Notes under the pieces: generated by a model
Database searches by the model: none
Told to the model about the DNA's origin: nothing
What the model saw: the letters and a program-made list of their open reading frames with translations, nothing else
Translations under genes and position numbers: made by a program
In this document: piece by piece, positions 1 through 64,000 of the stretch
How the letters are laid out: each line of letters starts with the position of its first letter
Position numbering within the stretch: the stretch's first letter is position 1
Assembly: GCF_018687895.1 (NCBI RefSeq)
Contig: NZ_CP061307.1
Location: forward strand, 248,001 to 312,000
Direction: 5' to 3'
Length of the DNA stretch: 64,000 nt
Origin: Polynucleobacter sp. JS-JIR-II-50
Lineage (GTDB): Bacteria > Pseudomonadota > Gammaproteobacteria > Burkholderiales > Burkholderiaceae

Positions 1-371
1 CGGTATATTTTGGCGGCCCAGTTCAGATAGAGCGCGGCTTTGTTTTACATGAGTCTGATTCGCTGTCTCCTTATAGCTCCTCCTTAATTATTCCGGGCGG
101 CTTGACGATGACTACTTCAAAGGATGTTCTTGAGGCAGTTGCTGCAGGTAAAGGACCGCAACATTTTTTGATGACCTTGGGTTATGCCGGATGGGGTGCC
201 GGTCAACTTGAAGAAGAAATTACGCTGAATGGCTGGATGAATGTTCCGCTGGCACGTGAGCAAATGATTGAGATCATCTTTAATACGCCATCGAGCCAGC
301 GTTACGAGAAGGCGGTGAGCCACCTAGGGTTTGATTTGTCTCATCTGTCTGGTGAGGCTGGGCATGCCTAA
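1..371 (+). CDS. yqgE: YqgE/AlgH family protein (5' end missing)
   Basis: This is the C-terminal two thirds of a YqgE/AlgH (UPF0301) protein; the start lies before the window. The reading frame is open from base 3 and opens with VYFGGPVQIERGFVLH, the most conserved block of the family. A later block, LGYAGWGAGQLEEEI, is the second hallmark, and the protein ends ..GEAGHA. An internal TTG at 102 is not the true start, because homology extends upstream of it. The molecular role of the family is unsettled; it was first linked to alginate regulation. The gene overlaps ruvX by 8 bases, the usual yqgE-yqgF pairing of proteobacteria. Confidence 0.93.
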   Translation, partial: VYFGGPVQIERGFVLHESDSLSPYSSSLIIPGGLTMTTSKDVLEAVAAGKGPQHFLMTLGYAGWGAGQLEEEITLNGWMNVPLAREQMIEIIFNTPSSQRYEKAVSHLGFDLSHLSGEAGHA

Positions 372-777
372 GGCATTGACCATACTGTCTTTTGATTATG
401 GAACTCGCAGAGTGGGTGTGGCAGTTGGAAACTCGATATCCAAGTCGGGACAAGCTTTAAAGACGATTGCAGCGCCAACTGGCGATGCCCTTTTTGAGGC
501 GATTGAGTCTCTATTAAAGGAGTGGCAGCCAGACCAATTGGTGGTTGGAAAGCCAACCCATCCAGATGGCACACCCCATGAGATGACATCTAAAGCAACC
601 CGCTTTGGCAATCAGCTACATGGACGCTTTCATTTGCCGGTTGTTTGGGTCGATGAGCGCTATACGTCAGCCGTTTTGGAGGGGGATCCAGAGATGTACG
701 ACAATCTAGATGCCCATTCTGCCGTTTTGATCTTAGAGCAGTATTTTGCAGAGCAAAGCGCGAAGTCTTTAAATTAA
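364..777 (+). CDS. ruvX: Putative pre-16S rRNA nuclease / Holliday junction resolvase-like YqgF
   Basis: This 137-residue protein has an RNase H-like fold. It is thought to process the 5' end of pre-16S rRNA. The N-terminal motif LSFDYGTRRVGVAVG carries the catalytic Asp of the family, VVGKP sits mid-protein, and WVDERYTS is the conserved C-terminal block with acidic residues. I chose the ATG at 364, inside the end of yqgE, because family members begin a few residues before the LSFDYG motif; the longer frame from 331 would add 11 unrelated residues. It is probably translationally coupled to yqgE. Confidence 0.93.
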   Translation: MPKALTILSFDYGTRRVGVAVGNSISKSGQALKTIAAPTGDALFEAIESLLKEWQPDQLVVGKPTHPDGTPHEMTSKATRFGNQLHGRFHLPVVWVDERYTSAVLEGDPEMYDNLDAHSAVLILEQYFAEQSAKSLN

Positions 778-821
778 AAATAGTTACAAAAATAGAGTTG
801 ATATAAGCACCGGACTAAAGA

Positions 822-1322
822 ATGAACGCTGAACAGTTATACAGAAAATTACTAGAGAACTTGCGTAAGAGAGCGCAAGAGGGCACCTTTGAACTTGCCG
901 GTCTCGCCATGGGAGGCGCTTGGATTGCTGAGCGTTTGGCTCACGATTTAGGGCTTCCACACTTTGGAGTAATTAATGTGGCTTTTCATCGGGATGATTA
1001 TGCGGAGAAGGGTATGACGGCTTTACGGACTGCTAGTACCATGACTACGCATTTACCTTTTGATGTAAACGGCGCCAATGTGATTTTGATTGACGATGTT
1101 TTGTTAACGGGTAGGACTGTTCGCGCGGCTTTAAATGAGTTATTTGATTTCGGCCGGCCTGCTCAAGTGGAGTTGATGGTTCTGGCTGATCGAGGGAATC
1201 GCGAACTTCCAGTAGCCGCCAACTTTGTTGGTGAGCAGATAGAAGTTCCGGAGAATCAAATTCTGGTTTTAGAGAAAGATACCGCTGGCAAGTTCAGCTT
1301 TCAGTTAGAGGAGCGTGAATAA
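822..1322 (+). CDS. pyrR: PyrR bifunctional pyr operon regulator / uracil phosphoribosyltransferase
   Basis: This 166-residue type I phosphoribosyltransferase is of the PyrR family. The PRPP-binding loop [18 protein letters not shown] lies at about residues 89-106, with the two acidic residues and TGRT typical of PyrR. Family members convert uracil plus PRPP to UMP, and in many bacteria they bind pyr mRNA to regulate pyrimidine genes. The stop codon overlaps the pyrB start by one base (TAATG), so the two are co-transcribed. I see no convincing anti-terminator hairpin in the 44 bases upstream, so RNA-based regulation here is unproven. Confidence 0.93.
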
Positions 1323-2281
1323 TGGATCAGCTAGTCAATCAATTTAATTCCGCTGGCGAGTTAACGCATCTTCTAACACTTGAAGGCTTGCCCAAAGAGC
1401 AGATCCTCCATATTTTGGATACTGCGCAGCAGTTTGTGAGCGTGACTGACCCTGCGCGTGAAGTAAAAAAAGTGCCACTGCTCAGGGGCAAAAGTGTCTT
1501 CAACCTCTTTTTTGAAAACTCCACTCGCACTAGAACCACTTTTGAGATTGCTGCAAAACGTTTATCTGCGGATGTGATCAATTTAGATATTTCCACATCT
1601 TCCACGGCTAAGGGCGAGAGTCTTCTCGATACGATTGATAACTTAGTAGCAATGCAGGCAGATATTTTTGTTGTGCGACATGGTGTTTCTAAAGCCCCTA
1701 TTGAAATTGCAAACCACGTACCAGCGCATGTACACGTTGTGAATGCTGGCGATGGAAGTCATCAGCACCCAACTCAAGGTTTGCTGGATATGTATACGAT
1801 GCGTCACTTCAAACAACACTTTAAGGGTTTGAAAGTGGCGATTGTGGGTGACATCGTTCACAGCCGTGTAGCCAAATCTAATATTCATGCGTTGACCACA
1901 TTAGGTTGCGAAGACATTCGCGCCATTGGCCCAGAAAGTTTGCTTCCAAGTAATTTAGATATGCTCGGCGTTAAAGTTTTCCACAACATGGAAGAAGGCT
2001 TAAAAGATGTTGATGTAGTGATGACATTGCGCATTCAAAAGGAGCGCATGGAAGCCGGGCAAGTGCCTGAAGGTGACGCATTCTTTAAGCAATACGGTTT
2101 AACGCCTACACGTTTAGCCTTGGCGAAGTCAGATGCTATCGTCATGCACCCTGGTCCCATGAATCGCGGTGTCGAAATTGATTCGATTGTTGCTGATGGT
2201 CCTCAGTCAGTCATTCTGAATCAAGTCACCTTTGGTATTGCTGTGCGCATGGCTGTGATGTCTATAGTTGCTGGTAACTAA
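1322..2281 (+). CDS. pyrB: Aspartate carbamoyltransferase catalytic subunit
   Basis: This 319-residue enzyme makes carbamoyl-aspartate from carbamoyl phosphate and aspartate, the committed step of pyrimidine synthesis. Visible motifs are [12 protein letters not shown] (carbamoyl phosphate loop, about residue 60), [11 protein letters not shown] (about 155) and [12 protein letters not shown] near the C terminus. Length is normal for the family. It follows pyrR with a one-base overlap. The gene immediately downstream is a glycosyltransferase rather than pyrC or a pyrC-like partner. Confidence 0.97.
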
Positions 2282-2291
2282 GATCACAAGC

Positions 2292-3635
2292 ATGCAGTCC
2301 AAAAAACGTTGGTTGATTCTGTCGCATGGCTTCAATATGGATGGCCGCGCCTCAAGCCAAACAATTACCGATAAGATTCCTTATTTTCTAGAAGCGGGTA
2401 TTGAGCCTATTGTCTTTAGTGCCATCACCGGTATTAAAGATCAACGCTTTCCCCATCGCCAATTTCTAGCTTGGGGCCCAGCAGCGTTTCGATTTGATTT
2501 TCGTCACTGGATTGCAAACCAATACGGCAGGGGATTTTTCTATAAGGTTTCAACCGGCATTGTTTCTTTACTGCTTACTCCCTTTATTGCCTTAGAAAAG
2601 TTTGTTCTTGGCTATTCCAGCCAATGGTCTTGGTCGATTCCTGCCTATCTTCATGGTCTACATTTAATTCGGTCTGGCAAAGTTGATCTGATTTATTCAA
2701 CGGGTGGAGCATGGTCTGCTCATTTAGCGGGTTTATGGCTCAAGAAAAAAACAGGCGCGCCATGGATAGTAGAGATTCATGATCCATTGGTCATTCGTCA
2801 GAGTCCAGATGATCCCGGCTTTGAAAAGCCTAGTAACCGCGATGCTCGCTTTAGACAGTATTTAGAAAGGCAAATTTGCAAATATGCCGATTTAGCTTGG
2901 TGGTTTACCGATGGCGCCGTACATTATGCAAAGGTACGCAACCCTAATTTAAATACTTTAAATAATGCTCATGGTTTTATGGTTCTTCCAGGGGCTGAAC
3001 CGCCTGGTGGGTCAACTAGCGAGAAAACACATCAGTATTCTGAGTATTTGAATCTGTGTCACTTTGGCTCCTTAGCAAAGGATCGTTCTCTCTCCACCAT
3101 TCTGAATGCCTTAGTCCCGCTTTTTAAGAAATATCCTCAAGCAAGAAAGCATATTCGGGTGCACGCCTATGGAGCGCCTCTAGATTCATTAACCGTGGAT
3201 GCTCTCAAACATTTAGCGTTTGACGATGTTTTACTTGCCCATGGACGTTTAGAAAAAGATCCCGCTACTGGTAAGTCAGGACGTGAGCGTGTAGTTGAGA
3301 AAATGCAATCTGCGGATGTTTTAATTCTTTTGCATGGCAATGATGAGTGGTGCGCAGAATACATCCCCTCTAAGTTCTATGAGTATCTTTGGACGGGCAG
3401 GCCCATTTGGGGTATTACCCATCGCAACCCTCAATTGGATCAAATGTTATTGGAGCGCTCGGCTTACTTGAGTCCTCAAAATGATTCTGAGGCCGTTGAG
3501 TTGGCTTTAGAGAGAATATGGTTGGACTGGGAAAGTAAACAGTTGGTAGCGCCCAAAGGCGCTCCGATTGGTGTAAATCAAGCTGCATATAGAATACTTT
3601 CTGAAGTGCAGGCTAAAACTGAAAGAAGCGCTTGA
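2292..3635 (+). CDS. GT-B fold glycosyltransferase (family 4-like)
   Basis: A 447-residue protein with the architecture of a GT-B glycosyltransferase. The N-terminal half begins LILSHGFNMDGRASSQT and contains the donor/acceptor cleft block IYSTGGAWSAHLAG and IVEIHDPL. The C-terminal half has YIPSKFYEYLWTGRPIWG, which resembles the nucleotide-sugar-binding E-x7-E region of GT4 enzymes. No signal peptide is seen. I chose the ATG at 2292; a TTG at 2268 would overlap pyrB. The next gene overlaps by 4 bases. It probably acts on the cytoplasmic face in LPS or O-antigen assembly; the sugar cannot be told from sequence. Confidence 0.75.
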   Translation: MQSKKRWLILSHGFNMDGRASSQTITDKIPYFLEAGIEPIVFSAITGIKDQRFPHRQFLAWGPAAFRFDFRHWIANQYGRGFFYKVSTGIVSLLLTPFIALEKFVLGYSSQWSWSIPAYLHGLHLIRSGKVDLIYSTGGAWSAHLAGLWLKKKTGAPWIVEIHDPLVIRQSPDDPGFEKPSNRDARFRQYLERQICKYADLAWWFTDGAVHYAKVRNPNLNTLNNAHGFMVLPGAEPPGGSTSEKTHQYSEYLNLCHFGSLAKDRSLSTILNALVPLFKKYPQARKHIRVHAYGAPLDSLTVDALKHLAFDDVLLAHGRLEKDPATGKSGRERVVEKMQSADVLILLHGNDEWCAEYIPSKFYEYLWTGRPIWGITHRNPQLDQMLLERSAYLSPQNDSEAVELALERIWLDWESKQLVAPKGAPIGVNQAAYRILSEVQAKTERSA

Positions 3636-4534
3636 AAGATATCGTCCTCTATTGCAAATCTTACCGCAGAGACTTTTTGCGTCTTAAGCGCTTGCTAGAT
3701 TCAATAAATCGATACAACGTCGACCAAATCCCCTTTTATATTTCTACTCCCGCAGATCAATATCGGGAGTTGCAATCGGTTTTGGGAGAAGGCGCTGGGT
3801 ACCAGTGGGTTTCTGATGAGTCGATTATTGCTTCCAATCCTCGAGTTCCCGCTGGCATCGAAAAAACGAGATCTGGTGGCCTAAGTCAGCAAGCCATCAA
3901 ATCGGAGTTTTGGCGTCTTGGTTTAGCTGAGAATTATGTTTGTCTCGATTCAGATTGTGTCTTTATTAAAGATTTCCATCGGTCTGACTTTTTAAGTGCT
4001 GATGGCACTCCATACACAGTCATCTATCAAAATAAAGAATTTTTCCAGCTGGCAATTAACCGAGGACATGAAAAGGTTGAGGCCAATCTTCGTAAAGAGG
4101 GTGATTGCGTAAAGGCCTTATTTTCTAGGGTAGGTCCTAACTACTATTGCCCATGCCCACCATTTATTTGGTCGGCCAAGGTTTGGCAGTCTCTCGATAG
4201 TCAATATCTTGAACCCAGAGGGTTGCATTTCTGGGATATCACGAATAACGAACATCCAGAGACGCTTTTATATCTCGAGGCTTTATTGAACTATCGTGCG
4301 ATTCCTTTGTATCCAATCGAGCAATTATTTAGGATTTATTACTATGATTGGCAATACTATCTGCTGCGCAGAACGGGCGAGTCTGAGGGTAAATTAAAAG
4401 AAAATTACTTGGGCGTGATCTATCAATCAAATTGGGATTCTGGAATGGACTTTGGTGGGTCTACTAAGTCATTCGCCTCCCTTACCCTTCGCCGCATCAA
4501 ACGTTTCGGCCGTTATTTACAGAGTTACCTTTAA
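3632..4534 (+). CDS. DUF6492-like protein, putative glycosyltransferase
   Basis: A 300-residue protein resembling the DUF6492 family, found in polysaccharide loci. Its N terminus, DIVLYCKSYRRDFLRLKRLLDSI, suits a GT-A Rossmann start, and the segment YVCLDSDCVFIKDF (about residues 104-117) holds a DSDC motif like a metal-binding DxD. The TTG start at 3632 shares four bases with the preceding stop (TTGA), so translation is probably coupled. Function is inferred from neighbours: glycosyltransferases on both sides. The substrate is unknown. Confidence 0.6.
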   Translation: MKDIVLYCKSYRRDFLRLKRLLDSINRYNVDQIPFYISTPADQYRELQSVLGEGAGYQWVSDESIIASNPRVPAGIEKTRSGGLSQQAIKSEFWRLGLAENYVCLDSDCVFIKDFHRSDFLSADGTPYTVIYQNKEFFQLAINRGHEKVEANLRKEGDCVKALFSRVGPNYYCPCPPFIWSAKVWQSLDSQYLEPRGLHFWDITNNEHPETLLYLEALLNYRAIPLYPIEQLFRIYYYDWQYYLLRRTGESEGKLKENYLGVIYQSNWDSGMDFGGSTKSFASLTLRRIKRFGRYLQSYL

Positions 4535-4537
4535 TTC

Positions 4538-5266
4538 ATGTCAGCACCTTTAAATATCAAAATTTTTGTTATTTCATTGCAAAGATCGCTTGATCGCAGG
4601 AAGCAGGTCGAGAAAGAGATGCAAAAAATTTCTCTACCTTGGTCTTTTCTGGATGCCATTGATGGCTCTGCTTTGACTTCAGGGCCAATTGAATACAAGC
4701 CAGCTAAGGTGAAAAGACTGCAGGGTTATGCATTAACCCCCAATGAGATTGGTTGCTATCTCTCTCATAAAGAGGCATGGAAGCGTTGTGTAAGTGAGAA
4801 TGCCCCCACTCTAGTTTTAGAAGATGATTTTGTTCTAGCGCCCAATTTTGAGAGTGTGCTCGGCACCATTCTCGAGGCAGATGACTGCTGGGATTTCCTT
4901 AGACTCCAGGGTTTGTATGAAGTTCCCTGCAAGATCTTGTTTGAAAAATCAGGCGTAACATTTGTTAGAAATGAAGGCGATGCTGTCGGCGCAACCGCAT
5001 ACCTATTAAAACCAGAGATAGCAAAGCAGTTAATTCAGAATTCTGCAGATATCTATGAGCCAGTAGATCATTTTCTAGAGCATCATCAAAAACATGGCTT
5101 GGAGTTTTTAGCAATTCGCCCATATCCAGTGGATATTACGCGTGCTAAATCAACTATTGCTGATCGCTCTGAGCGTTCACCCGTTAAAGGCTTACGCAAG
5201 CGATGGAGATCGGTTGCCCGAGCATTTGATAGGGTGCTGAGTAAAGACCCCTGGTTTCCAAAATAA
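4538..5266 (+). CDS. Glycosyltransferase family 25 (LPS core biosynthesis type)
   Basis: A 242-residue GT25 protein related to LgtB/LpsA beta-glycosyltransferases of LPS outer core. The N terminus has FVISLQRSLDRR, where GT25 members carry the conserved ISL-x2-R. LTPNEIGCYLSHKEAWKRC (about residues 67-85) is the family's central block, followed by LVLEDDF with the EDD acidic cluster. It ends in a basic tail. It is the last gene of the run starting at 2292, and 43 bases separate it from the converging GT10 gene. Confidence 0.87.
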   Translation: MSAPLNIKIFVISLQRSLDRRKQVEKEMQKISLPWSFLDAIDGSALTSGPIEYKPAKVKRLQGYALTPNEIGCYLSHKEAWKRCVSENAPTLVLEDDFVLAPNFESVLGTILEADDCWDFLRLQGLYEVPCKILFEKSGVTFVRNEGDAVGATAYLLKPEIAKQLIQNSADIYEPVDHFLEHHQKHGLEFLAIRPYPVDITRAKSTIADRSERSPVKGLRKRWRSVARAFDRVLSKDPWFPK

Positions 5267-5309
5267 AAAAACAACCGCTATTACATTAACAGCCATCGTC
5301 AGATTATTG

Positions 5310-6266
5310 TTAACTAAGGGCTGTCTGAATAAGGTTCTTTAGGTAGCTTTTTAGGGGATCAAGTGAAGGCTTCTGTAATAGCAAAGGCTGCTCTGCATAC
5401 TGAGCAAGCTTGCTTTTCGAATGCAGTATCTGGCCTAGTTCAGCGAAGTGATCTGCTGACATTGGCGCTAAATTAATAAATGCTTGCGGATTAAAGTCGA
5501 CTTTTACATTTTCATCGGCCCAGGTAATAGGCAGACATCCCGCCATAAAGGCTTCTGGAATTTTCTCGGTGTAGTAACCAGGGTGCATGCCATTTTCGGG
5601 GCATAAGTTAAAGGCAAACGCCTGGAGCTCGTCAAATTTAATTAAGCCGCTCTCAGAGTGATTTTTGATGAGTGGATTAAATGATTTTCCAAACTCCACC
5701 ACCTCGATTTGATTCTTAACGGCATTTAATAGGGTGCCCCTAGGCTCTCTGAGGTGTGATGCAAATATCGCCGCCTTTTGCGGGCGCATCAGAAAATCAT
5801 GACCAAGCGGCTGAAGGAGGCGATTAACATCTAGCAATTTGCCATATCTGGGGTTGGTATTGCCAGTCACCCCTTCTGATGACCAATCAGCTACCTCCAT
5901 CCAATAAGGCATGCGGAAGTGATGAGAGCTAGAAATCCCCAGATCAAAAGTGAGCGCATAGTCATTGCACACAAAATCATGCCGAAGATTCTCGCCAGTC
6001 TGGAAAAGGATTAAAGGTTGCTTATTTGATGCGGGGATAATGGATTGAATCCCATTATTTATGCCGCTAACCAAGGGTCTAAGGGGTTTAGGGCACCATG
6101 CTAACTTCTTTTTACCAAAATTATGAAATGATCCAATGATCATCAAATCACATTGTTTGGGCTCAACCCATTCAATTTGATAGCCGAGGTTATGGCATAT
6201 GGCAGGTACAAGGCTGGTTTTATAGTCGCTGGGCACCCCTACAGCGGATACTCTGATTGCAGTCAT
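5310..6266 (-). CDS. Glycosyltransferase family 10 (alpha-1,3/4-fucosyltransferase-like)
   Basis: A 318-residue GT10 protein. The C-terminal half holds the family signature FNLCPENGMHPGYYTEKIPE followed by AFMAGCLPITWAD, which binds GDP-fucose in characterised fucosyltransferases. The ATG at 6266 was preferred over a TTG at 6305 because AAGTAAGG precedes it at good spacing and the protein then starts MTAIRVSAVGVPSDY. It is opposite in direction to its neighbours. GDP-L-fucose would come from manC-gmd-fcl about 40 kb away. A second GT10 gene lies at 49780-50850. Confidence 0.85.
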   Translation of the reverse strand: MTAIRVSAVGVPSDYKTSLVPAICHNLGYQIEWVEPKQCDLMIIGSFHNFGKKKLAWCPKPLRPLVSGINNGIQSIIPASNKQPLILFQTGENLRHDFVCNDYALTFDLGISSSHHFRMPYWMEVADWSSEGVTGNTNPRYGKLLDVNRLLQPLGHDFLMRPQKAAIFASHLREPRGTLLNAVKNQIEVVEFGKSFNPLIKNHSESGLIKFDELQAFAFNLCPENGMHPGYYTEKIPEAFMAGCLPITWADENVKVDFNPQAFINLAPMSADHFAELGQILHSKSKLAQYAEQPLLLQKPSLDPLKSYLKNLIQTALS

Positions 6267-6428
6267 AAATACCTTACTTTCTAGATGCCTATATGAAGTA
6301 TTCAATTGTAATAACTACCTTGATAAACGTCTCGAAAACGCTCAAATCCCAGATTGATGAGTTGGTATCATTGAGGTCAGTTGAGCATTTAAAGGCTCTA
6401 TAACTTCATTCTGGGTTTTGGGGGTTGC

Positions 6429-7487
6429 ATGATTTTAGTGACGGGTGGCGCGGGATTTATCGGCGGTAACTTTGTTTTGGATTGGCTGGCCGATCCGAAG
6501 GCAGAAGGAATTGTTAATTTAGATAAATTAACTTACGCCGGGAACCTGGCAACACTGGATTCTCTTAAGAATGATGCCCGCCATGTATTTGTGCATGGTG
6601 ATATTGGCGACAAAGAATTAGTTACTAAATTATTAAAAGAACATAAGCCGCGCGCCATTGTGAATTTCGCTGCAGAGAGTCATGTGGATCGATCTATTCA
6701 TGGGCCCGCAGATTTTGTGGAGACCAATATCGTTGGTACATTTAATTTGCTAGAGTCCGCTCGTGAGTATTGGGGTACTCTTGAAGAAAAGGCCAAAGAA
6801 GAATTCCGTTTTCATCATGTCTCGACTGATGAGGTCTATGGCTCACTATCTTTAACGGACCCCGCTTTTACTGAAAAAAATTCATATGAGCCCAATAGCC
6901 CTTACTCGGCATCGAAGGCAGCCTCAGATCATTTAGTACGCGCTTGGTTTCATACCTATGGGTTCCCGGTAGTAACAACCAACTGTTCCAATAACTATGG
7001 CCCTTATCACTTTCCAGAAAAATTAATTCCTTTGGTGATATTGAATGCGCTCAATAGTAAGTCATTACCTATTTATGGTGATGGCCAACAGATTCGCGAT
7101 TGGTTGTATGTTGGTGATCACTGCTCAGCAATTCGTGAAGTGTTGTCTAAAGGAAAATTGGGCGAGACGTACAACATCGGCGGTTGGAATGAAAAGGCTA
7201 ATATCGATGTTGTGAAAACTATTTGCGCTATTTTGGATGAGCTTAAGCCCCGCGCAGATGGCAAGCCCTATGTTGATCAAATCACCTACGTAAAAGATCG
7301 TCCAGGCCATGATCGCCGTTATGCAATTGATGCTAGCAAGGTGGAGCGCGAGTTGGGTTGGAAGCCAGCCGAGACCTTTGAGACGGGTATTCGAAAGACA
7401 GTCCAGTGGTATCTGGATAACCCTGTTTGGATTGATGGTGTGGTGAGTGGGTCTTATCGCGACTGGTTGCAAAAACAATACAACTAA
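6429..7487 (+). CDS. rmlB: dTDP-glucose 4,6-dehydratase
   Basis: A 352-residue extended short-chain dehydrogenase, second enzyme of dTDP-L-rhamnose synthesis. The N-terminal nucleotide loop is [22 protein letters not shown] carries the catalytic Thr-Asp-Glu of RmlB, and [10 protein letters not shown] holds the YxxxK pair. [14 protein letters not shown] and [12 protein letters not shown] are RmlB-specific blocks. Length is typical. It is the first gene of the rmlB-rmlD-rmlA-rmlC run and diverges from the GT10 gene across about 160 bases that must hold both promoters. Confidence 0.97.
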
Positions 7488-7514
7488 CTACAAATACTTA
7501 GATTAAATTACTGC

Positions 7515-8489
7515 GTGAATATTTTAGTTTTCGGAAAAGATGGTCAGCTGGGTAAAGCATTCAAGGCTTTATTTGACCAACTTCCAGCCTCTGCAAATTT
7601 GCATATAACTTATCTCGGTAGAGCGGAATGCGATCTCAGTAAAGAGGGGGAAGTGCTTGCACAACTCAATGCAGCTAAAGCAGACCTCATCATTAATGCG
7701 TCTGCTTACACGGCAGTTGACAAAGCAGAAATTGAGGTTGATTTGGCTTATGCGGTAAATGCAAAAGCCCCCGAATTAATGGCGCATTATGCTGCAGAAA
7801 ATAATGCTACTTTTCTTCATTACTCCACAGACTATGTGTTTGATGGCAGTAAAAATGGTTTTTATGTTGAGGGTGATGCTCGTAATCCATTGGGTATTTA
7901 CGGTAAGAGTAAAGCTGCTGGTGAAGAGGCAATTGAGAAAGTATTTTCAAACTCTTCAAAAGGTCAATTTGCTATTTTCCGTACTAGTTGGGTTTATGGG
8001 GATGGTGGTAATTTTATTCGTACGATGTTGCGCTTGGCAAAAGAGCGCGAAGAATTAAAAGTGATTTATGACCAACATGGCGTGCCCACTAGTGCGGATT
8101 GGCTTGCCAGCGTCAGTCTGGATTTGGCATTAGATTCAGCATGGAAGTTAAAGCAGTTCCCATCGGGCATTTATCACGCCGTACCATCAGGTGAGACTAC
8201 TTGGCATGGCTTAGCCTGTCTTACGATTCAGGTTGCCCTGAATGCCGGTATCGAGCTAAAGATCAAACCGGGGGCAATTAAACCCATTCTGGCGGTTGAG
8301 TACCCACTCCCGGCTCCAAGGCCAATGAACTCCCGTATGGATAGTCAAAAGCTGCGCTCTACCCTTCAAAATCAGGCTTCCAAAGACTCAAACTCTTATA
8401 ATGAATCTCAAAATATGCCAAATTTCCCAGCCTGGGATGGCATGGTTCAAGAATACGTATCCAAGTTAGCCTTGAAGGGTTTGATTTAA
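7515..8489 (+). CDS. rmlD: dTDP-4-dehydrorhamnose reductase
   Basis: A 324-residue NAD(P)H-dependent reductase, last step to dTDP-L-rhamnose. GKDGQLGKAF is the nucleotide-binding loop, YSTDYVFDG the conserved core and YGKSKAAGE the catalytic YxxxK. The start is GTG at 7515. The usual C-terminal block PRPMNSRMDSQKL is followed by a polar stretch rich in Asn, Ser and Gln (about residues 286-303) that makes this protein some 25 residues longer than most RmlD. The insertion does not touch the catalytic core. Confidence 0.95.
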   Translation: MNILVFGKDGQLGKAFKALFDQLPASANLHITYLGRAECDLSKEGEVLAQLNAAKADLIINASAYTAVDKAEIEVDLAYAVNAKAPELMAHYAAENNATFLHYSTDYVFDGSKNGFYVEGDARNPLGIYGKSKAAGEEAIEKVFSNSSKGQFAIFRTSWVYGDGGNFIRTMLRLAKEREELKVIYDQHGVPTSADWLASVSLDLALDSAWKLKQFPSGIYHAVPSGETTWHGLACLTIQVALNAGIELKIKPGAIKPILAVEYPLPAPRPMNSRMDSQKLRSTLQNQASKDSNSYNESQNMPNFPAWDGMVQEYVSKLALKGLI

Positions 8490-8529
8490 TACCTCAGGTT
8501 TGCCAGAGATGCTGAAACAGGGGTTATAA

Positions 8530-9459
8530 ATGGCTGCAAATCGCAAAGGCATTATTTTGGCTGGTGGGTCTGGTACCCGTCTCTATCCAGTGACTCAGGC
8601 AGTTTCAAAGCAATTAATGCCAGTCTATGACAAGCCGATGGTGTATTACCCATTGAGCACTCTAATGTTGGCTGGTATTCGCGACATTCTCTTAATTTCT
8701 ACACCGCAAGATACCCCTCGATTTTCTGAACTATTAGGCGATGGTTCCCAGTGGGGTCTCAATATTGAGTATTGCGTGCAACCTTCGCCGGATGGTTTGG
8801 CGCAAGCATTTACGCTAGGCAAAAACTTTGTTGGGAATAATCCAAGCGCATTAGTGCTGGGCGACAATATTTTCTATGGCCATGAATTAGTAGACCAACT
8901 CAATAGTGCAAACGATCGCACTTCGGGTGCATCTGTATTTGCGTATCACGTGAATGATCCGGAGCGTTATGGCGTAGTGGAGTTTGATAAAGACTACAAA
9001 GCGCTGTCGATTGAAGAAAAACCTTTGAAGCCTCGCAGTAACTATGCAGTAACAGGCTTATATTTTTATGACAATCAGGTTTGCGATATTGCCGCCTCGA
9101 TTAAGCCTAGTGCTCGTGGTGAGCTCGAGATTACAGATGTGAACCGTGTCTATCTTGAAAAGAATGAGCTGAATGTCGAGATTATGGGTCGTGGATTTGC
9201 TTGGTTGGATACTGGAACGCATGATTCTTTGCTGGATGCGGCAGGATTCATTGCTACTCTGCAAAAGCGTCAAGGCTTGATGGTGGCCTGTCCTGAAGAG
9301 ATTGCTTATCGCCAAGGTTGGATTAGCGCTGAAGTAGTACAGAAGGTTGCTGCACAGTTAAGTAAGAATAGTTATGGTCAGTACTTGGGTAAGATTTTGA
9401 ACGAGCTCAATAGCTCAGCTCAACCGATTTCACTGTCTGCCAAGAAGGCTTCTAAATGA
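8530..9459 (+). CDS. rmlA: Glucose-1-phosphate thymidylyltransferase
   Basis: A 309-residue nucleotidyltransferase making dTDP-glucose from dTTP and glucose-1-phosphate, first step of the rhamnose pathway. [20 protein letters not shown] is the family's nucleotide-binding signature. LGDNIFYGH carries the metal-binding Asp, and [20 protein letters not shown] is the sugar-binding region. The C terminus is slightly longer than in E. coli. The end overlaps rmlC by four bases (ATGA), so the two are coupled. Confidence 0.97.
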
Positions 9460-10022
9460 GCATTCCCTCTAAGTTGCAGTTAACACCTACTGCGATTCAT
9501 GATGTTTATATTGTGGAGCCAAAAGTCTTCGGCGATGAGCGCGGTTGGTTTACCGAGTCATTTAATGCGGAGGACTTTGCAAGTGCAACGGGCCTTGATG
9601 TCCAGTTTGTGCAAGACAATCATTCCTTTTCACGTCAATGGACTTTGCGTGGCTTGCATTATCAAATGGAGAAGACTCAAGGTAAATTGGTGCGAGTCGT
9701 AGCTGGTGGTGTATTTGATGTGGCTGTCGATATCCGCAAAGATTCGCCTACTTACGGTAAATGGGTTGGTGTTGAATTGAGCGCAGACAATCACAAGCAA
9801 TTGTGGATTCCTGCTCAATTGGCCCATGGCTTTTTGGTGCTCACACCTACAGCAGAATTTCTTTACAAAACGACGGATTACTATCATCCACAGAGTGAAG
9901 CTTGCCTTGCTTGGGATGATTCAATAGTTGGTATAGAGTGGCCTTTGCCCGCTGGTATCCAGCCCAATATGAATGCCAAGGATGCGGCCGGTCTTTCATG
10001 GGATGCGGCACCCAAGTTCTGA
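9456..10022 (+). CDS. rmlC: dTDP-4-dehydrorhamnose 3,5-epimerase
   Basis: A 188-residue cupin epimerase, third step of dTDP-L-rhamnose synthesis. RGLHYQ with its catalytic His and the segment [19 protein letters not shown] are typical, as are [21 protein letters not shown] and the catalytic Tyr region. Length matches the family. It is the last gene of the rml set and overlaps rmlA by four bases. Confidence 0.97.
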
Positions 10023-10061
10023 ATGCCTTCGGCAATTTTCAAATGATAAGATAATCCTCTG

Positions 10062-11129
10062 ATGAGTGATTTATCTTCGACCTACTCAAAGGGTCTCCCG
10101 TCCAATCCCAAGATTTTGTTGGTAAAGCTTTCCTCCTTAGGGGATGTGCTGCACAACTTACCGATTGTTTGGGATTTACGTGCCCGTTTACCTCATGCGC
10201 AAATTGATTGGGTGGTTGAAGAGGGTTATGTTCATTTGCTTGAACCACTTCTCAGTAAAAATGGCTTTAACGGAATTGATCGCGTCATTCCATTTGGTTT
10301 GCGTCGCTGGAAAAAGAATTTATTTAAGCTCTCTACTTGGCAGCAGTTTTTTGCATTCAAAAAAGAGCTTCAGGCAACTTCTTATGATGTGATCATTGAG
10401 ACTCAAGGCCTGCTCAAATCAGCCATTGTTTGCGCTCTGGCTAAAAAGAGTTCAAACGCTGTGATTTCAGGGCTTGCCAATGCAACAGAATTTTCTGGGT
10501 ATGAACCTATTGCCCGCTATTTTTATAGCCAGTCTGTGCAAGTCCCAACACAATGCCATGCAGTAGATCGTTCACGCTGGGTAATGTGCTCGGCTGTAGA
10601 TTGGCCCTTGGTTGACCGCGCGATTGCGCCTCAGTTTTATCCAAAGAATTACGTTGATTCTTTGGATATCAATTCAAGTGAGGTCTCAAGGGAATTAAAG
10701 TCACCTTATGTACTATGTTTTCATTCCACTGCTAGAGAGGCCAAGCGTTGGCCCAATGAAAGCTGGGTAGCTTTGGGTAAAGAGCTAGCCGCCCGTGGCT
10801 ATCAAGTTGTCCTGCCTTGGGGTAATTTGGCTGAGCAAGCGGTGAGCAAAGAGATTGCAGCACATATCCCAAATGCAGTAGTGCCGCCTGCCTTTTCAAT
10901 TCAGAAAGCTTTTTCTGTGATTGCAGGCGCTGTACTAACAGTGGGTGTTGATACGGGACTAACGCATCTTGCGGCCGTTTTGGGTAAACCTACAGTAGAA
11001 ATTTATTGCGACTCACCAAGATGGAAGACCGAAGGTTACTGGTCTAACAATATTCGCAATGTGGGTGATATTCAATCGCCACCACAGGTGGCAGAGGTCA
11101 TTGAGGCTTCTTTCAGTTTGCTGAATTAA
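10062..11129 (+). CDS. waaC: Lipopolysaccharide heptosyltransferase I
   Basis: A 355-residue GT9 enzyme that adds the first L-glycero-D-manno-heptose to Kdo2-lipid A. The N terminus has ILLVKLSSLGDVLHNLPIVW, the acceptor loop of heptosyltransferase I. The C-terminal domain contains REAKRWPNESW and VGVDTGLTHLAAVLGKP, the ADP-heptose-binding region. About 13 residues precede the usual start. It ends inside the converging TolC-like gene with a four-base tail overlap. This suggests an inner core with heptose. Confidence 0.92.
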   Translation: MSDLSSTYSKGLPSNPKILLVKLSSLGDVLHNLPIVWDLRARLPHAQIDWVVEEGYVHLLEPLLSKNGFNGIDRVIPFGLRRWKKNLFKLSTWQQFFAFKKELQATSYDVIIETQGLLKSAIVCALAKKSSNAVISGLANATEFSGYEPIARYFYSQSVQVPTQCHAVDRSRWVMCSAVDWPLVDRAIAPQFYPKNYVDSLDINSSEVSRELKSPYVLCFHSTAREAKRWPNESWVALGKELAARGYQVVLPWGNLAEQAVSKEIAAHIPNAVVPPAFSIQKAFSVIAGAVLTVGVDTGLTHLAAVLGKPTVEIYCDSPRWKTEGYWSNNIRNVGDIQSPPQVAEVIEASFSLLN

Positions 11130-12751
11130 CGCAATAAAGAGTTTATTGCTATTAAATCCTCATCTGTTAATGCAGCAGCATGGGCTTTTAATCTAATGGC
11201 ATTCAGGATGGTGTTATAGCGTGCTTGCTGCAGTAGAGAGCGAGTGTTAATAACGGAATCCAATGCAATCAATACATCAATATTAATTAAGGTTCCGACT
11301 TGGAACCCCAGTTTGCTGGACTCTAATGCAGATGTAGTTGAGCGTTCTGCTGCTTCATAAGCCTTGACGCTAGCTAAGCCACCATAAAAGCCTGTAAAGG
11401 CAGTCCGGGTGCTTTGAGCGGCCGTACGACGATAGTTATCGTAGTTGGCTTTGGCTGCATCTACCAAGGCAGCATTTTGACGAATGACAGAACTATTAAA
11501 TCCACCAGAAACCAGTGGAATAGTCATCTGTAAAGCCAAGGTATTGTTGTACACATTGGTGCTCGATGGCGTGTAGTTATTGGGTGTGCCATTCGAAGTG
11601 TTGTAGCCAGATGTGCCAACTAAATTCACGGTCGGATAATTTAAAGCTTGAGCTCCACGATAAGTGCTTTCTGCAAGGCTCACTGATAGTTGTCCTGCTA
11701 AGACATTAAAGTTGGCTGACTCAGCCTGGTTGATCCAGTCATCGAGAGTTTGCCCGGGAGGAAGTGATGGGTTAACGCTCTCAGCAATAGGATAGCCCTT
11801 AGAATCTTTGCTCTTGCTACGAGGGTCTTTGAGAACACCTTCAATTTTGGCATCCTTCACCAGGGGCTTTAATGCTCCTACTGGGCGTCCAACAATTTGT
11901 TCCAGTGCACCACGTTTCACAATCAGATCAGCCTGAGCAGTGATCTCTTGTGAGGTTGCTAGATCCAGAGCTGCTTGAGCAGTATTAACATCCACAATCG
12001 TTGCCAAGCCAGCATCAAACTTTGCCTGCGCTGCTTCAAGCTGTTGCTTAATCAAATCCTTCTTATTTTTGTAGAGCGCTACGTTGTCTTGACTGGTTAG
12101 TGCATCAAAGTAAGCCTGCGACACTCGCAGAATTAAATCTTGCTGAGCCAAGAAAAAGCGCATATCCGCCAGCTTGGTATTGAGGTCGCCTTGCTTAAAA
12201 AGTTCTAATGCACCAATGTTAAAAACAGGTTGAGTTAAGGTGACCGTGTAGCTCTTTTGATCAAACACACGTGAGTTACCAGAGTTGTTTGAAACTACGG
12301 TGCTGCCCACTCCATGCTGATAGTAGCGAGTACCACCAGGGGTGGCATTAGCTTGCGGCATCAATAAAGAGAAGCCTTGCCAGAAGAGCTCTTTGCTCGC
12401 CTGATAGTTAAAGCGAGCAGCAGTTAATACTGGGTCGCTAAAAGCGGCTTCTTGGTAAAGCTGAATTAAATCGTTTGTCTGGCCTTTAGTTGCGCCACCC
12501 TTATTGCCAATTAAATTAGAGGGTGCAGATACCTCTGGTACTGCTGGTTTGCTTGGTGGCGGGGCTATCTGCGGCGGCTGCTCCAGCCCAATCAGGGTAG
12601 ATACACTCATAGGAGTGGGTAAAGCAGGTCTTGCGGCGGCATTGGGACTTTGGGCTAACGCCTGAAATGACCATGTGCCAAGACCGAGCGATTGACTGAG
12701 GATCAAACCAAAGGCGGTAAGTCGAGAAAGTCTAAAACGGGCTGGGATCAT
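11126..12751 (-). CDS. TolC family outer-membrane channel protein
   Basis: A 541-residue outer-membrane efflux protein. Residues 1-34 form a signal peptide (hydrophobic [19 protein letters not shown], then AQA-like cleavage). Residues about 35-75 are Pro/Ala-rich. From about 90 onward two repeated alpha-helical/beta-barrel TolC repeats follow; typical parts are [48 protein letters not shown] and [15 protein letters not shown]. It would form the trimeric exit duct of a type I secretion or RND/MFS pump. No partner pump gene is adjacent. Confidence 0.88.
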
Positions 12752-12871
12752 GTAATTCGGATACTTTTCAATGTGCCATGCAGTTTAAGGCCAATTTATT
12801 CAAAATGCTCATTTAGGCGCTATTTTGCCAAATCCCCGAAATGGCATCCATATACCTATAAAATTTGGCCT

Positions 12872-13717
12872 ATGGATCTAATTTTGTTACTTAAAGCAGT
12901 CATTCTGGGGGTGGTCGAGGGATTTACGGAGTTTTTGCCGATATCCAGTACCGGGCATCTCATATTGGTCGGAGATTTGCTCGACTTTAATAATGATCAA
13001 GGCAAAGCCTTTGAGGTCATTATTCAGTTTGGCGCCATTTTGGCGGTTTGCTGGGAGTTTCGCCAAAAGCTCATCAAAGTTGCCACCTCTTTTATCGGTA
13101 GCGCTATTGCGCGACGCTTTGTATTAAATCTGTTGATCGCCTCAATTCCGGCTATGGGCCTGGGTTTTTTATTTGGAAAATACATTAAGGCGGTATTGTT
13201 TTCACCAATCCCAGTAGCCAGCGCATTTATTGTGGGCGCGCTCATTATTTTCTGGGCTGAACGTCGCCAAAAAAATCGGGCCGATGTATCTAGTCACATT
13301 AAATCAGTAGATGACCTCACTCCTTTAGATGCACTCAAAGTCGGATTAGCGCAATGTGCTGCATTGATCCCGGGCACATCCCGTTCAGGGGCAACCATTA
13401 TTGGCGGTATGTTGTTTGGGCTGCCTCGTGCTGTAGCAACAGAGTTTTCATTCTTCTTGGCTATCCCAGTCATTGGCGGTGCCACTGCTTATGAGTTGCT
13501 TAAGCTCTGGAAAGCGCCGGTAGCCTTCTCTGGAGAATTTACTCTCGCTACTGTTGTGGGTTTTATTGCTGCGTTTATTTCAGCGTTTATATGTGTACGT
13601 TGGTTAATTCATTATGTAGCTCACCATAACTTCATTCCGTTTGCCTGGTATCGCATCGCATTTGGATTGCTGGTGTTATTTACTGCTTACAGCGGATTGA
13701 TTGCTTGGTCTCACTGA
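12872..13717 (+). CDS. uppP: Undecaprenyl-diphosphatase
   Basis: A 281-residue integral membrane BacA/UppP phosphatase that recycles undecaprenyl diphosphate, the carrier lipid for peptidoglycan, O-antigen and other glycans. The two signature blocks are [16 protein letters not shown] (about residues 17-32) and [20 protein letters not shown] (about 168-187). I see about seven or eight hydrophobic segments. The frame stays open to 12692, but the extra 60 codons run antisense to the TolC-like gene and are unlike the family, so I chose the ATG at 12872. Confidence 0.95.
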
Positions 13718-13756
13718 TCTAACCAACATCCTTCATCAACATTAACGGAATTAAAT

Positions 13757-14221
13757 ATGGATGTATCAATAGACGCAATTACTAATAATATTCAGCTGGC
13801 ACTTGCCCCTGTATTTTTACTAACTGCCGTAGCAACTTTGATTAATGCGATTTCAGGACGCTTAGCCCGCTCAGTTGATCGTATGCGTGCAATCCGACAC
13901 TCCATCAATCTGGGTGAGGTAAAAGATGCGGCAATACTGCGGCACATGAAGAAAGAGGCTGATGAGGCCCAAATTAGAGGCCGCCTTTGTACCGCCGCCA
14001 TCTTTTTTGATGTCCTCAGCGGTGTGTTTATTTCCTTAACAGTGCTCGAATTATTCTTCTTTCAGGCGGGCGCGGTGCGTTCTTTACAGACGTCTTATGT
14101 CATCTGGACATTTGTACTAGGCCTCATCTTTTTTATGACATCTTTATCTATTGTTCTGGCCGAGGTTGTTTATGCCTATCGCTCGGCGGGTTGGAATACC
14201 CCAAAAAAGACTAATAACTAA
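13757..14221 (+). CDS. DUF2721 family membrane protein
   Basis: A 154-residue membrane protein matching the DUF2721 pattern. The first hydrophobic segment, IQLALAPVFLLTAVATLINAI (residues about 12-32), is followed by the conserved basic stretch SGRLARSVDRMRAIRH. Two more membrane helices lie at about 76-98 and 113-138. No function is known for the family. It lies 39 bases after uppP and 35 bases before the UDP-xylose synthase gene, so it may share their transcript. Confidence 0.8.
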   Translation: MDVSIDAITNNIQLALAPVFLLTAVATLINAISGRLARSVDRMRAIRHSINLGEVKDAAILRHMKKEADEAQIRGRLCTAAIFFDVLSGVFISLTVLELFFFQAGAVRSLQTSYVIWTFVLGLIFFMTSLSIVLAEVVYAYRSAGWNTPKKTNN

Positions 14222-14256
14222 TGCACTTAAGCATCCTTTTTTAAAAAAGATTAACT

Positions 14257-15195
14257 ATGAAAAAAATCCTCATCACCGGCGGCGCTGGCTTTTTGGGATC
14301 TCACTTAACTGAGAAACTCCTCAAAGAGGGTAATGATGTTTTGGTTGTTGATAACTATTTCACAGGTACCAAAGAGAACTTAGCGCATTTATTACTAAAT
14401 TCTCGTTTAGAGTTGATGCGTCATGATGTCACTTTCCCGCTCTATGTAGAAACGGATCAAATCTACAACCTTGCTTGCCCAGCATCCCCGGTACACTACC
14501 AATACGATCCGGTGCAAACCACCAAAACGAGTGTGCATGGGGCTATTAATATGCTCGGGCTTGCCAAAAGAACTAGAGCTCGTATCTTGCAGGCATCAAC
14601 CAGCGAAGTGTATGGCGACCCAGAGGTACACCCTCAGCCAGAAGAGTACTGGGGTAAGGTCAACCCGATTGGTATCCGCTCTTGCTACGACGAAGGTAAG
14701 CGCTGCGCTGAAACCCTGTTCTTTGATTATTACCGTCAGCACAACTTAGACATCAAGGTCGTACGCATCTTTAATACCTATGGCCCACGCATGCATCCCA
14801 ATGATGGCAGGGTGGTGAGCAACTTCATTGTGCAAGCATTGCAAGGCAAAGACATCACGATTTATGGTGATGGCCAGCAAACCAGAAGCTTTTGCTATGT
14901 TGATGACTTAATCGACGCTATGGTCAAAATGATGAACTCTGAACAAGGCTTTACGGGACCAGTGAACATTGGCAACCCAGGTGAGTTCACTATGCTTCAA
15001 TTAGCTGAGACTATTCTGAAGTTATCAGGCAGTAAATCTAAGATCATTTATCAGCCGCTACCTTTGGATGATCCTAAGCAACGCCAGCCCAATATCGAAT
15101 TAGCAAAGGCTAAGCTCGGTTGGCAGCCTAAGGTCAACTTAGAAGATGGTCTTAAAGAGACGATTGCTTACTTTAAGAAAGTTGTGGGTTCGTAG
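14257..15195 (+). CDS. uxs: UDP-glucuronate decarboxylase (UDP-xylose synthase)
   Basis: A 312-residue extended SDR enzyme. The NAD loop is [22 protein letters not shown] and [20 protein letters not shown] are blocks specific to UXS proteins rather than 4-epimerases. [11 protein letters not shown] contains the YxxxK pair, and [15 protein letters not shown] the substrate loop. It converts UDP-glucuronate to UDP-xylose. No UDP-glucose 6-dehydrogenase gene is in the window, so UDP-glucuronate must come from elsewhere. It overlaps trmB by one base. Confidence 0.9.
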
Positions 15196-16001
15196 TGGTT
15201 GAAAATAGCACTGTATCTGGGAAACGCTTTGATGAGCGAATTCGCTCTTTTGTTTTAAGGGCCGGAAGAACAACCGCTGGTCAACAACGCGCAATGGAAG
15301 AATTAGGCCCTCAGTTTTTGCTTCCTTACCAAGCATCCAATCTCAATTTAATTGAAGCATTTAACGGCTCAACTAAACCAAAGATATTGGAGATTGGCTT
15401 TGGTATGGGCGAGACAACCGCCAAGATTGCAGCACTCAGATCCGAAGATGATTTTTTGGCAATCGAAGTTCATCCGCCGGGCGTAGGTGCTTTACTTAAG
15501 CTGATTGGTGAAAATCACCTTAGTAATTTAAGACTTATTCGCCATGATGCGGTTGAGGTGATTGAGCATATGCTTGCACCAAATTCTTTGGATGGGATTC
15601 ATATTTACTTTGCTGATCCTTGGCATAAAAAGCGTCATCACAAACGCCGTTTAATCCAGGCTGAGTTCGTAAAGCTTTTGATTTCCAGATTAAAGCCTGG
15701 CGCTTATTTGCATCTAGCAACCGATTGGCACAACTATGCTGAGCAAATGCTCTTGGTTCTGAATGCCGAATCTACATTGAAAAATACTTCGAGCGAATTA
15801 ATGAAAGTAGAAACTTTCACCGCTGAGGATATTGCTAAGCCTGGTGAGGTTTGCAATGAATTCAAGCCCACTCCTGAACAGCTCAATGCCGAGCATCAGG
15901 GTTATGTCGTGCGCCCAGACTATCGTCCAGTAACGAAGTTTGAAAACCGTGGCATCAAGCTAGGCCACGGCGTTTGGGATTTGGTCTACAAGAAAAAATA
16001 A
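15195..16001 (+). CDS. trmB: tRNA (guanine-N7-)-methyltransferase
   Basis: A 268-residue Rossmann-fold methyltransferase that makes m7G46 in t[17 protein letters not shown] (about residues 59-72) is the SAM motif, and [21 protein letters not shown] is the TrmB signature with DPWxKKRHxKRR. The N-terminal [11 protein letters not shown] is also conserved. The GTG start at 15195 overlaps the preceding stop by one base. It is slightly longer than the E. coli protein. Confidence 0.96.
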
Positions 16002-16040
16002 ACCAAGTAACTATAAAAACAAATCAATAAAAAGAAATCT

Positions 16041-16058
16041 ATAGGCTTATAAGCCTAT
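16041..16058 (-). terminator. Possible intrinsic terminator at the gabD stop
   Basis: A perfect 18-base palindrome, ATAGGCTTATAAGCCTAT, includes the gabD stop codon. Read on the minus strand it is followed by AGATTTCTTTTTATTG. The usable stem is only about six base pairs with an AT-rich loop, so it is a weak candidate. Confidence 0.35.
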
Positions 16059-17519
16059 GCAGACGTATTTCATCTCAAGGTATTCATCCATTCCGTAGAC
16101 GCTACCTTCACGCCCCAGGCCAGATTGTTTGATGCCGCCAAAGGGGGCAACCTCGTTAGAGATTAATCCAGTATTAACGCCCACCATGCCATACTCCAAC
16201 GCTTCAGCCACTTTCCATACGCGGCCAATATCACGACTATAAAAATACGATGCTAGGCCAAATTGGCTGCTATTGGCTAATTTTATGACCTCTTCATCAT
16301 TCTCAAAAGGAATAATCGGCGCTATCGGGCCAAAGGTCTCTTCATAAGTAATCAACATTTGACTGTTTACATTGGCCAGAATAGTTGGCTCATAAAAGTT
16401 CTTGCCTTCAATAGATTGCTTACCACCAGTGATCAGCTTGGCGCCTTTACTTAATGCATCGGCAACATGCTTTTGCACTTTTTCAAGTGCCGCAGTTTCA
16501 ATTAAAGGGCCTTGAGTGATACCAGCTTCCATACCGTTACCGACCTTTATGACGGCTAGTGCTTTAGCAAATTTCTCAACAAACTGATCATGTACCTTTT
16601 TATGAACATAAAAGCGGTTTGCACAAACACAAGTCTGTCCGGAGTTTCTAAATTTCGAAGCCATGGCGCCACTGACGGCAGCATCGATATCTGCATCTTC
16701 AAATACGATAAATGGTGCGTGTCCACCCAACTCAAGGGCAAGCTTCTTAACGGTAGGGGCGCATTGCTCCATCAGGATACGGCCTACTTCTGTTGATCCT
16801 GTAAACGATAGATGGCGCACTGTTGGTGAGGAGCAAAGTGTTTTACCAATCACAATAGATTGATTTGCATCAGCGGTCACAATATTAATTACCCCATCCG
16901 GAATACCGGCGCGCTTGGCAAGTTCAGCCAGAGCCAAGGCGGATAGCGGAGTTAATTCAGCAGGTTTAATCACGATGGTGCAGCCCGCCGCTAATGCCGG
17001 TGCAATCTTGCGCGTAATCATCGCAATCGGGAAGTTCCATGGCGTAATAGCTACGCAAACACCAATCGGTTGCTTTAGTACCATCAGGCGCTTATCGCTC
17101 CAGGTTGTGCCCAGAATGGAACCTTCTACACGTTTCGCTTCTTCAGCAAACCACTCTACAAATGAGGCGCCATAAACCACTTCACCAGCAGCTTCAGTGA
17201 GAGGCTTGCCTTGCTCGAGCGTCATGAGCTTTGCGAGATCTTGTGTATTTTCAATAATGAGGTCAAACCACTTACGCATAATGTGCGCACGCTCTTTGGC
17301 TAATTTGGCGCGCCATGCGGGCAGTGCTTTTTCAGCTGCGGAGATAGCGAGCTCAGCCTCTTTGGTTTCTAGATTGGCTACCGTAGCAATGGTCTCATCG
17401 GTGGCAGGATTGGAAACGGCAAAGGTATTTGTAGAGCCAATCCATTTACCATCAATAAAAGCCTCTTCTCTAAAGAGGCTGGAATCTTTCAGTTGACTAC
17501 GAATATCTACTTTTTGCAT
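16047..17519 (-). CDS. gabD: NAD(P)-dependent succinate-semialdehyde dehydrogenase
   Basis: A 490-residue aldehyde dehydrogenase of the GabD group. ITPWNFPIAMITRKIAPALA is the cofactor-binding stretch, FTGSTEVGR follows, LELGGHAPFIVFEDAD carries the general-base Glu, and SGQTCVCANRF the catalytic Cys. QPIGVCVAITPWNFP and the C-terminal FGGIKQSGLGREG are typical of succinate-semialdehyde dehydrogenases, but close relatives oxidise other aldehydes such as glutarate semialdehyde. It is a single gene on the minus strand; no gabT is nearby. Confidence 0.88.
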   Translation of the reverse strand: MQKVDIRSQLKDSSLFREEAFIDGKWIGSTNTFAVSNPATDETIATVANLETKEAELAISAAEKALPAWRAKLAKERAHIMRKWFDLIIENTQDLAKLMTLEQGKPLTEAAGEVVYGASFVEWFAEEAKRVEGSILGTTWSDKRLMVLKQPIGVCVAITPWNFPIAMITRKIAPALAAGCTIVIKPAELTPLSALALAELAKRAGIPDGVINIVTADANQSIVIGKTLCSSPTVRHLSFTGSTEVGRILMEQCAPTVKKLALELGGHAPFIVFEDADIDAAVSGAMASKFRNSGQTCVCANRFYVHKKVHDQFVEKFAKALAVIKVGNGMEAGITQGPLIETAALEKVQKHVADALSKGAKLITGGKQSIEGKNFYEPTILANVNSQMLITYEETFGPIAPIIPFENDEEVIKLANSSQFGLASYFYSRDIGRVWKVAEALEYGMVGVNTGLISNEVAPFGGIKQSGLGREGSVYGMDEYLEMKYVCIGL

Positions 17520-17572
17520 GTTGTCTGACCTTGGTATAGATGTAGTTTATTTTATCCCCCAATAAATAAAAT

Positions 17573-17601
17573 AGCCTCCAAGCTTTTAGGGCTTGGAGGC
17601 T
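17573..17601 (-). terminator. Intrinsic terminator downstream of nusB
   Basis: AGCCTCCAAGC and GCTTGGAGGCT form an 11-base-pair stem around a 7-base loop. Read on the minus strand it is followed by ATTTTATTTATTG. It lies between the nusB stop and the gabD start, so it ends the ribB-ribH-nusB transcript. Confidence 0.75.
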
Positions 17602-17629
17602 CGATTCTTTACCGCTGGTTAGGAGGTGT

Positions 17630-18139
17630 TTAGCCTGCCTGGGTCTCAGTAGCGCGGAGCTTCTGGGCGAGTAGATCTAGCACGCCATTGACATATTTAT
17701 GGCCGTCTGTACCGCCAAAGGTTTTGGCAAGCTCGACTGCTTCGTTGATGGCTACTTTATAAGGCACCGAAAGATCAACAGCTAACTCATAGGCGCCAAT
17801 CAGTAATGCTGCATGCTCAACTGGCGAGAGCTCATTAATTGGGCGATCTAGTGCTGGGGTAATAATGGCCTCCAATTCGTCGGTGCGAGCCAGTACACCA
17901 TCAAAGATGCCTTGAAAAAGCTCGAGTTGGCAGCGACGGAACGCGGGATCTTCGGCAAGCTGCTTGGCAATGGCAGCAGCATTGGGAATGCTGCCAGCGC
18001 GACGCATGACTAGGCTTTGATAAACGCCTTGGAGGGCGTATTCACGAGCGCGACGACGTGGTGTTAATGAGCGCTTAGGAGCTGGCTTCACTTCCTTGCC
18101 AGCTTGTGGGTTCAGTGGGTTTTGGCTAGATGTGGTCAT
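17630..18139 (-). CDS. nusB: Transcription antitermination factor NusB
   Basis: A 169-residue all-helical RNA-binding protein that joins NusE/S10 on boxA in rRNA antitermination. RRRAREYALQGVYQSL (about residues 27-42) is the family start. LSPVEHAALLIGAYEL and VAINEAVELAKTFGGTDGHKYVNGVLDLLA are the conserved C-terminal helices. About 25 basic residues precede the core. It lies just after ribH, the common ribH-nusB pairing, with a five-base gap. Confidence 0.95.
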   Translation of the reverse strand: MTTSSQNPLNPQAGKEVKPAPKRSLTPRRRAREYALQGVYQSLVMRRAGSIPNAAAIAKQLAEDPAFRRCQLELFQGIFDGVLARTDELEAIITPALDRPINELSPVEHAALLIGAYELAVDLSVPYKVAINEAVELAKTFGGTDGHKYVNGVLDLLAQKLRATETQAG

Positions 18140-18144
18140 GCGAA

Positions 18145-18660
18145 TTATTCTTCTTCACTCGAATTGATTTCGATATCAATATCAGGAGTTAATGCCAAGG
18201 CCAAATTTGCCATCTCCACTACTGTTTGAGCACATTCTGCGCCTTTTACTTGAACACGGACTTGAGCTTGCTCATCAGTGTCACAAGTGAGTACGCCATT
18301 GGCGATTGGTAATCCAGAGTCAATCGAGATGCGGGTGATGCCGGAAGCGGATTCATTGGAGACTAATTCAAAGTGATAGGTCTCGCCACGAATGACTGCA
18401 CCAAGAGCAACTAAGCCATCAAATTCACCAGTCTCTGCCATTTTTTGGAGCGCAAATGGAATTTCTAGCGCGCCAGGAACAGTAACTAATTTGATATCAG
18501 CTTGTGACACTCCAAGGGCGAGGAGTTCATTGATACAAGCATTTGTTAGGGCGACACAATGGTCTTTATTAAAGCGCGCCTGCACAATCCCAACGCGGAG
18601 ATCTTGACCATTGAGATCAACCTCTAATACGCCTACAAAATCATTAGTGGAACTAGTCAT
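18145..18660 (-). CDS. ribH: 6,7-dimethyl-8-ribityllumazine synthase
   Basis: A 171-residue lumazine synthase that condenses the pyrimidine intermediate with dihydroxybutanone phosphate, the penultimate riboflavin step. VGIVQARFN is the start of the fold, [11 protein letters not shown] the substrate loop, and [18 protein letters not shown] contains the catalytic His region. [11 protein letters not shown] follows. It is co-directional with ribB upstream and nusB downstream. Confidence 0.96.
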
Positions 18661-18695
18661 ATTAATCTTTATAAATATTCGGGCATTAATAGAAT

Positions 18696-19826
18696 TTAAG
18701 GGGTGTACGGTTTGTAACCCGTAACTTCGAGCTTATACCCAGACAGGCTAGGCACAGGGCTTGGATTTGCAAGCAAGCGCATTTTGCCAACGCCGATATC
18801 TTTCAAGATTTGAGCGCCGATACCGTAGCTTCTGAAATCGGTTTTTCTGGCTAAAGGTTTATTGGCCTCTTCATGGGGTTGATTCAGTTTTTGGAACTGA
18901 GCCAACCAATCTTGATCATTCGGGGCGGCAATACCGGAGGCATTGAGAAGCACTGCAACACCAGCGGATGAGGAGGCAATCTCCTCCAGGGCTTTAGCTA
19001 GTGGCCAAGAATGGGTGCTGACGTTAGAGTCTAGGAAATCCAAGACGGTAACTGGCTCATGCACGCGCACTAAGGTTTCTTCAGCTTCAGAAGGTTTGCC
19101 ATGAACGAGCGCAATGTGTACGCACGAGCTTGGGGTATCGCGATAAATAATGCCTTGGAATTTTCCCCAAGGAGTGATGAATTCTCTACTACCTTCGCGA
19201 ACCACAATACTTTCATGTTGGCTACGGTACTGAATGAGATCTGCAATGCTGCCAATTTTTAATTGATGCTCTTTCGCAAACTCTAGGAGATCGGGAAGAC
19301 GCGCCATGCTGCCATCGTCTTTCATGATTTCACAAATCACGGAAGTCGGTGAGCATCCGGCCATTGCTGCTAAGTCGCAGCCTGCTTCAGTATGTCCTGA
19401 GCGAATAAGTACACCACCAGGCTGCGCCATCAATGGAAAAATATGGCCAGGCTGAACTAAATCACTTGGCTTGGCGTTTAGTGCCACGGCAGTTTTAATC
19501 GTAAGTGCACGATCAGCTGCTGAAATACCAGTAGTCACTCCGCTGGCTGCTTCAATAGAGACTGTGAAATTCGTTCCCATTGATGTGCCGTTATCTCTCA
19601 CCATCAAGGGTAGGTTGAGTTGTTGGCAGCGCTCGCGCGTGAGGGTTAAGCAGATCAGGCCGCGACCATGTTTTGCCATGAAATTTACGGCCTCAGCTGT
19701 CACGTGATCGGCGGCCAGAACTAAATCGCCTTCGTTTTCACGATCTTCTTCATCGACGAGGATCACCATTTTGCCGGCGCTGAGCTCAGCAATAATTTCT
19801 TCGGTGGAGGCAAGGGTATTTGGCAT
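18696..19826 (-). CDS. ribB: 3,4-dihydroxy-2-butanone-4-phosphate synthase with degenerate GTP cyclohydrolase II-like domain
   Basis: A 376-residue two-domain protein. Residues about 1-205 are a complete RibB domain: [13 protein letters not shown] is the acidic metal site, [20 protein letters not shown] and [11 protein letters not shown] hold further catalytic residues. Residues about 210-376 align in layout with GTP cyclohydrolase II, but the zinc-binding cysteine block of RibA (SECLTGD..RCDCG) is replaced by [13 protein letters not shown], with no cysteines. It therefore looks like a RibBX-type protein whose second domain cannot hydrolyse GTP in the usual way. A separate ribA would be needed elsewhere in the genome. 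Confidence 0.9.
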
Positions 19827-19977
19827 AGCCCTCTATTTTAAGCTCAGGAGCCCTTTACAGTGCTGTCCTACCTCAATATTCCGTGTTTCTGACAGCAAGA
19901 GCCTTAGATGGGAGTTTCAGTTCACAAGACTGCCTTTGAAAATGGGCGATGCCCCCTATAAAGCTCCCCAACCCCCA

Positions 19978-20277
19978 ATGAGATCTAAAAATGGCCAGGG
20001 ATTCATCTTGCTGGAGGTTCTGGTCGCAATGGCCCTGATTTTAGGTGTCTGGATGGTGTCGGTGGGTGTTTATCAGCGCCTCGCTTTAACCCTGATTCAA
20101 CAAGAAAGCAAAAGAGCGCAACTCAGAAAGGATTCAGATACTTTTGAAATACAAGAACACAGCAGGGCTCATCTCAATCTACAGAATCAAGCTTTAAGTT
20201 ATGAGTCTACTCGAATGTCTGGTCGGGATCGCTCTGTGCGCACTGCTACTCAACCCACTATTAAAAACAAGCGCTGA
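19978..20277 (+). CDS. PilV-like minor prepilin (short)
   Basis: A 99-residue type IV pilin-like protein. The leader RSKNGQG is followed by FILLEVLVAMALILGVWMV, giving a class III cleavage site after Gly with Glu at mature position 5. The start ATG at 19978 gives a 9-residue leader; an upstream in-frame ATG at 19942 would lengthen it. At 99 residues it is shorter than usual PilV proteins, and its last 25 codons overlap the next gene in another frame. It heads a set of four pilin-like genes between ribB and ribD. Confidence 0.65.
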   Translation: MRSKNGQGFILLEVLVAMALILGVWMVSVGVYQRLALTLIQQESKRAQLRKDSDTFEIQEHSRAHLNLQNQALSYESTRMSGRDRSVRTATQPTIKNKR

Positions 20278-20866
20278 TTTGGTAATTAAGCAAATTGAGT
20301 ATGAGAAATCGCAAGCGCTAATTTCAGAGGCGGATCGTGCATTTGAGCTAATTGGCCGAGCTATTCGTATAGCTGGTTATCGAAATATTCAAGATACTCA
20401 AATCCCAATCCAAAAGTCAGGACAAAAAATAAGATATCAAAAAAGCGATGATTCATTTCTTCTGGTTGAAAAAAAATCAGGATTCCGAGGATCGGATTCA
20501 CTGATCATTCGTCATGAATTATCCGCCAACGTCGATTTTGATTGCATTGGTAATGTGCTTACTAAAGATCGCACCAAAAATAATTTGGCCATGCAAGGAT
20601 TCTTGGTAGATCGTCAAGTAGCGATCCCTAAAGGTAAGAAAGTCAATGGCGGCTCGCTAATTTGTCAGTCACTCGATCGCCAAGGCCGCATACAAAATAC
20701 CACCTTAATGAATGGAGTAAATAGCCTTCTGATAGAGGAGTTGATTCCCTCTGAAGCCCAGCAATCATTGGTCTTAAGGCTTTTTAAGGTCAAGCTACAA
20801 ATGACTGATGGGTCTAAGCTCAACCTGGATCTCGAGCGCACTTTTGCGACGAGGAATTTTTTATGA
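20201..20866 (+). CDS. PilW-like minor pilin lacking a leader peptide
   Basis: A 221-residue protein beginning MSLLECLVGIALCALLLNPLL. It starts right at what would be mature residue 1 of a type IV prepilin, with Glu at position 5 and a hydrophobic helix. A stop codon (TAA at 20195) sits two codons upstream of the ATG, so no leader can be added in this frame. The later part, FDCIGN.. and GSLICQSLDRQGRIQN, resembles PilW C-terminal regions. It overlaps the previous gene by 77 bases and the next by four. Either the leader was lost or the start is odd; see findings. Confidence 0.55.
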   Translation: MSLLECLVGIALCALLLNPLLKTSADLVIKQIEYEKSQALISEADRAFELIGRAIRIAGYRNIQDTQIPIQKSGQKIRYQKSDDSFLLVEKKSGFRGSDSLIIRHELSANVDFDCIGNVLTKDRTKNNLAMQGFLVDRQVAIPKGKKVNGGSLICQSLDRQGRIQNTTLMNGVNSLLIEELIPSEAQQSLVLRLFKVKLQMTDGSKLNLDLERTFATRNFL

Positions 20867-21192
20867 TTTTGGCTTGGGTGATATCGCTACTCTTACTCTG
20901 TTCATCTCTTATCGTTTGTTTGGAGAGGTTGAATGCATTACGTATCGTAGAAGTAAAAACAATGGAAGCATCTCAGAAACATTTTATTGCTGCTGAAAAA
21001 TCGGTCTTAGACTGTGAGAAAAATTTAACTGATCTGGCTAATCTCGAAGAGAATACTTGTTTTATTCAATCAGTAGGAAAAAATCGTTGGCTAATTTCCA
21101 GTAAAGAAAAACCAGCCATTCAGATTGGCGTTGTGATTGATGAAACCACTGGCACAGTAAATCGCATTAACTGGCGACAAGTATTTGAATAA
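20863..21192 (+). CDS. PilX-like small membrane-anchored protein
   Basis: A 109-residue protein with one N-terminal membrane segment (ILAWVISLLLLCSSLIVCL, residues 2-20), a helical linker and a short soluble domain with two Cys. Its place after the PilW-like gene and the length suggest a PilX-type minor pilin, but no Gly-Phe cleavage site or Glu at position 5 is present. The start overlaps the previous stop by four bases. Assignment rests mainly on position. Confidence 0.45.
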   Translation: MILAWVISLLLLCSSLIVCLERLNALRIVEVKTMEASQKHFIAAEKSVLDCEKNLTDLANLEENTCFIQSVGKNRWLISSKEKPAIQIGVVIDETTGTVNRINWRQVFE

Positions 21193-21745
21193 CTTCAAGC
21201 TAGATTCAAAATCTGGATTTAGCCTCTTAGAATTAATGGCTGTAGTTTTGCTCATTGCCATTGTTGCGATAATGACTATGCCTTTATTGCAAGAACAAAT
21301 TGCCGCTCGAGAAATCGAAACTATTGCTAGAAGGTTTATTGCCCATGCCCATTTTGCTCGTCAGCAAGCTTTGTATTTAGGGCAGCCCGTGCGCCTTGTG
21401 CCTATTTCTGACGATCGATGGGAGTCGGGATGGGTAGTTAAAAGCGGCTGTATCGGGAAGGCAGTCAAATCAGGTTGTATTGAAAAGCCCTGGTTTTTGC
21501 AGGGAGGCATTGACCCTGTTTACTTTAAGGGCGGAGGCAAGCAATTCATTGATCCCAATTCGGGCAAGAAGGGCATTCTGTTTAATGCCGCGGGTGCAGC
21601 CAAAACGGCTCATGGTGGGTTTGTGGCCAATCGATTGATCCTGGGTCACAGCAGAGCTCTCGACTTAGAGCGCCAAATGATTTTGGGTAGTGGAGGGCGC
21701 TGGCGCATCTGCGACCCTGCCAGAGATGCAAAGCGCTGCCATTGA
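21185..21745 (+). CDS. FimT/GspH-like prepilin
   Basis: A 186-residue pseudopilin. The leader NNFKLDSKSG is cut before FSLLELMAVVLLIAIVAIMTM, a textbook class III signal with Glu at position 5. RRFIAHAHFARQQALYLGQPVRL matches the GspH/FimT helix-to-sheet region, and the C terminus (LGSGGRWRICD) fits FimT. The TTG at 21185 overlaps the previous stop by eight bases. Some FimT proteins bind DNA during transformation. Confidence 0.75.
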   Translation: MNNFKLDSKSGFSLLELMAVVLLIAIVAIMTMPLLQEQIAAREIETIARRFIAHAHFARQQALYLGQPVRLVPISDDRWESGWVVKSGCIGKAVKSGCIEKPWFLQGGIDPVYFKGGGKQFIDPNSGKKGILFNAAGAAKTAHGGFVANRLILGHSRALDLERQMILGSGGRWRICDPARDAKRCH

Positions 21746-21762
21746 ATGGTTTAATAGACCCC

Positions 21763-22878
21763 ATGTACAGCGCAGTTGACCACCAGTTCATGAGCGAGGC
21801 AATAGCCGAGGCTCAAAAAGCACTTTATTTATCTAACCCTAATCCCAGGGTGGGTTGCGTCATTGTTAAAGATGGCAAAGTCATTGGTAAAGGCTTTACT
21901 CAAAAGGTGGGTAGCGCTCATGCTGAGGTGCAAGCTCTAGCGAATGCCAAATCACTCGGAAATGATCCTGTGGGATCAATCATCTATGTAACGCTGGAAC
22001 CTTGCAGTCACACTGGGCGAACTCCCCCATGCGTTGATGCTTTGGTTGCCGCAAAACCGAAAGCTATATTTGTGGCAATGTCTGATCCCAATCCTTTGGT
22101 TGGTGGCAAGGGCTTAGAAAAACTAAAAGCTGCAGGCATCGCAGTGCATTGCGGATTGATGGAAGCCGAAGCACAGGCATTAAATCCAGGATTCATTTCA
22201 AGGATGACTCGAGGTTTGCCTTGGGTGCGCATGAAAATTGCCGCAAGCCTGGATGGCAAAACAGCTTTGCCGGATGGCCGTAGTCAATGGATCACTGGAC
22301 CTTTGGCAAGAGCAGATGGCCATCATTGGCGTGCGCAAGCTTGTGCCATTGTTACTGGTGTGGGTACTGTTAAAGAAGACGATCCCACTCTGAATGTACG
22401 AGATGTTCAAACTGAGCGTCAACCTTGGCGCATCATTGTTGATTCCAAATTAGAAACACCGCCGACAGCAAAGATTCTCAACAACATGGATCAATCAGGC
22501 GCGATCATTGTTTGTGCCAGTCTGGATAACCCTCAAATGCAACAAAAAGCGCAAGCATTTACTGCGCGCGGTATAGAAGTCATTGCCATGGCTAACCCAT
22601 CTGGCAAAGTAGATCTGCCAAAGCTATTCTCGTATTTAGCCAAAGAGCGTGAGATGAATGAGATTCATATAGAGGCAGGCTTTAAGCTCAATGGATCTTT
22701 GCTCAGAGAAAATTGTGTAGATGAATTATTGCTCTACTACGCTCCATTCTTCATGGGTGAGGGTATTGGCATGGCCAATATTTCACCCCTGAATTCCTTG
22801 AATGACAAAGAACAGTGGCAAGTAATTGATCACAGTCTCTTTGGCTCCGATCTTCGACTACGCTTAATTAAGAACTAA
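21763..22878 (+). CDS. ribD: Bifunctional diaminohydroxyphosphoribosylaminopyrimidine deaminase / 5-amino-6-uracil reductase
   Basis: A 371-residue two-domain enzyme of riboflavin synthesis. The deaminase half has NPRVGCVIV, HAEVQAL and PCSHTGRTPPCVDAL (zinc ligands), at about residues 20-90. The reductase half starts near WVRMKIAASLDGKTALPDGRSQWITG and includes VTGVGTVKEDDPTLNVR. I took the ATG at 21763; a TTG at 21742 and an ATG at 21790 are also possible. ribE follows nine bases downstream. Confidence 0.95.
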   Translation: MYSAVDHQFMSEAIAEAQKALYLSNPNPRVGCVIVKDGKVIGKGFTQKVGSAHAEVQALANAKSLGNDPVGSIIYVTLEPCSHTGRTPPCVDALVAAKPKAIFVAMSDPNPLVGGKGLEKLKAAGIAVHCGLMEAEAQALNPGFISRMTRGLPWVRMKIAASLDGKTALPDGRSQWITGPLARADGHHWRAQACAIVTGVGTVKEDDPTLNVRDVQTERQPWRIIVDSKLETPPTAKILNNMDQSGAIIVCASLDNPQMQQKAQAFTARGIEVIAMANPSGKVDLPKLFSYLAKEREMNEIHIEAGFKLNGSLLRENCVDELLLYYAPFFMGEGIGMANISPLNSLNDKEQWQVIDHSLFGSDLRLRLIKN

Positions 22879-22887
22879 AATTACCCT

Positions 22888-23505
22888 ATGTTTACTGGAA
22901 TCATTACTACTGTTGGTCAAATTAAGAGCGCTCAAGCAAAGGGCGACGGCTTGCATTTAATTGTGGAGGTTCCATCTGGCTATTTGGATGATGTTGCCTT
23001 GGGTGACAGCATTGCTATTCAAGGTGCTTGCATGACGGCTACCCAGTTAACCAGCAATTCTTTTGCCTTAGATATCTCTCGTGAGTCTCTGAATAAAACG
23101 ATTGGTCTTGATAAGGTCGGTCCAGTCAATCTTGAAAAAGCCATGCGTTTAAATGATCGCTTGGGCGGACATTTAGTGAGTGGGCACGTAGATGGTGTTG
23201 GTAAGGTCGCGCATTTTTCCCAAGTGGCTAATGATGCTTATGGTTCATGGCTGCTACGTATTGAGGCTCCAAAAGGGCTGGCGCAATACTTGGCTTACAA
23301 AGGCTCTATTGTCGTAAATGGCGTATCGCTCACAGTCAATCAGACAGAAGACTCAGCAACTTCTTGCGTCATTGATATCAATATCATTCCCCACACCTTG
23401 GAAAACACCACGCTGGGTAATCTCAAGCAAGGTGATGCGGTAAATCTTGAAGTTGATCTCATCGCGCGCTATGTTGCAAGAATGCTAGAAAATCAAGCTA
23501 AATAA
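22888..23505 (+). CDS. ribE: Riboflavin synthase alpha subunit
   Basis: A 205-residue protein with two lumazine-binding repeats. MFTGIITTVGQI is the typical start. The first repeat holds GACMTATQL, and the second MRLNDRLGGHLVSGHVDGVG with the conserved GHxVxGHVD and GVSLTVNQ. It dismutates two 6,7-dimethyl-8-ribityllumazine molecules to riboflavin. It is co-directional with ribD. I see no FMN riboswitch-like leader before ribD or ribB. Confidence 0.96.
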   Translation: MFTGIITTVGQIKSAQAKGDGLHLIVEVPSGYLDDVALGDSIAIQGACMTATQLTSNSFALDISRESLNKTIGLDKVGPVNLEKAMRLNDRLGGHLVSGHVDGVGKVAHFSQVANDAYGSWLLRIEAPKGLAQYLAYKGSIVVNGVSLTVNQTEDSATSCVIDINIIPHTLENTTLGNLKQGDAVNLEVDLIARYVARMLENQAK

Positions 23506-23515
23506 GGTTGATTGC

Positions 23516-23806
23516 TCATTTTCTGTTTTCCGCATTTTTGTACACCGCATCTTGATTTCGCTTACCTACAGCAACCACTAGAACTACAAGTTTGTGATCA
23601 ATGACTTCATAAACAAGCCTATAACCAACAGTTCTCAATTTAATTTTATAAAAGTTGTCTAAGTCACCATGAAGTTTTGCTGAGGGCACTCTTGGGTTAA
23701 CTAGACGTTTTTGCAGTTGCTTTTTAAATTGCTCTTTTACTGAGTTATCTAATTTTTGCCATTCTTTTAGCGCAAGAGTATGAAACTCAAGACTAAAGCT
23801 CTTCAA
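23516..23806 (-). CDS. relE: RelE/ParE family toxin
   Basis: A 96-residue basic protein of the RelE superfamily. FHTLALKEWQKLDNSVKEQFKKQL is the N-terminal helical part, and KLHGDLDNFYKIKLRTVGYRLVYEV the beta-sheet core with conserved Lys and Arg. Members cut mRNA in the ribosomal A site. It overlaps the upstream antitoxin gene by 14 bases, a normal toxin-antitoxin layout, and converges with ribE. Confidence 0.87.
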   Translation of the reverse strand: MKSFSLEFHTLALKEWQKLDNSVKEQFKKQLQKRLVNPRVPSAKLHGDLDNFYKIKLRTVGYRLVYEVIDHKLVVLVVAVGKRNQDAVYKNAENRK

Positions 23807-24047
23807 GCTTCACTTTCACAGTTTTGCCGCCCTTGCGAGCCTGAATAGTTTTGATTAGCGAGACATCATCAATAAGATCGAGCAATGCTTCATAAGCCTT
23901 TGCAGACAAAAGATAGGCTTCAGGCTTATTGTGGTTCAAAACGGCTACAGGAAGATCCCCTGCAATCTCCATGATCTTGCTGGGGTTGCGTCTTAAGTCA
24001 GTCATGCTGACTGTGGTTTTAGCGTGGATTGTCTGTGTAAGGCTCAT
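23793..24047 (-). CDS. Phd/YefM family antitoxin
   Basis: An 84-residue antitoxin. TTVSMTDLRRNPSKIM and LPVAVLNHNKPEAYLLSAKAYEAL are the DNA-binding Phd/YefM motifs; the C-terminal KTVKVKLEEL is the toxin-neutralising tail. I chose the ATG at 24047; the open frame reaches 24104, but that extension crosses the promoter described at 24072-24100. It precedes relE and overlaps it by 14 bases. Confidence 0.87.
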   Translation of the reverse strand: MSLTQTIHAKTTVSMTDLRRNPSKIMEIAGDLPVAVLNHNKPEAYLLSAKAYEALLDLIDDVSLIKTIQARKGGKTVKVKLEEL

Positions 24048-24071
24048 ATAAAAATATCCATAATTTAGTGC

Positions 24072-24100
24072 ATTATTATGTGCTTTTTTACAAATGTCAA
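24072..24100 (-). promoter_or_regulatory. Sigma-70-like promoter of the phd-relE pair
   Basis: Read on the minus strand, TTGACA (24100-24095), a 17-base spacer and AATAAT (24077-24072) match the consensus well. It lies 25 bases before the antitoxin start and just after the queC terminator. The longer antitoxin start is therefore unlikely. Confidence 0.6.
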
Positions 24101-24104
24101 ACAC

Positions 24105-24129
24105 AAAAAATAGGGCCTGACGGCCCTAT
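24105..24129 (-). terminator. Intrinsic terminator of the tol-pal-queC operon
   Basis: On the minus strand ATAGGGCC, a GTCA loop and GGCCCTAT form an 8-base-pair stem that runs straight into TTTTTT. It lies 24 bases after the queC stop and separates that operon from the toxin-antitoxin pair. Confidence 0.88.
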
Positions 24130-24152
24130 GGTTTTATTCCCTCGGTTGGGGC

Positions 24153-24887
24153 TTATCTATAGCGTGTTGGGTCGACTAGATTGGCTTGCTTAAAGCCCGC
24201 CTGTCTTAAACGGCAAGACTCACATTCTCCACAGGCTTCACCCAAATCGTTGGCTTGATAGCAAGAGACTGTTTGCGAGTAATCAACGCCTAGCGTGCTG
24301 CCTAGTTGGATGATTTCACCTTTAGTCATGCTGATGATAGGTGCGTGCACTCTAAAACGATTTGTATCATTGATAGCTTCCACGCCTGCTTTAGTGGCTA
24401 GGTTGGCCATATGTTCAAAAGAAGCTACATATTCAGGGCGGCAGTCAGGGTAGCCAGAGTAATCCACCGAATTGGCGCCGTAGAAAATATCAAGACCACC
24501 CAATGACTCTGCCCAACCCAATGCAAGTGATAGCAGGATCGTATTGCGTGCTGGTACATAGGTGATGGGAATTTCTTGATCTTTGCCTGGAGTGGTTGGG
24601 ACTGCAATCGAGGAGTCAGTTAAAGCAGAGCCCCCAAAGCGAGTGAGATCTAGATTAACTACTTCGTGTCGTGCCACGCCAACTTGTTTAGCGATATGTT
24701 TAGCTGCTGCCAGCTCAGATGAATGACGCTGACCATATCCAACGGAAAGGGCGTAAGGCGTGTACCCAAGGTCTTTAGCAAGGGCGAGAACAGTTGTTGA
24801 GTCTAGCCCGCCCGAAAACAGAATGACTGCTGGAGCGCCGGCTTTACGGGGCGCTAGAGATTCGAATGCGGCAGAAAGCTTAGACAT
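24153..24887 (-). CDS. queC: 7-cyano-7-deazaguanine synthase
   Basis: A 244-residue ATP-dependent enzyme making preQ0 for queuosine. [22 protein letters not shown] is the PP-loop; [16 protein letters not shown] follows. The C-terminal zinc site is C-x8-C-x2-C-x2-[18 protein letters not shown]. It follows cpoB by ten bases, so it shares the Tol-Pal transcript, an arrangement frequent in betaproteobacteria. Confidence 0.96.
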
Positions 24888-24897
24888 GGATGATCAG

Positions 24898-25629
24898 TTA
24901 CTTGGTGCTAGCAATGAGTTGCTGCGCATCTTTAGCTGCATCAGTGTCTGGGTATTTAGCAATAATTTCGCTAAATGTTTTTTTAGCCGCTGCCTTGTTG
25001 CCGCTTTCTAATTGCGAGTTACCCAAAGTCACCATTGCCGCAGGAACGCGTGGATGATTTGGGTAGCGTTTAATTAAACTTTGTAATTGGGCGATGGCAC
25101 CAGCATATTCTTTATTGGCATATTTACTATTGCCACTCCAGTAGAGGGCAAGCGGTAAGTAAGGGCTTTTTGGATACTTCGCGGTGAATGCAGCAAAGCT
25201 ATCGTCAGCCTTCTTTAAATTGCCCGCTTGAAACGCCTTTAATGCATCGTCGTAGGCTTTTTTCTCGCCAGGCTGCACTGTTCCAGAGACGCCTTCAATT
25301 GTTACGGTGCGAGGCTCAAAATTACCCAAGCGAGTATCGAGATCTTGATAGTAAGTTTTCTGACTATTGTTGATGTCTTCGCCTTGTTTCTCAAGCTCTT
25401 CCACTTTGCCACGCAGCTCTGCATTCTCAGTTTTGAGTTTGTCGATCTGACCTTGTAACTCAAGCTGGGTGGTCGCTAGAGACTTGCGCAGATCCAGGAT
25501 GGCTTTACGTGCTTCGTCATCGGAGAAGAGGGCCCAGGCGCTATTAGATAGGCCTAAACAAATGAGTGCAGCACTTAAACAAAACGCTCGTGAGAGCGTT
25601 TGTTTTACTGAGTATGAAAGCATCTTCAT
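24898..25629 (-). CDS. cpoB: Cell division coordinator CpoB (YbgF)
   Basis: A 243-residue periplasmic protein. Residues 1-33 are a signal peptide (AFCLSAALICLGLSNSAWA). A coiled coil at about 40-85 (LDLRKSLATTQLELQ.. to VEELEKQ) trimerises CpoB, and three TPR-like repeats at about 125-240 carry the AYDDALKAFQAGN, KSPYLPLALYWSGNSKY and HPRVPAAMVTLGNSQ motifs. It links PBP1B with the Tol system. Its ATG immediately follows the pal stop. Confidence 0.93.
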   Translation of the reverse strand: MKMLSYSVKQTLSRAFCLSAALICLGLSNSAWALFSDDEARKAILDLRKSLATTQLELQGQIDKLKTENAELRGKVEELEKQGEDINNSQKTYYQDLDTRLGNFEPRTVTIEGVSGTVQPGEKKAYDDALKAFQAGNLKKADDSFAAFTAKYPKSPYLPLALYWSGNSKYANKEYAGAIAQLQSLIKRYPNHPRVPAAMVTLGNSQLESGNKAAAKKTFSEIIAKYPDTDAAKDAQQLIASTK

Positions 25630-26130
25630 TTAGTTGCTGATGTAAACAATGTCAGCGCGGCGATTTTCTGCCCAAGCTGCTTCAGTGTCACCTTCTGCTT
25701 TTGGCTTTTCTTTGCCAAAGCTCACTGCTTCCATTTGGTCGTCAGAAACGCCCATCAAGTTTAATGATTTACGCACGGCATCAGAACGACGTTGGCCAAG
25801 TGCCAAGTTGTATTCAGCTGTCCCGCGTTCATCAGTGTTGCCCTGAATAATGACTTTCTGCTTTGGATTGGCTTTTAAGTAGCTTGCGTGAGCAGACAGC
25901 ATTTTTTGGTATTTAGTTTGAACGGTGTATTCATCAAAGCCAAAGTAAACGCTCTTCTCAAAGAGTGGGCTACTTGGGTCATTCCATGGCTGTGAGCCAA
26001 ATTTTCCACTGCCGCTACCATTGGCGCCATCAGTGTCATCTAGCTTGACGCTAGAGCATGCTGCCATCAAAAATGCTGTGGCACCAATCAGGGCGAATGT
26101 CGCTGCGCGACGTGCGATAGAAATCTTCAT
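25630..26130 (-). CDS. pal: Peptidoglycan-associated lipoprotein Pal
   Basis: A 166-residue outer-membrane lipoprotein. The lipobox is FLMAAC with Cys25. The OmpA-like domain begins near KSVYFGFDEYTV, with IIQGNTDERGTAEYNLALGQ and RRSDAVRKSL typical of peptidoglycan binding. It is the anchor of the Tol-Pal complex and binds TolB. A 142-base gap separates it from tolB, in which I see only a weak hairpin. Confidence 0.95.
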   Translation of the reverse strand: MKISIARRAATFALIGATAFLMAACSSVKLDDTDGANGSGSGKFGSQPWNDPSSPLFEKSVYFGFDEYTVQTKYQKMLSAHASYLKANPKQKVIIQGNTDERGTAEYNLALGQRRSDAVRKSLNLMGVSDDQMEAVSFGKEKPKAEGDTEAAWAENRRADIVYISN

Positions 26131-26272
26131 GAATTTTCCTTTTTCCTACGAGCTCAATCTATAAATGAATCAATAGACAATATTATGCCCCTAAGAACAT
26201 CAAAAGTGACTATTTCAACCCCTAAAAAGGGGTTTAGATGCAGTTAAGACTTGGTTCAGACCAACTTAAGAC

Positions 26273-27595
26273 TCAGTCCATGAATGGACCCCAGGAGGGC
26301 TGACGTACATCAGATCCTGGAATGCTTAATACCTGTTTGGAGTTGCCATCGACTGAAACAGCAGCAAGAACGCGTTTGCCACCAACTTTGGTGGAGTAGA
26401 GAACATAGCGGCCATTAGCAGCAAAGGAAGGAGATTCATCACTAGTGCCATCGGTAAGTGCCTGAGTATCGCCAGTAGCCAAGTTCAGAATATAGAGGCG
26501 ATACGCGCCACCAATATTGGCGATGTAAGCTAAATATTTACCATCTGGTGAGATGCGAGGTGAGGTTACAAAACCTTGTTTGAAGGTAATACGTTTGACA
26601 CCTTCAGCTTGTTCGCCTTCAGCACTCATGCGATAGATTTGTGGGTTGCCACCGCGATCGCTGGTGAAGTAGATGTAGCGACCATCAGCAGAATATTGTG
26701 GTTCGGTATCAATCGTGTTGCCACGAGTTAAACGATGTAAACCCGTGCCATCTGCATTGATGCCGTAGATCTGTGTATTGCCATCTTTGGATAAAGAGAT
26801 AGCCAATTTCTTGCCATCAGGTGACCATGCTGGCGCACTGTTATTACCCTTTTGATTTGAAAGAGAAATGCGACGACCAGTAGCAAGCTCATGAACATAA
26901 ATCACTGGCTTACGATCTTCAAAAGAAACGTACGCTACTTTCTTACCATCAGGCGACCATGAAGGCGAGATGATTGGCTCACCACTATTCATAGCATTGC
27001 GAATATTTTGACCATCCGCATCTGAAATTACCAAGCGATAACGTTTGCCATCCTTAATGACATAGGAGAGGCGGGTAGAGAACACGCCGCGTTCACCCAG
27101 TAATTTGAAGATGATGTCATCAGCAATTTTATGGGCAACTGCACGCAAGTTATCGGCACTTGAGTTGAGATTTAAGCCACCTAGGCTTTGAGATTTGCGA
27201 ACATCAAATAACTTGTAATGAATATCAAACTGACTATTGCCGGTCTGCACGACCGACCCAACGACTAGTGCATCAGCACCGCGTGCCGCCCAAGACTTGT
27301 AGTTAGGTGTGCCATCATCACTTTCAACAGCATTACCGTTCTCAGTATTTTTAAAGTAACCGCTGCGGGCTAAATCTTGACGAATGATTTCAGTAACGCT
27401 AGTAGGTAATTTGTTTTCATCTTTAAAACGCATTACTGCGATTGGGTAGAGTGATTGACCTACACCAGTAATTTCAATATTCATCTGCGCAAGCGCAGGT
27501 GTTGCCAAGCTAATGAATAATGCAAATATGACTAAGCCAAAAGAATTCAGTTTTGATGCTTGTTTCTGTATCTGTCTTTTCGCTATGTGCAGCAT
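26273..27595 (-). CDS. tolB: Tol-Pal system beta-propeller protein TolB
   Basis: A 440-residue periplasmic protein. Residues 1-36 form a signal peptide (FGLVIFALFISLATPALA). Residues about 37-170 are the TolB N domain with PIAVMRFKDE. From about 190, five or six WD40-like PD40 repeats appear (SPSWSPDGKKVAYVSF, APAWSPDGKKLAISL, EPQYSADGRYIYFTSD, SPRISPDGKYLAYIA, SPSFAANGRYVLYST). It binds Pal and TolA. The stop of tolA lies three bases upstream. Confidence 0.95.
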   Translation of the reverse strand: MLHIAKRQIQKQASKLNSFGLVIFALFISLATPALAQMNIEITGVGQSLYPIAVMRFKDENKLPTSVTEIIRQDLARSGYFKNTENGNAVESDDGTPNYKSWAARGADALVVGSVVQTGNSQFDIHYKLFDVRKSQSLGGLNLNSSADNLRAVAHKIADDIIFKLLGERGVFSTRLSYVIKDGKRYRLVISDADGQNIRNAMNSGEPIISPSWSPDGKKVAYVSFEDRKPVIYVHELATGRRISLSNQKGNNSAPAWSPDGKKLAISLSKDGNTQIYGINADGTGLHRLTRGNTIDTEPQYSADGRYIYFTSDRGGNPQIYRMSAEGEQAEGVKRITFKQGFVTSPRISPDGKYLAYIANIGGAYRLYILNLATGDTQALTDGTSDESPSFAANGRYVLYSTKVGGKRVLAAVSVDGNSKQVLSIPGSDVRQPSWGPFMD

Positions 27596-27598
27596 GCA

Positions 27599-28417
27599 TT
27601 AATCCTTGGGTTTGAAAGTCAGTTTTACTTCGCGTTGAGGAATTTTGCCATTGTCGTCTTTTGGCAGACTCTCTGCACGTGAAAGGGCTAGCAATACCGC
27701 ACGATCCCAGCCGGCGTTGCCACTAGAAGACTGAATGCTGGTGCTCAAAATAGCCCCATCTGGAGCAAGATTGACCAAAATGACTGCTGCAGGGTTGCCA
27801 CTCACGGATTCAGGGTTAAAGACGATCAATGGCTTGACCTTCTTAATCACTTTATCGGTCCAGCCTGGAGGTGCATTACCTCCGCCACCAACACCACTGC
27901 CAACCGTACCACCACTACCGCCTTCGGCACCAGCTGCAGCACGTAAACGCGCCAATTGATCAGCACGTGCTTTTTCTGCAGCGGCATTGGCTTTGGTTTC
28001 TGCAGGAGATTGGGCTTTAGGGGCTTCAGCCTTTTTCGGCGGCTCTTCCTTCTTCGGTTTTTCCTTCTCTTTAGGTGGAGGAGGTTTTACTGCCTTAGGA
28101 GTTTCCTTTACTTCTTTTTTAGGGGGCTCTTTCTCAACCTTCTTTTTCTTGATGGCGATATCAGCAGCCTCTTCTTTAACTTCTGTTTTGAGCTCTGGTT
28201 CAGGTGGTGATTCAATCTGCGGAGCAGAATCCCAAAGTTCAACTTCAACACCAGAAGAAGTAGTGTTGTTCCAGCTGATACCAATCATTAAGAAAGCAAG
28301 TAAACCCAAATGCGCGATTAGTGAAAAAGTAAAGGCGCGCTTAGTGCTTTCTTCTTTCGTAAAACGTCCTCGCTTAAAAGGCGAGAGGGATGATTGAAAA
28401 GAGGGTGCGCTATTCAT
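27599..28417 (-). CDS. tolA: Cell envelope protein TolA
   Basis: A 272-residue inner-membrane protein. One membrane helix is at about residues 32-48 (LIAHLGLLAFLMIGISW). A Lys/Glu/Pro/Ala-rich domain spans about 70-155, the long helical or extended arm. After a Gly-rich hinge (GGSGGTVGSGVGGGG) a C-terminal globular domain contains PAAVILVNLAPDGAILS and SSGNAGWDRAVLLALSRAESLP, typical of TolA/TonB C domains. It energises Tol-Pal via TolQR. Confidence 0.9.
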   Translation of the reverse strand: MNSAPSFQSSLSPFKRGRFTKEESTKRAFTFSLIAHLGLLAFLMIGISWNNTTSSGVEVELWDSAPQIESPPEPELKTEVKEEAADIAIKKKKVEKEPPKKEVKETPKAVKPPPPKEKEKPKKEEPPKKAEAPKAQSPAETKANAAAEKARADQLARLRAAAGAEGGSGGTVGSGVGGGGNAPPGWTDKVIKKVKPLIVFNPESVSGNPAAVILVNLAPDGAILSTSIQSSSGNAGWDRAVLLALSRAESLPKDDNGKIPQREVKLTFKPKD

Positions 28418-28442
28418 GAGCAGCTATAACAAGCCCTTAGCC

Positions 28443-28862
28443 TTACTGGGTCTTGACCGCAAGGCCAACACGCTTCACGCCATTCTCTTTGAGCTTGGAC
28501 ATGACTTCCATCACTGTTTCATATTTGATGGATTTATCAGCAGCGATTACGATGGGTTGATCGGCAGACTTCTCTGCTTGTGATCTGGCAAAGGCGCCGA
28601 GTTCAAATTTATTGAGTGTTTGCGTCGGGTCACCATCTTTACGTACGATGACATTCTCATTGGCATCAATCGTTAGGAAGACTGGCGGTAGTGATTGCAC
28701 TTTGGCGCCACCAACGGTTGGTAAGTTCACAACGCCGGGATTGACCATCGGTGCGGTGACCATAAAGATCACGAGCAACACGAGCATCACGTCAATATAC
28801 GGAACGACGTTGATATCAGACATTGCCCGACGTTTATTTTTACGTAATGAAGATCCAGCCAT
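28443..28862 (-). CDS. tolR: Tol-Pal system protein TolR
   Basis: A 139-residue ExbD/TolR protein with one membrane helix. MSDINVVPYIDVMLVLLVIF contains the conserved proton-path Asp in the helix (D25 region). The periplasmic part includes PIVIAADKSIKYETVMEVM. It forms the proton-driven motor with TolQ. It is identified as TolR rather than ExbD by its place between tolQ and tolA. Confidence 0.93.
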   Translation of the reverse strand: MAGSSLRKNKRRAMSDINVVPYIDVMLVLLVIFMVTAPMVNPGVVNLPTVGGAKVQSLPPVFLTIDANENVIVRKDGDPTQTLNKFELGAFARSQAEKSADQPIVIAADKSIKYETVMEVMSKLKENGVKRVGLAVKTQ

Positions 28863-28897
28863 AATTTTTTCGCTTATCGGTTCACTCGTTATTTCAA

Positions 28898-29554
28898 TTA
28901 ACGTCCTGCAGTTTGACGCTGCAAGATGTTGGTGAACTCTTCAATGAAAGTTTCAAAGCGAATGGAGAGGCGGTCTACATCAGTTGCTGCGCGGTTGTAA
29001 GCGACTACTGCTGGAATCGCAGCAAACAAACCAATTGCTGTGGCGATCAATGCTTCTGCGATACCAGGAGCTACTGCAGAAAGGGTCGCGTTTTGCACGT
29101 TAGCCAAGCCGCGGAAGGAGTGCATGATGCCCCAAACGGTACCAAACAGGCCGATATAGGGGGAGACTGAGCCAACGGATGCCAAGAAGGGTAGATTGGC
29201 TTCTAGGAGGTCCATTTCACGTTGGTAGGTGGCTTTCATGGCGCGACGGGCAGCGTCAATCTCACGACCTTTTGCAAATTCTTGCATCCCAGCTTCGAAA
29301 ATATGCTCTAGGACTGCGTCATTGCGGTTATTGCGCTGGGCTGCCTCCAGGAGGGTGTTGAGGTCTCCGCCGGCCCAAAAGTCGCGCTCAAAACGCTCGG
29401 TATCCTGGCGGACCCCACGCAAAACAGCCGTTTTCTTGAAAATAATGGTCCAAGAGGCGACGGACATCCCTAGTAATAACAACATTACCAACTGTACTAA
29501 TAGGCTGGCATTAAGGACTAGGGAGAGGAATGAGAGGTCTTGTGTAGAGGTCAT
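28898..29554 (-). CDS. tolQ: Tol-Pal system protein TolQ
   Basis: A 218-residue MotA/TolQ/ExbB protein with three membrane helices: about residues 14-37, 125-150 (SVSPYIGLFGTVWGIMHSF start) and 160-185 (IAEALIATAIGLFAAIPAVVAYN end). The GLFGTVWGIM and PGIAEALIATA motifs are diagnostic. It is the first gene of tolQ-tolR-tolA-tolB-pal-cpoB-queC and diverges from glyA across 76 bases. Confidence 0.95.
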   Translation of the reverse strand: MTSTQDLSFLSLVLNASLLVQLVMLLLLGMSVASWTIIFKKTAVLRGVRQDTERFERDFWAGGDLNTLLEAAQRNNRNDAVLEHIFEAGMQEFAKGREIDAARRAMKATYQREMDLLEANLPFLASVGSVSPYIGLFGTVWGIMHSFRGLANVQNATLSAVAPGIAEALIATAIGLFAAIPAVVAYNRAATDVDRLSIRFETFIEEFTNILQRQTAGR

Positions 29555-29630
29555 GGTGGATTTTGTATGATGTAGGTTGATTTTACTAAGTTAATTAACT
29601 CAGCAATCCAACTTTTTCAGGATTATCACC

Positions 29631-30875
29631 ATGTTTGACCGTCAAAACACCTTAGCCAAAACCGATCCCCAGTTATGGGCAGCCATTCAGAACGAAAATA
29701 AGCGTCAGGAAGATCATATTGAGCTGATTGCTTCCGAGAACTACACCTCACCAGCAGTCATGGAGGCACAAGGCTCTCAGTTAACCAATAAGTACGCCGA
29801 AGGCTATCCAGGCAAGCGCTATTACGGCGGTTGTGAATTCGTCGACGTTGCTGAGCAATTAGCAATTGATCGTGTAAAGGCATTGTTTGGTGCTGAAGCA
29901 GCAAACGTACAACCGCATTGCGGAGCATCTGCCAACCAAGCAGTGTTCTTGGCATTCTTAAAACCAGGCGATACCTTCATGGGCATGAGTCTTGCTGAAG
30001 GCGGTCACTTGACCCATGGCATGGCGTTGAACATGAGTGGCAAATGGTTTAACCCAATTGCTTACGGTCTCGATAAAAACGAAGAGATTGATTACGAGCA
30101 AATGGAACGTCTCGCTCGTGAGCACAAACCAAAATTGATTATTGCTGGTGCATCTGCATACTCTCTAAAAATAGATTTCGAGCGCATTGGTAAGTTAGCA
30201 AAAGAAGTGGGCGCGATTTTTATGGTCGACATGGCTCACTATGCTGGTTTAGTGGCTGCCGGTGTTTATCCAAATCCAGTACCACACGCTGACATCGTTA
30301 CTTCCACAACACACAAGAGCTTGCGTGGCCCCCGTGGTGGCATCATTTTGATGAAGGCTGAGCACGAGAAAGCGATTAACTCTGCAGTGTTCCCAGGCTT
30401 ACAGGGCGGTCCTTTGATGCATGTAATCGCGGGTAAAGCGGCAGCATTTAAAGAGGCGCAGGAGCCGGGCTTTATTGATTACCAAAAGCAAGTTGTTGCG
30501 AACGCAAAAGCGCTTGCAGAAACATTAATTGCGCGTGGCTTACGTATTGTTTCTGGCGGAACAGATTCTCATGTGATGTTGGTGGATTTGCGCGCCAAGA
30601 AAATGACTGGTAAAGAAGCAGAGCGTGTTTTAGGTGAGGCGCACATCACTTGCAATAAGAACGGTATTCCAAATGATCCAGAAAAACCAATGGTGACCAG
30701 CGGTATTCGTTTGGGTTCACCAGCGATGACTACACGTGGATTTAAAGAAGCAGAAGCAAGACAGGTTGGAAACTTTATTGCGGATGTTTTAGATAATCCA
30801 ACCGATCCTGAGAACATTGCAAAAGTGCGCGCTCAAGTTTCTGAGCTCACGAAGCGTTTCCCAGTTTACGGTTAA
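29631..30875 (+). CDS. glyA: Serine hydroxymethyltransferase
   Basis: A 414-residue PLP enzyme interconverting serine and glycine with tetrahydrofolate. [20 protein letters not shown] and [20 protein letters not shown] are N-terminal signatures. [14 protein letters not shown] carries the PLP Lys, and [13 protein letters not shown] sits near the C terminus. Length is exactly typical. nrdR follows 39 bases later, as in many beta- and gammaproteobacteria. Confidence 0.98.
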
Positions 30876-30914
30876 GCAAGCAATCGGCAACCCACCTAAG
30901 AAAAGAAGAGCTCA

Positions 30915-31361
30915 TTGCGCTGCCCTTTTTGCCATAACGAAGATACCCAGGTTTTAGATACCCGGGTATCAGACGAGGGCGATACCATTCGCCGTCGTCG
31001 CCGTTGTGCTAAATGCGATAAGCGATTCACAACTTATGAACGTGTTGAGTTAGCACTCCCGGCGATCGTCAAGAAAAACGGCAGCAGAGTGGAATATAGT
31101 CACGATAAGCTGGCAAGTTCACTCAAGCTGGCTCTTCGTAAGCGCCCAGTATCTTCAGACTCCGTAGATGAATCTATTGCCCGCATTGAAGAAAAACTCC
31201 TCAGCCTTGGCGAGAAAGAAATTCCAAGCGAGCGTGTAGGTGAGTTGGTGATGCGTGAACTTAAGCGTCTTGATAAAGTGGCTTACATCCGCTTCGCTTC
31301 AGTCTACAGAAGCTTTGCAGATATTGAGTCTTTTGAGAGCGCTTTAAAAGAGCTCAAATAA
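30915..31361 (+). CDS. nrdR: Transcriptional repressor NrdR
   Basis: A 148-residue zinc-ribbon plus ATP-cone repressor of ribonucleotide reductase genes. The ribbon is [27 protein letters not shown] (two CxxC pairs); the ATP-cone begins near [18 protein letters not shown]. The start is TTG at 30915, with AAGAAGAG just upstream, since family members always start MRCPFC. Confidence 0.96.
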
Positions 31362-31393
31362 GAAGCGCCTAAATAAACAGAGTTTTACAAAAG

Positions 31394-31420
31394 AAAAAGG
31401 ACTGCATTGCAGCCCTTTTT
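31394..31420. terminator. Bidirectional intrinsic terminator between nrdR and adk
   Basis: AAAAAGG-A-CTGC, an ATT loop and GCAG-C-CCTTTTT form a hairpin with one mismatch, flanked by A5 and T5 tracts. It can serve nrdR on the plus strand and adk on the minus strand. Confidence 0.8.
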
Positions 31421-31437
31421 GACTAATGGGAATTGAA

Positions 31438-32151
<714 letters not shown>

Positions 32152-32218
32152 TTAGAAACCTATTGCCTAGGATTATCCCCGAGAAGCTGCAAACTACCGA
32201 GGCTTTGATGGTATTGGC

Positions 32219-32983
32219 CTAGGAGCCAGCCAGCAACTGACGCACTCTTTCGAGGTCCTCTAGGGTGTCGACCCCAGCTGGCGGTGCTTCTGAGGCGGTA
32301 TGAACCGCTATGCGATAACCATTCCAGAGGGCACGCAGCTGCTCTAGCGCTTCAGCCTGCTCTGGAGGCGCTGGCTGAAGGCGGGCATAGGCCTGTAAAA
32401 AGTCAGCTCTATAGGCATAGATTCCCAGATGGCGTAAATGCTCTGTTTTTTGATCGGCTTGTGGGTCCCTCACAAAGGGAATTGATGCTCTAGAGAAATA
32501 GAGCGCCTCGCCAGCGCGATTGAGAACCACTTTTACAACGTTGGGATTATTGATCTCCGTGGCATCGGTAATCGGTACAGCAACTGTGGAGATGGCGCAC
32601 TCTTGATGCTTCGCCAAAGTGCTAGCAACTTGATTAATCAATTCTGGCGGAATGAGCGGCTCATCGCCTTGTACATTCACAATCAATGCATTGTTAGGCA
32701 GCTTTAGTAACTGGGCCACTTCAGCAATACGGTCGGTTCCGGTTGGATGGTCTGCGCTAGTGAGCAAACATTCAATACGATGTTCATCGCAAGCAGCTTG
32801 TATTTCTGGTGAATCAGTTGCAACCACAACGCTTTGCGCAAGTGATTGCTTGGCACGTTCTGCAACTCGAATGACCATGGGTTTGCCGCCAATGTCAGCT
32901 AGAGGTTTTCGAGGCAAGCGAGTGGATCCCAGCCTAGCTGGAATCACCACTAAAAAATCTGGAGCTTTGGAAGAGTGACTCAT
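32219..32983 (-). CDS. kdsB: 3-deoxy-manno-octulosonate cytidylyltransferase
   Basis: A 254-residue enzyme that activates Kdo as CMP-Kdo for lipid A. VVIPARLGSTRLPRKPLADIGGKPM is the nucleotidyltransferase signature with the conserved Arg and Lys residues. NVQGDEPLIPPELI and HLGIYAYRADFL are further KdsB blocks. The ATG at 32983 was chosen; a TTG lies just before it. It lies downstream of lpxK and ycaR in the same direction. Confidence 0.96.
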   Translation of the reverse strand: MSHSSKAPDFLVVIPARLGSTRLPRKPLADIGGKPMVIRVAERAKQSLAQSVVVATDSPEIQAACDEHRIECLLTSADHPTGTDRIAEVAQLLKLPNNALIVNVQGDEPLIPPELINQVASTLAKHQECAISTVAVPITDATEINNPNVVKVVLNRAGEALYFSRASIPFVRDPQADQKTEHLRHLGIYAYRADFLQAYARLQPAPPEQAEALEQLRALWNGYRIAVHTASEAPPAGVDTLEDLERVRQLLAGS

Positions 32984-33004
32984 CAAAGTGGCGTGCTCAA
33001 TGTA

Positions 33005-33184
33005 TCAAGCAAGTTCATCAGCACTCATGCTGCGCGCTTCTTCAACCAGCATTACTGGCACATCATCCCGAATGGGGTAAGCCAAGCGGTCAGCCTTGCA
33101 AATGAGTTCATGTTTCTCGGCATTTAAATGCAATTGGCTTTTGCATAGAGGGCAAACCAAAATATCGAGCAGTCGTTTATCCAT
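33005..33184 (-). CDS. ycaR: Trm112/YcaR family protein
   Basis: A 59-residue protein found by translating the gap between lpxK and kdsB. It begins [18 protein letters not shown] and contains [20 protein letters not shown], which match UPF0434/Trm112-like proteins. Two or three zinc-binding cysteines (CPLC and ..ICK) are visible. In E. coli ycaR also lies between lpxK and kdsB. Its role is unknown; archaeal and eukaryotic Trm112 activates methyltransferases. Confidence 0.93.
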
Positions 33185-33256
33185 GATTTCTTTGTGGTGA
33201 TCTAAATGAAGAGTTTAAATATATGAGGACACAGTGTAGTGCTATGTACGCTAAAC

Positions 33257-34348
33257 CTACAAGGTGTAGCGATAAGGACTGGGTCTTTGTAGGATAGATT
33301 GAAGCCAGTCAGCCAGGCTATCCGGAAGGGCGAGAGTTATTGGCACCACCCAAATACGTTCATCGGTAATCGTTGCGCATTTCACAGCATCCTTTTCTGT
33401 AATGAGGATGCATTGCGCGTTGATCTTCTCAAAGAACTCAGGGGTATATGTCGCATGGTCAGGCAAAGGAATCGATTTAGCGGCAATACCCTGTTTGAGT
33501 AGATCGTCAAAAAAGCGTTGTGGATTACCCAGGGCGGCAACAGCAGTCATTTTGTTTGGTAGATAGCTATCCGCAATTTGAGCAAGCGTCTGCGTATTTG
33601 CGGGATTGATCAATTGGTAGGCATTACCTAAATTACCGAAGAGTGAAAATGCGCGACGCCCTAAAAAGTATTCGTCGTGGGGACCAAGTTTAGATTCAAT
33701 GCCTTTTGCTTTTCCAGTAAAGAGGGTGGCATCGCGTTCGCGTGTGGCGGGTTCACGCAAAGGGCCGGCGGGTAGCAAAAAGCGATTGCCTTCGCCGCGT
33801 CCATCACGCACTACGAATTCGATATCACGACCGCCTTCGCGAGCAGGCCAGCGAGCTAAGCCACTATGTTGTAGGCCATCATCACTAATGATGATGTTCA
33901 CATTGGATGAATGCTTGAGCAAAGCCTGAATACTTTTCTGACGCTTAGGAAAGACCCAAATCGGAAATTGATCGTGCGTACGTTTTGCAATCAAGACTGG
34001 CTCATCGCCAACTAAAGCAGGATCAGAATTGCTGTGGACTTGTAAGGGTGCTGTTTGTGAAGAGGAGCCATAGCCTCTACTGATAATGCCGGGCCTCCAT
34101 CCAAGTTGCTGTAAGCGTTCTGCTAAAGCAATGACGATGGGTGTCTTGCCTGTCCCACCTACGCGAATATTGCCCACAATAATCACCGGTACTGGAGCAG
34201 GCTTTTGTTTTACTAAGCCCGTATCCAGAATTAACTTACGCACACGCACCACTAAGCCATAAAGCCAAGAGAGTGGCCATAGTAATAAGCTTGTAGGGCC
34301 ACGTCTTTCCCAGAACTTAGGTGCTTTACGGAAGAAAGAAAATGACAT
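33257..34348 (-). CDS. lpxK: Tetraacyldisaccharide 4'-kinase
   Basis: A 363-residue membrane-associated P-loop kinase, the sixth step of lipid A synthesis. VIIVGNIRVGGTGKTPIVI carries the Walker A motif GGTGKTP; an N-terminal hydrophobic segment (SLLLWPLSWLYGLVV) fits its membrane contact. ISRGYGS and ISDDGLQH are family motifs. It follows exbD by 23 bases. Confidence 0.95.
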   Translation of the reverse strand: MSFSFFRKAPKFWERRGPTSLLLWPLSWLYGLVVRVRKLILDTGLVKQKPAPVPVIIVGNIRVGGTGKTPIVIALAERLQQLGWRPGIISRGYGSSSQTAPLQVHSNSDPALVGDEPVLIAKRTHDQFPIWVFPKRQKSIQALLKHSSNVNIIISDDGLQHSGLARWPAREGGRDIEFVVRDGRGEGNRFLLPAGPLREPATRERDATLFTGKAKGIESKLGPHDEYFLGRRAFSLFGNLGNAYQLINPANTQTLAQIADSYLPNKMTAVAALGNPQRFFDDLLKQGIAAKSIPLPDHATYTPEFFEKINAQCILITEKDAVKCATITDERIWVVPITLALPDSLADWLQSILQRPSPYRYTL

Positions 34349-34371
34349 TGAGCGGTTTCTTTGTTCGGTAA

Positions 34372-34848
34372 TTACTTCTTAGCTTGGTTATTAACTTGAC
34401 TGCTAAACACGATATTCGAGAGATTGGCATCGCGCGCCGCCTCCAGTGCACTCATCACTGATTGGTGGGGCGCCTTGGCATCCGCATCAATATTGACCTG
34501 CAGAGAGCTGGCGCCTTCCTTCTGATTGCTTTGTCCGTTTAACTGAGTTAATACATTACTGAGTTGTGATCGGTCTACAACTTTGCCATTAACTGCAAAG
34601 CGGCCATCGCGACTGACTGCAATATGAATTTGCTTGACCTCTGCTTGGCTCTCATTGCCATTGGCAGTGGGTAAAGTAATGGCGAGTTCTTGATACCGCG
34701 TGAAGGTTGTAGAGATCATTAAAAAGATTAGTACCACCAACAGCACATCAATAAAAGGAATCAGATTGATTTCTGGTTCTACTGGTGTGGCGCTACCCCC
34801 AAGAGAAAACTTTCTCTTGGATTGTGGATGTGTTTCTAACCAACTCAT
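34372..34848 (-). CDS. exbD: ExbD/TolR family biopolymer transporter
   Basis: A 158-residue protein with one N-terminal membrane helix (EINLIPFIDVLLVVLIFLMI) holding the conserved proton-path Asp, and a periplasmic domain. It overlaps exbB by four bases. The exbBD-lpxK-ycaR-kdsB order is typical of betaproteobacteria. It may drive TonB or another envelope process; no tonB is adjacent. Confidence 0.88.
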   Translation of the reverse strand: MSWLETHPQSKRKFSLGGSATPVEPEINLIPFIDVLLVVLIFLMISTTFTRYQELAITLPTANGNESQAEVKQIHIAVSRDGRFAVNGKVVDRSQLSNVLTQLNGQSNQKEGASSLQVNIDADAKAPHQSVMSALEAARDANLSNIVFSSQVNNQAKK

Positions 34849-35486
34849 TTTGCGGAATCAGCTGGATAGAGTTTTTTAAACAGTTGACGGGTAAATTCTT
34901 CACATTCACGTTGACGTTGATTTGCCATTGCACGCAAACCACGCCAAGCAGCTAATGCGGGAATGGCAATCAATAGTCCAAATGCAGTGTTGTACAAAGC
35001 GACTGATATACCGTGGGCCAATTGTTGAGGGCTACCAGCAGCACCATTGATTGCCCCTTGGCTGCCAAAGATTTCAATCATGCCCACTACAGTGCCAAAT
35101 AAACCCAATAGCGGAGCGACTGTAGCGATCGTGGCAAGAGCGCCTAAGTAGCGGTCCAATTTAAGCCAAGTGCTTTGTGCGGTCACCTGCAGCTCCTCCA
35201 GCGCAGCATCAGCAGTACTGCCCGACATTTTTTCTTGCAGCGCGCATGCCAATAAGGGGCTTGCAGGAGAAAGGTTGGACAATTCTGCAATCTGCTGCTC
35301 GGAAACAGTGGATTTGTTTCCAACCAACTGATTTGCAAGAGAAAAGACGCTTTCCAGACAGTTTTTGGGAAATATATGTGTTTGACGCAGATACCAGCCA
35401 CGCTCTATGGCGATTGCTAGGCCCAATATGGAAATGATGAGGAGGGGCCAAATAGGCCAGCCAGCGGATAGTAAGATGGAGTACAT
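34845..35486 (-). CDS. exbB: ExbB/MotA/TolQ family proton channel
   Basis: A 213-residue membrane protein with three helices: about residues 11-30, 118-142 (TIATVAPLLGLFGTVVGMIE) and 158-180 (LAHGISVALYNTAFGLLIAIP). It partners ExbD. It is distinct from the tolQ gene at 28898. It is the first gene of the minus-strand envelope operon and diverges from xseA. Confidence 0.9.
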   Translation of the reverse strand: MYSILLSAGWPIWPLLIISILGLAIAIERGWYLRQTHIFPKNCLESVFSLANQLVGNKSTVSEQQIAELSNLSPASPLLACALQEKMSGSTADAALEELQVTAQSTWLKLDRYLGALATIATVAPLLGLFGTVVGMIEIFGSQGAINGAAGSPQQLAHGISVALYNTAFGLLIAIPALAAWRGLRAMANQRQRECEEFTRQLFKKLYPADSAK

Positions 35487-35799
35487 AAGCTCAGTACTTT
35501 AGCTGAATTAAAAAGCCTGTTTCGGAAACCTAGCCTGTGGATAACTCTGTGCAAAACTTTTTTGAATTCGCTCTGTAAGTCCTTGATACATGGTTGGCTC
35601 AGTTTTATATTGCATTAAATTGAATTTATTGGATGTATTAATTCCTATATAAATCAATGGCTTGTATTTTTGATGTTGGATTTATGAGACGTTTTGGGTC
35701 AGTAATTACTTACTTATGAGCATTAAACCTAGAGTGAATCGTTATCTGTGGATATTTATTGGCGCCTAAGCCAGATGGCTGTGAGATTAAAGAAAAAAA
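35487..35799. other. 313-base divergent intergenic region with DnaA-box-like sites
   Basis: This AT-rich gap separates exbB (minus) from xseA (plus) and holds no coding sequence I can support. It contains TGTGGATAA (35536-35544), a perfect DnaA box on the minus strand, and TGTGGATAT (35747-35755), one base off. Both operons need a promoter here; I found no strong -35/-10 pair. Confidence 0.5.
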
Positions 35800-37014
35800 A
35801 TGTCGGAAATATCAAGGGAAATTCTGAGTGTTGGTGATCTAAACCGCGCCATTGCTGCCTCTTTGGAGGACCGTTTCGATACCGTCTGGGTCAGCGGGGA
35901 GATTTCCAACTTCAAGGCTTATGACAGCGGGCATTGGTATTTCTCGTTGAAGGACGCAGAAGGTCAGATTCGCTGTGTCATGTTCCGTGGTCGCAACGGC
36001 CAGGTTGGGTTCATGCCGCAATCTGGAGATCTGGTTGAGGTTAGCGCCAGTCTGGGCATGTATGTTCCTCGTGGAGATATTCAGCTCACTATTCAGACCT
36101 TACGACGCGCTGGTATGGGTGGTCTATACGAAGCCTTCCTAAAGCTCAAAGCCAAACTTGCTAAAGAAGGTTTGTTTGATGATGAGCGCAAACGCGAGAT
36201 ACCAACACATCCCAGATCCATCGGCATCATTACATCTCCACAAGCAGCAGCACTCAAAGATGTCTTAAGTACTTTGGCAAGAAGAGCGCCTCATATCCCG
36301 ATTGTGATCTATCCAACTTTAGTTCAAGGTCCTGATGCACCTGCCGGAATTATTGCTGCACTCAAAGCGGCGGAAAAAGAAAAAGCAGTCGATGTCATAT
36401 TGCTAGTGCGCGGTGGTGGCAGCATTGAAGATCTGTGGGCTTTTAATGATGAACAACTGGCTTATGCAATTGCAGATTCATCCATCCCAGTGGTGAGTGG
36501 TGTTGGACATGAAACGGATTTCACCATTGCCGACTTTGTTGCTGACCTACGTGCACCAACTCCGACGGGCGCGGCAGAGCTTGCAGCACCACGGCGAGAT
36601 CAAATGCTGCAAGAGCTTGATGCCATCATGCAAGCGCTTCTCCAGCGTATCAACCAACGAGTTGAGCGCGAGGCGCAAACCATAGATCAATTGGCTCTGA
36701 GGCTCAGCCATGCTTTGCCCAACCCAGATCGCATGCGCGAACAAATTCATGGCTGGCAGCAGCGATTAAACCAAGCATGGTCAGTGCGTATAGAAAACTG
36801 GAAGCGTAATCAAGTGCACTACCAGTCTCAGTTGGAGATGCTCAATCCGCAGCGAACGCTTGAGCGTGGTTATGCGGTGATATTGAGCAAAAACAAAGAA
36901 GAGTTGCATGCTGTGCGCAACCCAAGTGAACTAGTTACAGCTCAAGAATATGAAATACAGGTTGCCGAAGGTGGTGTCACAGTAGAGTTGGCTAAAGTTG
37001 CTAGTGTCAAGTAA
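35800..37014 (+). CDS. xseA: Exodeoxyribonuclease VII large subunit
   Basis: A 404-residue single-strand exonuclease subunit. Residues about 10-105 are an OB-fold (VWVSGEISNFKAYDSGHWYFSLKD). The catalytic core begins near PRSIGIITSPQAAALKDVL and includes LLVRGGGSIEDLWAFNDE and VSGVGHETDFTIADFVADLRAPTPTG, all XseA signatures. A coiled coil follows. It is shorter than E. coli XseA, and xseB is not adjacent. Confidence 0.96.
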   Translation: MSEISREILSVGDLNRAIAASLEDRFDTVWVSGEISNFKAYDSGHWYFSLKDAEGQIRCVMFRGRNGQVGFMPQSGDLVEVSASLGMYVPRGDIQLTIQTLRRAGMGGLYEAFLKLKAKLAKEGLFDDERKREIPTHPRSIGIITSPQAAALKDVLSTLARRAPHIPIVIYPTLVQGPDAPAGIIAALKAAEKEKAVDVILLVRGGGSIEDLWAFNDEQLAYAIADSSIPVVSGVGHETDFTIADFVADLRAPTPTGAAELAAPRRDQMLQELDAIMQALLQRINQRVEREAQTIDQLALRLSHALPNPDRMREQIHGWQQRLNQAWSVRIENWKRNQVHYQSQLEMLNPQRTLERGYAVILSKNKEELHAVRNPSELVTAQEYEIQVAEGGVTVELAKVASVK

Positions 37015-37038
37015 GCAAAATTCTACAAAGTGATATGA

Positions 37039-38076
37039 CTAGAGTATGTTTGGTTCAATCTGCAAGCTAACACCAAATTTGTCGTGCACTTTTTCCTGAA
37101 TGCATTTGGCTAAACCTAAAATATCTTGAGCGGTACCACCGCCATGGTTAACCAGTACAAGCGCTTGATGTTCATAAACACCAACCGAGCCCATGCGTTG
37201 ACCCTTAAAGCCGCATTGATCGATAAGCCAACCAGCTGCGAGCTTACGTTTACCAGCTGCATCTGGATAAGACACTAGATTCGTATGAGCTCTCAGTAAA
37301 GTTTCATACTGCTCAACAGGAATTACAGGGTTCTGAAAGAAACTTCCAGCATTACCAATCACTTTGGGGTCTGGCAGCTTATGTGTGCGCACCCGACATA
37401 CTGCTAAGAAGATATCTTCAGGACTCGGGTTGGAGTTCTCAGAAAATTGCTTTGCAAGATCTGCATAGTGGATGCGAGCCTGCCAAGCTTTAGGCAGCTT
37501 AAAAACGACCTTTGTCACGATAAAGCGGTGGGGATTTTGCTTGAAGTAGCTATCGCGGTAAGCAAAGTAGCATGCCTCATTTTGGAGAGTGACAAAGGCA
37601 TGGTCTTTTGCATCAAATACTTCAATGCTATCAATGTAATCTGCAATTTCAACACCATAGGCGCCGATATTTTGAATGGGTGCTGCCCCAACTGTGCCGG
37701 GAATGAGTGCTAAGTTTTCTAGGCCAGGCAAATCATTCTCGAGTGTCCAAGCAACGAGTTCATGCCAGTTAACACCAGCACCAACTGCTAGATAGCTTGC
37801 CTTTTCATCGGAGGAAATGATTTCTTGCCCAGCGATATTCATGAGGAGGGTGGCACCTGGTAATGCGCTTGGGAGAATGACATTGCTACCCCCGCCTAAA
37901 ACCCGCCATGGCAGGTTTTTTTCTGCAACTTCTGCAATCACTCCAGGAATTTGCTCGGGCGCGGTAATTTCGTAGGCCAGTTCCGCGCTGGTGTCAAAGC
38001 CAAAGGTGTTGCGGTGCTTCAACCCCAAATTTGGGATCAATTTTGCGGGTTGGGGCGCATTTTGAGCACGGTTCAT
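37039..38076 (-). CDS. murB: UDP-N-acetylenolpyruvoylglucosamine reductase
   Basis: A 345-residue FAD enzyme reducing UDP-GlcNAc-enolpyruvate to UDP-MurNAc. LGGGSNVIL is the FAD motif, NLALIPGTVGAAPIQNIGAYGVE binds FAD, YRDSYFK carries the Tyr/Arg pair, and GNAGSFFQNP the catalytic Ser. These loops mark a type I enzyme like E. coli MurB. It converges with xseA. Confidence 0.96.
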   Translation of the reverse strand: MNRAQNAPQPAKLIPNLGLKHRNTFGFDTSAELAYEITAPEQIPGVIAEVAEKNLPWRVLGGGSNVILPSALPGATLLMNIAGQEIISSDEKASYLAVGAGVNWHELVAWTLENDLPGLENLALIPGTVGAAPIQNIGAYGVEIADYIDSIEVFDAKDHAFVTLQNEACYFAYRDSYFKQNPHRFIVTKVVFKLPKAWQARIHYADLAKQFSENSNPSPEDIFLAVCRVRTHKLPDPKVIGNAGSFFQNPVIPVEQYETLLRAHTNLVSYPDAAGKRKLAAGWLIDQCGFKGQRMGSVGVYEHQALVLVNHGGGTAQDILGLAKCIQEKVHDKFGVSLQIEPNIL

Positions 38077-38213
38077 GCCACAATCTTATTCGTAAAAGAA
38101 TCCAGAGCATATTTTTTGGCAGTACAAGAAGCAAGAAATCTGCGATGGACGCCAAAATAGCCAGAAAATGTAAAGATTACGAGAGTAATTACGAGAAAAC
38201 ATAGGGAGTAAAA

Positions 38214-38699
38214 ATGCCAACATTTGACGTAGTTTGTGAGCCCGACATGGTTGAGCTCAAAAATGCCATCGAGCAATCTAATAAAGAAATTACCAATCGT
38301 TTTGACTTCAAGGGCTCTGATAGCCGTGTTGAACAAAAAGATGAGGCATTAATCTTATTTGGTGATGACGACTTTAAATTGGGTCAAGTGCGTGATGTCT
38401 TGATTAACAAAATGGCCAAGCGTAATGTGGACGTACGTTATCTCAAAGATGAGAAAACAGAAACCATTGGCAGTGATAAGCGTAAGCAAACGATGAAGAT
38501 TCAAAAAGGAATCACTTCTGACTTGGCAAAAAAAGTGGTGCGCATCATTAAAGATAGTAAGCTCAAAGTGCAAGCCAGTATTCAGGGTGATGCGGTACGT
38601 GTCACCGGTGCAAAGCGTGATGATTTACAAGAAACAATGGCCTTGCTTAAAAAAGAAGTAACAGAAGCGCCATTGGGCTTTAATAATTTCCGTGACTAA
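38214..38699 (+). CDS. yajQ: YajQ family nucleotide-binding protein
   Basis: A 161-residue UPF0234 protein. It begins [19 protein letters not shown] and contains RFDFKGSD and [20 protein letters not shown], all family signatures. Xanthomonas YajQ binds cyclic di-GMP; others bind tRNA or GTP. Upstream AGGGAGT is a good ribosome-binding site. It diverges from murB. Confidence 0.95.
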
Positions 38700-38715
38700 G
38701 AAGAGGCTTGGTGCA

Positions 38716-38898
38716 ATGAAGATACTTAAACCCATTCCTGTATTTCAATCAGAACTTGATGAAAGACGGTTTTGGGAAATGAATGATGCTTCTGATTATT
38801 TTGATTTAAATAAAGCATTAAGAGTGGCAACACCAAATCTAAGACCCCACTCTGCGACTATGAAGTCTCAAGTTGGGGTATTTGGAAAATTGATATAG
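38716..38898 (+). pseudogene. Truncated CopG-type antitoxin remnant
   Basis: A 60-residue reading frame beginning MKILKPIPVFQSELDERRFW. The block PVFQSELDERRFWEMNDASDYFDLNKALRV matches the N terminus of the CopG antitoxin family, which normally continues with a ribbon-helix-helix such as SLRLPESLLERIK. Here the match stops at PNLRPHS, and the frame ends 14 residues later in unrelated sequence. No toxin gene is adjacent. I read it as a decayed antitoxin. Confidence 0.6.
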
Positions 38899-39020
38899 GA
38901 CTTTATTTGGTGAAGGAACCCAGAAATTAGTTAAATCAGGTATCCGTAATTTGTCGTTGATTTGGGTTAAATCCCATCTATTCAATGAGAGCGTAAAGAT
39001 TGCAATTACACCCAAAATAG

Positions 39021-39037
39021 TATATATTTTATATATA
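39021..39037. promoter_or_regulatory. Palindromic AT operator/-10 region before a toxin-antitoxin pair
   Basis: TATATAT-TTT-ATATATA is a perfect 7-3-7 inverted repeat ending 17 bases before the antitoxin ATG. Its position fits an autorepression operator or the -10 element; I cannot separate the two. Confidence 0.35.
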
Positions 39038-39054
39038 TAAATTAACGAGGTGCC

Positions 39055-39336
39055 ATGATGAGAGCTTCAAACGAAAACCTGTTGGTCAAATTCCGCTCTA
39101 AAGACACCCAATTTGGCGTGACTCGAACAACGGTTAAGGCAATTGCTAAAGAGCTCGATGTCAATGAAACGCAGGTTATCCATATGGCCTTGTCAAAATT
39201 TGCTACTGATGTTTTACCCTCTTATGCCCCTGATGATGGTCCGTTGACCGCAAAACAAGTCTTGGCATTGCGCAAGGATGCGGCCAAGCGCTTACCAAAA
39301 GGAAAACTGCTTGCACGCGATGTATTGTTTGCATGA
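39055..39336 (+). CDS. Putative antitoxin of a MazF-like pair
   Basis: A 93-residue protein upstream of a MazF-like toxin, overlapping it by four bases. It contains KFRSKDTQFGVTRTTVKAIAKELDVNETQVIHMALSKFA, a short helix-turn-helix or ribbon-helix-helix-like region. I do not recognise the exact family. AACGAGG sits seven bases before the ATG at 39055. An antitoxin role is inferred from order and overlap. Confidence 0.65.
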   Translation: MMRASNENLLVKFRSKDTQFGVTRTTVKAIAKELDVNETQVIHMALSKFATDVLPSYAPDDGPLTAKQVLALRKDAAKRLPKGKLLARDVLFA

Positions 39337-39746
39337 GTCAGGCTTGGATGTTGCCAGCACCTGGCGATATCGTTTGGTGTTTGTTTCCAGAAGTTCCTAA
39401 TAGTGAGCCAGGACCCAAACCCAGACCAGCCATTGTCCTGAGTGTCGAGCGTAGGGATGATGGCAATCAGGTCAGCGTGGTGTATGGAACATCCCAAAAT
39501 CTGACAAGGCTCAAAGCTGGCGAAGTAGCAATAACCCAGACCAAGAATCCAGCTGCTTACGCACTAGCTGGATTGGCTTACGACACAAAGTTTGATTTCA
39601 AGGTGATTGTGGATCTGCCGTGGTCTGAGCGCTATTTCAAAGTACCCGCTAGAAGCCCGCATGGCAATACACCCAAGCTAGGCACCTTGCACGCAACTAT
39701 TCTTCGCGCTGTTGAAGCGGCTTATCGTGCAGCATCAAATCGATAG
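39333..39746 (+). CDS. MazF/PemK-like toxin
   Basis: A 137-residue protein of the PemK/MazF group. APGDIVWCLFPE is the first strand of the fold, GPKPRPAIVL carries the conserved Arg and Pro, and VSVVYGTSQNLTRL contains the T-containing strand. Family members are sequence-specific RNases. It overlaps the antitoxin by four bases, and its stop (39744-39746) lies one base before the xerD start. Confidence 0.75.
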   Translation: MSQAWMLPAPGDIVWCLFPEVPNSEPGPKPRPAIVLSVERRDDGNQVSVVYGTSQNLTRLKAGEVAITQTKNPAAYALAGLAYDTKFDFKVIVDLPWSERYFKVPARSPHGNTPKLGTLHATILRAVEAAYRAASNR

Positions 39747-39747
39747 G

Positions 39748-40671
39748 ATGAAAAAATATATACCTCCAATCTCCGTGATAAGCCAGGAGGCCATTGAGCG
39801 CTTCTGCGATGCTTGCTGGCTTGAGGATGGGTTAGCTCAAAATAGCTTGTCCGCATACCGTAGAGACCTATTGTTATTGGCTCAGTGGTTACATAAAGAC
39901 TCTGGCGCCGATCTATACGGTGTTACTGAAAAAGATCTTACGGCCTACATAGCGCACCGACGTGCTGACAAGGCAACTACCGCTAATCGACGCTTAACGG
40001 TATTTAAGCGCTTCTATCGTCATGCACTCCGTATCAATTTAGTGAAGAGTGATCCCTGCATTGGATTGCGCGCTGCTAAACAAGCGCTACGTTTTCCAAA
40101 GACGCTAAGTGAAGATCAAGTCACTGCATTACTCAATGCGCCCGATATTGAAACTCCATTAGGACTGCGAGATCGCACCATGTTGGAATTAATGTATGCC
40201 AGTGGTTTGCGCGTATCTGAAATTGTTTCTTTAAAAACAGTTGCTCTGGGTTTGAATGAGGGTGTAGTAAGAGTAGTGAATGGTAAAGGCGGTAAAGAAC
40301 GCTTAGTGCCATTTGGTGGCGAAGCAGGGCAGTGGTTAAGGCGTTACTTGGCGGAAGCGCGTACCCCTTTGTTAGAAGGTAAAACAACGGATGCCGTATT
40401 TGTAGGGCGCCACACTGGTACCGGTTTAACTCGTCAAGCATTCTGGGCGCTGATTAAACGCTATGCCACATTGGCCAATATTCCGGTGGCTCTATCACCC
40501 CATACCCTGCGTCATGCATTTGCCACCCATTTACTTAATCATGGAGCGGATTTAAGGGTGGTACAACTCCTTTTGGGTCATGCCGATATCTCTACTACCC
40601 AGATCTATACCCACGTTGCCCGTGAACGTCTCAAATCGATACATCAGCAGCATCATCCCCGGGGTTCATAA
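39748..40671 (+). CDS. xerD: Site-specific tyrosine recombinase XerD
   Basis: A 307-residue recombinase that resolves chromosome dimers at dif with XerC. Catalytic residues are visible: Arg in ASGLRVSEIVSL, Lys in VNGKGGKERLVP, His-x2-Arg in SPHTLRHAFATHLLNHG, His in LLGHADISTTQIYTH and Tyr in the same block. The N-terminal core-binding domain includes NSLSAYRRDLL. The ATG at 39748 was chosen over the open frame from 39712. The XerD match is better than XerC; plsY follows. Confidence 0.93.
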   Translation: MKKYIPPISVISQEAIERFCDACWLEDGLAQNSLSAYRRDLLLLAQWLHKDSGADLYGVTEKDLTAYIAHRRADKATTANRRLTVFKRFYRHALRINLVKSDPCIGLRAAKQALRFPKTLSEDQVTALLNAPDIETPLGLRDRTMLELMYASGLRVSEIVSLKTVALGLNEGVVRVVNGKGGKERLVPFGGEAGQWLRRYLAEARTPLLEGKTTDAVFVGRHTGTGLTRQAFWALIKRYATLANIPVALSPHTLRHAFATHLLNHGADLRVVQLLLGHADISTTQIYTHVARERLKSIHQQHHPRGS

Positions 40672-40688
40672 GTGTTTAAGATAGCGGT

Positions 40689-41321
40689 ATGGAATTAACC
40701 CTCGATCTCTTGCTTATCCCGATTGCCTACTTAATAGGCTCTATATCTTTTGCAGTGGTGGTGAGTAAGTGCATGCGCTTACCCGATCCTCACTCCTATG
40801 GCTCTGGCAATCCCGGTGCCACCAACGTGCTACGAACTGGTAATAAGTTAGCCGCCGTCTTAACGCTGATTGGTGATGCGCTGAAAGGTTATTTTGCAGT
40901 GATGCTGGCGCGAGTATTGCTTGGAGATGAATCTCTGACCTCCACCATGAGCTCATGGCTTTTGTGCGGAGTTGTTCTGGCAGTATTTTTAGGCCATCTC
41001 TTCCCCGTATTCCATGGATTTAAAGGCGGCAAAGGTGTTGCTACTGCTTGCGGTATTTTGTTTGGCATCAATTGGATTTTGGGATTAGCTACGCTGAGCA
41101 CTTGGATTATTGTGGCGATGTTTATGCGCTACTCCTCTTTAGCGGCATTGGCTGCTGCAATCTTTGGCCCCATCTATTTTGTTTTCTTATTCGGCTTTCA
41201 GCCGATGGGCTTAGCCCTTCTGGTTGTTTGTGCATTACTCATCTGGCGCCATCGAAGCAACATTCAGAATTTACTCAATGGCAAAGAGAGTCGTATTGGC
41301 TCTAAAAAGACGCCAACATAA
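40689..41321 (+). CDS. plsY: Glycerol-3-phosphate acyltransferase PlsY
   Basis: A 210-residue integral membrane enzyme that acylates glycerol-3-phosphate from acyl phosphate. [18 protein letters not shown] is the first catalytic loop. [21 protein letters not shown] is the second, and [15 protein letters not shown] the third. Five or more hydrophobic helices are visible. It follows xerD by 17 bases. Confidence 0.96.
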
Positions 41322-41347
41322 CCAAAAAATAACTAACGGTACTTCTT

Positions 41348-41719
41348 ATGACTATTGCTTACGCTTGCATTCTCTTCATGGGTCTTTTGCCTTATGTGGC
41401 AGCAGGCATTGCTAAAAAAGGTTTTCAGGGTTACGACAATGCGATGCCACGGCAATGGCTGGCAAAGCAAACTGGGTTTAGAGCTAGAGCCAATGCCGCT
41501 CAAGCCAATCTATTTGAATCCTTGCCACTCTTCTTTGCGGCAGTGATCGTTGCCGCAGTTGCCAATGCCCCTCAGGACAGAATTGATTTGCTGGCAATGG
41601 GATTTGTGATTGCGCGTATTGCCTATCTCATTTGCTATATCGCTAATTGGCCAACCACGAGATCCATCGTTTGGCTGTTTGGCATGATTTGTGTGGTGGC
41701 ATTATTTTTCCAGATTTAA
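41348..41719 (+). CDS. MAPEG family protein
   Basis: A 123-residue membrane protein with about four helices (about 4-22, 55-75, 82-100, 104-120). NAAQANLFESLPLFFAAVI is the MAPEG signature with ExLxxF. Eukaryotic members act on eicosanoids and glutathione; bacterial roles are unknown. It lies 26 bases after plsY. Confidence 0.85.
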   Translation: MTIAYACILFMGLLPYVAAGIAKKGFQGYDNAMPRQWLAKQTGFRARANAAQANLFESLPLFFAAVIVAAVANAPQDRIDLLAMGFVIARIAYLICYIANWPTTRSIVWLFGMICVVALFFQI

Positions 41720-41809
41720 ACACCTAATGGCTATTTCGGGCCCAGTTAAGTAACGTAATGCATTTCATCAACATATCTAAAACCATTAACACCGAGACAA
41801 ATTATTTTT

Positions 41810-42613
41810 ATGCCAACGCAAAAAACAGCTGTAACAAAAAAGTCAGTAGCAGTAAAAAAACTGCCGACTAAGGTTGTAGCCAAAACAGCAGCAAAAAAGG
41901 TAGCAGTTACTAAAAAAGAATCTGCAAAAGATGATTCTGGGCTGCCATTGTCAGTAGTGATTCGTCGCCGCATTGAGGCTCAGAAAGCCCGCTTTCATGC
42001 GAATGACAATATCTCGGCATTTATTAAGCCAGGCGAGTTAGAGGGTTTGGTAGATGAGGTAGCAGAGAAGATGCAGGCTGTTTTAGAAAGCCTCGTCATC
42101 GATACTGAAAATGATCACAATACCCAAAACACGAGTCGTCGTGTAGCAAAGATGTATGTGCAGGAGGTGTTTAATGGGCGTTATGTTGATCAGCCCACTT
42201 TAACCAAGTTCCCCAATGTGAGCCGCTTAAATGAGCTCATGATTATTGGCCCCATTACCGTTCGTAGTGCTTGCTCTCATCATCTATGCCCAATCATGGG
42301 TCGTATATGGATTGGTGTTTTACCAAGCAAAGACTCCGCCTTAATTGGCCTCTCTAAGTACTCCAGACTGACTGAATGGGTCATGTGTCGTCCGCAAATT
42401 CAGGAAGAGGCTGTTGTAGAGCTGGCGGATATGCTTGAGAAAAAGATCAGGCCAGTTGGCGTGGCTGTTGTGATGGATGCGGACCACTTTTGTATGCAGT
42501 GGCGTGGTGTTAAGGATCGTGATTCGAAAATGATCAACAGCGTGATGCGTGGAGCCTTCTTGAAAGACTCTAATTTACGTAGAGAGTTCTTGGCTTTGAT
42601 TGATCGTAAGTAG
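41810..42613 (+). CDS. folE: GTP cyclohydrolase I with Lys/Ala-rich N-terminal extension
   Basis: A 267-residue FolE-like protein. The catalytic part runs from about residue 60. Cys155-x-His157-His158 (VRSACSHHLCPIMG) and Cys228 (DADHFCMQWRGVK) match the zinc ligands. GVAVVMDADHFCMQWRGV is the C-terminal motif in slightly altered form, and KDRDSKMINSVMRGAF replaces the more usual S-x-T-x-T-S. The first 44 residues are almost only Lys, Ala, Val and Thr, like histone H1 tails. It makes dihydroneopterin triphosphate for folate, or a related pterin. Confidence 0.85.
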   Translation: MPTQKTAVTKKSVAVKKLPTKVVAKTAAKKVAVTKKESAKDDSGLPLSVVIRRRIEAQKARFHANDNISAFIKPGELEGLVDEVAEKMQAVLESLVIDTENDHNTQNTSRRVAKMYVQEVFNGRYVDQPTLTKFPNVSRLNELMIIGPITVRSACSHHLCPIMGRIWIGVLPSKDSALIGLSKYSRLTEWVMCRPQIQEEAVVELADMLEKKIRPVGVAVVMDADHFCMQWRGVKDRDSKMINSVMRGAFLKDSNLRREFLALIDRK

Positions 42614-42617
42614 GGTA

Positions 42618-43556
42618 ATGAAAAAGCTTCTTATTCTGACTGTTTTGTTGATGGCGGGCTGCACTGCGGGCCCGATGCTGCAGAGTTACCAATCTGTTGC
42701 CGATGAAAAAGTGGAATCTCCATTCTTTTATGTTCCGCCGTTAAATCAAAAAGATTACACAGACCGCACTTGGATTTTGCTTGCAGAATCTAAAACCAAG
42801 AACTGGTTTTATGACCCGTACAGCTTAAGTGAGGATGAGGATGGCGTTTTAACCTACGATGCCTTCATTGCACCAAGAGAAAAAAGTAATTTAGCAACTT
42901 ATAACGCCACTATGGTTGGTCCGTTCCGTCAAAAAGTGGATTGCTTTACTAATCATCAGTGGTCTGAAACTTTTTATACCCAGAATATTGTCTCGAAGGG
43001 GCCTTTGGTCGGCGACATCAAGCCCGTGAATGGCTCTGGCTGGGTAAAGATTGCCCCAAGAACCGCAATGGCTTATGTGCGCTCCCGTCTTTGCGGTAGA
43101 AAGTTCATTGACGATCAAAATATTAATTACTTCCTTTATCAAGAAGGTTCACTACCAGCGCCAATATCCCAGAAGGCGCCTGTAGAGATCTTTGATGAAA
43201 AAGAAAATAAGCAACTTGTCATTACTAAGCAAGAGGCAGACCTGGAGTTAGTGAATACTCAGTCCCCACTCTTTTATGAAGTCATTAATAACGAAGTAAC
43301 GATTACCGACTCAAAAAAAGATGTTCGGCAAATGAGGTTGAGCTCGTACGTTTTAGGTAAAGATTTAACAAAACAAGCGGATTACTTTTTCACAGCCAAG
43401 TGCCAGGGAAATTCCTTTTCCTTAACCACTCAAGGTCAAGGCGAAAAATCTAGCGGTGTGATTGGTGCAAAAGATTCAATCGCAGCAGTTGCGTTCAATA
43501 GAGCGTGTGGTGATCATGGGGCATACATGAAGATAGTTAATAAGGGTAGAAATTGA
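42618..43556 (+). CDS. Putative lipoprotein of unknown function
   Basis: A 312-residue protein with a lipoprotein signal: KKLLILTVLLMAGC, lipobox LMAGC with Cys15. The rest is soluble; Cys residues and Tyr-rich stretches occur (SQSYFYVPPLNQKDYTDR region). I do not recognise a family. It starts four bases after the folE stop, and the following lipoprotein overlaps it by four bases, so they are probably co-expressed. Confidence 0.65.
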   Translation: MKKLLILTVLLMAGCTAGPMLQSYQSVADEKVESPFFYVPPLNQKDYTDRTWILLAESKTKNWFYDPYSLSEDEDGVLTYDAFIAPREKSNLATYNATMVGPFRQKVDCFTNHQWSETFYTQNIVSKGPLVGDIKPVNGSGWVKIAPRTAMAYVRSRLCGRKFIDDQNINYFLYQEGSLPAPISQKAPVEIFDEKENKQLVITKQEADLELVNTQSPLFYEVINNEVTITDSKKDVRQMRLSSYVLGKDLTKQADYFFTAKCQGNSFSLTTQGQGEKSSGVIGAKDSIAAVAFNRACGDHGAYMKIVNKGRN

Positions 43557-43780
43557 TTACAAAGATCATGCAGCTCAACTTACGAATTTCGCTGCTCGTA
43601 TTTGTATTGAGTGTTGCTGCTTGTTCAACATTCCCTTCCGAAAACCAAAATCCCGCTAAAAATAACAAAGCGACTTACAACAGAGATCTCAAAGAATGCC
43701 AAGAGGATTACCCCGAAGTGGGTTCGGGGGTTCACATCCGTCAATGGATTAATTGCATGAAGCTTAAGGGCTGGAATTAA
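43553..43780 (+). CDS. Small putative lipoprotein
   Basis: A 75-residue protein. NLRISLLVFVLSVAAC gives a lipobox (SVAAC) with Cys24, and a short soluble tail follows with two further Cys (KECQEDYPEV, WINCMKLKGW) that may form a disulfide. The pattern ECxxxYPEV..W..CMxxKGW recurs in small uncharacterised lipoproteins. TTG at 43553 overlaps the previous stop and has AAGGGTAG upstream; the ATG at 43568 is the alternative. Confidence 0.6.
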   Translation: MITKIMQLNLRISLLVFVLSVAACSTFPSENQNPAKNNKATYNRDLKECQEDYPEVGSGVHIRQWINCMKLKGWN

Positions 43781-43803
43781 TCGACGTTTTTAGTAGGAGA
43801 TTT

Positions 43804-43822
43804 TATGAGAACAATTCTCATC
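43804..43822 (+). promoter_or_regulatory. Fur-box-like palindrome upstream of the HiPIP gene
   Basis: ATGAGAA-CAA-TTCTCAT is a perfect 7-3-7 inverted repeat, close to Fur boxes of the AATGAGAAT-N-ATTCTCATT type. It lies 143 bases before the high-potential iron-sulfur protein gene. It coincides with the start of a ten-codon frame that has AGGAG upstream. Confidence 0.5.
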
Positions 43823-43964
43823 TATATTTCTATATAAATCATTGACTTACGCCATGAGTGGCAGCAGCAAATCTTCTCCACTATGATCTCCCTTAGTTTT
43901 CAAAGGTGCGCATGGTTTTGAAATGCGCGTGCAAGTTAATCACTGATTTATTTTTGGAGAATCC

Positions 43965-44273
43965 ATGAAAAATAGTCGTCGCCAATTTATGATTTTGTCT
44001 GCTGCTGGTGCCTGTACTTTGGCATTGAACGGTAAAGTTCAAGCTCAAGCTATGGTTGCAGAAACTGATCCACAAGCTGCTGCATTGGGCTATAAGGCTG
44101 ATGCCTCCAAGGTAGATAAAGCAAAGTACGCTAAGTATGCTGCTGGTCAACAATGCAGCAACTGTGCATTGTTCCAAGGTAAAGCTGACGCAGCTGCAGG
44201 CGGTTGCTCATTGTTTGCTGGCAAGCAAGTTGCTGGTAAAGGCTGGTGCTCTGCTTACGCTAAGAAGGCGTAA
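43965..44273 (+). CDS. High-potential iron-sulfur protein
   Basis: A 102-residue exported electron carrier. The N terminus KNSRRQFMILSAAGACTLAL is a Tat signal with RR, cut near VQAQA. Four cysteines for a [4Fe-4S] cube are in order: CSNC (C-x2-C), GGCSLF and KGWCSAY. These match HiPIP spacing. It would carry electrons in the periplasm, for example between the bc1 complex and an oxidase. A Fur-like operator lies upstream. Confidence 0.92.
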   Translation: MKNSRRQFMILSAAGACTLALNGKVQAQAMVAETDPQAAALGYKADASKVDKAKYAKYAAGQQCSNCALFQGKADAAAGGCSLFAGKQVAGKGWCSAYAKKA

Positions 44274-44332
44274 TTGGATAACAAGTAGTTGCAAGCAATC
44301 GTGTATTGATGCCCTGGTGTAAACGGGGCAAC

Positions 44333-44358
44333 AAAAAGCCACCCTAGGGTGGCTTTTT
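44333..44358 (+). terminator. Intrinsic terminator of the HiPIP gene
   Basis: AAAAAGCCACC-CTAG-GGTGGCTTTTT forms an 11-base-pair stem, of which AAAAA/TTTTT flanks give the U tract. It lies 60 bases after the HiPIP stop. Confidence 0.85.
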
Positions 44359-44374
44359 ATATTCCTGCAGTCAA

Positions 44375-44968
44375 TTGCTGATTGAGGGGGTGTATCCTTT
44401 TGGTAAAAACTATCCTAGGAGATTTCCTCTGAAAGCCCGTATCAAAAAGAATTTGCAGCGCTACGCTTTTTATTTAGGTGGCGACCAGCCTCCAGTGGCT
44501 ATGGTGGAGCGAGTGCGCTCTGGTTTTGGGGTTTTTATTGGGCTGATGTTGGTGCTTACTACCGCCAAGTATCTTGGAGAACTTGGGGGTATTGATGAAT
44601 GGCTAATGGCTTCATTGGGGGCTAGCGCCTTATTGGTCTTTGTCTTGCCAGGCAGTCCAATGGCTCAGCCCTGGGCCGTCATCGCCGGTAATACCTTGTC
44701 GGCCTTAGTTGGCATTTGCATTGCCCATCTAGTGGGGGAGCCTCTGATAGCTATGCCTTTAGCGGCTAGCCTTTCTATTTTGGGAATGTTTTTTCTTAGG
44801 TGTTTGCATCCTCCAGCAGCCGCAGTGTCTTTAATTGTGGTGCTGGGCCATGTTTTGCACTTCCGCTATGCTTTTTTCCCGGTAATGGTCGATTCGATTC
44901 TGTTGGTGATGGCCGGAGCGGCTTACAGCAATCTCACTGGTAAGCGCTATCCCAATAGGCCCAGCTAA
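44375..44968 (+). CDS. HPP family membrane protein
   Basis: A 197-residue membrane protein with four or five helices from about residue 50. ASLGASALLVFVLPGSPMAQPWAVIAGN contains the HPP-family region (GSPMAQPW), and FLRCLHPPAAAVSLIVVLG the HPP motif itself. Some homologues transport nitrite into plastids; bacterial roles are unknown. The start is uncertain: TTG at 44375 is the first in-frame start, but GTG and CTG codons follow. The terminator at 44333-44358 lies just upstream. Confidence 0.75.
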   Translation: MLIEGVYPFGKNYPRRFPLKARIKKNLQRYAFYLGGDQPPVAMVERVRSGFGVFIGLMLVLTTAKYLGELGGIDEWLMASLGASALLVFVLPGSPMAQPWAVIAGNTLSALVGICIAHLVGEPLIAMPLAASLSILGMFFLRCLHPPAAAVSLIVVLGHVLHFRYAFFPVMVDSILLVMAGAAYSNLTGKRYPNRPS

Positions 44969-45006
44969 GGTCGCAGTGATCGGGGTCTTCAAGAGCGGGG
45001 GGTAAT

Positions 45007-45031
45007 AAAAAAGGGGCAATAGCCCCTTTTT
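45007..45031. terminator. Intrinsic terminator between the HPP gene and the 48-residue gene
   Basis: AAAAAAGGGGC-AATA-GCCCCTTTTT forms a compact hairpin with A and T tracts on both sides. It can end the HPP gene on the plus strand and the small minus-strand gene. Confidence 0.82.
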
Positions 45032-45046
45032 AAAACGCAGAAGGAT

Positions 45047-45193
45047 CTATTGGATGCGCCCAGCTGCTATAGAGGCCTTGCAGTCCTTAATTCCATAGTT
45101 TTGGTATTTACCCGCATTTTCTTTGCGAATAGATTGACCACACTCTGTCAGTGAGTTGCGAAGGTTAATTTTAGGTATGTTGCCTGCTGTCAT
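45047..45193 (-). CDS. Small protein of 48 residues, unknown function
   Basis: A short frame starting MTAGNIPKINLRNSLTECG, with CGQSIRKENAGKYQ and DCKASIAAGR. It has AAGGAG six bases before the ATG, its own downstream terminator (45007-45031) and no overlap with others, which supports a real gene. Two Cys are present. I do not recognise it. Confidence 0.6.
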   Translation of the reverse strand: MTAGNIPKINLRNSLTECGQSIRKENAGKYQNYGIKDCKASIAAGRIQ

Positions 45194-45343
45194 TTTGACT
45201 CCTTATTTATAGTTTTACATTCCAGCGCGTAATAGCGTCTCCTATTGTGCGCCTGAATAATTTTAATAAATAATTGGCACTTTGTAGGCAGCTAAAGCCT
45301 ATAAAATGAATCTTGTTCAAATAAAAAGGCTTTCGATAGACAA

Positions 45344-46828
45344 ATGGCTTTAGTTATCCCAGTCATCCTTTGCGGTGGGTCAGGCACCAGACTTTGGCCT
45401 TTATCGCGCTCGGGGTTCCCTAAGCAGTTTTTAGTTTTATCGGGCGATGGTTCTTCTCAGAGCTTATTTCAGCAAGCAGTAGAGCGAATTAATTCTGTTG
45501 GCAATGACAGCAACAGCAAGATCAGATTAGGTGACACCCTAGTCGTCACCAACGAAGATCATCGATTCTTAGTTTTGGATCAATTGCGCGAAATGCAATT
45601 GATCAAAGCTAAATTGATACTAGAGCCCATTGGAAGAAATACGGCGCCTGCTTTAAGTATGGCGGCACTCTGTGCGCAGCAATTATCAAATGGTGAAGAT
45701 CCCATCTTGATCATTACGCCCGCAGATCAAACCATTAAAAATCAAAAGGCTTTTACGAAAGCACTGCAAGATTCCATCCAGTCTGTGGAAGCTTCACCAA
45801 ACTCGATTGCAATTTTGGGCATTACTCCAACTGCGCCAGAAACGGGTTATGGCTATATTCAGCGTGCAGATAGCAAAGACTTAAATAATGCTTACGAGGT
45901 GAAGAGATTCGTGGAGAAGCCCGATAGCAAGACTGCACAGGCCTATCTAGCCGAAGGCTCCTATCTTTGGAATAGCGGTATGTTTGTTTTGAAGGCGAGC
46001 ACTTGGCTAGCCGCTTTAGCAGAATTTAGGCCTGACATTAGTGAGGCATCACATAAGGCTTGGCAGGCAAAATCAGAAGATGCTTCCGGTGGCGTAGGAT
46101 TCATTCGTCCTGGCAAAGAAGAATTTAAAGCTATTCCAAGTGAGTCTATTGACTATGCCGTGATTGAAAAATGCCCACAATCGCAATTTCCGATCAAAAT
46201 GGTTGAGCTAGATGCCGGCTGGAATGATCTAGGTGCATGGGAGGCAGTCTGGCAAGTGGGTCGGCAAGATCAAGATGGCAATGTGACTAGCGGTGATACT
46301 TTAATCACGAATTCTAAAAACTCATTAGTGCACGCTAGCAGTAGATTGGTCAGTGTTGTTGGTATAGAAAATCTAGTGATTGTTGAAACAGCTGATGCAG
46401 TATTAATTGCTGATAGAAAAAATAGCCAAGACGTTAAAAATATTGTGACGCAATTAGAGGCTCAGGGTAGAGAAGAAAAGAATCTACACCGTAAAGTGGC
46501 AAGACCATGGGGCTGGTATGACAGTGTGGATGAAGGTGAGCGCTTTAAGGTAAAGCGTATTCAGGTAAAGCCAGGAGCCAGCCTGTCATTGCAAATGCAT
46601 CACCACCGAGCTGAGCATTGGATTGTGGTGAAGGGTACAGCGGAGATTACCAATGGCGATCAAGTCATTACGCTGACTGAAAATCAAAGTACTTACATTC
46701 CTCAGGGGCAAACACATAGATTGGCCAACCCTGGAAATGAACCTTTAGAAATCATTGAGGTTCAATCGGGCAGCTATCTTGGCGAAGATGACATCGTGCG
46801 CTTTGAGGATACCTACGGGCGCAATTAA
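45344..46828 (+). CDS. manC: Mannose-1-phosphate guanylyltransferase / mannose-6-phosphate isomerase
   Basis: A 494-residue bifunctional type II enzyme. The N-terminal domain has GGSGTRLWPLSRSGFPKQFL, with FVEKPDSKTAQAYL and WNSGMFVLKAS. The C-terminal cupin (about residues 385-480) has RPWGWYDSVDEGERFKVKRI and MHHHRAEHWIVVKGTAEI with metal-binding His. It makes GDP-mannose, the substrate of the following gmd. It heads the second glycan block. Confidence 0.96.
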   Translation: MALVIPVILCGGSGTRLWPLSRSGFPKQFLVLSGDGSSQSLFQQAVERINSVGNDSNSKIRLGDTLVVTNEDHRFLVLDQLREMQLIKAKLILEPIGRNTAPALSMAALCAQQLSNGEDPILIITPADQTIKNQKAFTKALQDSIQSVEASPNSIAILGITPTAPETGYGYIQRADSKDLNNAYEVKRFVEKPDSKTAQAYLAEGSYLWNSGMFVLKASTWLAALAEFRPDISEASHKAWQAKSEDASGGVGFIRPGKEEFKAIPSESIDYAVIEKCPQSQFPIKMVELDAGWNDLGAWEAVWQVGRQDQDGNVTSGDTLITNSKNSLVHASSRLVSVVGIENLVIVETADAVLIADRKNSQDVKNIVTQLEAQGREEKNLHRKVARPWGWYDSVDEGERFKVKRIQVKPGASLSLQMHHHRAEHWIVVKGTAEITNGDQVITLTENQSTYIPQGQTHRLANPGNEPLEIIEVQSGSYLGEDDIVRFEDTYGRN

Positions 46829-46893
46829 AATTCTATTAGAAACTACAAGTAAAATTACGGTTCTAAGATAAACGGCATAAAAGCGAGAAGAGT

Positions 46894-48024
46894 ATGGGCG
46901 CATCACAAAAAGTAGCCTTAATCACGGGTATTACAGGCCAAGACGGTTCTTATCTTGCAGAGTTCCTATTGGAAAAAGGCTACATTGTTCACGGCATTAA
47001 GCGTCGTGCCTCTTCTTTTAATACCGAGCGTATCGATCATATCTATCAAGATCCACACATCAATCATCCGGATTTGATTTTGCATTACGGTGATTTGACT
47101 GACACCAGTAACTTGGTGCGCATCATTCAGGAGTGTCAGCCTGATGAGATTTATAACTTGGGCGCTCAATCACATGTTGCCGTTTCTTTTGAGTCCCCTG
47201 AATACACCGCTGATGTGGATGCCATGGGCCCACTCAGAATGCTTGAGGCTATCCGCATTCTTGGTCTAGAAAAGAAAACCCGTTTTTATCAGGCCTCTAC
47301 TTCCGAGCTCTACGGCTTAGTACAAGAAATCCCGCAAAAAGAAACAACACCCTTTTATCCTAGAAGTCCATATGCAGTTGCCAAGATGTATGCCTACTGG
47401 ATTACAGTGAACTATCGTGAGGCATATGGCATATATGCGTGTAACGGCATCTTGTTTAATCATGAGTCTAAGCGCCGTGGTGAAACCTTTGTGACTCGTA
47501 AGGTAACCCGCGGTCTTGCCAATATTGCCCAGGGCCTTGAGAAATGCTTATACATGGGTAATATCGATGCCCTGCGTGACTGGGGCCATGCTAAAGACTA
47601 TGTGCGCATGCAATGGCTAATGCTTCAACAAGATAAGCCAGAAGACTTTGTGATTGCTACTGGAGTGCAGTTCACTGTGCGTGAATTTATTACCCGTAGC
47701 GCTAAACAGTTGGGTATTACTCTCAAGTTCGAGGGCAAAGCTGAGAATGAGAAGGCGATTGTCGCTAGCATTGAAGGTGATAAAGCCCCAGCCTTAAAAG
47801 TGGGTGATGTCATTGTTCAAATTGATCCGCGTTACTACCGTCCTACCGAAGTAGAAACACTCTTAGGCGATCCTACTAAGGCAAAAACAAAACTCGGTTG
47901 GGTGCCAGAAATTACCCTCGATCAAATGATCGTAGAAATGGTTGCCAATGATTTGGATCAAGCTAAGCAACATGCCCTACTAAGTAAGCATGGTTACTCG
48001 GTTGCAGTTGGTAAAGAGAATTAA
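46894..48024 (+). CDS. gmd: GDP-mannose 4,6-dehydratase
   Basis: A 376-residue extended SDR, first step of GDP-L-fucose. [19 protein letters not shown] is the NADP loop. [14 protein letters not shown] has the catalytic Thr/Ser-Glu, [10 protein letters not shown] the Yxxx[16 protein letters not shown] the GDP-mannose binding region, and [17 protein letters not shown] the C-terminal block of Gmd. Length typical. fcl follows by 15 bases. Confidence 0.97.
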
Positions 48025-48039
48025 AGAGAAGATTAATAC

Positions 48040-49023
48040 ATGCCAACAGATTTAAAGCAAAAGATTTATGTAGCTGGTCATCGAGGTATGGTCGGCTCGG
48101 CAATTGTGCGTAATCTGCAAGCTAAGGGCTATACCAATATAGTCACCAGAACACATGCTGAACTTGATTTAACTAATCAAGCTGCTGTACAAGCATTCTT
48201 TGAGGAAGAGAAGCCCGATCAAGTGTATTTAGCTGCCGCGAAGGTTGGTGGTATTCATGCGAACAATACCTTTCCCGCAGAATTTATTTATCAAAACCTC
48301 ATGATGGAGGCAAATGTTATCCATCAAGCCTTTGTCAGCGGTGTAAAAAGGCTGCTTTTCTTGGGTTCAAGTTGTATCTATCCTAAATTAGCACCGCAAC
48401 CGATGAGTGAAGACGCTCTTCTCACTGGTAAGTTAGAGCCAACGAATGAGCCCTATGCCATTGCCAAAATTGCTGGTATTAAGATGTGCGAGAGTTACAA
48501 CCGTCAATATGGTGATAGCCATGGAATTGATTACCGCTCAGTAATGCCGACCAATCTCTATGGACCGGGTGATAACTATCACCCAGAGAACAGTCATGTG
48601 ATTCCAGCTTTAATTAGAAGATTTCATGAAGCTAAAGCAGGTAACGCTCCTGAGGTTGTAATCTGGGGAACTGGAACCCCAAGACGCGAGTTTCTCTATG
48701 TGGATGACATGGCTGCCGCCTCTGTCTTTGTGATGAATTTAGATAAATCCACCTATGACCAACATACTGAGCCTATGCAGAGTCATATTAACGTAGGATT
48801 TGGTAGTGATATCACTATTGCTGAGTTAGCAACTGCTGTAGCTAAAGCAACGGGATATCAAGGCAAGATCAGCTTTGATCCAAGTAAGCCTGATGGGGCA
48901 CCACGAAAGTGGATGGACTCCTCTAGGTTGAGGAATCTTGGATGGATTCCATTAGTAGATCTAGAGAGCGGCCTATCTGAGGCTTATAGAGCAATGCAAG
49001 CTAACGAGAAAGCACTGAATTAG
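48040..49023 (+). CDS. fcl: GDP-L-fucose synthase
   Basis: A 327-residue epimerase-reductase that turns GDP-4-keto-6-deoxymannose into GDP-L-fucose. [14 protein letters not shown] is the NADP loop; [15 protein letters not shown] and [20 protein letters not shown] hold the Ser-Tyr-Lys triad. The C terminus ([11 protein letters not shown]) is standard. With manC and gmd it completes GDP-fucose synthesis, feeding the GT10 enzymes. Confidence 0.97.
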
Positions 49024-49063
49024 CAATGCTGATGATGTTGGTAATAGCATCTTAACTATTCTA

Positions 49064-49783
49064 TTAGCTAAAATTTCTTCTAAATTGCCTCACCATTTTT
49101 TTTCTTATACTCTCTGGATGAGATTCGGTAAATTGTCCAGTTGATCCAGAGATGCCATAAACCAGAGGCTTAATTTTAAATTCAGTCCCAGTAACTTTAC
49201 TAAGAATGATGTCTTTAGCAAAAGCATGTTCTAAAAAGTAAGATTGAAAGTCATTGCTGTTTTTATGACTGTTTAATAATTTTTTTAAATAAAAATCTTT
49301 TTCTACGACGTAGAACCGAGTGTCACAAGCTTGATAGTTAAATGAGTACCTGGAGTCGTACTGTTTCTCGATGCTAATATTTTTTTGGTGGCTATCAGCA
49401 CATTCCTGAAAATTACTTACCCAGTACTTTGCTGTACATTTAGAGAATGTGTTGCACTTTTTCAATATCTCTGAATGATTCAGAGCATAGGCAATGATCT
49501 CTCCCTCCCCATATCCTTTGCCTCTGTGTTTTACCATCTCAATATCATTAATAAAATGCATTACTTCAAGGTTGAGAGTCTTTAAAAGAGGGGTTTTATT
49601 AATTAACCCCTGAAAGTCATAACCTGATCCATCACAAATAACAATCTCTTGGCCTGGTGAGATTAGTGCCCATTGCTCAAGGGACTTTATAGTGGCATTA
49701 ATTCTCTCAGCGGGGTCATTTAATTCAACAAATGGCGCATTTGGTTGAGCTACAGAAGTTATTAGTACAGGGATATTTTTCAT
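49064..49783 (-). CDS. Uncharacterised glycan-locus protein, putative glycosyltransferase
   Basis: A 239-residue protein without a signal peptide. IPVLITSVAQPN and ALISPGQEIVICDGSGYD fit the start of a GT-A Rossmann fold; FSKCTAKYWVSNF resembles the K-x-x-GRY-like block of some polysaccharide transferases. No full family match can be made. It is co-transcribed with the upstream GT10 gene (four-base overlap). Confidence 0.45.
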   Translation of the reverse strand: MKNIPVLITSVAQPNAPFVELNDPAERINATIKSLEQWALISPGQEIVICDGSGYDFQGLINKTPLLKTLNLEVMHFINDIEMVKHRGKGYGEGEIIAYALNHSEILKKCNTFSKCTAKYWVSNFQECADSHQKNISIEKQYDSRYSFNYQACDTRFYVVEKDFYLKKLLNSHKNSNDFQSYFLEHAFAKDIILSKVTGTEFKIKPLVYGISGSTGQFTESHPESIRKKMVRQFRRNFS

Positions 49784-50850
49784 GACGCTGAAATCTTAAA
49801 ATAAGCATGATTTCTTACAACGTTCTCTAGTTTTTGATAAAAAGAAAATTTCTCATCAATTTCCTTTGCAATTTTCTCGCGATTTTCTGCGACGCCAAGA
49901 TATGAGTCGGTATGCACTAGATTATTTGCCAGCTTAATACTTTTTGGGCTTAGATCTGGAAGAAAGTGAAACCATTCACTTGGAAGTAAGTCAAATATTT
50001 TTTCACTGCCATAATAAATTGGCATACACCCACATAGTAATGAGTCAAATATTTTTTCGGATATGTACCAATCTTCGACAGAGTTTTCAATTGCTAGGTT
50101 GTAGCGGTATTGTGAAAGGGTTTTGTATTTGCTAGCTGCATAGCCTCGGTAAGTCGGGAGACTTTGTATTGACTTGCTATATCGACCGAAGATATCAAAC
50201 TGGGGAGTCGACTTGGAAACCCCCTCTAAAAATCTTCTTCTATCTTCATAGCCTGGCACTCCATTAAATCCTGAGACCACCGAGCAAATGAGTTTTTTTC
50301 TACCGGGTTTAATGGTGTTCAGCTCTTCGGCTGATGCCATATGATGAAAATGAACATGAGGTATGGTTCGTAGGTGTGTGATGCGATCGGAGACATCGGC
50401 ACCTGACTCGCTCTTGATTAATTTGTTGATATTGTCAATTTGACTGATGATCACCATCTTGTGAAGCGATAGAAGTTCATCCGCTATGGTAGATTGATAT
50501 AGGTGTTTGTATGCTTCGGGCTCATGATAAAAAAGAATGATCTTTTGCTCTGGTCGCGCTATACCATTTTCAATTGCATTAATAAAGACAACTACCTCTG
50601 CATCCTTGGCTTCATTTACCAGAAAGAAATCAAATTCTTTATTTATGGATGATTGATAAAAACGGGTAAATTGAAATTTAAACCCAGTTTGATGGATATA
50701 AACCTTGGTTTTATTTTCTGGAGAAAAGGTGCCTTCGTACTCTCTTTGAAAAATTGCTTCTCGAAGCTCTTTTTCCGCGTTCTCAATACTCAGAATGCGC
50801 TTCTGCCTAGATTTCCTGAGGCTATGCATTAATTGGGATAAAAGCAGCAT
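49780..50850 (-). CDS. Glycosyltransferase family 10-like (putative fucosyltransferase)
   Basis: A 356-residue protein. The C-terminal segment YRYNLAIENSVEDWYISEKI followed by FDSLLCGCMPIYYGS matches the GT10 donor-binding signature (N-L-x-x-E-N-S..EKI..L..G..PIY.G). N-terminal parts are less conserved: FYHEPEAYKHLY and IPHVHFHHMAS. The ATG at 50850 was used; an ATG at 50829 is possible. It lies right after manC-gmd-fcl on the other strand, which supports GDP-fucose as donor. Confidence 0.72.
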   Translation of the reverse strand: MLLLSQLMHSLRKSRQKRILSIENAEKELREAIFQREYEGTFSPENKTKVYIHQTGFKFQFTRFYQSSINKEFDFFLVNEAKDAEVVVFINAIENGIARPEQKIILFYHEPEAYKHLYQSTIADELLSLHKMVIISQIDNINKLIKSESGADVSDRITHLRTIPHVHFHHMASAEELNTIKPGRKKLICSVVSGFNGVPGYEDRRRFLEGVSKSTPQFDIFGRYSKSIQSLPTYRGYAASKYKTLSQYRYNLAIENSVEDWYISEKIFDSLLCGCMPIYYGSEKIFDLLPSEWFHFLPDLSPKSIKLANNLVHTDSYLGVAENREKIAKEIDEKFSFYQKLENVVRNHAYFKISAS

Positions 50851-51100
50851 GATTGATGAGTTCTATGAAGGGCAGGCGAATGATGAAATTTTCATCGCAA
50901 TAACGCACTAAGTGTACTTTTAAATAAGTATTAAGCCAATCTTCAGTTGAGCGGAGGGGTGTATCGGACTCATTAAATTGATGGCTTAATTACTTAAATT
51001 ATTTGTAAAAGATTGTGGGGCGGGTGCGATAATGGTTACCGTGTAAGGATGCTAGATTTAGACCCTTTTCCATGACTTTAATTTGTATAGAGAATGCTAG

Positions 51101-51856
51101 ATGAATTATTCCATTGTAATTACTACGTTTGATAAACGGTTTGAGGCTTTTTTTAAGCCATTGCTGCTGTCAATCAAGCAACTAAGGCCTAATGTTGAAG
51201 TAATAGTGATGGTTAATGGGCCGGCAAAGGCTGAATTTGATCCTGCGTTCCGTTCTTCCGTGTTGGAGTTAATGGCTTCAACCCAATCGGTATATCCAAC
51301 CATGTTTCCTAGCTTTCAATCCTTGGCTAAATTGTGGAATCGAGGCGTGCTAACGAGTTCAAATGATCGAGTTTTGATTCTGAATGATGATTTGGGTATT
51401 GATCCTCATGTAGAAAATTCATTCTTCGACCAATTTGAGGCCGTGTTGAACAGTGTTCCCAATAAAACATTCACAATTAATGGCAGTTTTTCTCACTTTG
51501 TGGTGTCAAAAGAGGAGCTTACAAAAGTTGGGTTTTTTGATGAGCGCTTATTGGGGCTCGGTGAAGAGGATGGAGATTTTTACTGGCGATACCATGAAAC
51601 TTTTGATAATGAAATTCCATCATTTGATATTGGAAATATTGACAACGTCCATTCTGATATTACCGATGGTGGATATACGAAGGGCATTAGAACAGCGTCT
51701 AAATTTAATCGCGAGTTTATTAAAACGAAGAAGTATCAAGATATTTGGTTTGGTGGCTATAAAGGTATGTTTGATAAGCGAGTCAAGAAAATTCTGCCTG
51801 ATGAAATTCAATACCCCTATGAAAATTTTTACCAAGCCAATAAAGATTTACTTTAA
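51101..51856 (+). CDS. Family 2-like glycosyltransferase
   Basis: A 251-residue GT-A type protein. It starts MNYSIVITTFDKRFEAFF, similar to GT2 N termini; VLILNDDLGID is a DxD-like acidic motif, and GLGEEDGDFYWRYHE resembles the ED-Y catalytic part. No membrane segment. Intergenic space of 250 bases precedes it, in which I find no gene. Substrate unknown. Confidence 0.65.
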   Translation: MNYSIVITTFDKRFEAFFKPLLLSIKQLRPNVEVIVMVNGPAKAEFDPAFRSSVLELMASTQSVYPTMFPSFQSLAKLWNRGVLTSSNDRVLILNDDLGIDPHVENSFFDQFEAVLNSVPNKTFTINGSFSHFVVSKEELTKVGFFDERLLGLGEEDGDFYWRYHETFDNEIPSFDIGNIDNVHSDITDGGYTKGIRTASKFNREFIKTKKYQDIWFGGYKGMFDKRVKKILPDEIQYPYENFYQANKDLL

Positions 51857-51893
51857 GCATAGCTTGCCTCGCTAAAGTCATAGACATTTAAAT

Positions 51894-52898
51894 ATGAAGT
51901 TAGTCATTTCCATACTAATATTTTTCTTCAATTCTTTTAGTAAGAAAAAATTAAGCTACCAAGCTATTGGTAATGCCTATTTGGTGTGCGAATCTCAATT
52001 TGATAAGAATATTTTTGATTACTGCTCTTATATTAAGGATGGGCTTTTAAAAGAACTTCCCAATATCAGTCGGCGAAGTATCTTTTTTTTAAGAGTTCAT
52101 CCGCCGATCTTATTTCGCTTTGTGGCTCCTTGCTACAGCATTTTTGTTCAGGTTGAGCATACTCTGGTAAAGCCGGGGGGCAGAGACAGCGAGGGATTCG
52201 AAGCTGGAGCGTTGCTTATTCCAGGCGTCTCTTCCTCTATGACATATCTCGCAAGACTAAGCAAATATGAGTCAATGAAAAAGTTTGACTTTATTGTTGA
52301 ATACAGTCGAATTAATTTAGTCAACATCCAAGGCGCCGCAAAATTTAGCAATCTTAGGGATAAGGTGCTTTATCTAAGTCCCGCACTATATAAATTAAAT
52401 AGTGCTTCAAGCGATGCTAGAAGACGTAACTTTATTACTATTACTAATTTTGGTAATGCAGAGGAACCCCGTCGCAAGAATTTTTTAGAAGTAATGCGCT
52501 CTAAAGAAATTCCCATTCAAAATATTCGCACATGGTATTCGGATGTGGAAGAGCTTTATGCGCGCACACGTATTTTGGTAAATATTCGTCAGACTGATCA
52601 CCACGATACCCTTGAAGAGCTGCGTGTACTTCCTGCCCTAAGATCAGGTGTAATAGTTATCAGTGAGCTTGCACCATACAAAGAGCTCATCCGTTATGCT
52701 GAATTTATCATCTGGGGAACGCTGGACGAGTTGCCTGAAATTATTCGTAATGTTCAAGATAATTACGAGGCTACCTGGAATTCTATTTTTGGGACGAGTA
52801 AATTTGCGCGACGAATGAATCGCCTAGAGCTCTGCAATCAATTGACCATGGCGCGGTGGGCGAAGCAGATAAATTGCAAACTGACATCATCGAGATAA
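51894..52898 (+). CDS. Putative GT-B glycosyltransferase
   Basis: A 334-residue protein with a hydrophobic start (LVISILIFFFNSF). The C-terminal half contains RILVNIRQTDHHDTLEELRV and LPALRSGVIVISEL, a pattern of GT-B sugar-nucleotide-binding domains. IFVQVEHTLVKPGGRD may be an acceptor loop. No exact family is recognised. The gap to the previous gene is 37 bases. Confidence 0.5.
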   Translation: MKLVISILIFFFNSFSKKKLSYQAIGNAYLVCESQFDKNIFDYCSYIKDGLLKELPNISRRSIFFLRVHPPILFRFVAPCYSIFVQVEHTLVKPGGRDSEGFEAGALLIPGVSSSMTYLARLSKYESMKKFDFIVEYSRINLVNIQGAAKFSNLRDKVLYLSPALYKLNSASSDARRRNFITITNFGNAEEPRRKNFLEVMRSKEIPIQNIRTWYSDVEELYARTRILVNIRQTDHHDTLEELRVLPALRSGVIVISELAPYKELIRYAEFIIWGTLDELPEIIRNVQDNYEATWNSIFGTSKFARRMNRLELCNQLTMARWAKQINCKLTSSR

Positions 52899-52903
52899 AT
52901 TCA

Positions 52904-53668
52904 ATGGATGTGACATTTGAAACTAAAGTTTGGGAAAAGGACTGGGATCTTATTATGAAGACCCCTTTTCTTGAGCGAACAATCGATCGTTGTGGCGATT
53001 TAGTAAGTAACAGAGTTTTGTATATTAATAATGTAAAGAATGAACAAGAAGTGATTCAGGTTGCCAATCAACTAGTAGCGAAGGGCACCATTGACAGCTG
53101 GATTTTGGTTGAGGAGTATGCAGAGCAGGCTTTATCCTATTTCAATCTGAGTAAAGAGAAATTAGGCGTTGGCTACTACTATTCCATAGCTGAGTTAGTT
53201 TCTATTTACCTTTGTGATACCAAATATCTGTTGCACTTTTCAGGAGATGCAACTGTAGTCAAGGGCACTCCTCAAGATTGGTTAGCTCAAGGGATAAAAG
53301 TGCTTGAAGATAATCCGAATGTGGCAGTTTTTAATCTTGCATGGACAAATAACTTTAAATCCATTAGGGAAGAGTCTGAAAGTGAATATGAGAATTGCTT
53401 TTATGGATATGGATTTTCAGATCAGATGTATTTAATTCGGACGGTAGACTACAAGCAGAAAATCTATGAGTACTACAATGCCGCTTCTGAACGTTATCCT
53501 AAATTTGCAGGCGAGCTTTTTGAAAAGCGAGTAGATTCGTGGATGAGGGAAAATCAGCTCTTAAGGGCAACCTACAAACATGGAAACTACTTGCACGAAA
53601 ATTTTCCCCGGAGACGTAGTTGGAGGTGGTTTAAAAAGCGCTATTCACTGACAAACTTTTTTTCATGA
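52904..53668 (+). CDS. Uncharacterised glycan-locus protein, putative glycosyltransferase
   Basis: A 254-residue protein. KYLLHFSGDATVVKG contains a short acidic motif (SGDAT) like the DxD of GT-A enzymes, and YGFSDQMYLIRT recalls the D-Q-x-Y-L block of glycosyltransferases with acceptor contacts. A longer start (GTG at 52856) would overlap the previous gene by 43 bases; I took the ATG at 52904. Function not established. Confidence 0.5.
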   Translation: MDVTFETKVWEKDWDLIMKTPFLERTIDRCGDLVSNRVLYINNVKNEQEVIQVANQLVAKGTIDSWILVEEYAEQALSYFNLSKEKLGVGYYYSIAELVSIYLCDTKYLLHFSGDATVVKGTPQDWLAQGIKVLEDNPNVAVFNLAWTNNFKSIREESESEYENCFYGYGFSDQMYLIRTVDYKQKIYEYYNAASERYPKFAGELFEKRVDSWMRENQLLRATYKHGNYLHENFPRRRSWRWFKKRYSLTNFFS

Positions 53669-53681
53669 TTTTTAATTAGCG

Positions 53682-55076
53682 ATGACCCAAAAAATAACTT
53701 CCAAACCGTTCGATGTAACCCACTCTATTCAAATCCCAATAGGGATCATTTTTTTACAGTGCGTAACTTTCGTTATGCTCTACTCAGTCTGGATCTTGCC
53801 CGAGATCGCCGCCTGGAGAAATACATCCCTAGTAATTGGTGCGGCCCTAGGTTTGTATGTGAGCTATCAATATCGATTCCTATTACTTAACAAAGTGGCT
53901 CTACCGATTTGGCTTGTCGGAATGCTTTTTATATGGGCAAGCTTTCATTTACTTTTTCTGTCTCAAAATCCAGTTGTGCAGTTGATCGAATTCAAGGGTA
54001 TCTGGAAAAGAGCATTGCTCGCTGTCATTTTTGCGTTGGGTCTGGGGCTATCGATCGCAAACAATACCGAGAGAATAAAAAAATGGGCATGGCTGTTGAT
54101 CTATTTAGGTCTATTGATGCCCACCTTGATCTATTTGTTGAAATGGACTCTCACCTATTATGGCCAAAGCATCTTTGGACTTGAATCAGTTCCCCTCTTT
54201 CTAAAGGTCTATCCAGGTTCCCAGCTCTTTTACGTGCCAAAAACAGATTATGTGGTTTTTTGCTTACCCACCCTTGCAGTTGCTTTGGGGCAAATACTCA
54301 CTTTATTGCAAGAAAAGCGGATTAACTGGGCTCAGTTATTTATCTATGGCGCCTCTATTGCCGCGGTATCTTTTGTCTTTTATGGCCAAAATATAAAAAA
54401 TGGATTTGTTTACGAGGCACTACTTTTCATACTTTTTTTATTGATGATGGCGGTCTTGATCAAGAAACACTGGACTCCAATCAAGGTGGGAATTATTGCT
54501 CTTATACTTATTGGAGTGGGTTTTGTGGGGTACAAGCATATTCAACAAAATGATTCTTGGGCTAGCTTTGCTGCAGACTCCAAAATTGCAGTTCAACTAG
54601 ATCGTTACCAAGAATGGAAATTTAATGGAGAAAAGGGCTACCCACTCAATGAGCTAGGTAAGCCTGTGTCTGCAACCAATTATGAGAGGATTGCCTGGGG
54701 ATTGGTAGGTATAAAACTTTTTCAAGAAAATCTCTTGGGGTATGGGCTGATTGAAAATTCTTTTGGGCCATTGGTAAATAAAAAATGGCCAGAAGCAAGT
54801 GTGCACTTAACTCATGCCCACAGCGGCTGGTTGGATCTAGCTCTTGGATTAGGATTGCCTGGCATCGCATTAGTTCTGGTTGCTTTGATTTTGGCGCTAC
54901 AACTGGCTCGTGATTCAACCGCGCCATGGAAAAATCTTGGAAGATGGGTGCTTTTATCGACACTCTTGCTATGGTGTACTACCGAAGTATCAAATAATGG
55001 AAACTTTGACCCACTCCTTTTTTGGATCGTATTAACTGCTAGCCTAGCTTTAAGGGTTAACCATAAATCCAATTAA
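53682..55076 (+). CDS. O-antigen ligase family protein
   Basis: A 464-residue membrane protein with about ten to twelve hydrophobic segments and a large periplasmic loop near residues 290-385. HLTHAHSGWLDLALGLGLPG is the Wzy_C/WaaL signature with the His-x-His/His-S motif. It either joins O-antigen to lipid A-core (WaaL) or polymerises repeat units (Wzy); sequence alone does not decide. No flippase gene is nearby. Confidence 0.8.
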   Translation: MTQKITSKPFDVTHSIQIPIGIIFLQCVTFVMLYSVWILPEIAAWRNTSLVIGAALGLYVSYQYRFLLLNKVALPIWLVGMLFIWASFHLLFLSQNPVVQLIEFKGIWKRALLAVIFALGLGLSIANNTERIKKWAWLLIYLGLLMPTLIYLLKWTLTYYGQSIFGLESVPLFLKVYPGSQLFYVPKTDYVVFCLPTLAVALGQILTLLQEKRINWAQLFIYGASIAAVSFVFYGQNIKNGFVYEALLFILFLLMMAVLIKKHWTPIKVGIIALILIGVGFVGYKHIQQNDSWASFAADSKIAVQLDRYQEWKFNGEKGYPLNELGKPVSATNYERIAWGLVGIKLFQENLLGYGLIENSFGPLVNKKWPEASVHLTHAHSGWLDLALGLGLPGIALVLVALILALQLARDSTAPWKNLGRWVLLSTLLLWCTTEVSNNGNFDPLLFWIVLTASLALRVNHKSN

Positions 55077-55168
55077 TGCATGCCTGGGCAATGAAAAAAT
55101 GAATCTATTTTTAGGGTTACAAGATTCATAAGGGTTATTAGCCTAGGCGTCAGAATAAGGCGTAAATA

Positions 55169-55198
55169 TTGCCCTAAATTAATGCAAAAAGTTATAAT
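55169..55198 (+). promoter_or_regulatory. Sigma-70-like promoter of wzz
   Basis: TTGCCC (55169-55174), an 18-base spacer and TATAAT (55193-55198) form a plausible promoter about 70 bases before the wzz ATG. The -10 is a perfect match, the -35 moderate. Confidence 0.4.
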
Positions 55199-55265
55199 GG
55201 AGGTCAATTGCAAAAAGTCAAAACCATTAATTACCCGTCAATCTTAGTCACTACAAAGCCTATCC

Positions 55266-56498
55266 ATGAGTGATAACGCATCTGCGTCTCCAGAGCTAAA
55301 TGGCGACCATGAAATCTCTTTTCTAGACATAGTCAATTTTCTGACTGTTTTTTGGAAAAAGCTCGTCATTGCAGCTCTAGTCGGTGCTGCATTGGGTTTA
55401 GCGGGCTGGTTTGTCTTGGGGAGTTATTCTGCGGAATACGTGCTCCTCAATAACACCAACACCAACACCAACACCAACACCAACACCAACACCAACACCA
55501 ACACCAACACCAACACCAACACCTATGGGCTCGATCTACTGTCCTGGAAGGTAATTCAAAAAAGTCTGCCTAATTTAGCTGCTCAAATAGTGGAAGACGG
55601 TAAGGCACCCGAGGGCCAAGCCGGGCTTTATCGCACCCTTTCTAATGATCAGTGGTGGCAAAAAAATGCAATACCGAGTTACGCTCTTTCAAAGGCGGAT
55701 ACTAAGGATCTGGCGGGAATCAGTAAAGAATTTGATGGCGCTAGCACAACGATCTTGAGTGTGGCCGTCAACGCTAGTGGCTCCACTAAAGAGGGTGCAA
55801 TAGACGCAGTGAGAGTGGCTGCCCAGTTCTTGCGATCTGGAGGAGCTTATCTACAGATACGCAGTATGCTAAATGCTTATGAGGGCGAAGTTATCAGTGC
55901 CGCGGGAGAAATTCAAAGAAAAATCACCAGTACGCAAATTGAGATGGGTTATCAGCAGCAGCGAGCGAAGTCCTTGGAGGAGCTGTACAAGCGCTATCCT
56001 AGTAACTCTAGTGTTGGTCAGCAAGTAGTAGACCCTAAAGAATCTGGCGCCAAGTACCTCTCCATTACTACGCAAATTATTGCGGCAAATAATGATATTA
56101 ACCAGTCCAAGGAAGCATTAAGTAGGATGGACGATCGCTTGGCTCAGATCTCTTTAACCAAATTATTTCTCGATGAGGCGCTTCCTAAAATAGAAACCAC
56201 CTTTGACGGCTTAGTTTTAGATAAAGAGCTCCTAGCAATTGAGGCAAATCTGCGTGACAAAATTGGCAAAGATGACCCCAAACAAAAAGAAATCTTAGAC
56301 CAAATCCGCTCACAACTTTTAATGATTCAAGCTCGTTTTACAAAGGGCTTAGAGGCTAATACGGCGCCGACTAGTAGTGGCAAAAAAGGCATGATCAAAA
56401 GTGTTGCAGGCGGATTGGCTGGCGGATTTTTCCTGGTGCTCATGTTGCTCTTAGGTCAACGCGTGTGGACGAGCATTAAAACCGGTGGCGCTAAGTGA
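55266..56498 (+). CDS. wzz: Wzz-like chain-length determinant with (NT)12 tract
   Basis: A 410-residue polysaccharide co-polymerase. Membrane helices at about residues 33-54 (LVIAALVGAALGLAGWFVLG) and 378-397 (SVAGGLAGGFFLVLMLLLG) flank a periplasmic part with coiled-coil stretches (EIQRKITSTQIEMGYQQQRAK, IAANNDINQSKEALSRMDD). The N-terminal FLDIVNFLTVFWKKL is typical of Wzz/PCP proteins. Residues 63-86 are twelve Asn-Thr pairs from a hexamer repeat, placed just after helix one in the periplasm. No tyrosine-kinase domain is present. It regulates O-antigen or capsule length. Confidence 0.8.
   Translation: MSDNASASPELNGDHEISFLDIVNFLTVFWKKLVIAALVGAALGLAGWFVLGSYSAEYVLLNNTNTNTNTNTNTNTNTNTNTNTNTYGLDLLSWKVIQKSLPNLAAQIVEDGKAPEGQAGLYRTLSNDQWWQKNAIPSYALSKADTKDLAGISKEFDGASTTILSVAVNASGSTKEGAIDAVRVAAQFLRSGGAYLQIRSMLNAYEGEVISAAGEIQRKITSTQIEMGYQQQRAKSLEELYKRYPSNSSVGQQVVDPKESGAKYLSITTQIIAANNDINQSKEALSRMDDRLAQISLTKLFLDEALPKIETTFDGLVLDKELLAIEANLRDKIGKDDPKQKEILDQIRSQLLMIQARFTKGLEANTAPTSSGKKGMIKSVAGGLAGGFFLVLMLLLGQRVWTSIKTGGAK
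55452..55523 (+). repeat. (AACACC)12 hexanucleotide tandem repeat in wzz
   Basis: Twelve perfect copies of AACACC, 72 bases, with no mismatch. The repeat is in phase with the reading frame (Asn-Thr), so copy-number change keeps the frame and only alters linker length. Confidence 0.98.
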
Positions 56499-56688
56499 AG
56501 GTCCGCGTGCAAACTAGTGCCCGGGATCGGGCATTAGCGGGCTTGAGTGGTAACTTTGTTGTTACCGAAGATTCTAAGGTTGTGCCAGGTCTGATTTTTT
56601 TGACGAGCTATAAGAAAAAACGTTTTACGTAACGTATCTTATGAATGTAATTTTTAATTAATTTTTTCCATCTCCTTAAATACAATAA

Positions 56689-57687
56689 ATGTTTGAAAAT
56701 AAAAGTATTTTAATTACTGGCGGCACTGGTTCTTTCGGGCATGCATTTGTTGCCATGACGTTGGAAAAATTTAAGCCAAAAAAATTGATCATTTTTTCCC
56801 GCGATGAAATGAAACAGTGGGAAATGGCTAAAATTTATGGGGCTGATCCACGTATTCGTTTCTTTATTGGTGATGTCAGGGATAAAGAGAGATTGCACAG
56901 AGCTCTGCATGGCATCGATTTTGTGGTGCATGCAGCCGCGACTAAAATTGTTCCTACTGCTGAATACAATCCTTTCGAGTGTGTCAAGACTAATATTAAT
57001 GGCGCCATGAATTTGATTGATGCTTGCATAGACCAAGGTATTAAGAAAGTTGTTGCTTTATCAACGGATAAGGCCAGCAGCCCAATTAATTTATATGGCG
57101 CTACAAAGTTGGCGTCCGATAAACTATTTGTCGCTGGAAATTCTTATGCTGGTGGTCAAGAGACTAGATTTTCTGTTGTTCGCTATGGAAATGTAATGGG
57201 GTCTCGTGGATCCGTTATTCCTTTCTTTATGTCTCAAGCAGATTCAGGAAGGCTTCCAATTACTGATACGCGTATGACGCGTTTTATGATTAGTTTAGAG
57301 CAGGGAGTAGAGTTGGTTTGGCACGCTTTTCAGGATATGGTTGGTGGCGAGGTTTATGTAAAAAAGATCCCCTCGATGAATATTGTGGATATTGCGAAGG
57401 CTGTCGCTCCTAATGCCGAACACGAAATTATTGGCATTCGACCAGGGGAAAAGCTCCATGAGCAGATGATTAGCCCAGAGGATTCCTATCATACTTATGA
57501 GCATCCTGAATATTTTAAAATTTTGCCCGCCATCCATCAGTGGAGTTCTGACCCACTGCGCATTAAAAATGGAGTGAAGGTAGTAGAAGGCTTTAGTTAT
57601 GACTCCTTGAGTAATCAACAAAAGATGAGTGTGTTAGAGCTTCAGGGTTGGATAGAAAGTCACCGTGCAAAAATTGGGGCAATTTAG
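56689..57687 (+). CDS. pseB: UDP-N-acetylglucosamine 4,6-dehydratase (inverting)
   Basis: A 332-residue SDR enzyme, first step to pseudaminic acid. ILITGGTGSFGHAFVAMTL is the nucleotide loop, STDKASSPINLYGATKLASDKL holds the active-site Asp-Lys and YxxxK, and RYGNVMGSRGSVIPFF follows. The PseB type is supported by the following pseC. It begins an AT-richer stretch. Confidence 0.93.
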   Translation: MFENKSILITGGTGSFGHAFVAMTLEKFKPKKLIIFSRDEMKQWEMAKIYGADPRIRFFIGDVRDKERLHRALHGIDFVVHAAATKIVPTAEYNPFECVKTNINGAMNLIDACIDQGIKKVVALSTDKASSPINLYGATKLASDKLFVAGNSYAGGQETRFSVVRYGNVMGSRGSVIPFFMSQADSGRLPITDTRMTRFMISLEQGVELVWHAFQDMVGGEVYVKKIPSMNIVDIAKAVAPNAEHEIIGIRPGEKLHEQMISPEDSYHTYEHPEYFKILPAIHQWSSDPLRIKNGVKVVEGFSYDSLSNQQKMSVLELQGWIESHRAKIGAI

Positions 57688-57689
57688 TA

Positions 57690-58871
57690 GTGAGAAATAT
57701 CCCATATGGCCGACAAGATATCTCAGCTGGGGATATTGACGCTGTTATTAATGTCTTAAGATCTGATTGGCTTACCCAAGGGCCAGTTGTTCCGCAGTTT
57801 GAAAATGCTATTACAGAGTACTGTGGCGCCAATTTTGCCATAGCTGTAAATAGTGCAACATCCGCCCTTCATATCGGCTGCTTATCTCTGGGATTGGGGC
57901 CTGGTGATTGGCTTTGGACATCTCCGATATCATTTGTCGCCTCGGCTAATTGCGGTTTGTATTGTGGCGCGCGAGTTGATTTTATTGATATCGATCCTCT
58001 TACATACAACGTCTCTATGGGCGCCTTGGAAGAAAAACTTCGTATAGCAAAAAAGAATGGCGCCTTACCCAAGGTGGTTGTACCCGTGCATTTTGCAGGT
58101 CAATCTTGCGATATGAGAAGAGTGCGGCAGTTGGCCGATGAATACAACTTTAAAATTATCGAGGATGCATCACATGCCATTGGTGCAAGATACCAAAATG
58201 AACCAGTAGGAAATTGTCGATATTCCGATATTACCGTTTTTAGTTTTCATCCAGTCAAAATTATTACTACAGGTGAGGGTGGGGTTGCCGTTACAAATGA
58301 TGCGAAGTTGGCAAGTCGCATGCAAATACTTAGAAGCCATGGAATTACCCGAAATTCAAGCGCAATGCTGAGTCAAAATGTTGGCCCTTGGTACTATGAG
58401 CAAATTGAGCTTGGCTTTAATTACAGGATGACAGATATTCAAGCGGCCTTGGGATTAAGTCAGCTACATAGACTGGATAAATTTGTTGATGCTCGGCAAA
58501 GTATCGCTAAAAAATATAATATTGCTTTAGCTTCTTTGCCGGTGACTATCCCCTGGCAAGATCCAGATAGTTATTCCAGTTTTCATCTTTATGTAATTCG
58601 ATTAAAGACGGATGCGATTAAAAAGACTAGGCTTGAAGTTTTTGAGAGTATGCGTGCCCTGGGTGTCGGGGTAAATGTCCACTATATTCCAATCTACCAT
58701 CAACCTTTTTTCAAGAATCGTCATGGATTTGATATTGGTTACTGCCCTAATGCGGAGGCGTATTACAGGGAGGCAATCTCTTTGCCTATGTACCCTTCAT
58801 TAGTGGATGCTGACTTTGATTATGTGGTTGCCTCACTCCGTCAAGCTTTAGGGATTAAATATCAGTCATGA
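57690..58871 (+). CDS. pseC: UDP-4-amino-4,6-dideoxy-N-acetyl-altrosamine transaminase
   Basis: A 393-residue DegT-family PLP aminotransferase. PYGRQDISAGDIDAV is the PseC start, SWLTQGPVVPQFE follows, VAVNSATSALHIGCL and EDASHAIGARYQNEPVG are conserved, and FHPVKIITTGEGG carries the PLP Lys. I chose the GTG at 57690, two bases after the pseB stop, as the frame's earlier start overlaps pseB by 40 bases. It overlaps pseF by four bases. Confidence 0.93.
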   Translation: MRNIPYGRQDISAGDIDAVINVLRSDWLTQGPVVPQFENAITEYCGANFAIAVNSATSALHIGCLSLGLGPGDWLWTSPISFVASANCGLYCGARVDFIDIDPLTYNVSMGALEEKLRIAKKNGALPKVVVPVHFAGQSCDMRRVRQLADEYNFKIIEDASHAIGARYQNEPVGNCRYSDITVFSFHPVKIITTGEGGVAVTNDAKLASRMQILRSHGITRNSSAMLSQNVGPWYYEQIELGFNYRMTDIQAALGLSQLHRLDKFVDARQSIAKKYNIALASLPVTIPWQDPDSYSSFHLYVIRLKTDAIKKTRLEVFESMRALGVGVNVHYIPIYHQPFFKNRHGFDIGYCPNAEAYYREAISLPMYPSLVDADFDYVVASLRQALGIKYQS

Positions 58872-59593
58872 CGCATCAATCGCTCGGTAAAATTTTGGTG
58901 CTGATTCCTGCAAAGGCTGGTTCGGTACGCTTGCCTCGTAAGAATATTCGAAAGTTTTTAGGGGTTAGCCTTCTTGGGCGCGCGATTAAGCGAGCTCAAA
59001 ATCTTTCTTTTATTGATCGAATATGTGTCAGCACCGAGGATGATGAGGTGGCCGATGAGGCACGGAAGTTCAATGTCGATATTCCTTTTATGCGCCCTGA
59101 AGTTTTATCAAAAGATCCTGCGGGTGTAGTTGAGGTGGCTTTGCATGCTCTCGAATGGTTTGAGTTACATGGTGAGGATTTTGATACTCTGATTATTTTG
59201 CTACCAACCTCCCCTTTTTGTAAAAGTTCGCATATTGAAGGTGCAGTGGATGTGTATTTAAAAACTGGCGCGAAGTTTCTCATGAGTGTCTCACGCGAAG
59301 TGCATTCACCCTTTAGTAGCCTTATTTTAGATGATGGATGGCTAACACCGCTCCATCCAGAATACTTAAATCAAACCGGGTCTCGAAGCAATGCGCTAGT
59401 TCCTTTGTTGGCAAGGTGCAATGGCGCAATAACGATCTGCAATGTTGAGGAGTTTAAAAAAACTAAGAATTATTATTCTTATCCTCTGGCGGCCTATGAG
59501 ATGCCACTAGAGCGCAGTATTGATATTGATACCGAGCTTGAGTTTCAATTTGCTGAGTTCTTGGCAGAGAGGAATCCAAGTCTTGCCGACTAA
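58868..59593 (+). CDS. pseF: Pseudaminic acid cytidylyltransferase
   Basis: A 241-residue CMP-sugar synthetase. ILVLIPAKAGSVRLPRKNIR is the nucleotide loop. ILLPTSPFCKSSHIEGAVDVY and VSREVHSPF follow, and SIDIDTELEFQFAE is the C-terminal metal-site block. It activates the nonulosonic acid with CTP. Identification as PseF, not NeuA, relies on pseB and pseC beside it. It overlaps pseG by 11 bases. Confidence 0.9.
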   Translation: MTHQSLGKILVLIPAKAGSVRLPRKNIRKFLGVSLLGRAIKRAQNLSFIDRICVSTEDDEVADEARKFNVDIPFMRPEVLSKDPAGVVEVALHALEWFELHGEDFDTLIILLPTSPFCKSSHIEGAVDVYLKTGAKFLMSVSREVHSPFSSLILDDGWLTPLHPEYLNQTGSRSNALVPLLARCNGAITICNVEEFKKTKNYYSYPLAAYEMPLERSIDIDTELEFQFAEFLAERNPSLAD

Positions 59594-60602
59594 AATTATA
59601 TTTAGAGCAAATGCCAACAATAAGATTGGGACTGGTCATGTTATGAGGTGCCTAGCCTTAGCTAATGCATGCCGTAATTTTGGAGCAAAAACCCAGTTCA
59701 TTGGTAGCATCGAAGATGAGGTGCTAGTTCAGCGCATAATTTCCAATAAGCATGAATTTATATCATTAGATTCTGGGTTCGGGTGCGCCTGGCCAGAGAG
59801 TTTGGATGATTATTTTGGGTGGGTTGTGCTTGATGGATATGATTTTGATTCAAGTGATCAGGTAAATATTCAAAAAAAAGGATATAAGTTAATGGTTATT
59901 GACGATATGGCCCATCTTGATATTTATTATGCTGACGTAATCCTTAATCAAAATTTTTCAGCGCATCCTGGTCATTATCGTTTGGGGTCTGCGGCTCAAA
60001 TGTTGATGGGGCCCAATTATGCGTTATTACGAAAAGAATTTTTAGGGAGAAGTCAGTCTCTGCGCCAAAAGGCAGAGAATCGCCTATTAATTACCTTGGG
60101 GGGTTCCGATCCTCAGGGGGTTATCTTTCAACTTCTAGATGCATTAGATCTCGTTGATCAAGTAAAGCTGGAAATAAAGGTGATTGCAGGTTCTAGCTCA
60201 TTTCATCTAAATCGACTAAAGGATTATGCAGATCATATGCAAAAAACTGGTGTTCATTACATAGAGATCGAGCGCTTTACCAACGATATGCCAAGCAAAA
60301 TGCTTTGGGCGGATTTTGCAATTATTGCAGGAGGCAGCACAACTTTAGAGGCTGCATATATGGGATTGCCTGTCCTTGTAATAACGATGGCCAATAATCA
60401 GGCTGCTATTGCTGAGGCAATGGGGGCGGCGGGAGCGGCAATACCGTTGGGCTGGCATTCTGATCTAAGTGCTAGATCTATTGCGAATGAAATTTACAAT
60501 TTAGTCGTTAATGATCAAGTTAGGCATGGAATATCCTTGAGTGCGCGCACCCTCGTGGATGGCTATGGGGCAGATAGAGTTGCCCAAATTTTACTAAATT
60601 AA
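59583..60602 (+). CDS. pseG: UDP-2,4-diacetamido-2,4,6-trideoxy-beta-L-altropyranose hydrolase
   Basis: A 339-residue GT-B-like hydrolase that removes UDP in the pseudaminic pathway. IIFRANANNKIGTGHVMRCLALA is the PseG signature with the catalytic His. LMVIDDMAHLDIYYADVILNQN and LITLGGSDPQG follow, then IIAGGSTTLEAAYMGLPVLVI. The TTG at 59583 was chosen, overlapping pseF, since upstream codons are pseF in another frame. Confidence 0.9.
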   Translation: MPTKIIFRANANNKIGTGHVMRCLALANACRNFGAKTQFIGSIEDEVLVQRIISNKHEFISLDSGFGCAWPESLDDYFGWVVLDGYDFDSSDQVNIQKKGYKLMVIDDMAHLDIYYADVILNQNFSAHPGHYRLGSAAQMLMGPNYALLRKEFLGRSQSLRQKAENRLLITLGGSDPQGVIFQLLDALDLVDQVKLEIKVIAGSSSFHLNRLKDYADHMQKTGVHYIEIERFTNDMPSKMLWADFAIIAGGSTTLEAAYMGLPVLVITMANNQAAIAEAMGAAGAAIPLGWHSDLSARSIANEIYNLVVNDQVRHGISLSARTLVDGYGADRVAQILLN

Positions 60603-60639
60603 ATAATTTTCTATCAATGCAAAATGAAAGTGCATCCCA

Positions 60640-61406
60640 ATGGATAAAAAAAATATTATGAACAGTCAACAAGACAAGTATGCTGAAACAGCATTTTGGG
60701 ATCAAGTGTCTCGTCAGCGTATTTATGCTGCATTTGATGAGGATGAGTATAAGGAGGTTCTCGATAAGGTTTGGGGTTCCCAAATGCAAGATCTTAAGAT
60801 TGCTGATATTGGTAGTGCATCTGGAGTGTCGGCCGCTTTATTTGCTGCTTGTGGCGCAAAGGTTACTGGCATTGAAATATCTCCAGATCTAGTCACTCAG
60901 GCGCAGGACCTTTGGAAAAATTATTCCGATAGAATAAATTTTGTTGTTGGTGATGCGGAGAATCTGGATTTGCCGGACTCAAGTCAAGACGCTGTTTTTT
61001 TGGTGGCGTACTCCATCATATCCCTCTTTTAGATCAAGTTTATTCCGAGGCTTGGCGCGTTCTCAAGCCGGGGGGGAAGCTAGTTGCCATTGAGCCAAAT
61101 CAAGCGGATTTTTTAGAGTTAATTGAGTGGGGTGTGGCTGACTTGCGTGGGAAATTGACTCCTAACGAATATCCAATGAACCCCTTGGCTATGAGAAATG
61201 AGTTGCGTCATGCTGGATTTATCAAGCCCAGATTTTGGACTATCCGCAGTGATATTCCTGTTCTCAATCAAATTCCGCTGATTAAATTATTTTTTAGTAG
61301 AAAAAAAGGATTTTCAATAAAGAAACCCTTGTTGAGCCTCTTAAATGCTTTTCGCTCCCCGGAAAAAAGGGGAAATTTCTTTGTAATGGTTGCTCAAAAA
61401 TCATGA
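60640..61406 (+). pseudogene. SAM-dependent methyltransferase interrupted by a T7 frameshift
   Basis: A class I methyltransferase in two frames. The first part (60640-61032) has the SAM motif IADIGSASGVSAALFAACGA and INFVVGDAENLDLPDSSQDAV, then stops soon after a T7 run at 60995-61001. From 61005 the next frame continues GVLHHIPLLDQVYSEAWRVLKPGGK without a stop to 61406. One extra T (T8) would restore a 255-residue protein (..DAVFFGGVLHH..). This may be a true mutation, a slippery site or an assembly error. It lies between pseG and another methyltransferase. Confidence 0.8.
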
Positions 61407-62092
61407 ATACTAATTGGAGGGAGTTTTGGGACAATAAGGCACTGGCGTCAAATGATTTCCAGGCGACTGGACGTGGTCTTATGGATCCCTTAGGATTTTT
61501 ATACACTATTGAAGAGATTGTAAAACTATTAAATTTACAGCAAGGCGAATCTCTTGCGGATATTGGTTGTGGTTCTGGGTTGGTGGCATTATCTTTAGCC
61601 CCATGGCTTAAGGAGATTAACGGCATAGACATTAGCCCAGCATTAATTTTGAGAGCAAAAGCAAATCTATTGGGAATTTCAAACATCAATTTTAATGTTG
61701 GAGATTTTACCGATCTTCCTTTAGAGTCTGCTTCTACAGACAAATTACTTGCCTACAGCGTGCTTCAATATTTGAGCGGGAGAGAAAATGTTTTGGCAGC
61801 TTTTAAGCAAATTAAACGTGTTTTAAGGGATGGAGGCAAAGCCCTACTTGCAGCTAATCCAGATCCTTTAAAGAGGCTGACTTACGAGGAAGTCGTAAGA
61901 AAAAATCAAGATAAAAATGCTGCCGATAGAGAAATTTCTTTATGTGATGATTTGCTTTGGATTTCTAAAGAGGAATTTTTTGATCTTGCCAACGAAGTAG
62001 GTTTAACTGCGAAAATCGAGCCCATTAACCCACGTATTTGGCAACATTTTTATATGTTCAATTTGGTGCTAACAAAACAGAAGGAGTGCTAA
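61403..62092 (+). CDS. SAM-dependent methyltransferase
   Basis: A 229-residue class I methyltransferase. SLADIGCGSGLVALSLAPWL is motif I and INGIDISPALI motif II; FNVGDFTDLPLES and LLAYSVLQYL resemble motifs of Methyltransf_11/25. It overlaps the broken methyltransferase by four bases and directly precedes pseI (no gap). It may O- or N-methylate the nonulosonic acid or another sugar; this is inferred from location. Confidence 0.75.
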   Translation: MNTNWREFWDNKALASNDFQATGRGLMDPLGFLYTIEEIVKLLNLQQGESLADIGCGSGLVALSLAPWLKEINGIDISPALILRAKANLLGISNINFNVGDFTDLPLESASTDKLLAYSVLQYLSGRENVLAAFKQIKRVLRDGGKALLAANPDPLKRLTYEEVVRKNQDKNAADREISLCDDLLWISKEEFFDLANEVGLTAKIEPINPRIWQHFYMFNLVLTKQKEC

Positions 62093-63142
62093 TTGGGGAG
62101 TCAGATATTAATTGGAGATCGTCCAGTAGGATTGGGGCAAGAGCCATTCATTGTTGCCGAGGTGGGGATTAACCATAACGGGGATATAAATCGTGCATTG
62201 GAAATGATTAACGTTGCTTCCAGGGCAGGTTGTGACGCAGTAAAATTTCAAACATTCAAGGCAGATCAGTTTATTAATGATCCTGCGCAGATTTTTACCT
62301 ATCAGTCTCAAGGTCGGGAAGTTAGTGAATCTATGCTGGAAATGTTTAAGCGTTATGAGTTGCCTGATAGTGCATGGCAGATTCTTAAGGAGGAGTGTAG
62401 AAAAGCAAATATTATATTTTTTTCTACCCCGCAAAATATTACTGATTTAAGGATTTTAGAAAAAGTAGGTGTTCCGGCAATTAAGGTTGGTTCAGATGAC
62501 TTCACTAATCTCCCTCTTTTAAAAGAGTATGCAAAAACTGGCTTGCCGCTAATTTTATCGACTGGGATGTCCAACTTAGCTGAAGCTTATCAAGCCCTAG
62601 AAGTTATTGGGGCGCTTGAGAGTTATCCAGCAATCCTATTGGTATGTACATCTCAATACCCCACTCTTCCTAAAGATGTTAACCTTGCGCGAATTGCGGC
62701 CTTAAAAGCCGCCTTTCCCATGGTTCCGATTGGTTTTTCTGATCATACGCGCGGTGCTTTGGCTTCATCGATCGCCGTATCTCTTGGGGCATGTTTTTTA
62801 GAAAAACATTTCACGCTTTCACATGATCTCCCGGGGCCAGATCACTGGTTTTCGGAGGACCCTACGGGTCTTTTGGATTGGGTGAGTAGTATTCGAACGG
62901 CATACAGTATGCTTGGAAGTCCAGTTGTAAGACCAACAAGCCAAGAAAAGATTAATAAAGGCGAATATCAGCGGCGTATTGTTGCTGCCAAAGATATTAA
63001 TCCTGGGGATACTTTCGTAGAAGAATCTTTTATTATGCGACGAGTTCCCGGAGGGAGGGGTTTACCGCCATCGTTTGTTGATTATTTATTGGGGCGAAGT
63101 GCGCTCCGGGATTATCGCGCAGGCGAACCAATAGAGTTTTGA
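62093..63142 (+). CDS. pseI: Pseudaminic acid synthase
   Basis: A 349-residue NeuB-family enzyme condensing phosphoenolpyruvate with the 6-deoxy diacetamido hexose. VAEVGINHNGDINRALEMI and AVKFQTFKADQFI are barrel motifs, LILSTGMSNLAE and GFSDHTRGALAS follow. The C-terminal SAF/antifreeze-like domain (about 285-345) includes RRIVAAKDINPGDTF. The TTG start directly follows the methyltransferase stop with AAGGAG upstream. The PseI identity depends on pseBCFG. Confidence 0.9.
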   Translation: MGSQILIGDRPVGLGQEPFIVAEVGINHNGDINRALEMINVASRAGCDAVKFQTFKADQFINDPAQIFTYQSQGREVSESMLEMFKRYELPDSAWQILKEECRKANIIFFSTPQNITDLRILEKVGVPAIKVGSDDFTNLPLLKEYAKTGLPLILSTGMSNLAEAYQALEVIGALESYPAILLVCTSQYPTLPKDVNLARIAALKAAFPMVPIGFSDHTRGALASSIAVSLGACFLEKHFTLSHDLPGPDHWFSEDPTGLLDWVSSIRTAYSMLGSPVVRPTSQEKINKGEYQRRIVAAKDINPGDTFVEESFIMRRVPGGRGLPPSFVDYLLGRSALRDYRAGEPIEF

Positions 63143-63144
63143 TT

Positions 63145-63600
63145 ATGGACCAAACTCATTTTAAAGAACTCTTTTTAAATCTGATAAATAATATCGATAA
63201 TCCTTTTCACCCTTTGGTTTGGATAAACGGATTACCAGAAATAGGTAGCGGAACATATATCGGAGGTTTTTCGGAAATAAATGCAAAAGGCGCAAAGCTT
63301 TTAATTGGAGACAATTGTGATATTGCATCCTTTGTTGCTATCAATGTTGCCGATTCCCACAGGCGGTGCATCGGCTTGGAGTCGGATAACGAGTATCGTG
63401 ACATTTTTATTGGCAATAATGTTTTTATTGGCTCTCATGCTGTAGTGCTTGGAGGCGCCATTATTGGTCATAATTCGGTTATAGCCTCTGGAGCGATTGT
63501 ACGGAATATTAAGATCCCCCCTTTCTCGCTTGTCTTGCCAGATTGCATAAAACCTGAATACTATCGTAAAGAGTTTGAGGCTAAGCATGGGGTCTCCTGA
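63145..63600 (+). CDS. Left-handed beta-helix acyltransferase
   Basis: A 151-residue hexapeptide-repeat protein. IGSGTYIGGFSEI, LLIGDNCDIASFVAI, IFIGNNVFIGSHAVVLGGAIIG and NSVIASGAIV are helix turns; conserved His near INVADSH fits the catalytic base. PseH, the usual acetyltransferase of this pathway, is a GNAT and is absent from the window, so this protein may take its place or acetylate the sugar elsewhere. The ATG at 63145 was chosen; a TTG at 63139 would overlap pseI. Confidence 0.8.
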   Translation: MDQTHFKELFLNLINNIDNPFHPLVWINGLPEIGSGTYIGGFSEINAKGAKLLIGDNCDIASFVAINVADSHRRCIGLESDNEYRDIFIGNNVFIGSHAVVLGGAIIGHNSVIASGAIVRNIKIPPFSLVLPDCIKPEYYRKEFEAKHGVS

Positions 63601-64000
63601 TTTAAACATACCTCATAATCTTCCACTTATTGCAACTGAAGATTTAGAGGCGGTTAACGCAACCTTAACTTCTGGCTGGATAGCTCAAGGTAAAGCAGTT
63701 TCAAGCCTGGAATCCTTCTTTGTGGAAAAATATGCACAGGGTTTTTCTTGTGCATTATCTAGTGGAACTTCAGCCCTATTCCTTGCTTTAAAGGGATTAG
63801 GTATTAAAACAGGCGATAGAGTGGCAATTCCCACATATGCTTGCTCGGCAATATTAAATGCAGTCTATATGCTTCAGGCCAAGCCTGTATTGGTGGACGT
63901 TTTGCCTGATACATTTTGTTTGGATCCCCAAGGTTTAAATGAGGTTCAGGATATTTCAGCTGTAGTTGCAGTACATACATTTGGTGCTAAAGCTGATGTC
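63587..64000 (+). CDS. DegT/DnrJ/EryC1/StrS aminotransferase (3' end missing)
   Basis: The first 138 residues of a sugar aminotransferase, cut by the window end. IPHNLPLIATEDLEAV and TLTSGWIAQGKAVSSLE match the family start; CALSSGTSALFLALKGLGI is the PLP phosphate region, IPTYACSAILNAVYML follows. The PLP Lys lies beyond the window. It overlaps the acyltransferase by 14 bases. It is a second transaminase beside pseC, so the island may make another amino sugar. Confidence 0.85.
   Translation, partial: MGSPDLNIPHNLPLIATEDLEAVNATLTSGWIAQGKAVSSLESFFVEKYAQGFSCALSSGTSALFLALKGLGIKTGDRVAIPTYACSAILNAVYMLQAKPVLVDVLPDTFCLDPQGLNEVQDISAVVAVHTFGAKADV

Follow-up and report, generated by a model that had tools for sequence, protein, structure and literature searches.

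Asn-coding microsatellites in a predicted periplasmic loop of a divergent Wzz protein of Polynucleobacter: a possible dial for O-antigen length

The locus and its genes

The window (the whole 64,000-nucleotide stretch of DNA analysed) lies in a single-contig Polynucleobacter genome of 2.07 Mb and carries a gene for a Wzz-type polysaccharide co-polymerase, located between the gene of a Wzy_C-domain protein and a group of pseudaminic-acid genes (Table 1). The products PseB, PseC and PseG scored above the NCBIfam cut-offs and PseF below its own (129.1 vs 205.7 bits). Relatives of the co-polymerase were found at 22 named loci, 15 in Polynucleobacter, five in metagenome bins whose names stop at a higher rank, one in a Ferrovum-labelled bin and one in Limnohabitans. 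A Wzy_C homolog lies no more than 3 kb before the wzz match at 16 of these loci, on the opposite strand in three of the 16.

Table 1. Features of the wzz locus in the window
Feature	Position	Strand	Evidence
Wzy_C-domain protein (O-antigen polymerase or ligase type), directly upstream of wzz	53682..55076	+	PF04932, 33.2 bits (cut-off 31.7)
Long-class Wzz-type polysaccharide co-polymerase; ORF of 410 aa from ATG to TGA	55266..56498	+	ORF, homologs, profile chain
Predicted TM1, about residues 33-52, K31/K32 just before	55362..55421	+	Kyte-Doolittle peak 33-51
Strand-like YSAEYVLLN, residues 54-62, between TM1 and tract	55425..55451	+	alignment; putative secondary structure
(AACACC)12 tract encoding (Asn-Thr)12, residues 63-86	55452..55523	+	repeat finder and translation
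Conserved helix-like YGLDLLSWKVIQKSLPNLAAQIVE, residues 87-110, directly after tract	55524..55595	+	alignment; putative helix
Predicted TM2, about residues 378-398, with overlapping GxxxG at 382/383, P368 and K373/K374 before	56397..56459	+	hydropathy, alignment
Pseudaminic-acid genes pseB, pseC, pseF-like and pseG, downstream of wzz	56689..60602	+	NCBIfam

The co-polymerase gene contains, in frame, a perfect AACACC array (12.0 copies, period 6, 100% match in a Tandem Repeats Finder run on the window). The twelve exact in-frame copies reported by the initial annotation, and their translation as (Asn-Thr)12, were thereby confirmed. The tract is beyond chance, because the next longest perfect repeat with a unit of 2-12 nucleotides, in the window and 400 kb sampled from the rest of this genome's sequence collection (464 kb in all), spans just 26 bp. 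In the genome sample, AAC accounts for 36% of Asn codons and ACC for 30% of Thr codons; at this codon use, the probability that an (NT)12 peptide would be written in all 24 codons as AAC and ACC is 2e-12, and the tract is, therefore, a DNA-level microsatellite, more than an Asn-Thr peptide. The gene thus shows one of the hallmarks of simple sequence repeat (SSR) contingency loci, a pure short repeat above the genome background in a surface-glycan gene. An assembly artefact was considered and rejected, as such tracts occur in different isolate assemblies, in genomes of a single contig and also in metagenome bins.

The order of elements in the N-terminal part of the protein is TM1, the conserved strand-like YSAEYVLLN, the tract and the conserved helix-like LDLLSWKVIQKSLPNLA, in which P102, L104 and A105 are invariant in 23 alignment rows. 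The tract had been placed right after the first membrane helix; it does lie past TM1, but the YSAEYVLLN segment intervenes.

A divergent Wzz protein

The initial annotation had taken the protein for a Wzz-type chain-length regulator with the tract in the periplasm. Membership of the family could be traced in two steps. The genus also has a class of shorter Wzz proteins (about 290 aa), and a profile comparison of the long class with this short class gave a probability of 98.2% (E 3.9e-14, 262 columns). The short-class profile in turn retrieved E. coli WzzB (PDB 6rbg) at E 2.4e-6, with a probability of 93.9% and E 1.5e-7 over 265 columns in the profile alignment, and 24 of the 25 short-class members scanned matched Pfam Wzz at E ≤ 0.01. 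The direct profile comparison of the long class with WzzB was not significant (probability 0.3%, E 0.19), and PDB profile searches with the long class returned no Wzz among their matches. The window protein scored under the Pfam PF02706 (Wzz) cut-off (13.0 vs 25.5 bits), which is a detection threshold and no biological definition, and gave no NCBIfam match at E ≤ 0.001; Pfam Wzz was matched at E ≤ 1 by 12 of 23 long-class members (best E 0.0012).

Hydropathy above 1.6 (19-residue windows) is confined to residues 22-54 and 375-400, which gives, with a presumed orientation, the Wzz arrangement of two terminal TM helices around a large periplasmic segment. A Lys before TM1, Pro and Lys before TM2 and a GxxxG within TM2 have been described as features of Wzz proteins (PMC7809406), and all are present (Table 1), K31 being almost invariant in the long-class alignment. 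On the basis of the two-step profile chain to E. coli WzzB, together with topology and motifs, we call the 410-aa window protein a divergent Wzz. Both parts of the earlier claim are thus upheld, the first for a divergent member of the family and the second by the predicted topology. The protein would share with the class 1 co-polymerases (E. coli WzzB, FepE and WzzE) the two TM helices flanking one periplasmic domain, the Lys/Pro/GxxxG motifs and a Wzy_C neighbour in a glycan cluster. With 410 residues, counting the tract, it exceeds WzzB (326) by 84 and, unlike the WzzB of E. coli K-12, has a microsatellite loop.

Through the short class, the YSAEYVLLN segment aligns to where the periplasmic domain of WzzB begins, and the short-class equivalent of the loop aligns to about residues 66-81 of WzzB, ahead of the segment SDLQETLIGRFS. 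We infer that this stretch of WzzB, which leads to helix alpha-2, is helix alpha-1, an assignment that depends, like the probable inward-facing position of the loop, on an alignment of low identity.

Recurrence of the tract in Polynucleobacter

With the protein of a relative as query, matches were found in 33 of 186 genomes of the genus, a few of them over the N-terminal part only. The long class was tabulated in 36 rows (33 from the genus, one from the Ferrovum-labelled bin and two from Limnohabitans), leaving out a 198-aa fragment at a contig end (L023), a gene remnant (L027), the short-class genes, the fragments G109:C25, C81 and the G128 pieces, and a paralog (G108:C1:30098). A tract occupies the loop after the first periplasmic strand in 24 of these 36 rows. 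AACACC tracts are found in nine genomes, one in each, with 8, 9, 12, 12, 12, 13, 13, 15 and 15 copies; the other fillings of the loop are AAT (6-13 copies), AAC (7 copies), AATACC (6 copies), Asn-Ser sequences and decayed forms. The linker of L009 has a Thr-Ser-Ala form, and those of L005, L015 and L002_b are decayed. The site is, thus, a recurrent repeat site across the genus, occupied by several different units, and linker length ranges from 4 to 53 residues across the long-class rows. The longest linker is that of a metagenome bin (L014, genome G051), with 53 residues, nearly all Asn or Ser, encoded by AACAGC and AACAAT units.

The remaining 12 rows are tract-free, with a four-residue linker in ten of them, and the tract is evidently not required, because all 12 are still open frames. 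This favours an explanation by neutral slippage, according to which the loop tolerates insertions of many lengths composed of small polar residues, and microsatellites seeded by Asn codons grow, shrink, decay and vanish there with no effect on the glycan; we consider this reading a close rival to a function in O-antigen length control and almost equally probable. The distribution of the repeats in the genus speaks against it. A scan of all 186 genomes for (AACACC)4, (AAT)7 and (AAC)7 yielded 22 loci, and 19 of these lie in the Wzz loop: 10 of the 11 (AACACC)4 loci (one of the ten at a contig end), all six (AAT)7 loci and three of the five (AAC)7 loci (one of the three in a short-class gene). 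Asn-coding microsatellites of the three units scanned are, therefore, mostly located in the Wzz loop in Polynucleobacter. The three patterns were picked for their presence in wzz, so the scan locates these repeats and does not describe the spread of repeats in general. Two control patterns, (AAG)7 and AACACC read backwards, were found in none of the 186 genomes. The longest open frames at the three exceptions encode Pro-Thr, Gln and Thr runs, in other reading frames of the units. Neutral slippage would also have to account for the absence of any other perfect repeat above 26 bp from the 464 kb of the window genome, for the fact that several different DNA units mostly yield Asn, Ser or Thr, and for linkers as long as that of L014.

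The sole locus outside wzz with at least four AACACC copies (L039:1501-1560, genome G176) encodes its Pro-Thr run in a putative secreted protein.

The near constancy of residue class over different units would also be expected of a selected spacer or hydrophilic cushion of roughly constant function, which might, for example, accommodate Wzy or the growing glycan in the part of the cavity near the membrane. The length would then be set passively by slippage, and variation within species would be rare. The short class, in which the DNA repeats are short or mixed, has an Asn-rich loop too, a point in favour of this explanation. A spacer of constant function is, however, difficult to reconcile with linkers of 4 to 53 residues that differ in length in all 25 of the closest pairs listed (see below), and we regard it as improbable.

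The loop in the short class and in other genera

In many single-contig genomes, with exceptions, short- and long-class genes are found at similar coordinates (about 285-316 kb). Runs of 4-7 consecutive Asn, encoded mostly by AAC and AAT, occur in the same loop in 10 of 30 short-class proteins, a set from which weaker matches were left out and 25 of which were used for the Pfam scan. Outside the genus, 30 Wzc-length loci from other genera of the family were considered, nine of which gave no readable ORF of the right kind; six of the other 21 (L140, L151-L153, L160 and L161) have, as judged by eye, at least three consecutive Asn in the loop that follows the first strand. No Asn run was present in the part examined of nine short Wzz proteins of genus g11. 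Given the Asn runs in the short class and in other genera, the loop looks widely permissive, a point in favour of neutral slippage, and the pure microsatellite looks like the Polynucleobacter extreme of such a loop.

Slippage and turnover of the repeat

The initial annotation proposed that hexamer slippage would change the length of the linker in frame, and suggested counting the repeats in related genomes. The count (8 to 15 copies in the nine AACACC tracts) agrees with this proposal, and in-frame length change is seen between species, with strong DNA-level signs of slippage turnover. In the nine tracts, all 103 Asn codons are AAC and 108 of the 109 Thr codons are ACC. Divergence outside the tract was compared among the genes of 26 of the 36 rows. 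In each of the 25 closest ortholog pairs listed, which are not independent of one another, it amounts to at least 40% at fourfold sites and the length of the linker is different, and the unit itself varies between groups. A static tract would gather synonymous changes; the purity of the tracts despite the divergence of the genes around them shows that, in these nine AACACC genes, the in-frame gain and loss of units outpaces the accumulation of point mutations.

A maximum-likelihood tree built with the linker omitted requires at least six changes between presence and absence of the tract and, for four tract states, at least 13 (mean of 19.3 for shuffled states); several of its branches are weak, some rows are long-branched and the Asn/Ser row L014 was labelled as poly-Asn. 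The well-supported branches alone force two changes for the tract-free state, three for poly-Asn and five for Asn-Thr. Copy number differs between relatives, as in SSR contingency loci, but between species only. The collections, with one genome per species and mostly the same assemblies behind the named loci and the genus genomes, gave no same-species pair for a comparison of copy number, and no relative was found among viral contigs for this purpose. Every unit is 3 or 6 bp long and the frame is kept, so the on/off behaviour of contingency loci is not seen here; phase variation by frameshift was rejected on the ground that all units are multiples of 3.

In L015, one of the two long-class genes of genome G109, the tract reads as decayed: Thr has given way to Ile or Ala and synonymous changes are absent, as would be expected if the identity of the residues were of little importance. 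This is again what would be expected from neutral slippage.

Possible modification of the Asn-Thr run

The suggestion, also made earlier, that the Asn-Thr run might be modified gained little support. N-glycosylation was rejected, as (NT)n has no N-X-S/T sequon inside and the single sequon at the tract, N62-N63-T64, is at its edge. An O-glycosylation target of a PglL-type transferase, with tract length setting the number of sites, would suit a Thr-rich, presumably flexible periplasmic stretch, and the Neisseria PglL has been described as acting on flexible low-complexity regions (PMC3643930). The same source stresses an Ala/Ser/Pro context, however, and the linker contains no more than two Ser or Thr in nine of the ten rows labelled as poly-Asn, so that we consider this function very improbable. 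A search for PglL_A gave no match in the genome, but neither did it in the control genomes, so that this negative carries no weight.

A possible role in O-antigen length control

Inference from the sequence leads to a reading that we favour tentatively, at somewhat under an even chance: the tract would be a replication-slippage microsatellite acting as a dial for O-antigen length, in the loop between the first periplasmic strand of a divergent Wzz and the helix that follows it. The loop, probably flexible, uncharged, polar and disordered, would lie in the base of the bell at the position of WzzB helix alpha-1, i.e. on its inner wall. The gain or loss of Asn-Thr pairs might then alter the free cavity or the packing of subunits, and this change might move the modal length of the O-antigen in small heritable steps. 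A 2026 study of FepE and WzzB locates alpha-1 at the inner wall of the bell and argues that chain length is determined by the volume of the cavity (PMC13161533), and in-frame insertions of 5 aa in the Wzz of Shigella flexneri have been reported to form five classes differing in their effect on chain length (PMC4574919). As a rough scale, if the loop points inward and the assembly is an octamer (an assumption from E. coli), one hexamer would occupy about 230 cubic angstrom per subunit and about 1840 per octamer (from standard residue volumes), or roughly six hydrated sugars as measured in PMC13161533. On the same assumptions, twelve copies would correspond to 56% of the cavity volume of WzzB and 15% of that of FepE (cavity volumes from PMC13161533).

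A bolder form of this dial can be conceived, which we think rather unlikely: an inner-wall Wzz loop refilled by self-renewing Asn-coding microsatellites would serve as a heritable O-antigen dial, keeping populations constantly mixed in their glycan coats against phages and grazers, with the change in ring volume per unit matching approximately one O-antigen unit of sugar.

How Wzz sets the length of the O-antigen is a standing question, made testable by a natural series of loops of 4 to 53 residues, and the repeat may itself generate variants of loop length. If chain length tracks copy number, the series would provide a direct test of the cavity-volume model, and the co-polymerase would vary in a graded, in-frame manner, unlike on/off phase variation. 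Otherwise, the locus would clearly exemplify a coding microsatellite that is maintained in a single permissive loop throughout a genus, and a neutral outcome would bear on the persistence of low-complexity stretches in compact 2-Mb genomes.

Comparison with known systems

By analogy, the nearest working analogue is the heptad ruler of the Helicobacter pylori fucosyltransferases FutA and FutB, which likewise belongs to proteins of LPS synthesis and is made of repeats translated in frame; FutA and FutB gain or lose copies through slippage or recombination, and the size of fucosylated O-antigen chains follows the copy number (PMC2583950). FutA and FutB are glycosyltransferases whose units of seven residues lie in a C-terminal region for which dimerisation has been proposed, whereas the repeat considered here has units of 3 or 6 bp and is located in a co-polymerase loop. 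The FutA/FutB variation has been seen within a patient and in passages (PMC2583950), whereas that of the Wzz tract is seen between species only. Heritable switching of O-antigen chain length is also known from opvAB in Salmonella, where it is controlled by Dam methylation (PMC3350482; PMC4652898).

The titles and opening abstract lines of the open-access literature matches listed contained no pointer to a coding repeat in Wzz, and no Polynucleobacter study of O-antigen or Wzz bearing on the tract was among these matches.

SSR contingency loci typically toggle genes on and off through a frameshift or a promoter change. Those of Campylobacter and Neisseria likewise have a microsatellite in a surface-glycan gene (PMC8437040; PMC4085013), but all units of the Wzz tracts are multiples of 3, so protein size alone can change.

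Additional copies and remnants

Several genomes carry more than one long-class gene. In G108, a truncated copy of 141 aa with the decayed linker NNASTNSNSNSNTTYA (L002:10-432) precedes the full copy with eight AACACC units by about 1 kb. G109 (L015, L030 and L033) has two long wzz genes, one with the decayed tract and the other with 13 AACACC copies and cut by a contig end, and another of its contigs ends within a further AACACC tract. Limnohabitans sp. 2KL-51 (L109) has two divergent long-class genes close together on opposite strands, both of them without a tract. In G073, an 81-aa ORF (L027:1501-1743) begins like a long Wzz, with part of TM1, and, as judged by eye, continues directly into the C-terminal end of that protein. 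It lies some 2.5 kb ahead of a match to the short-class wzz and has the appearance of a remnant that a deletion left behind when one Wzz class took the place of the other.
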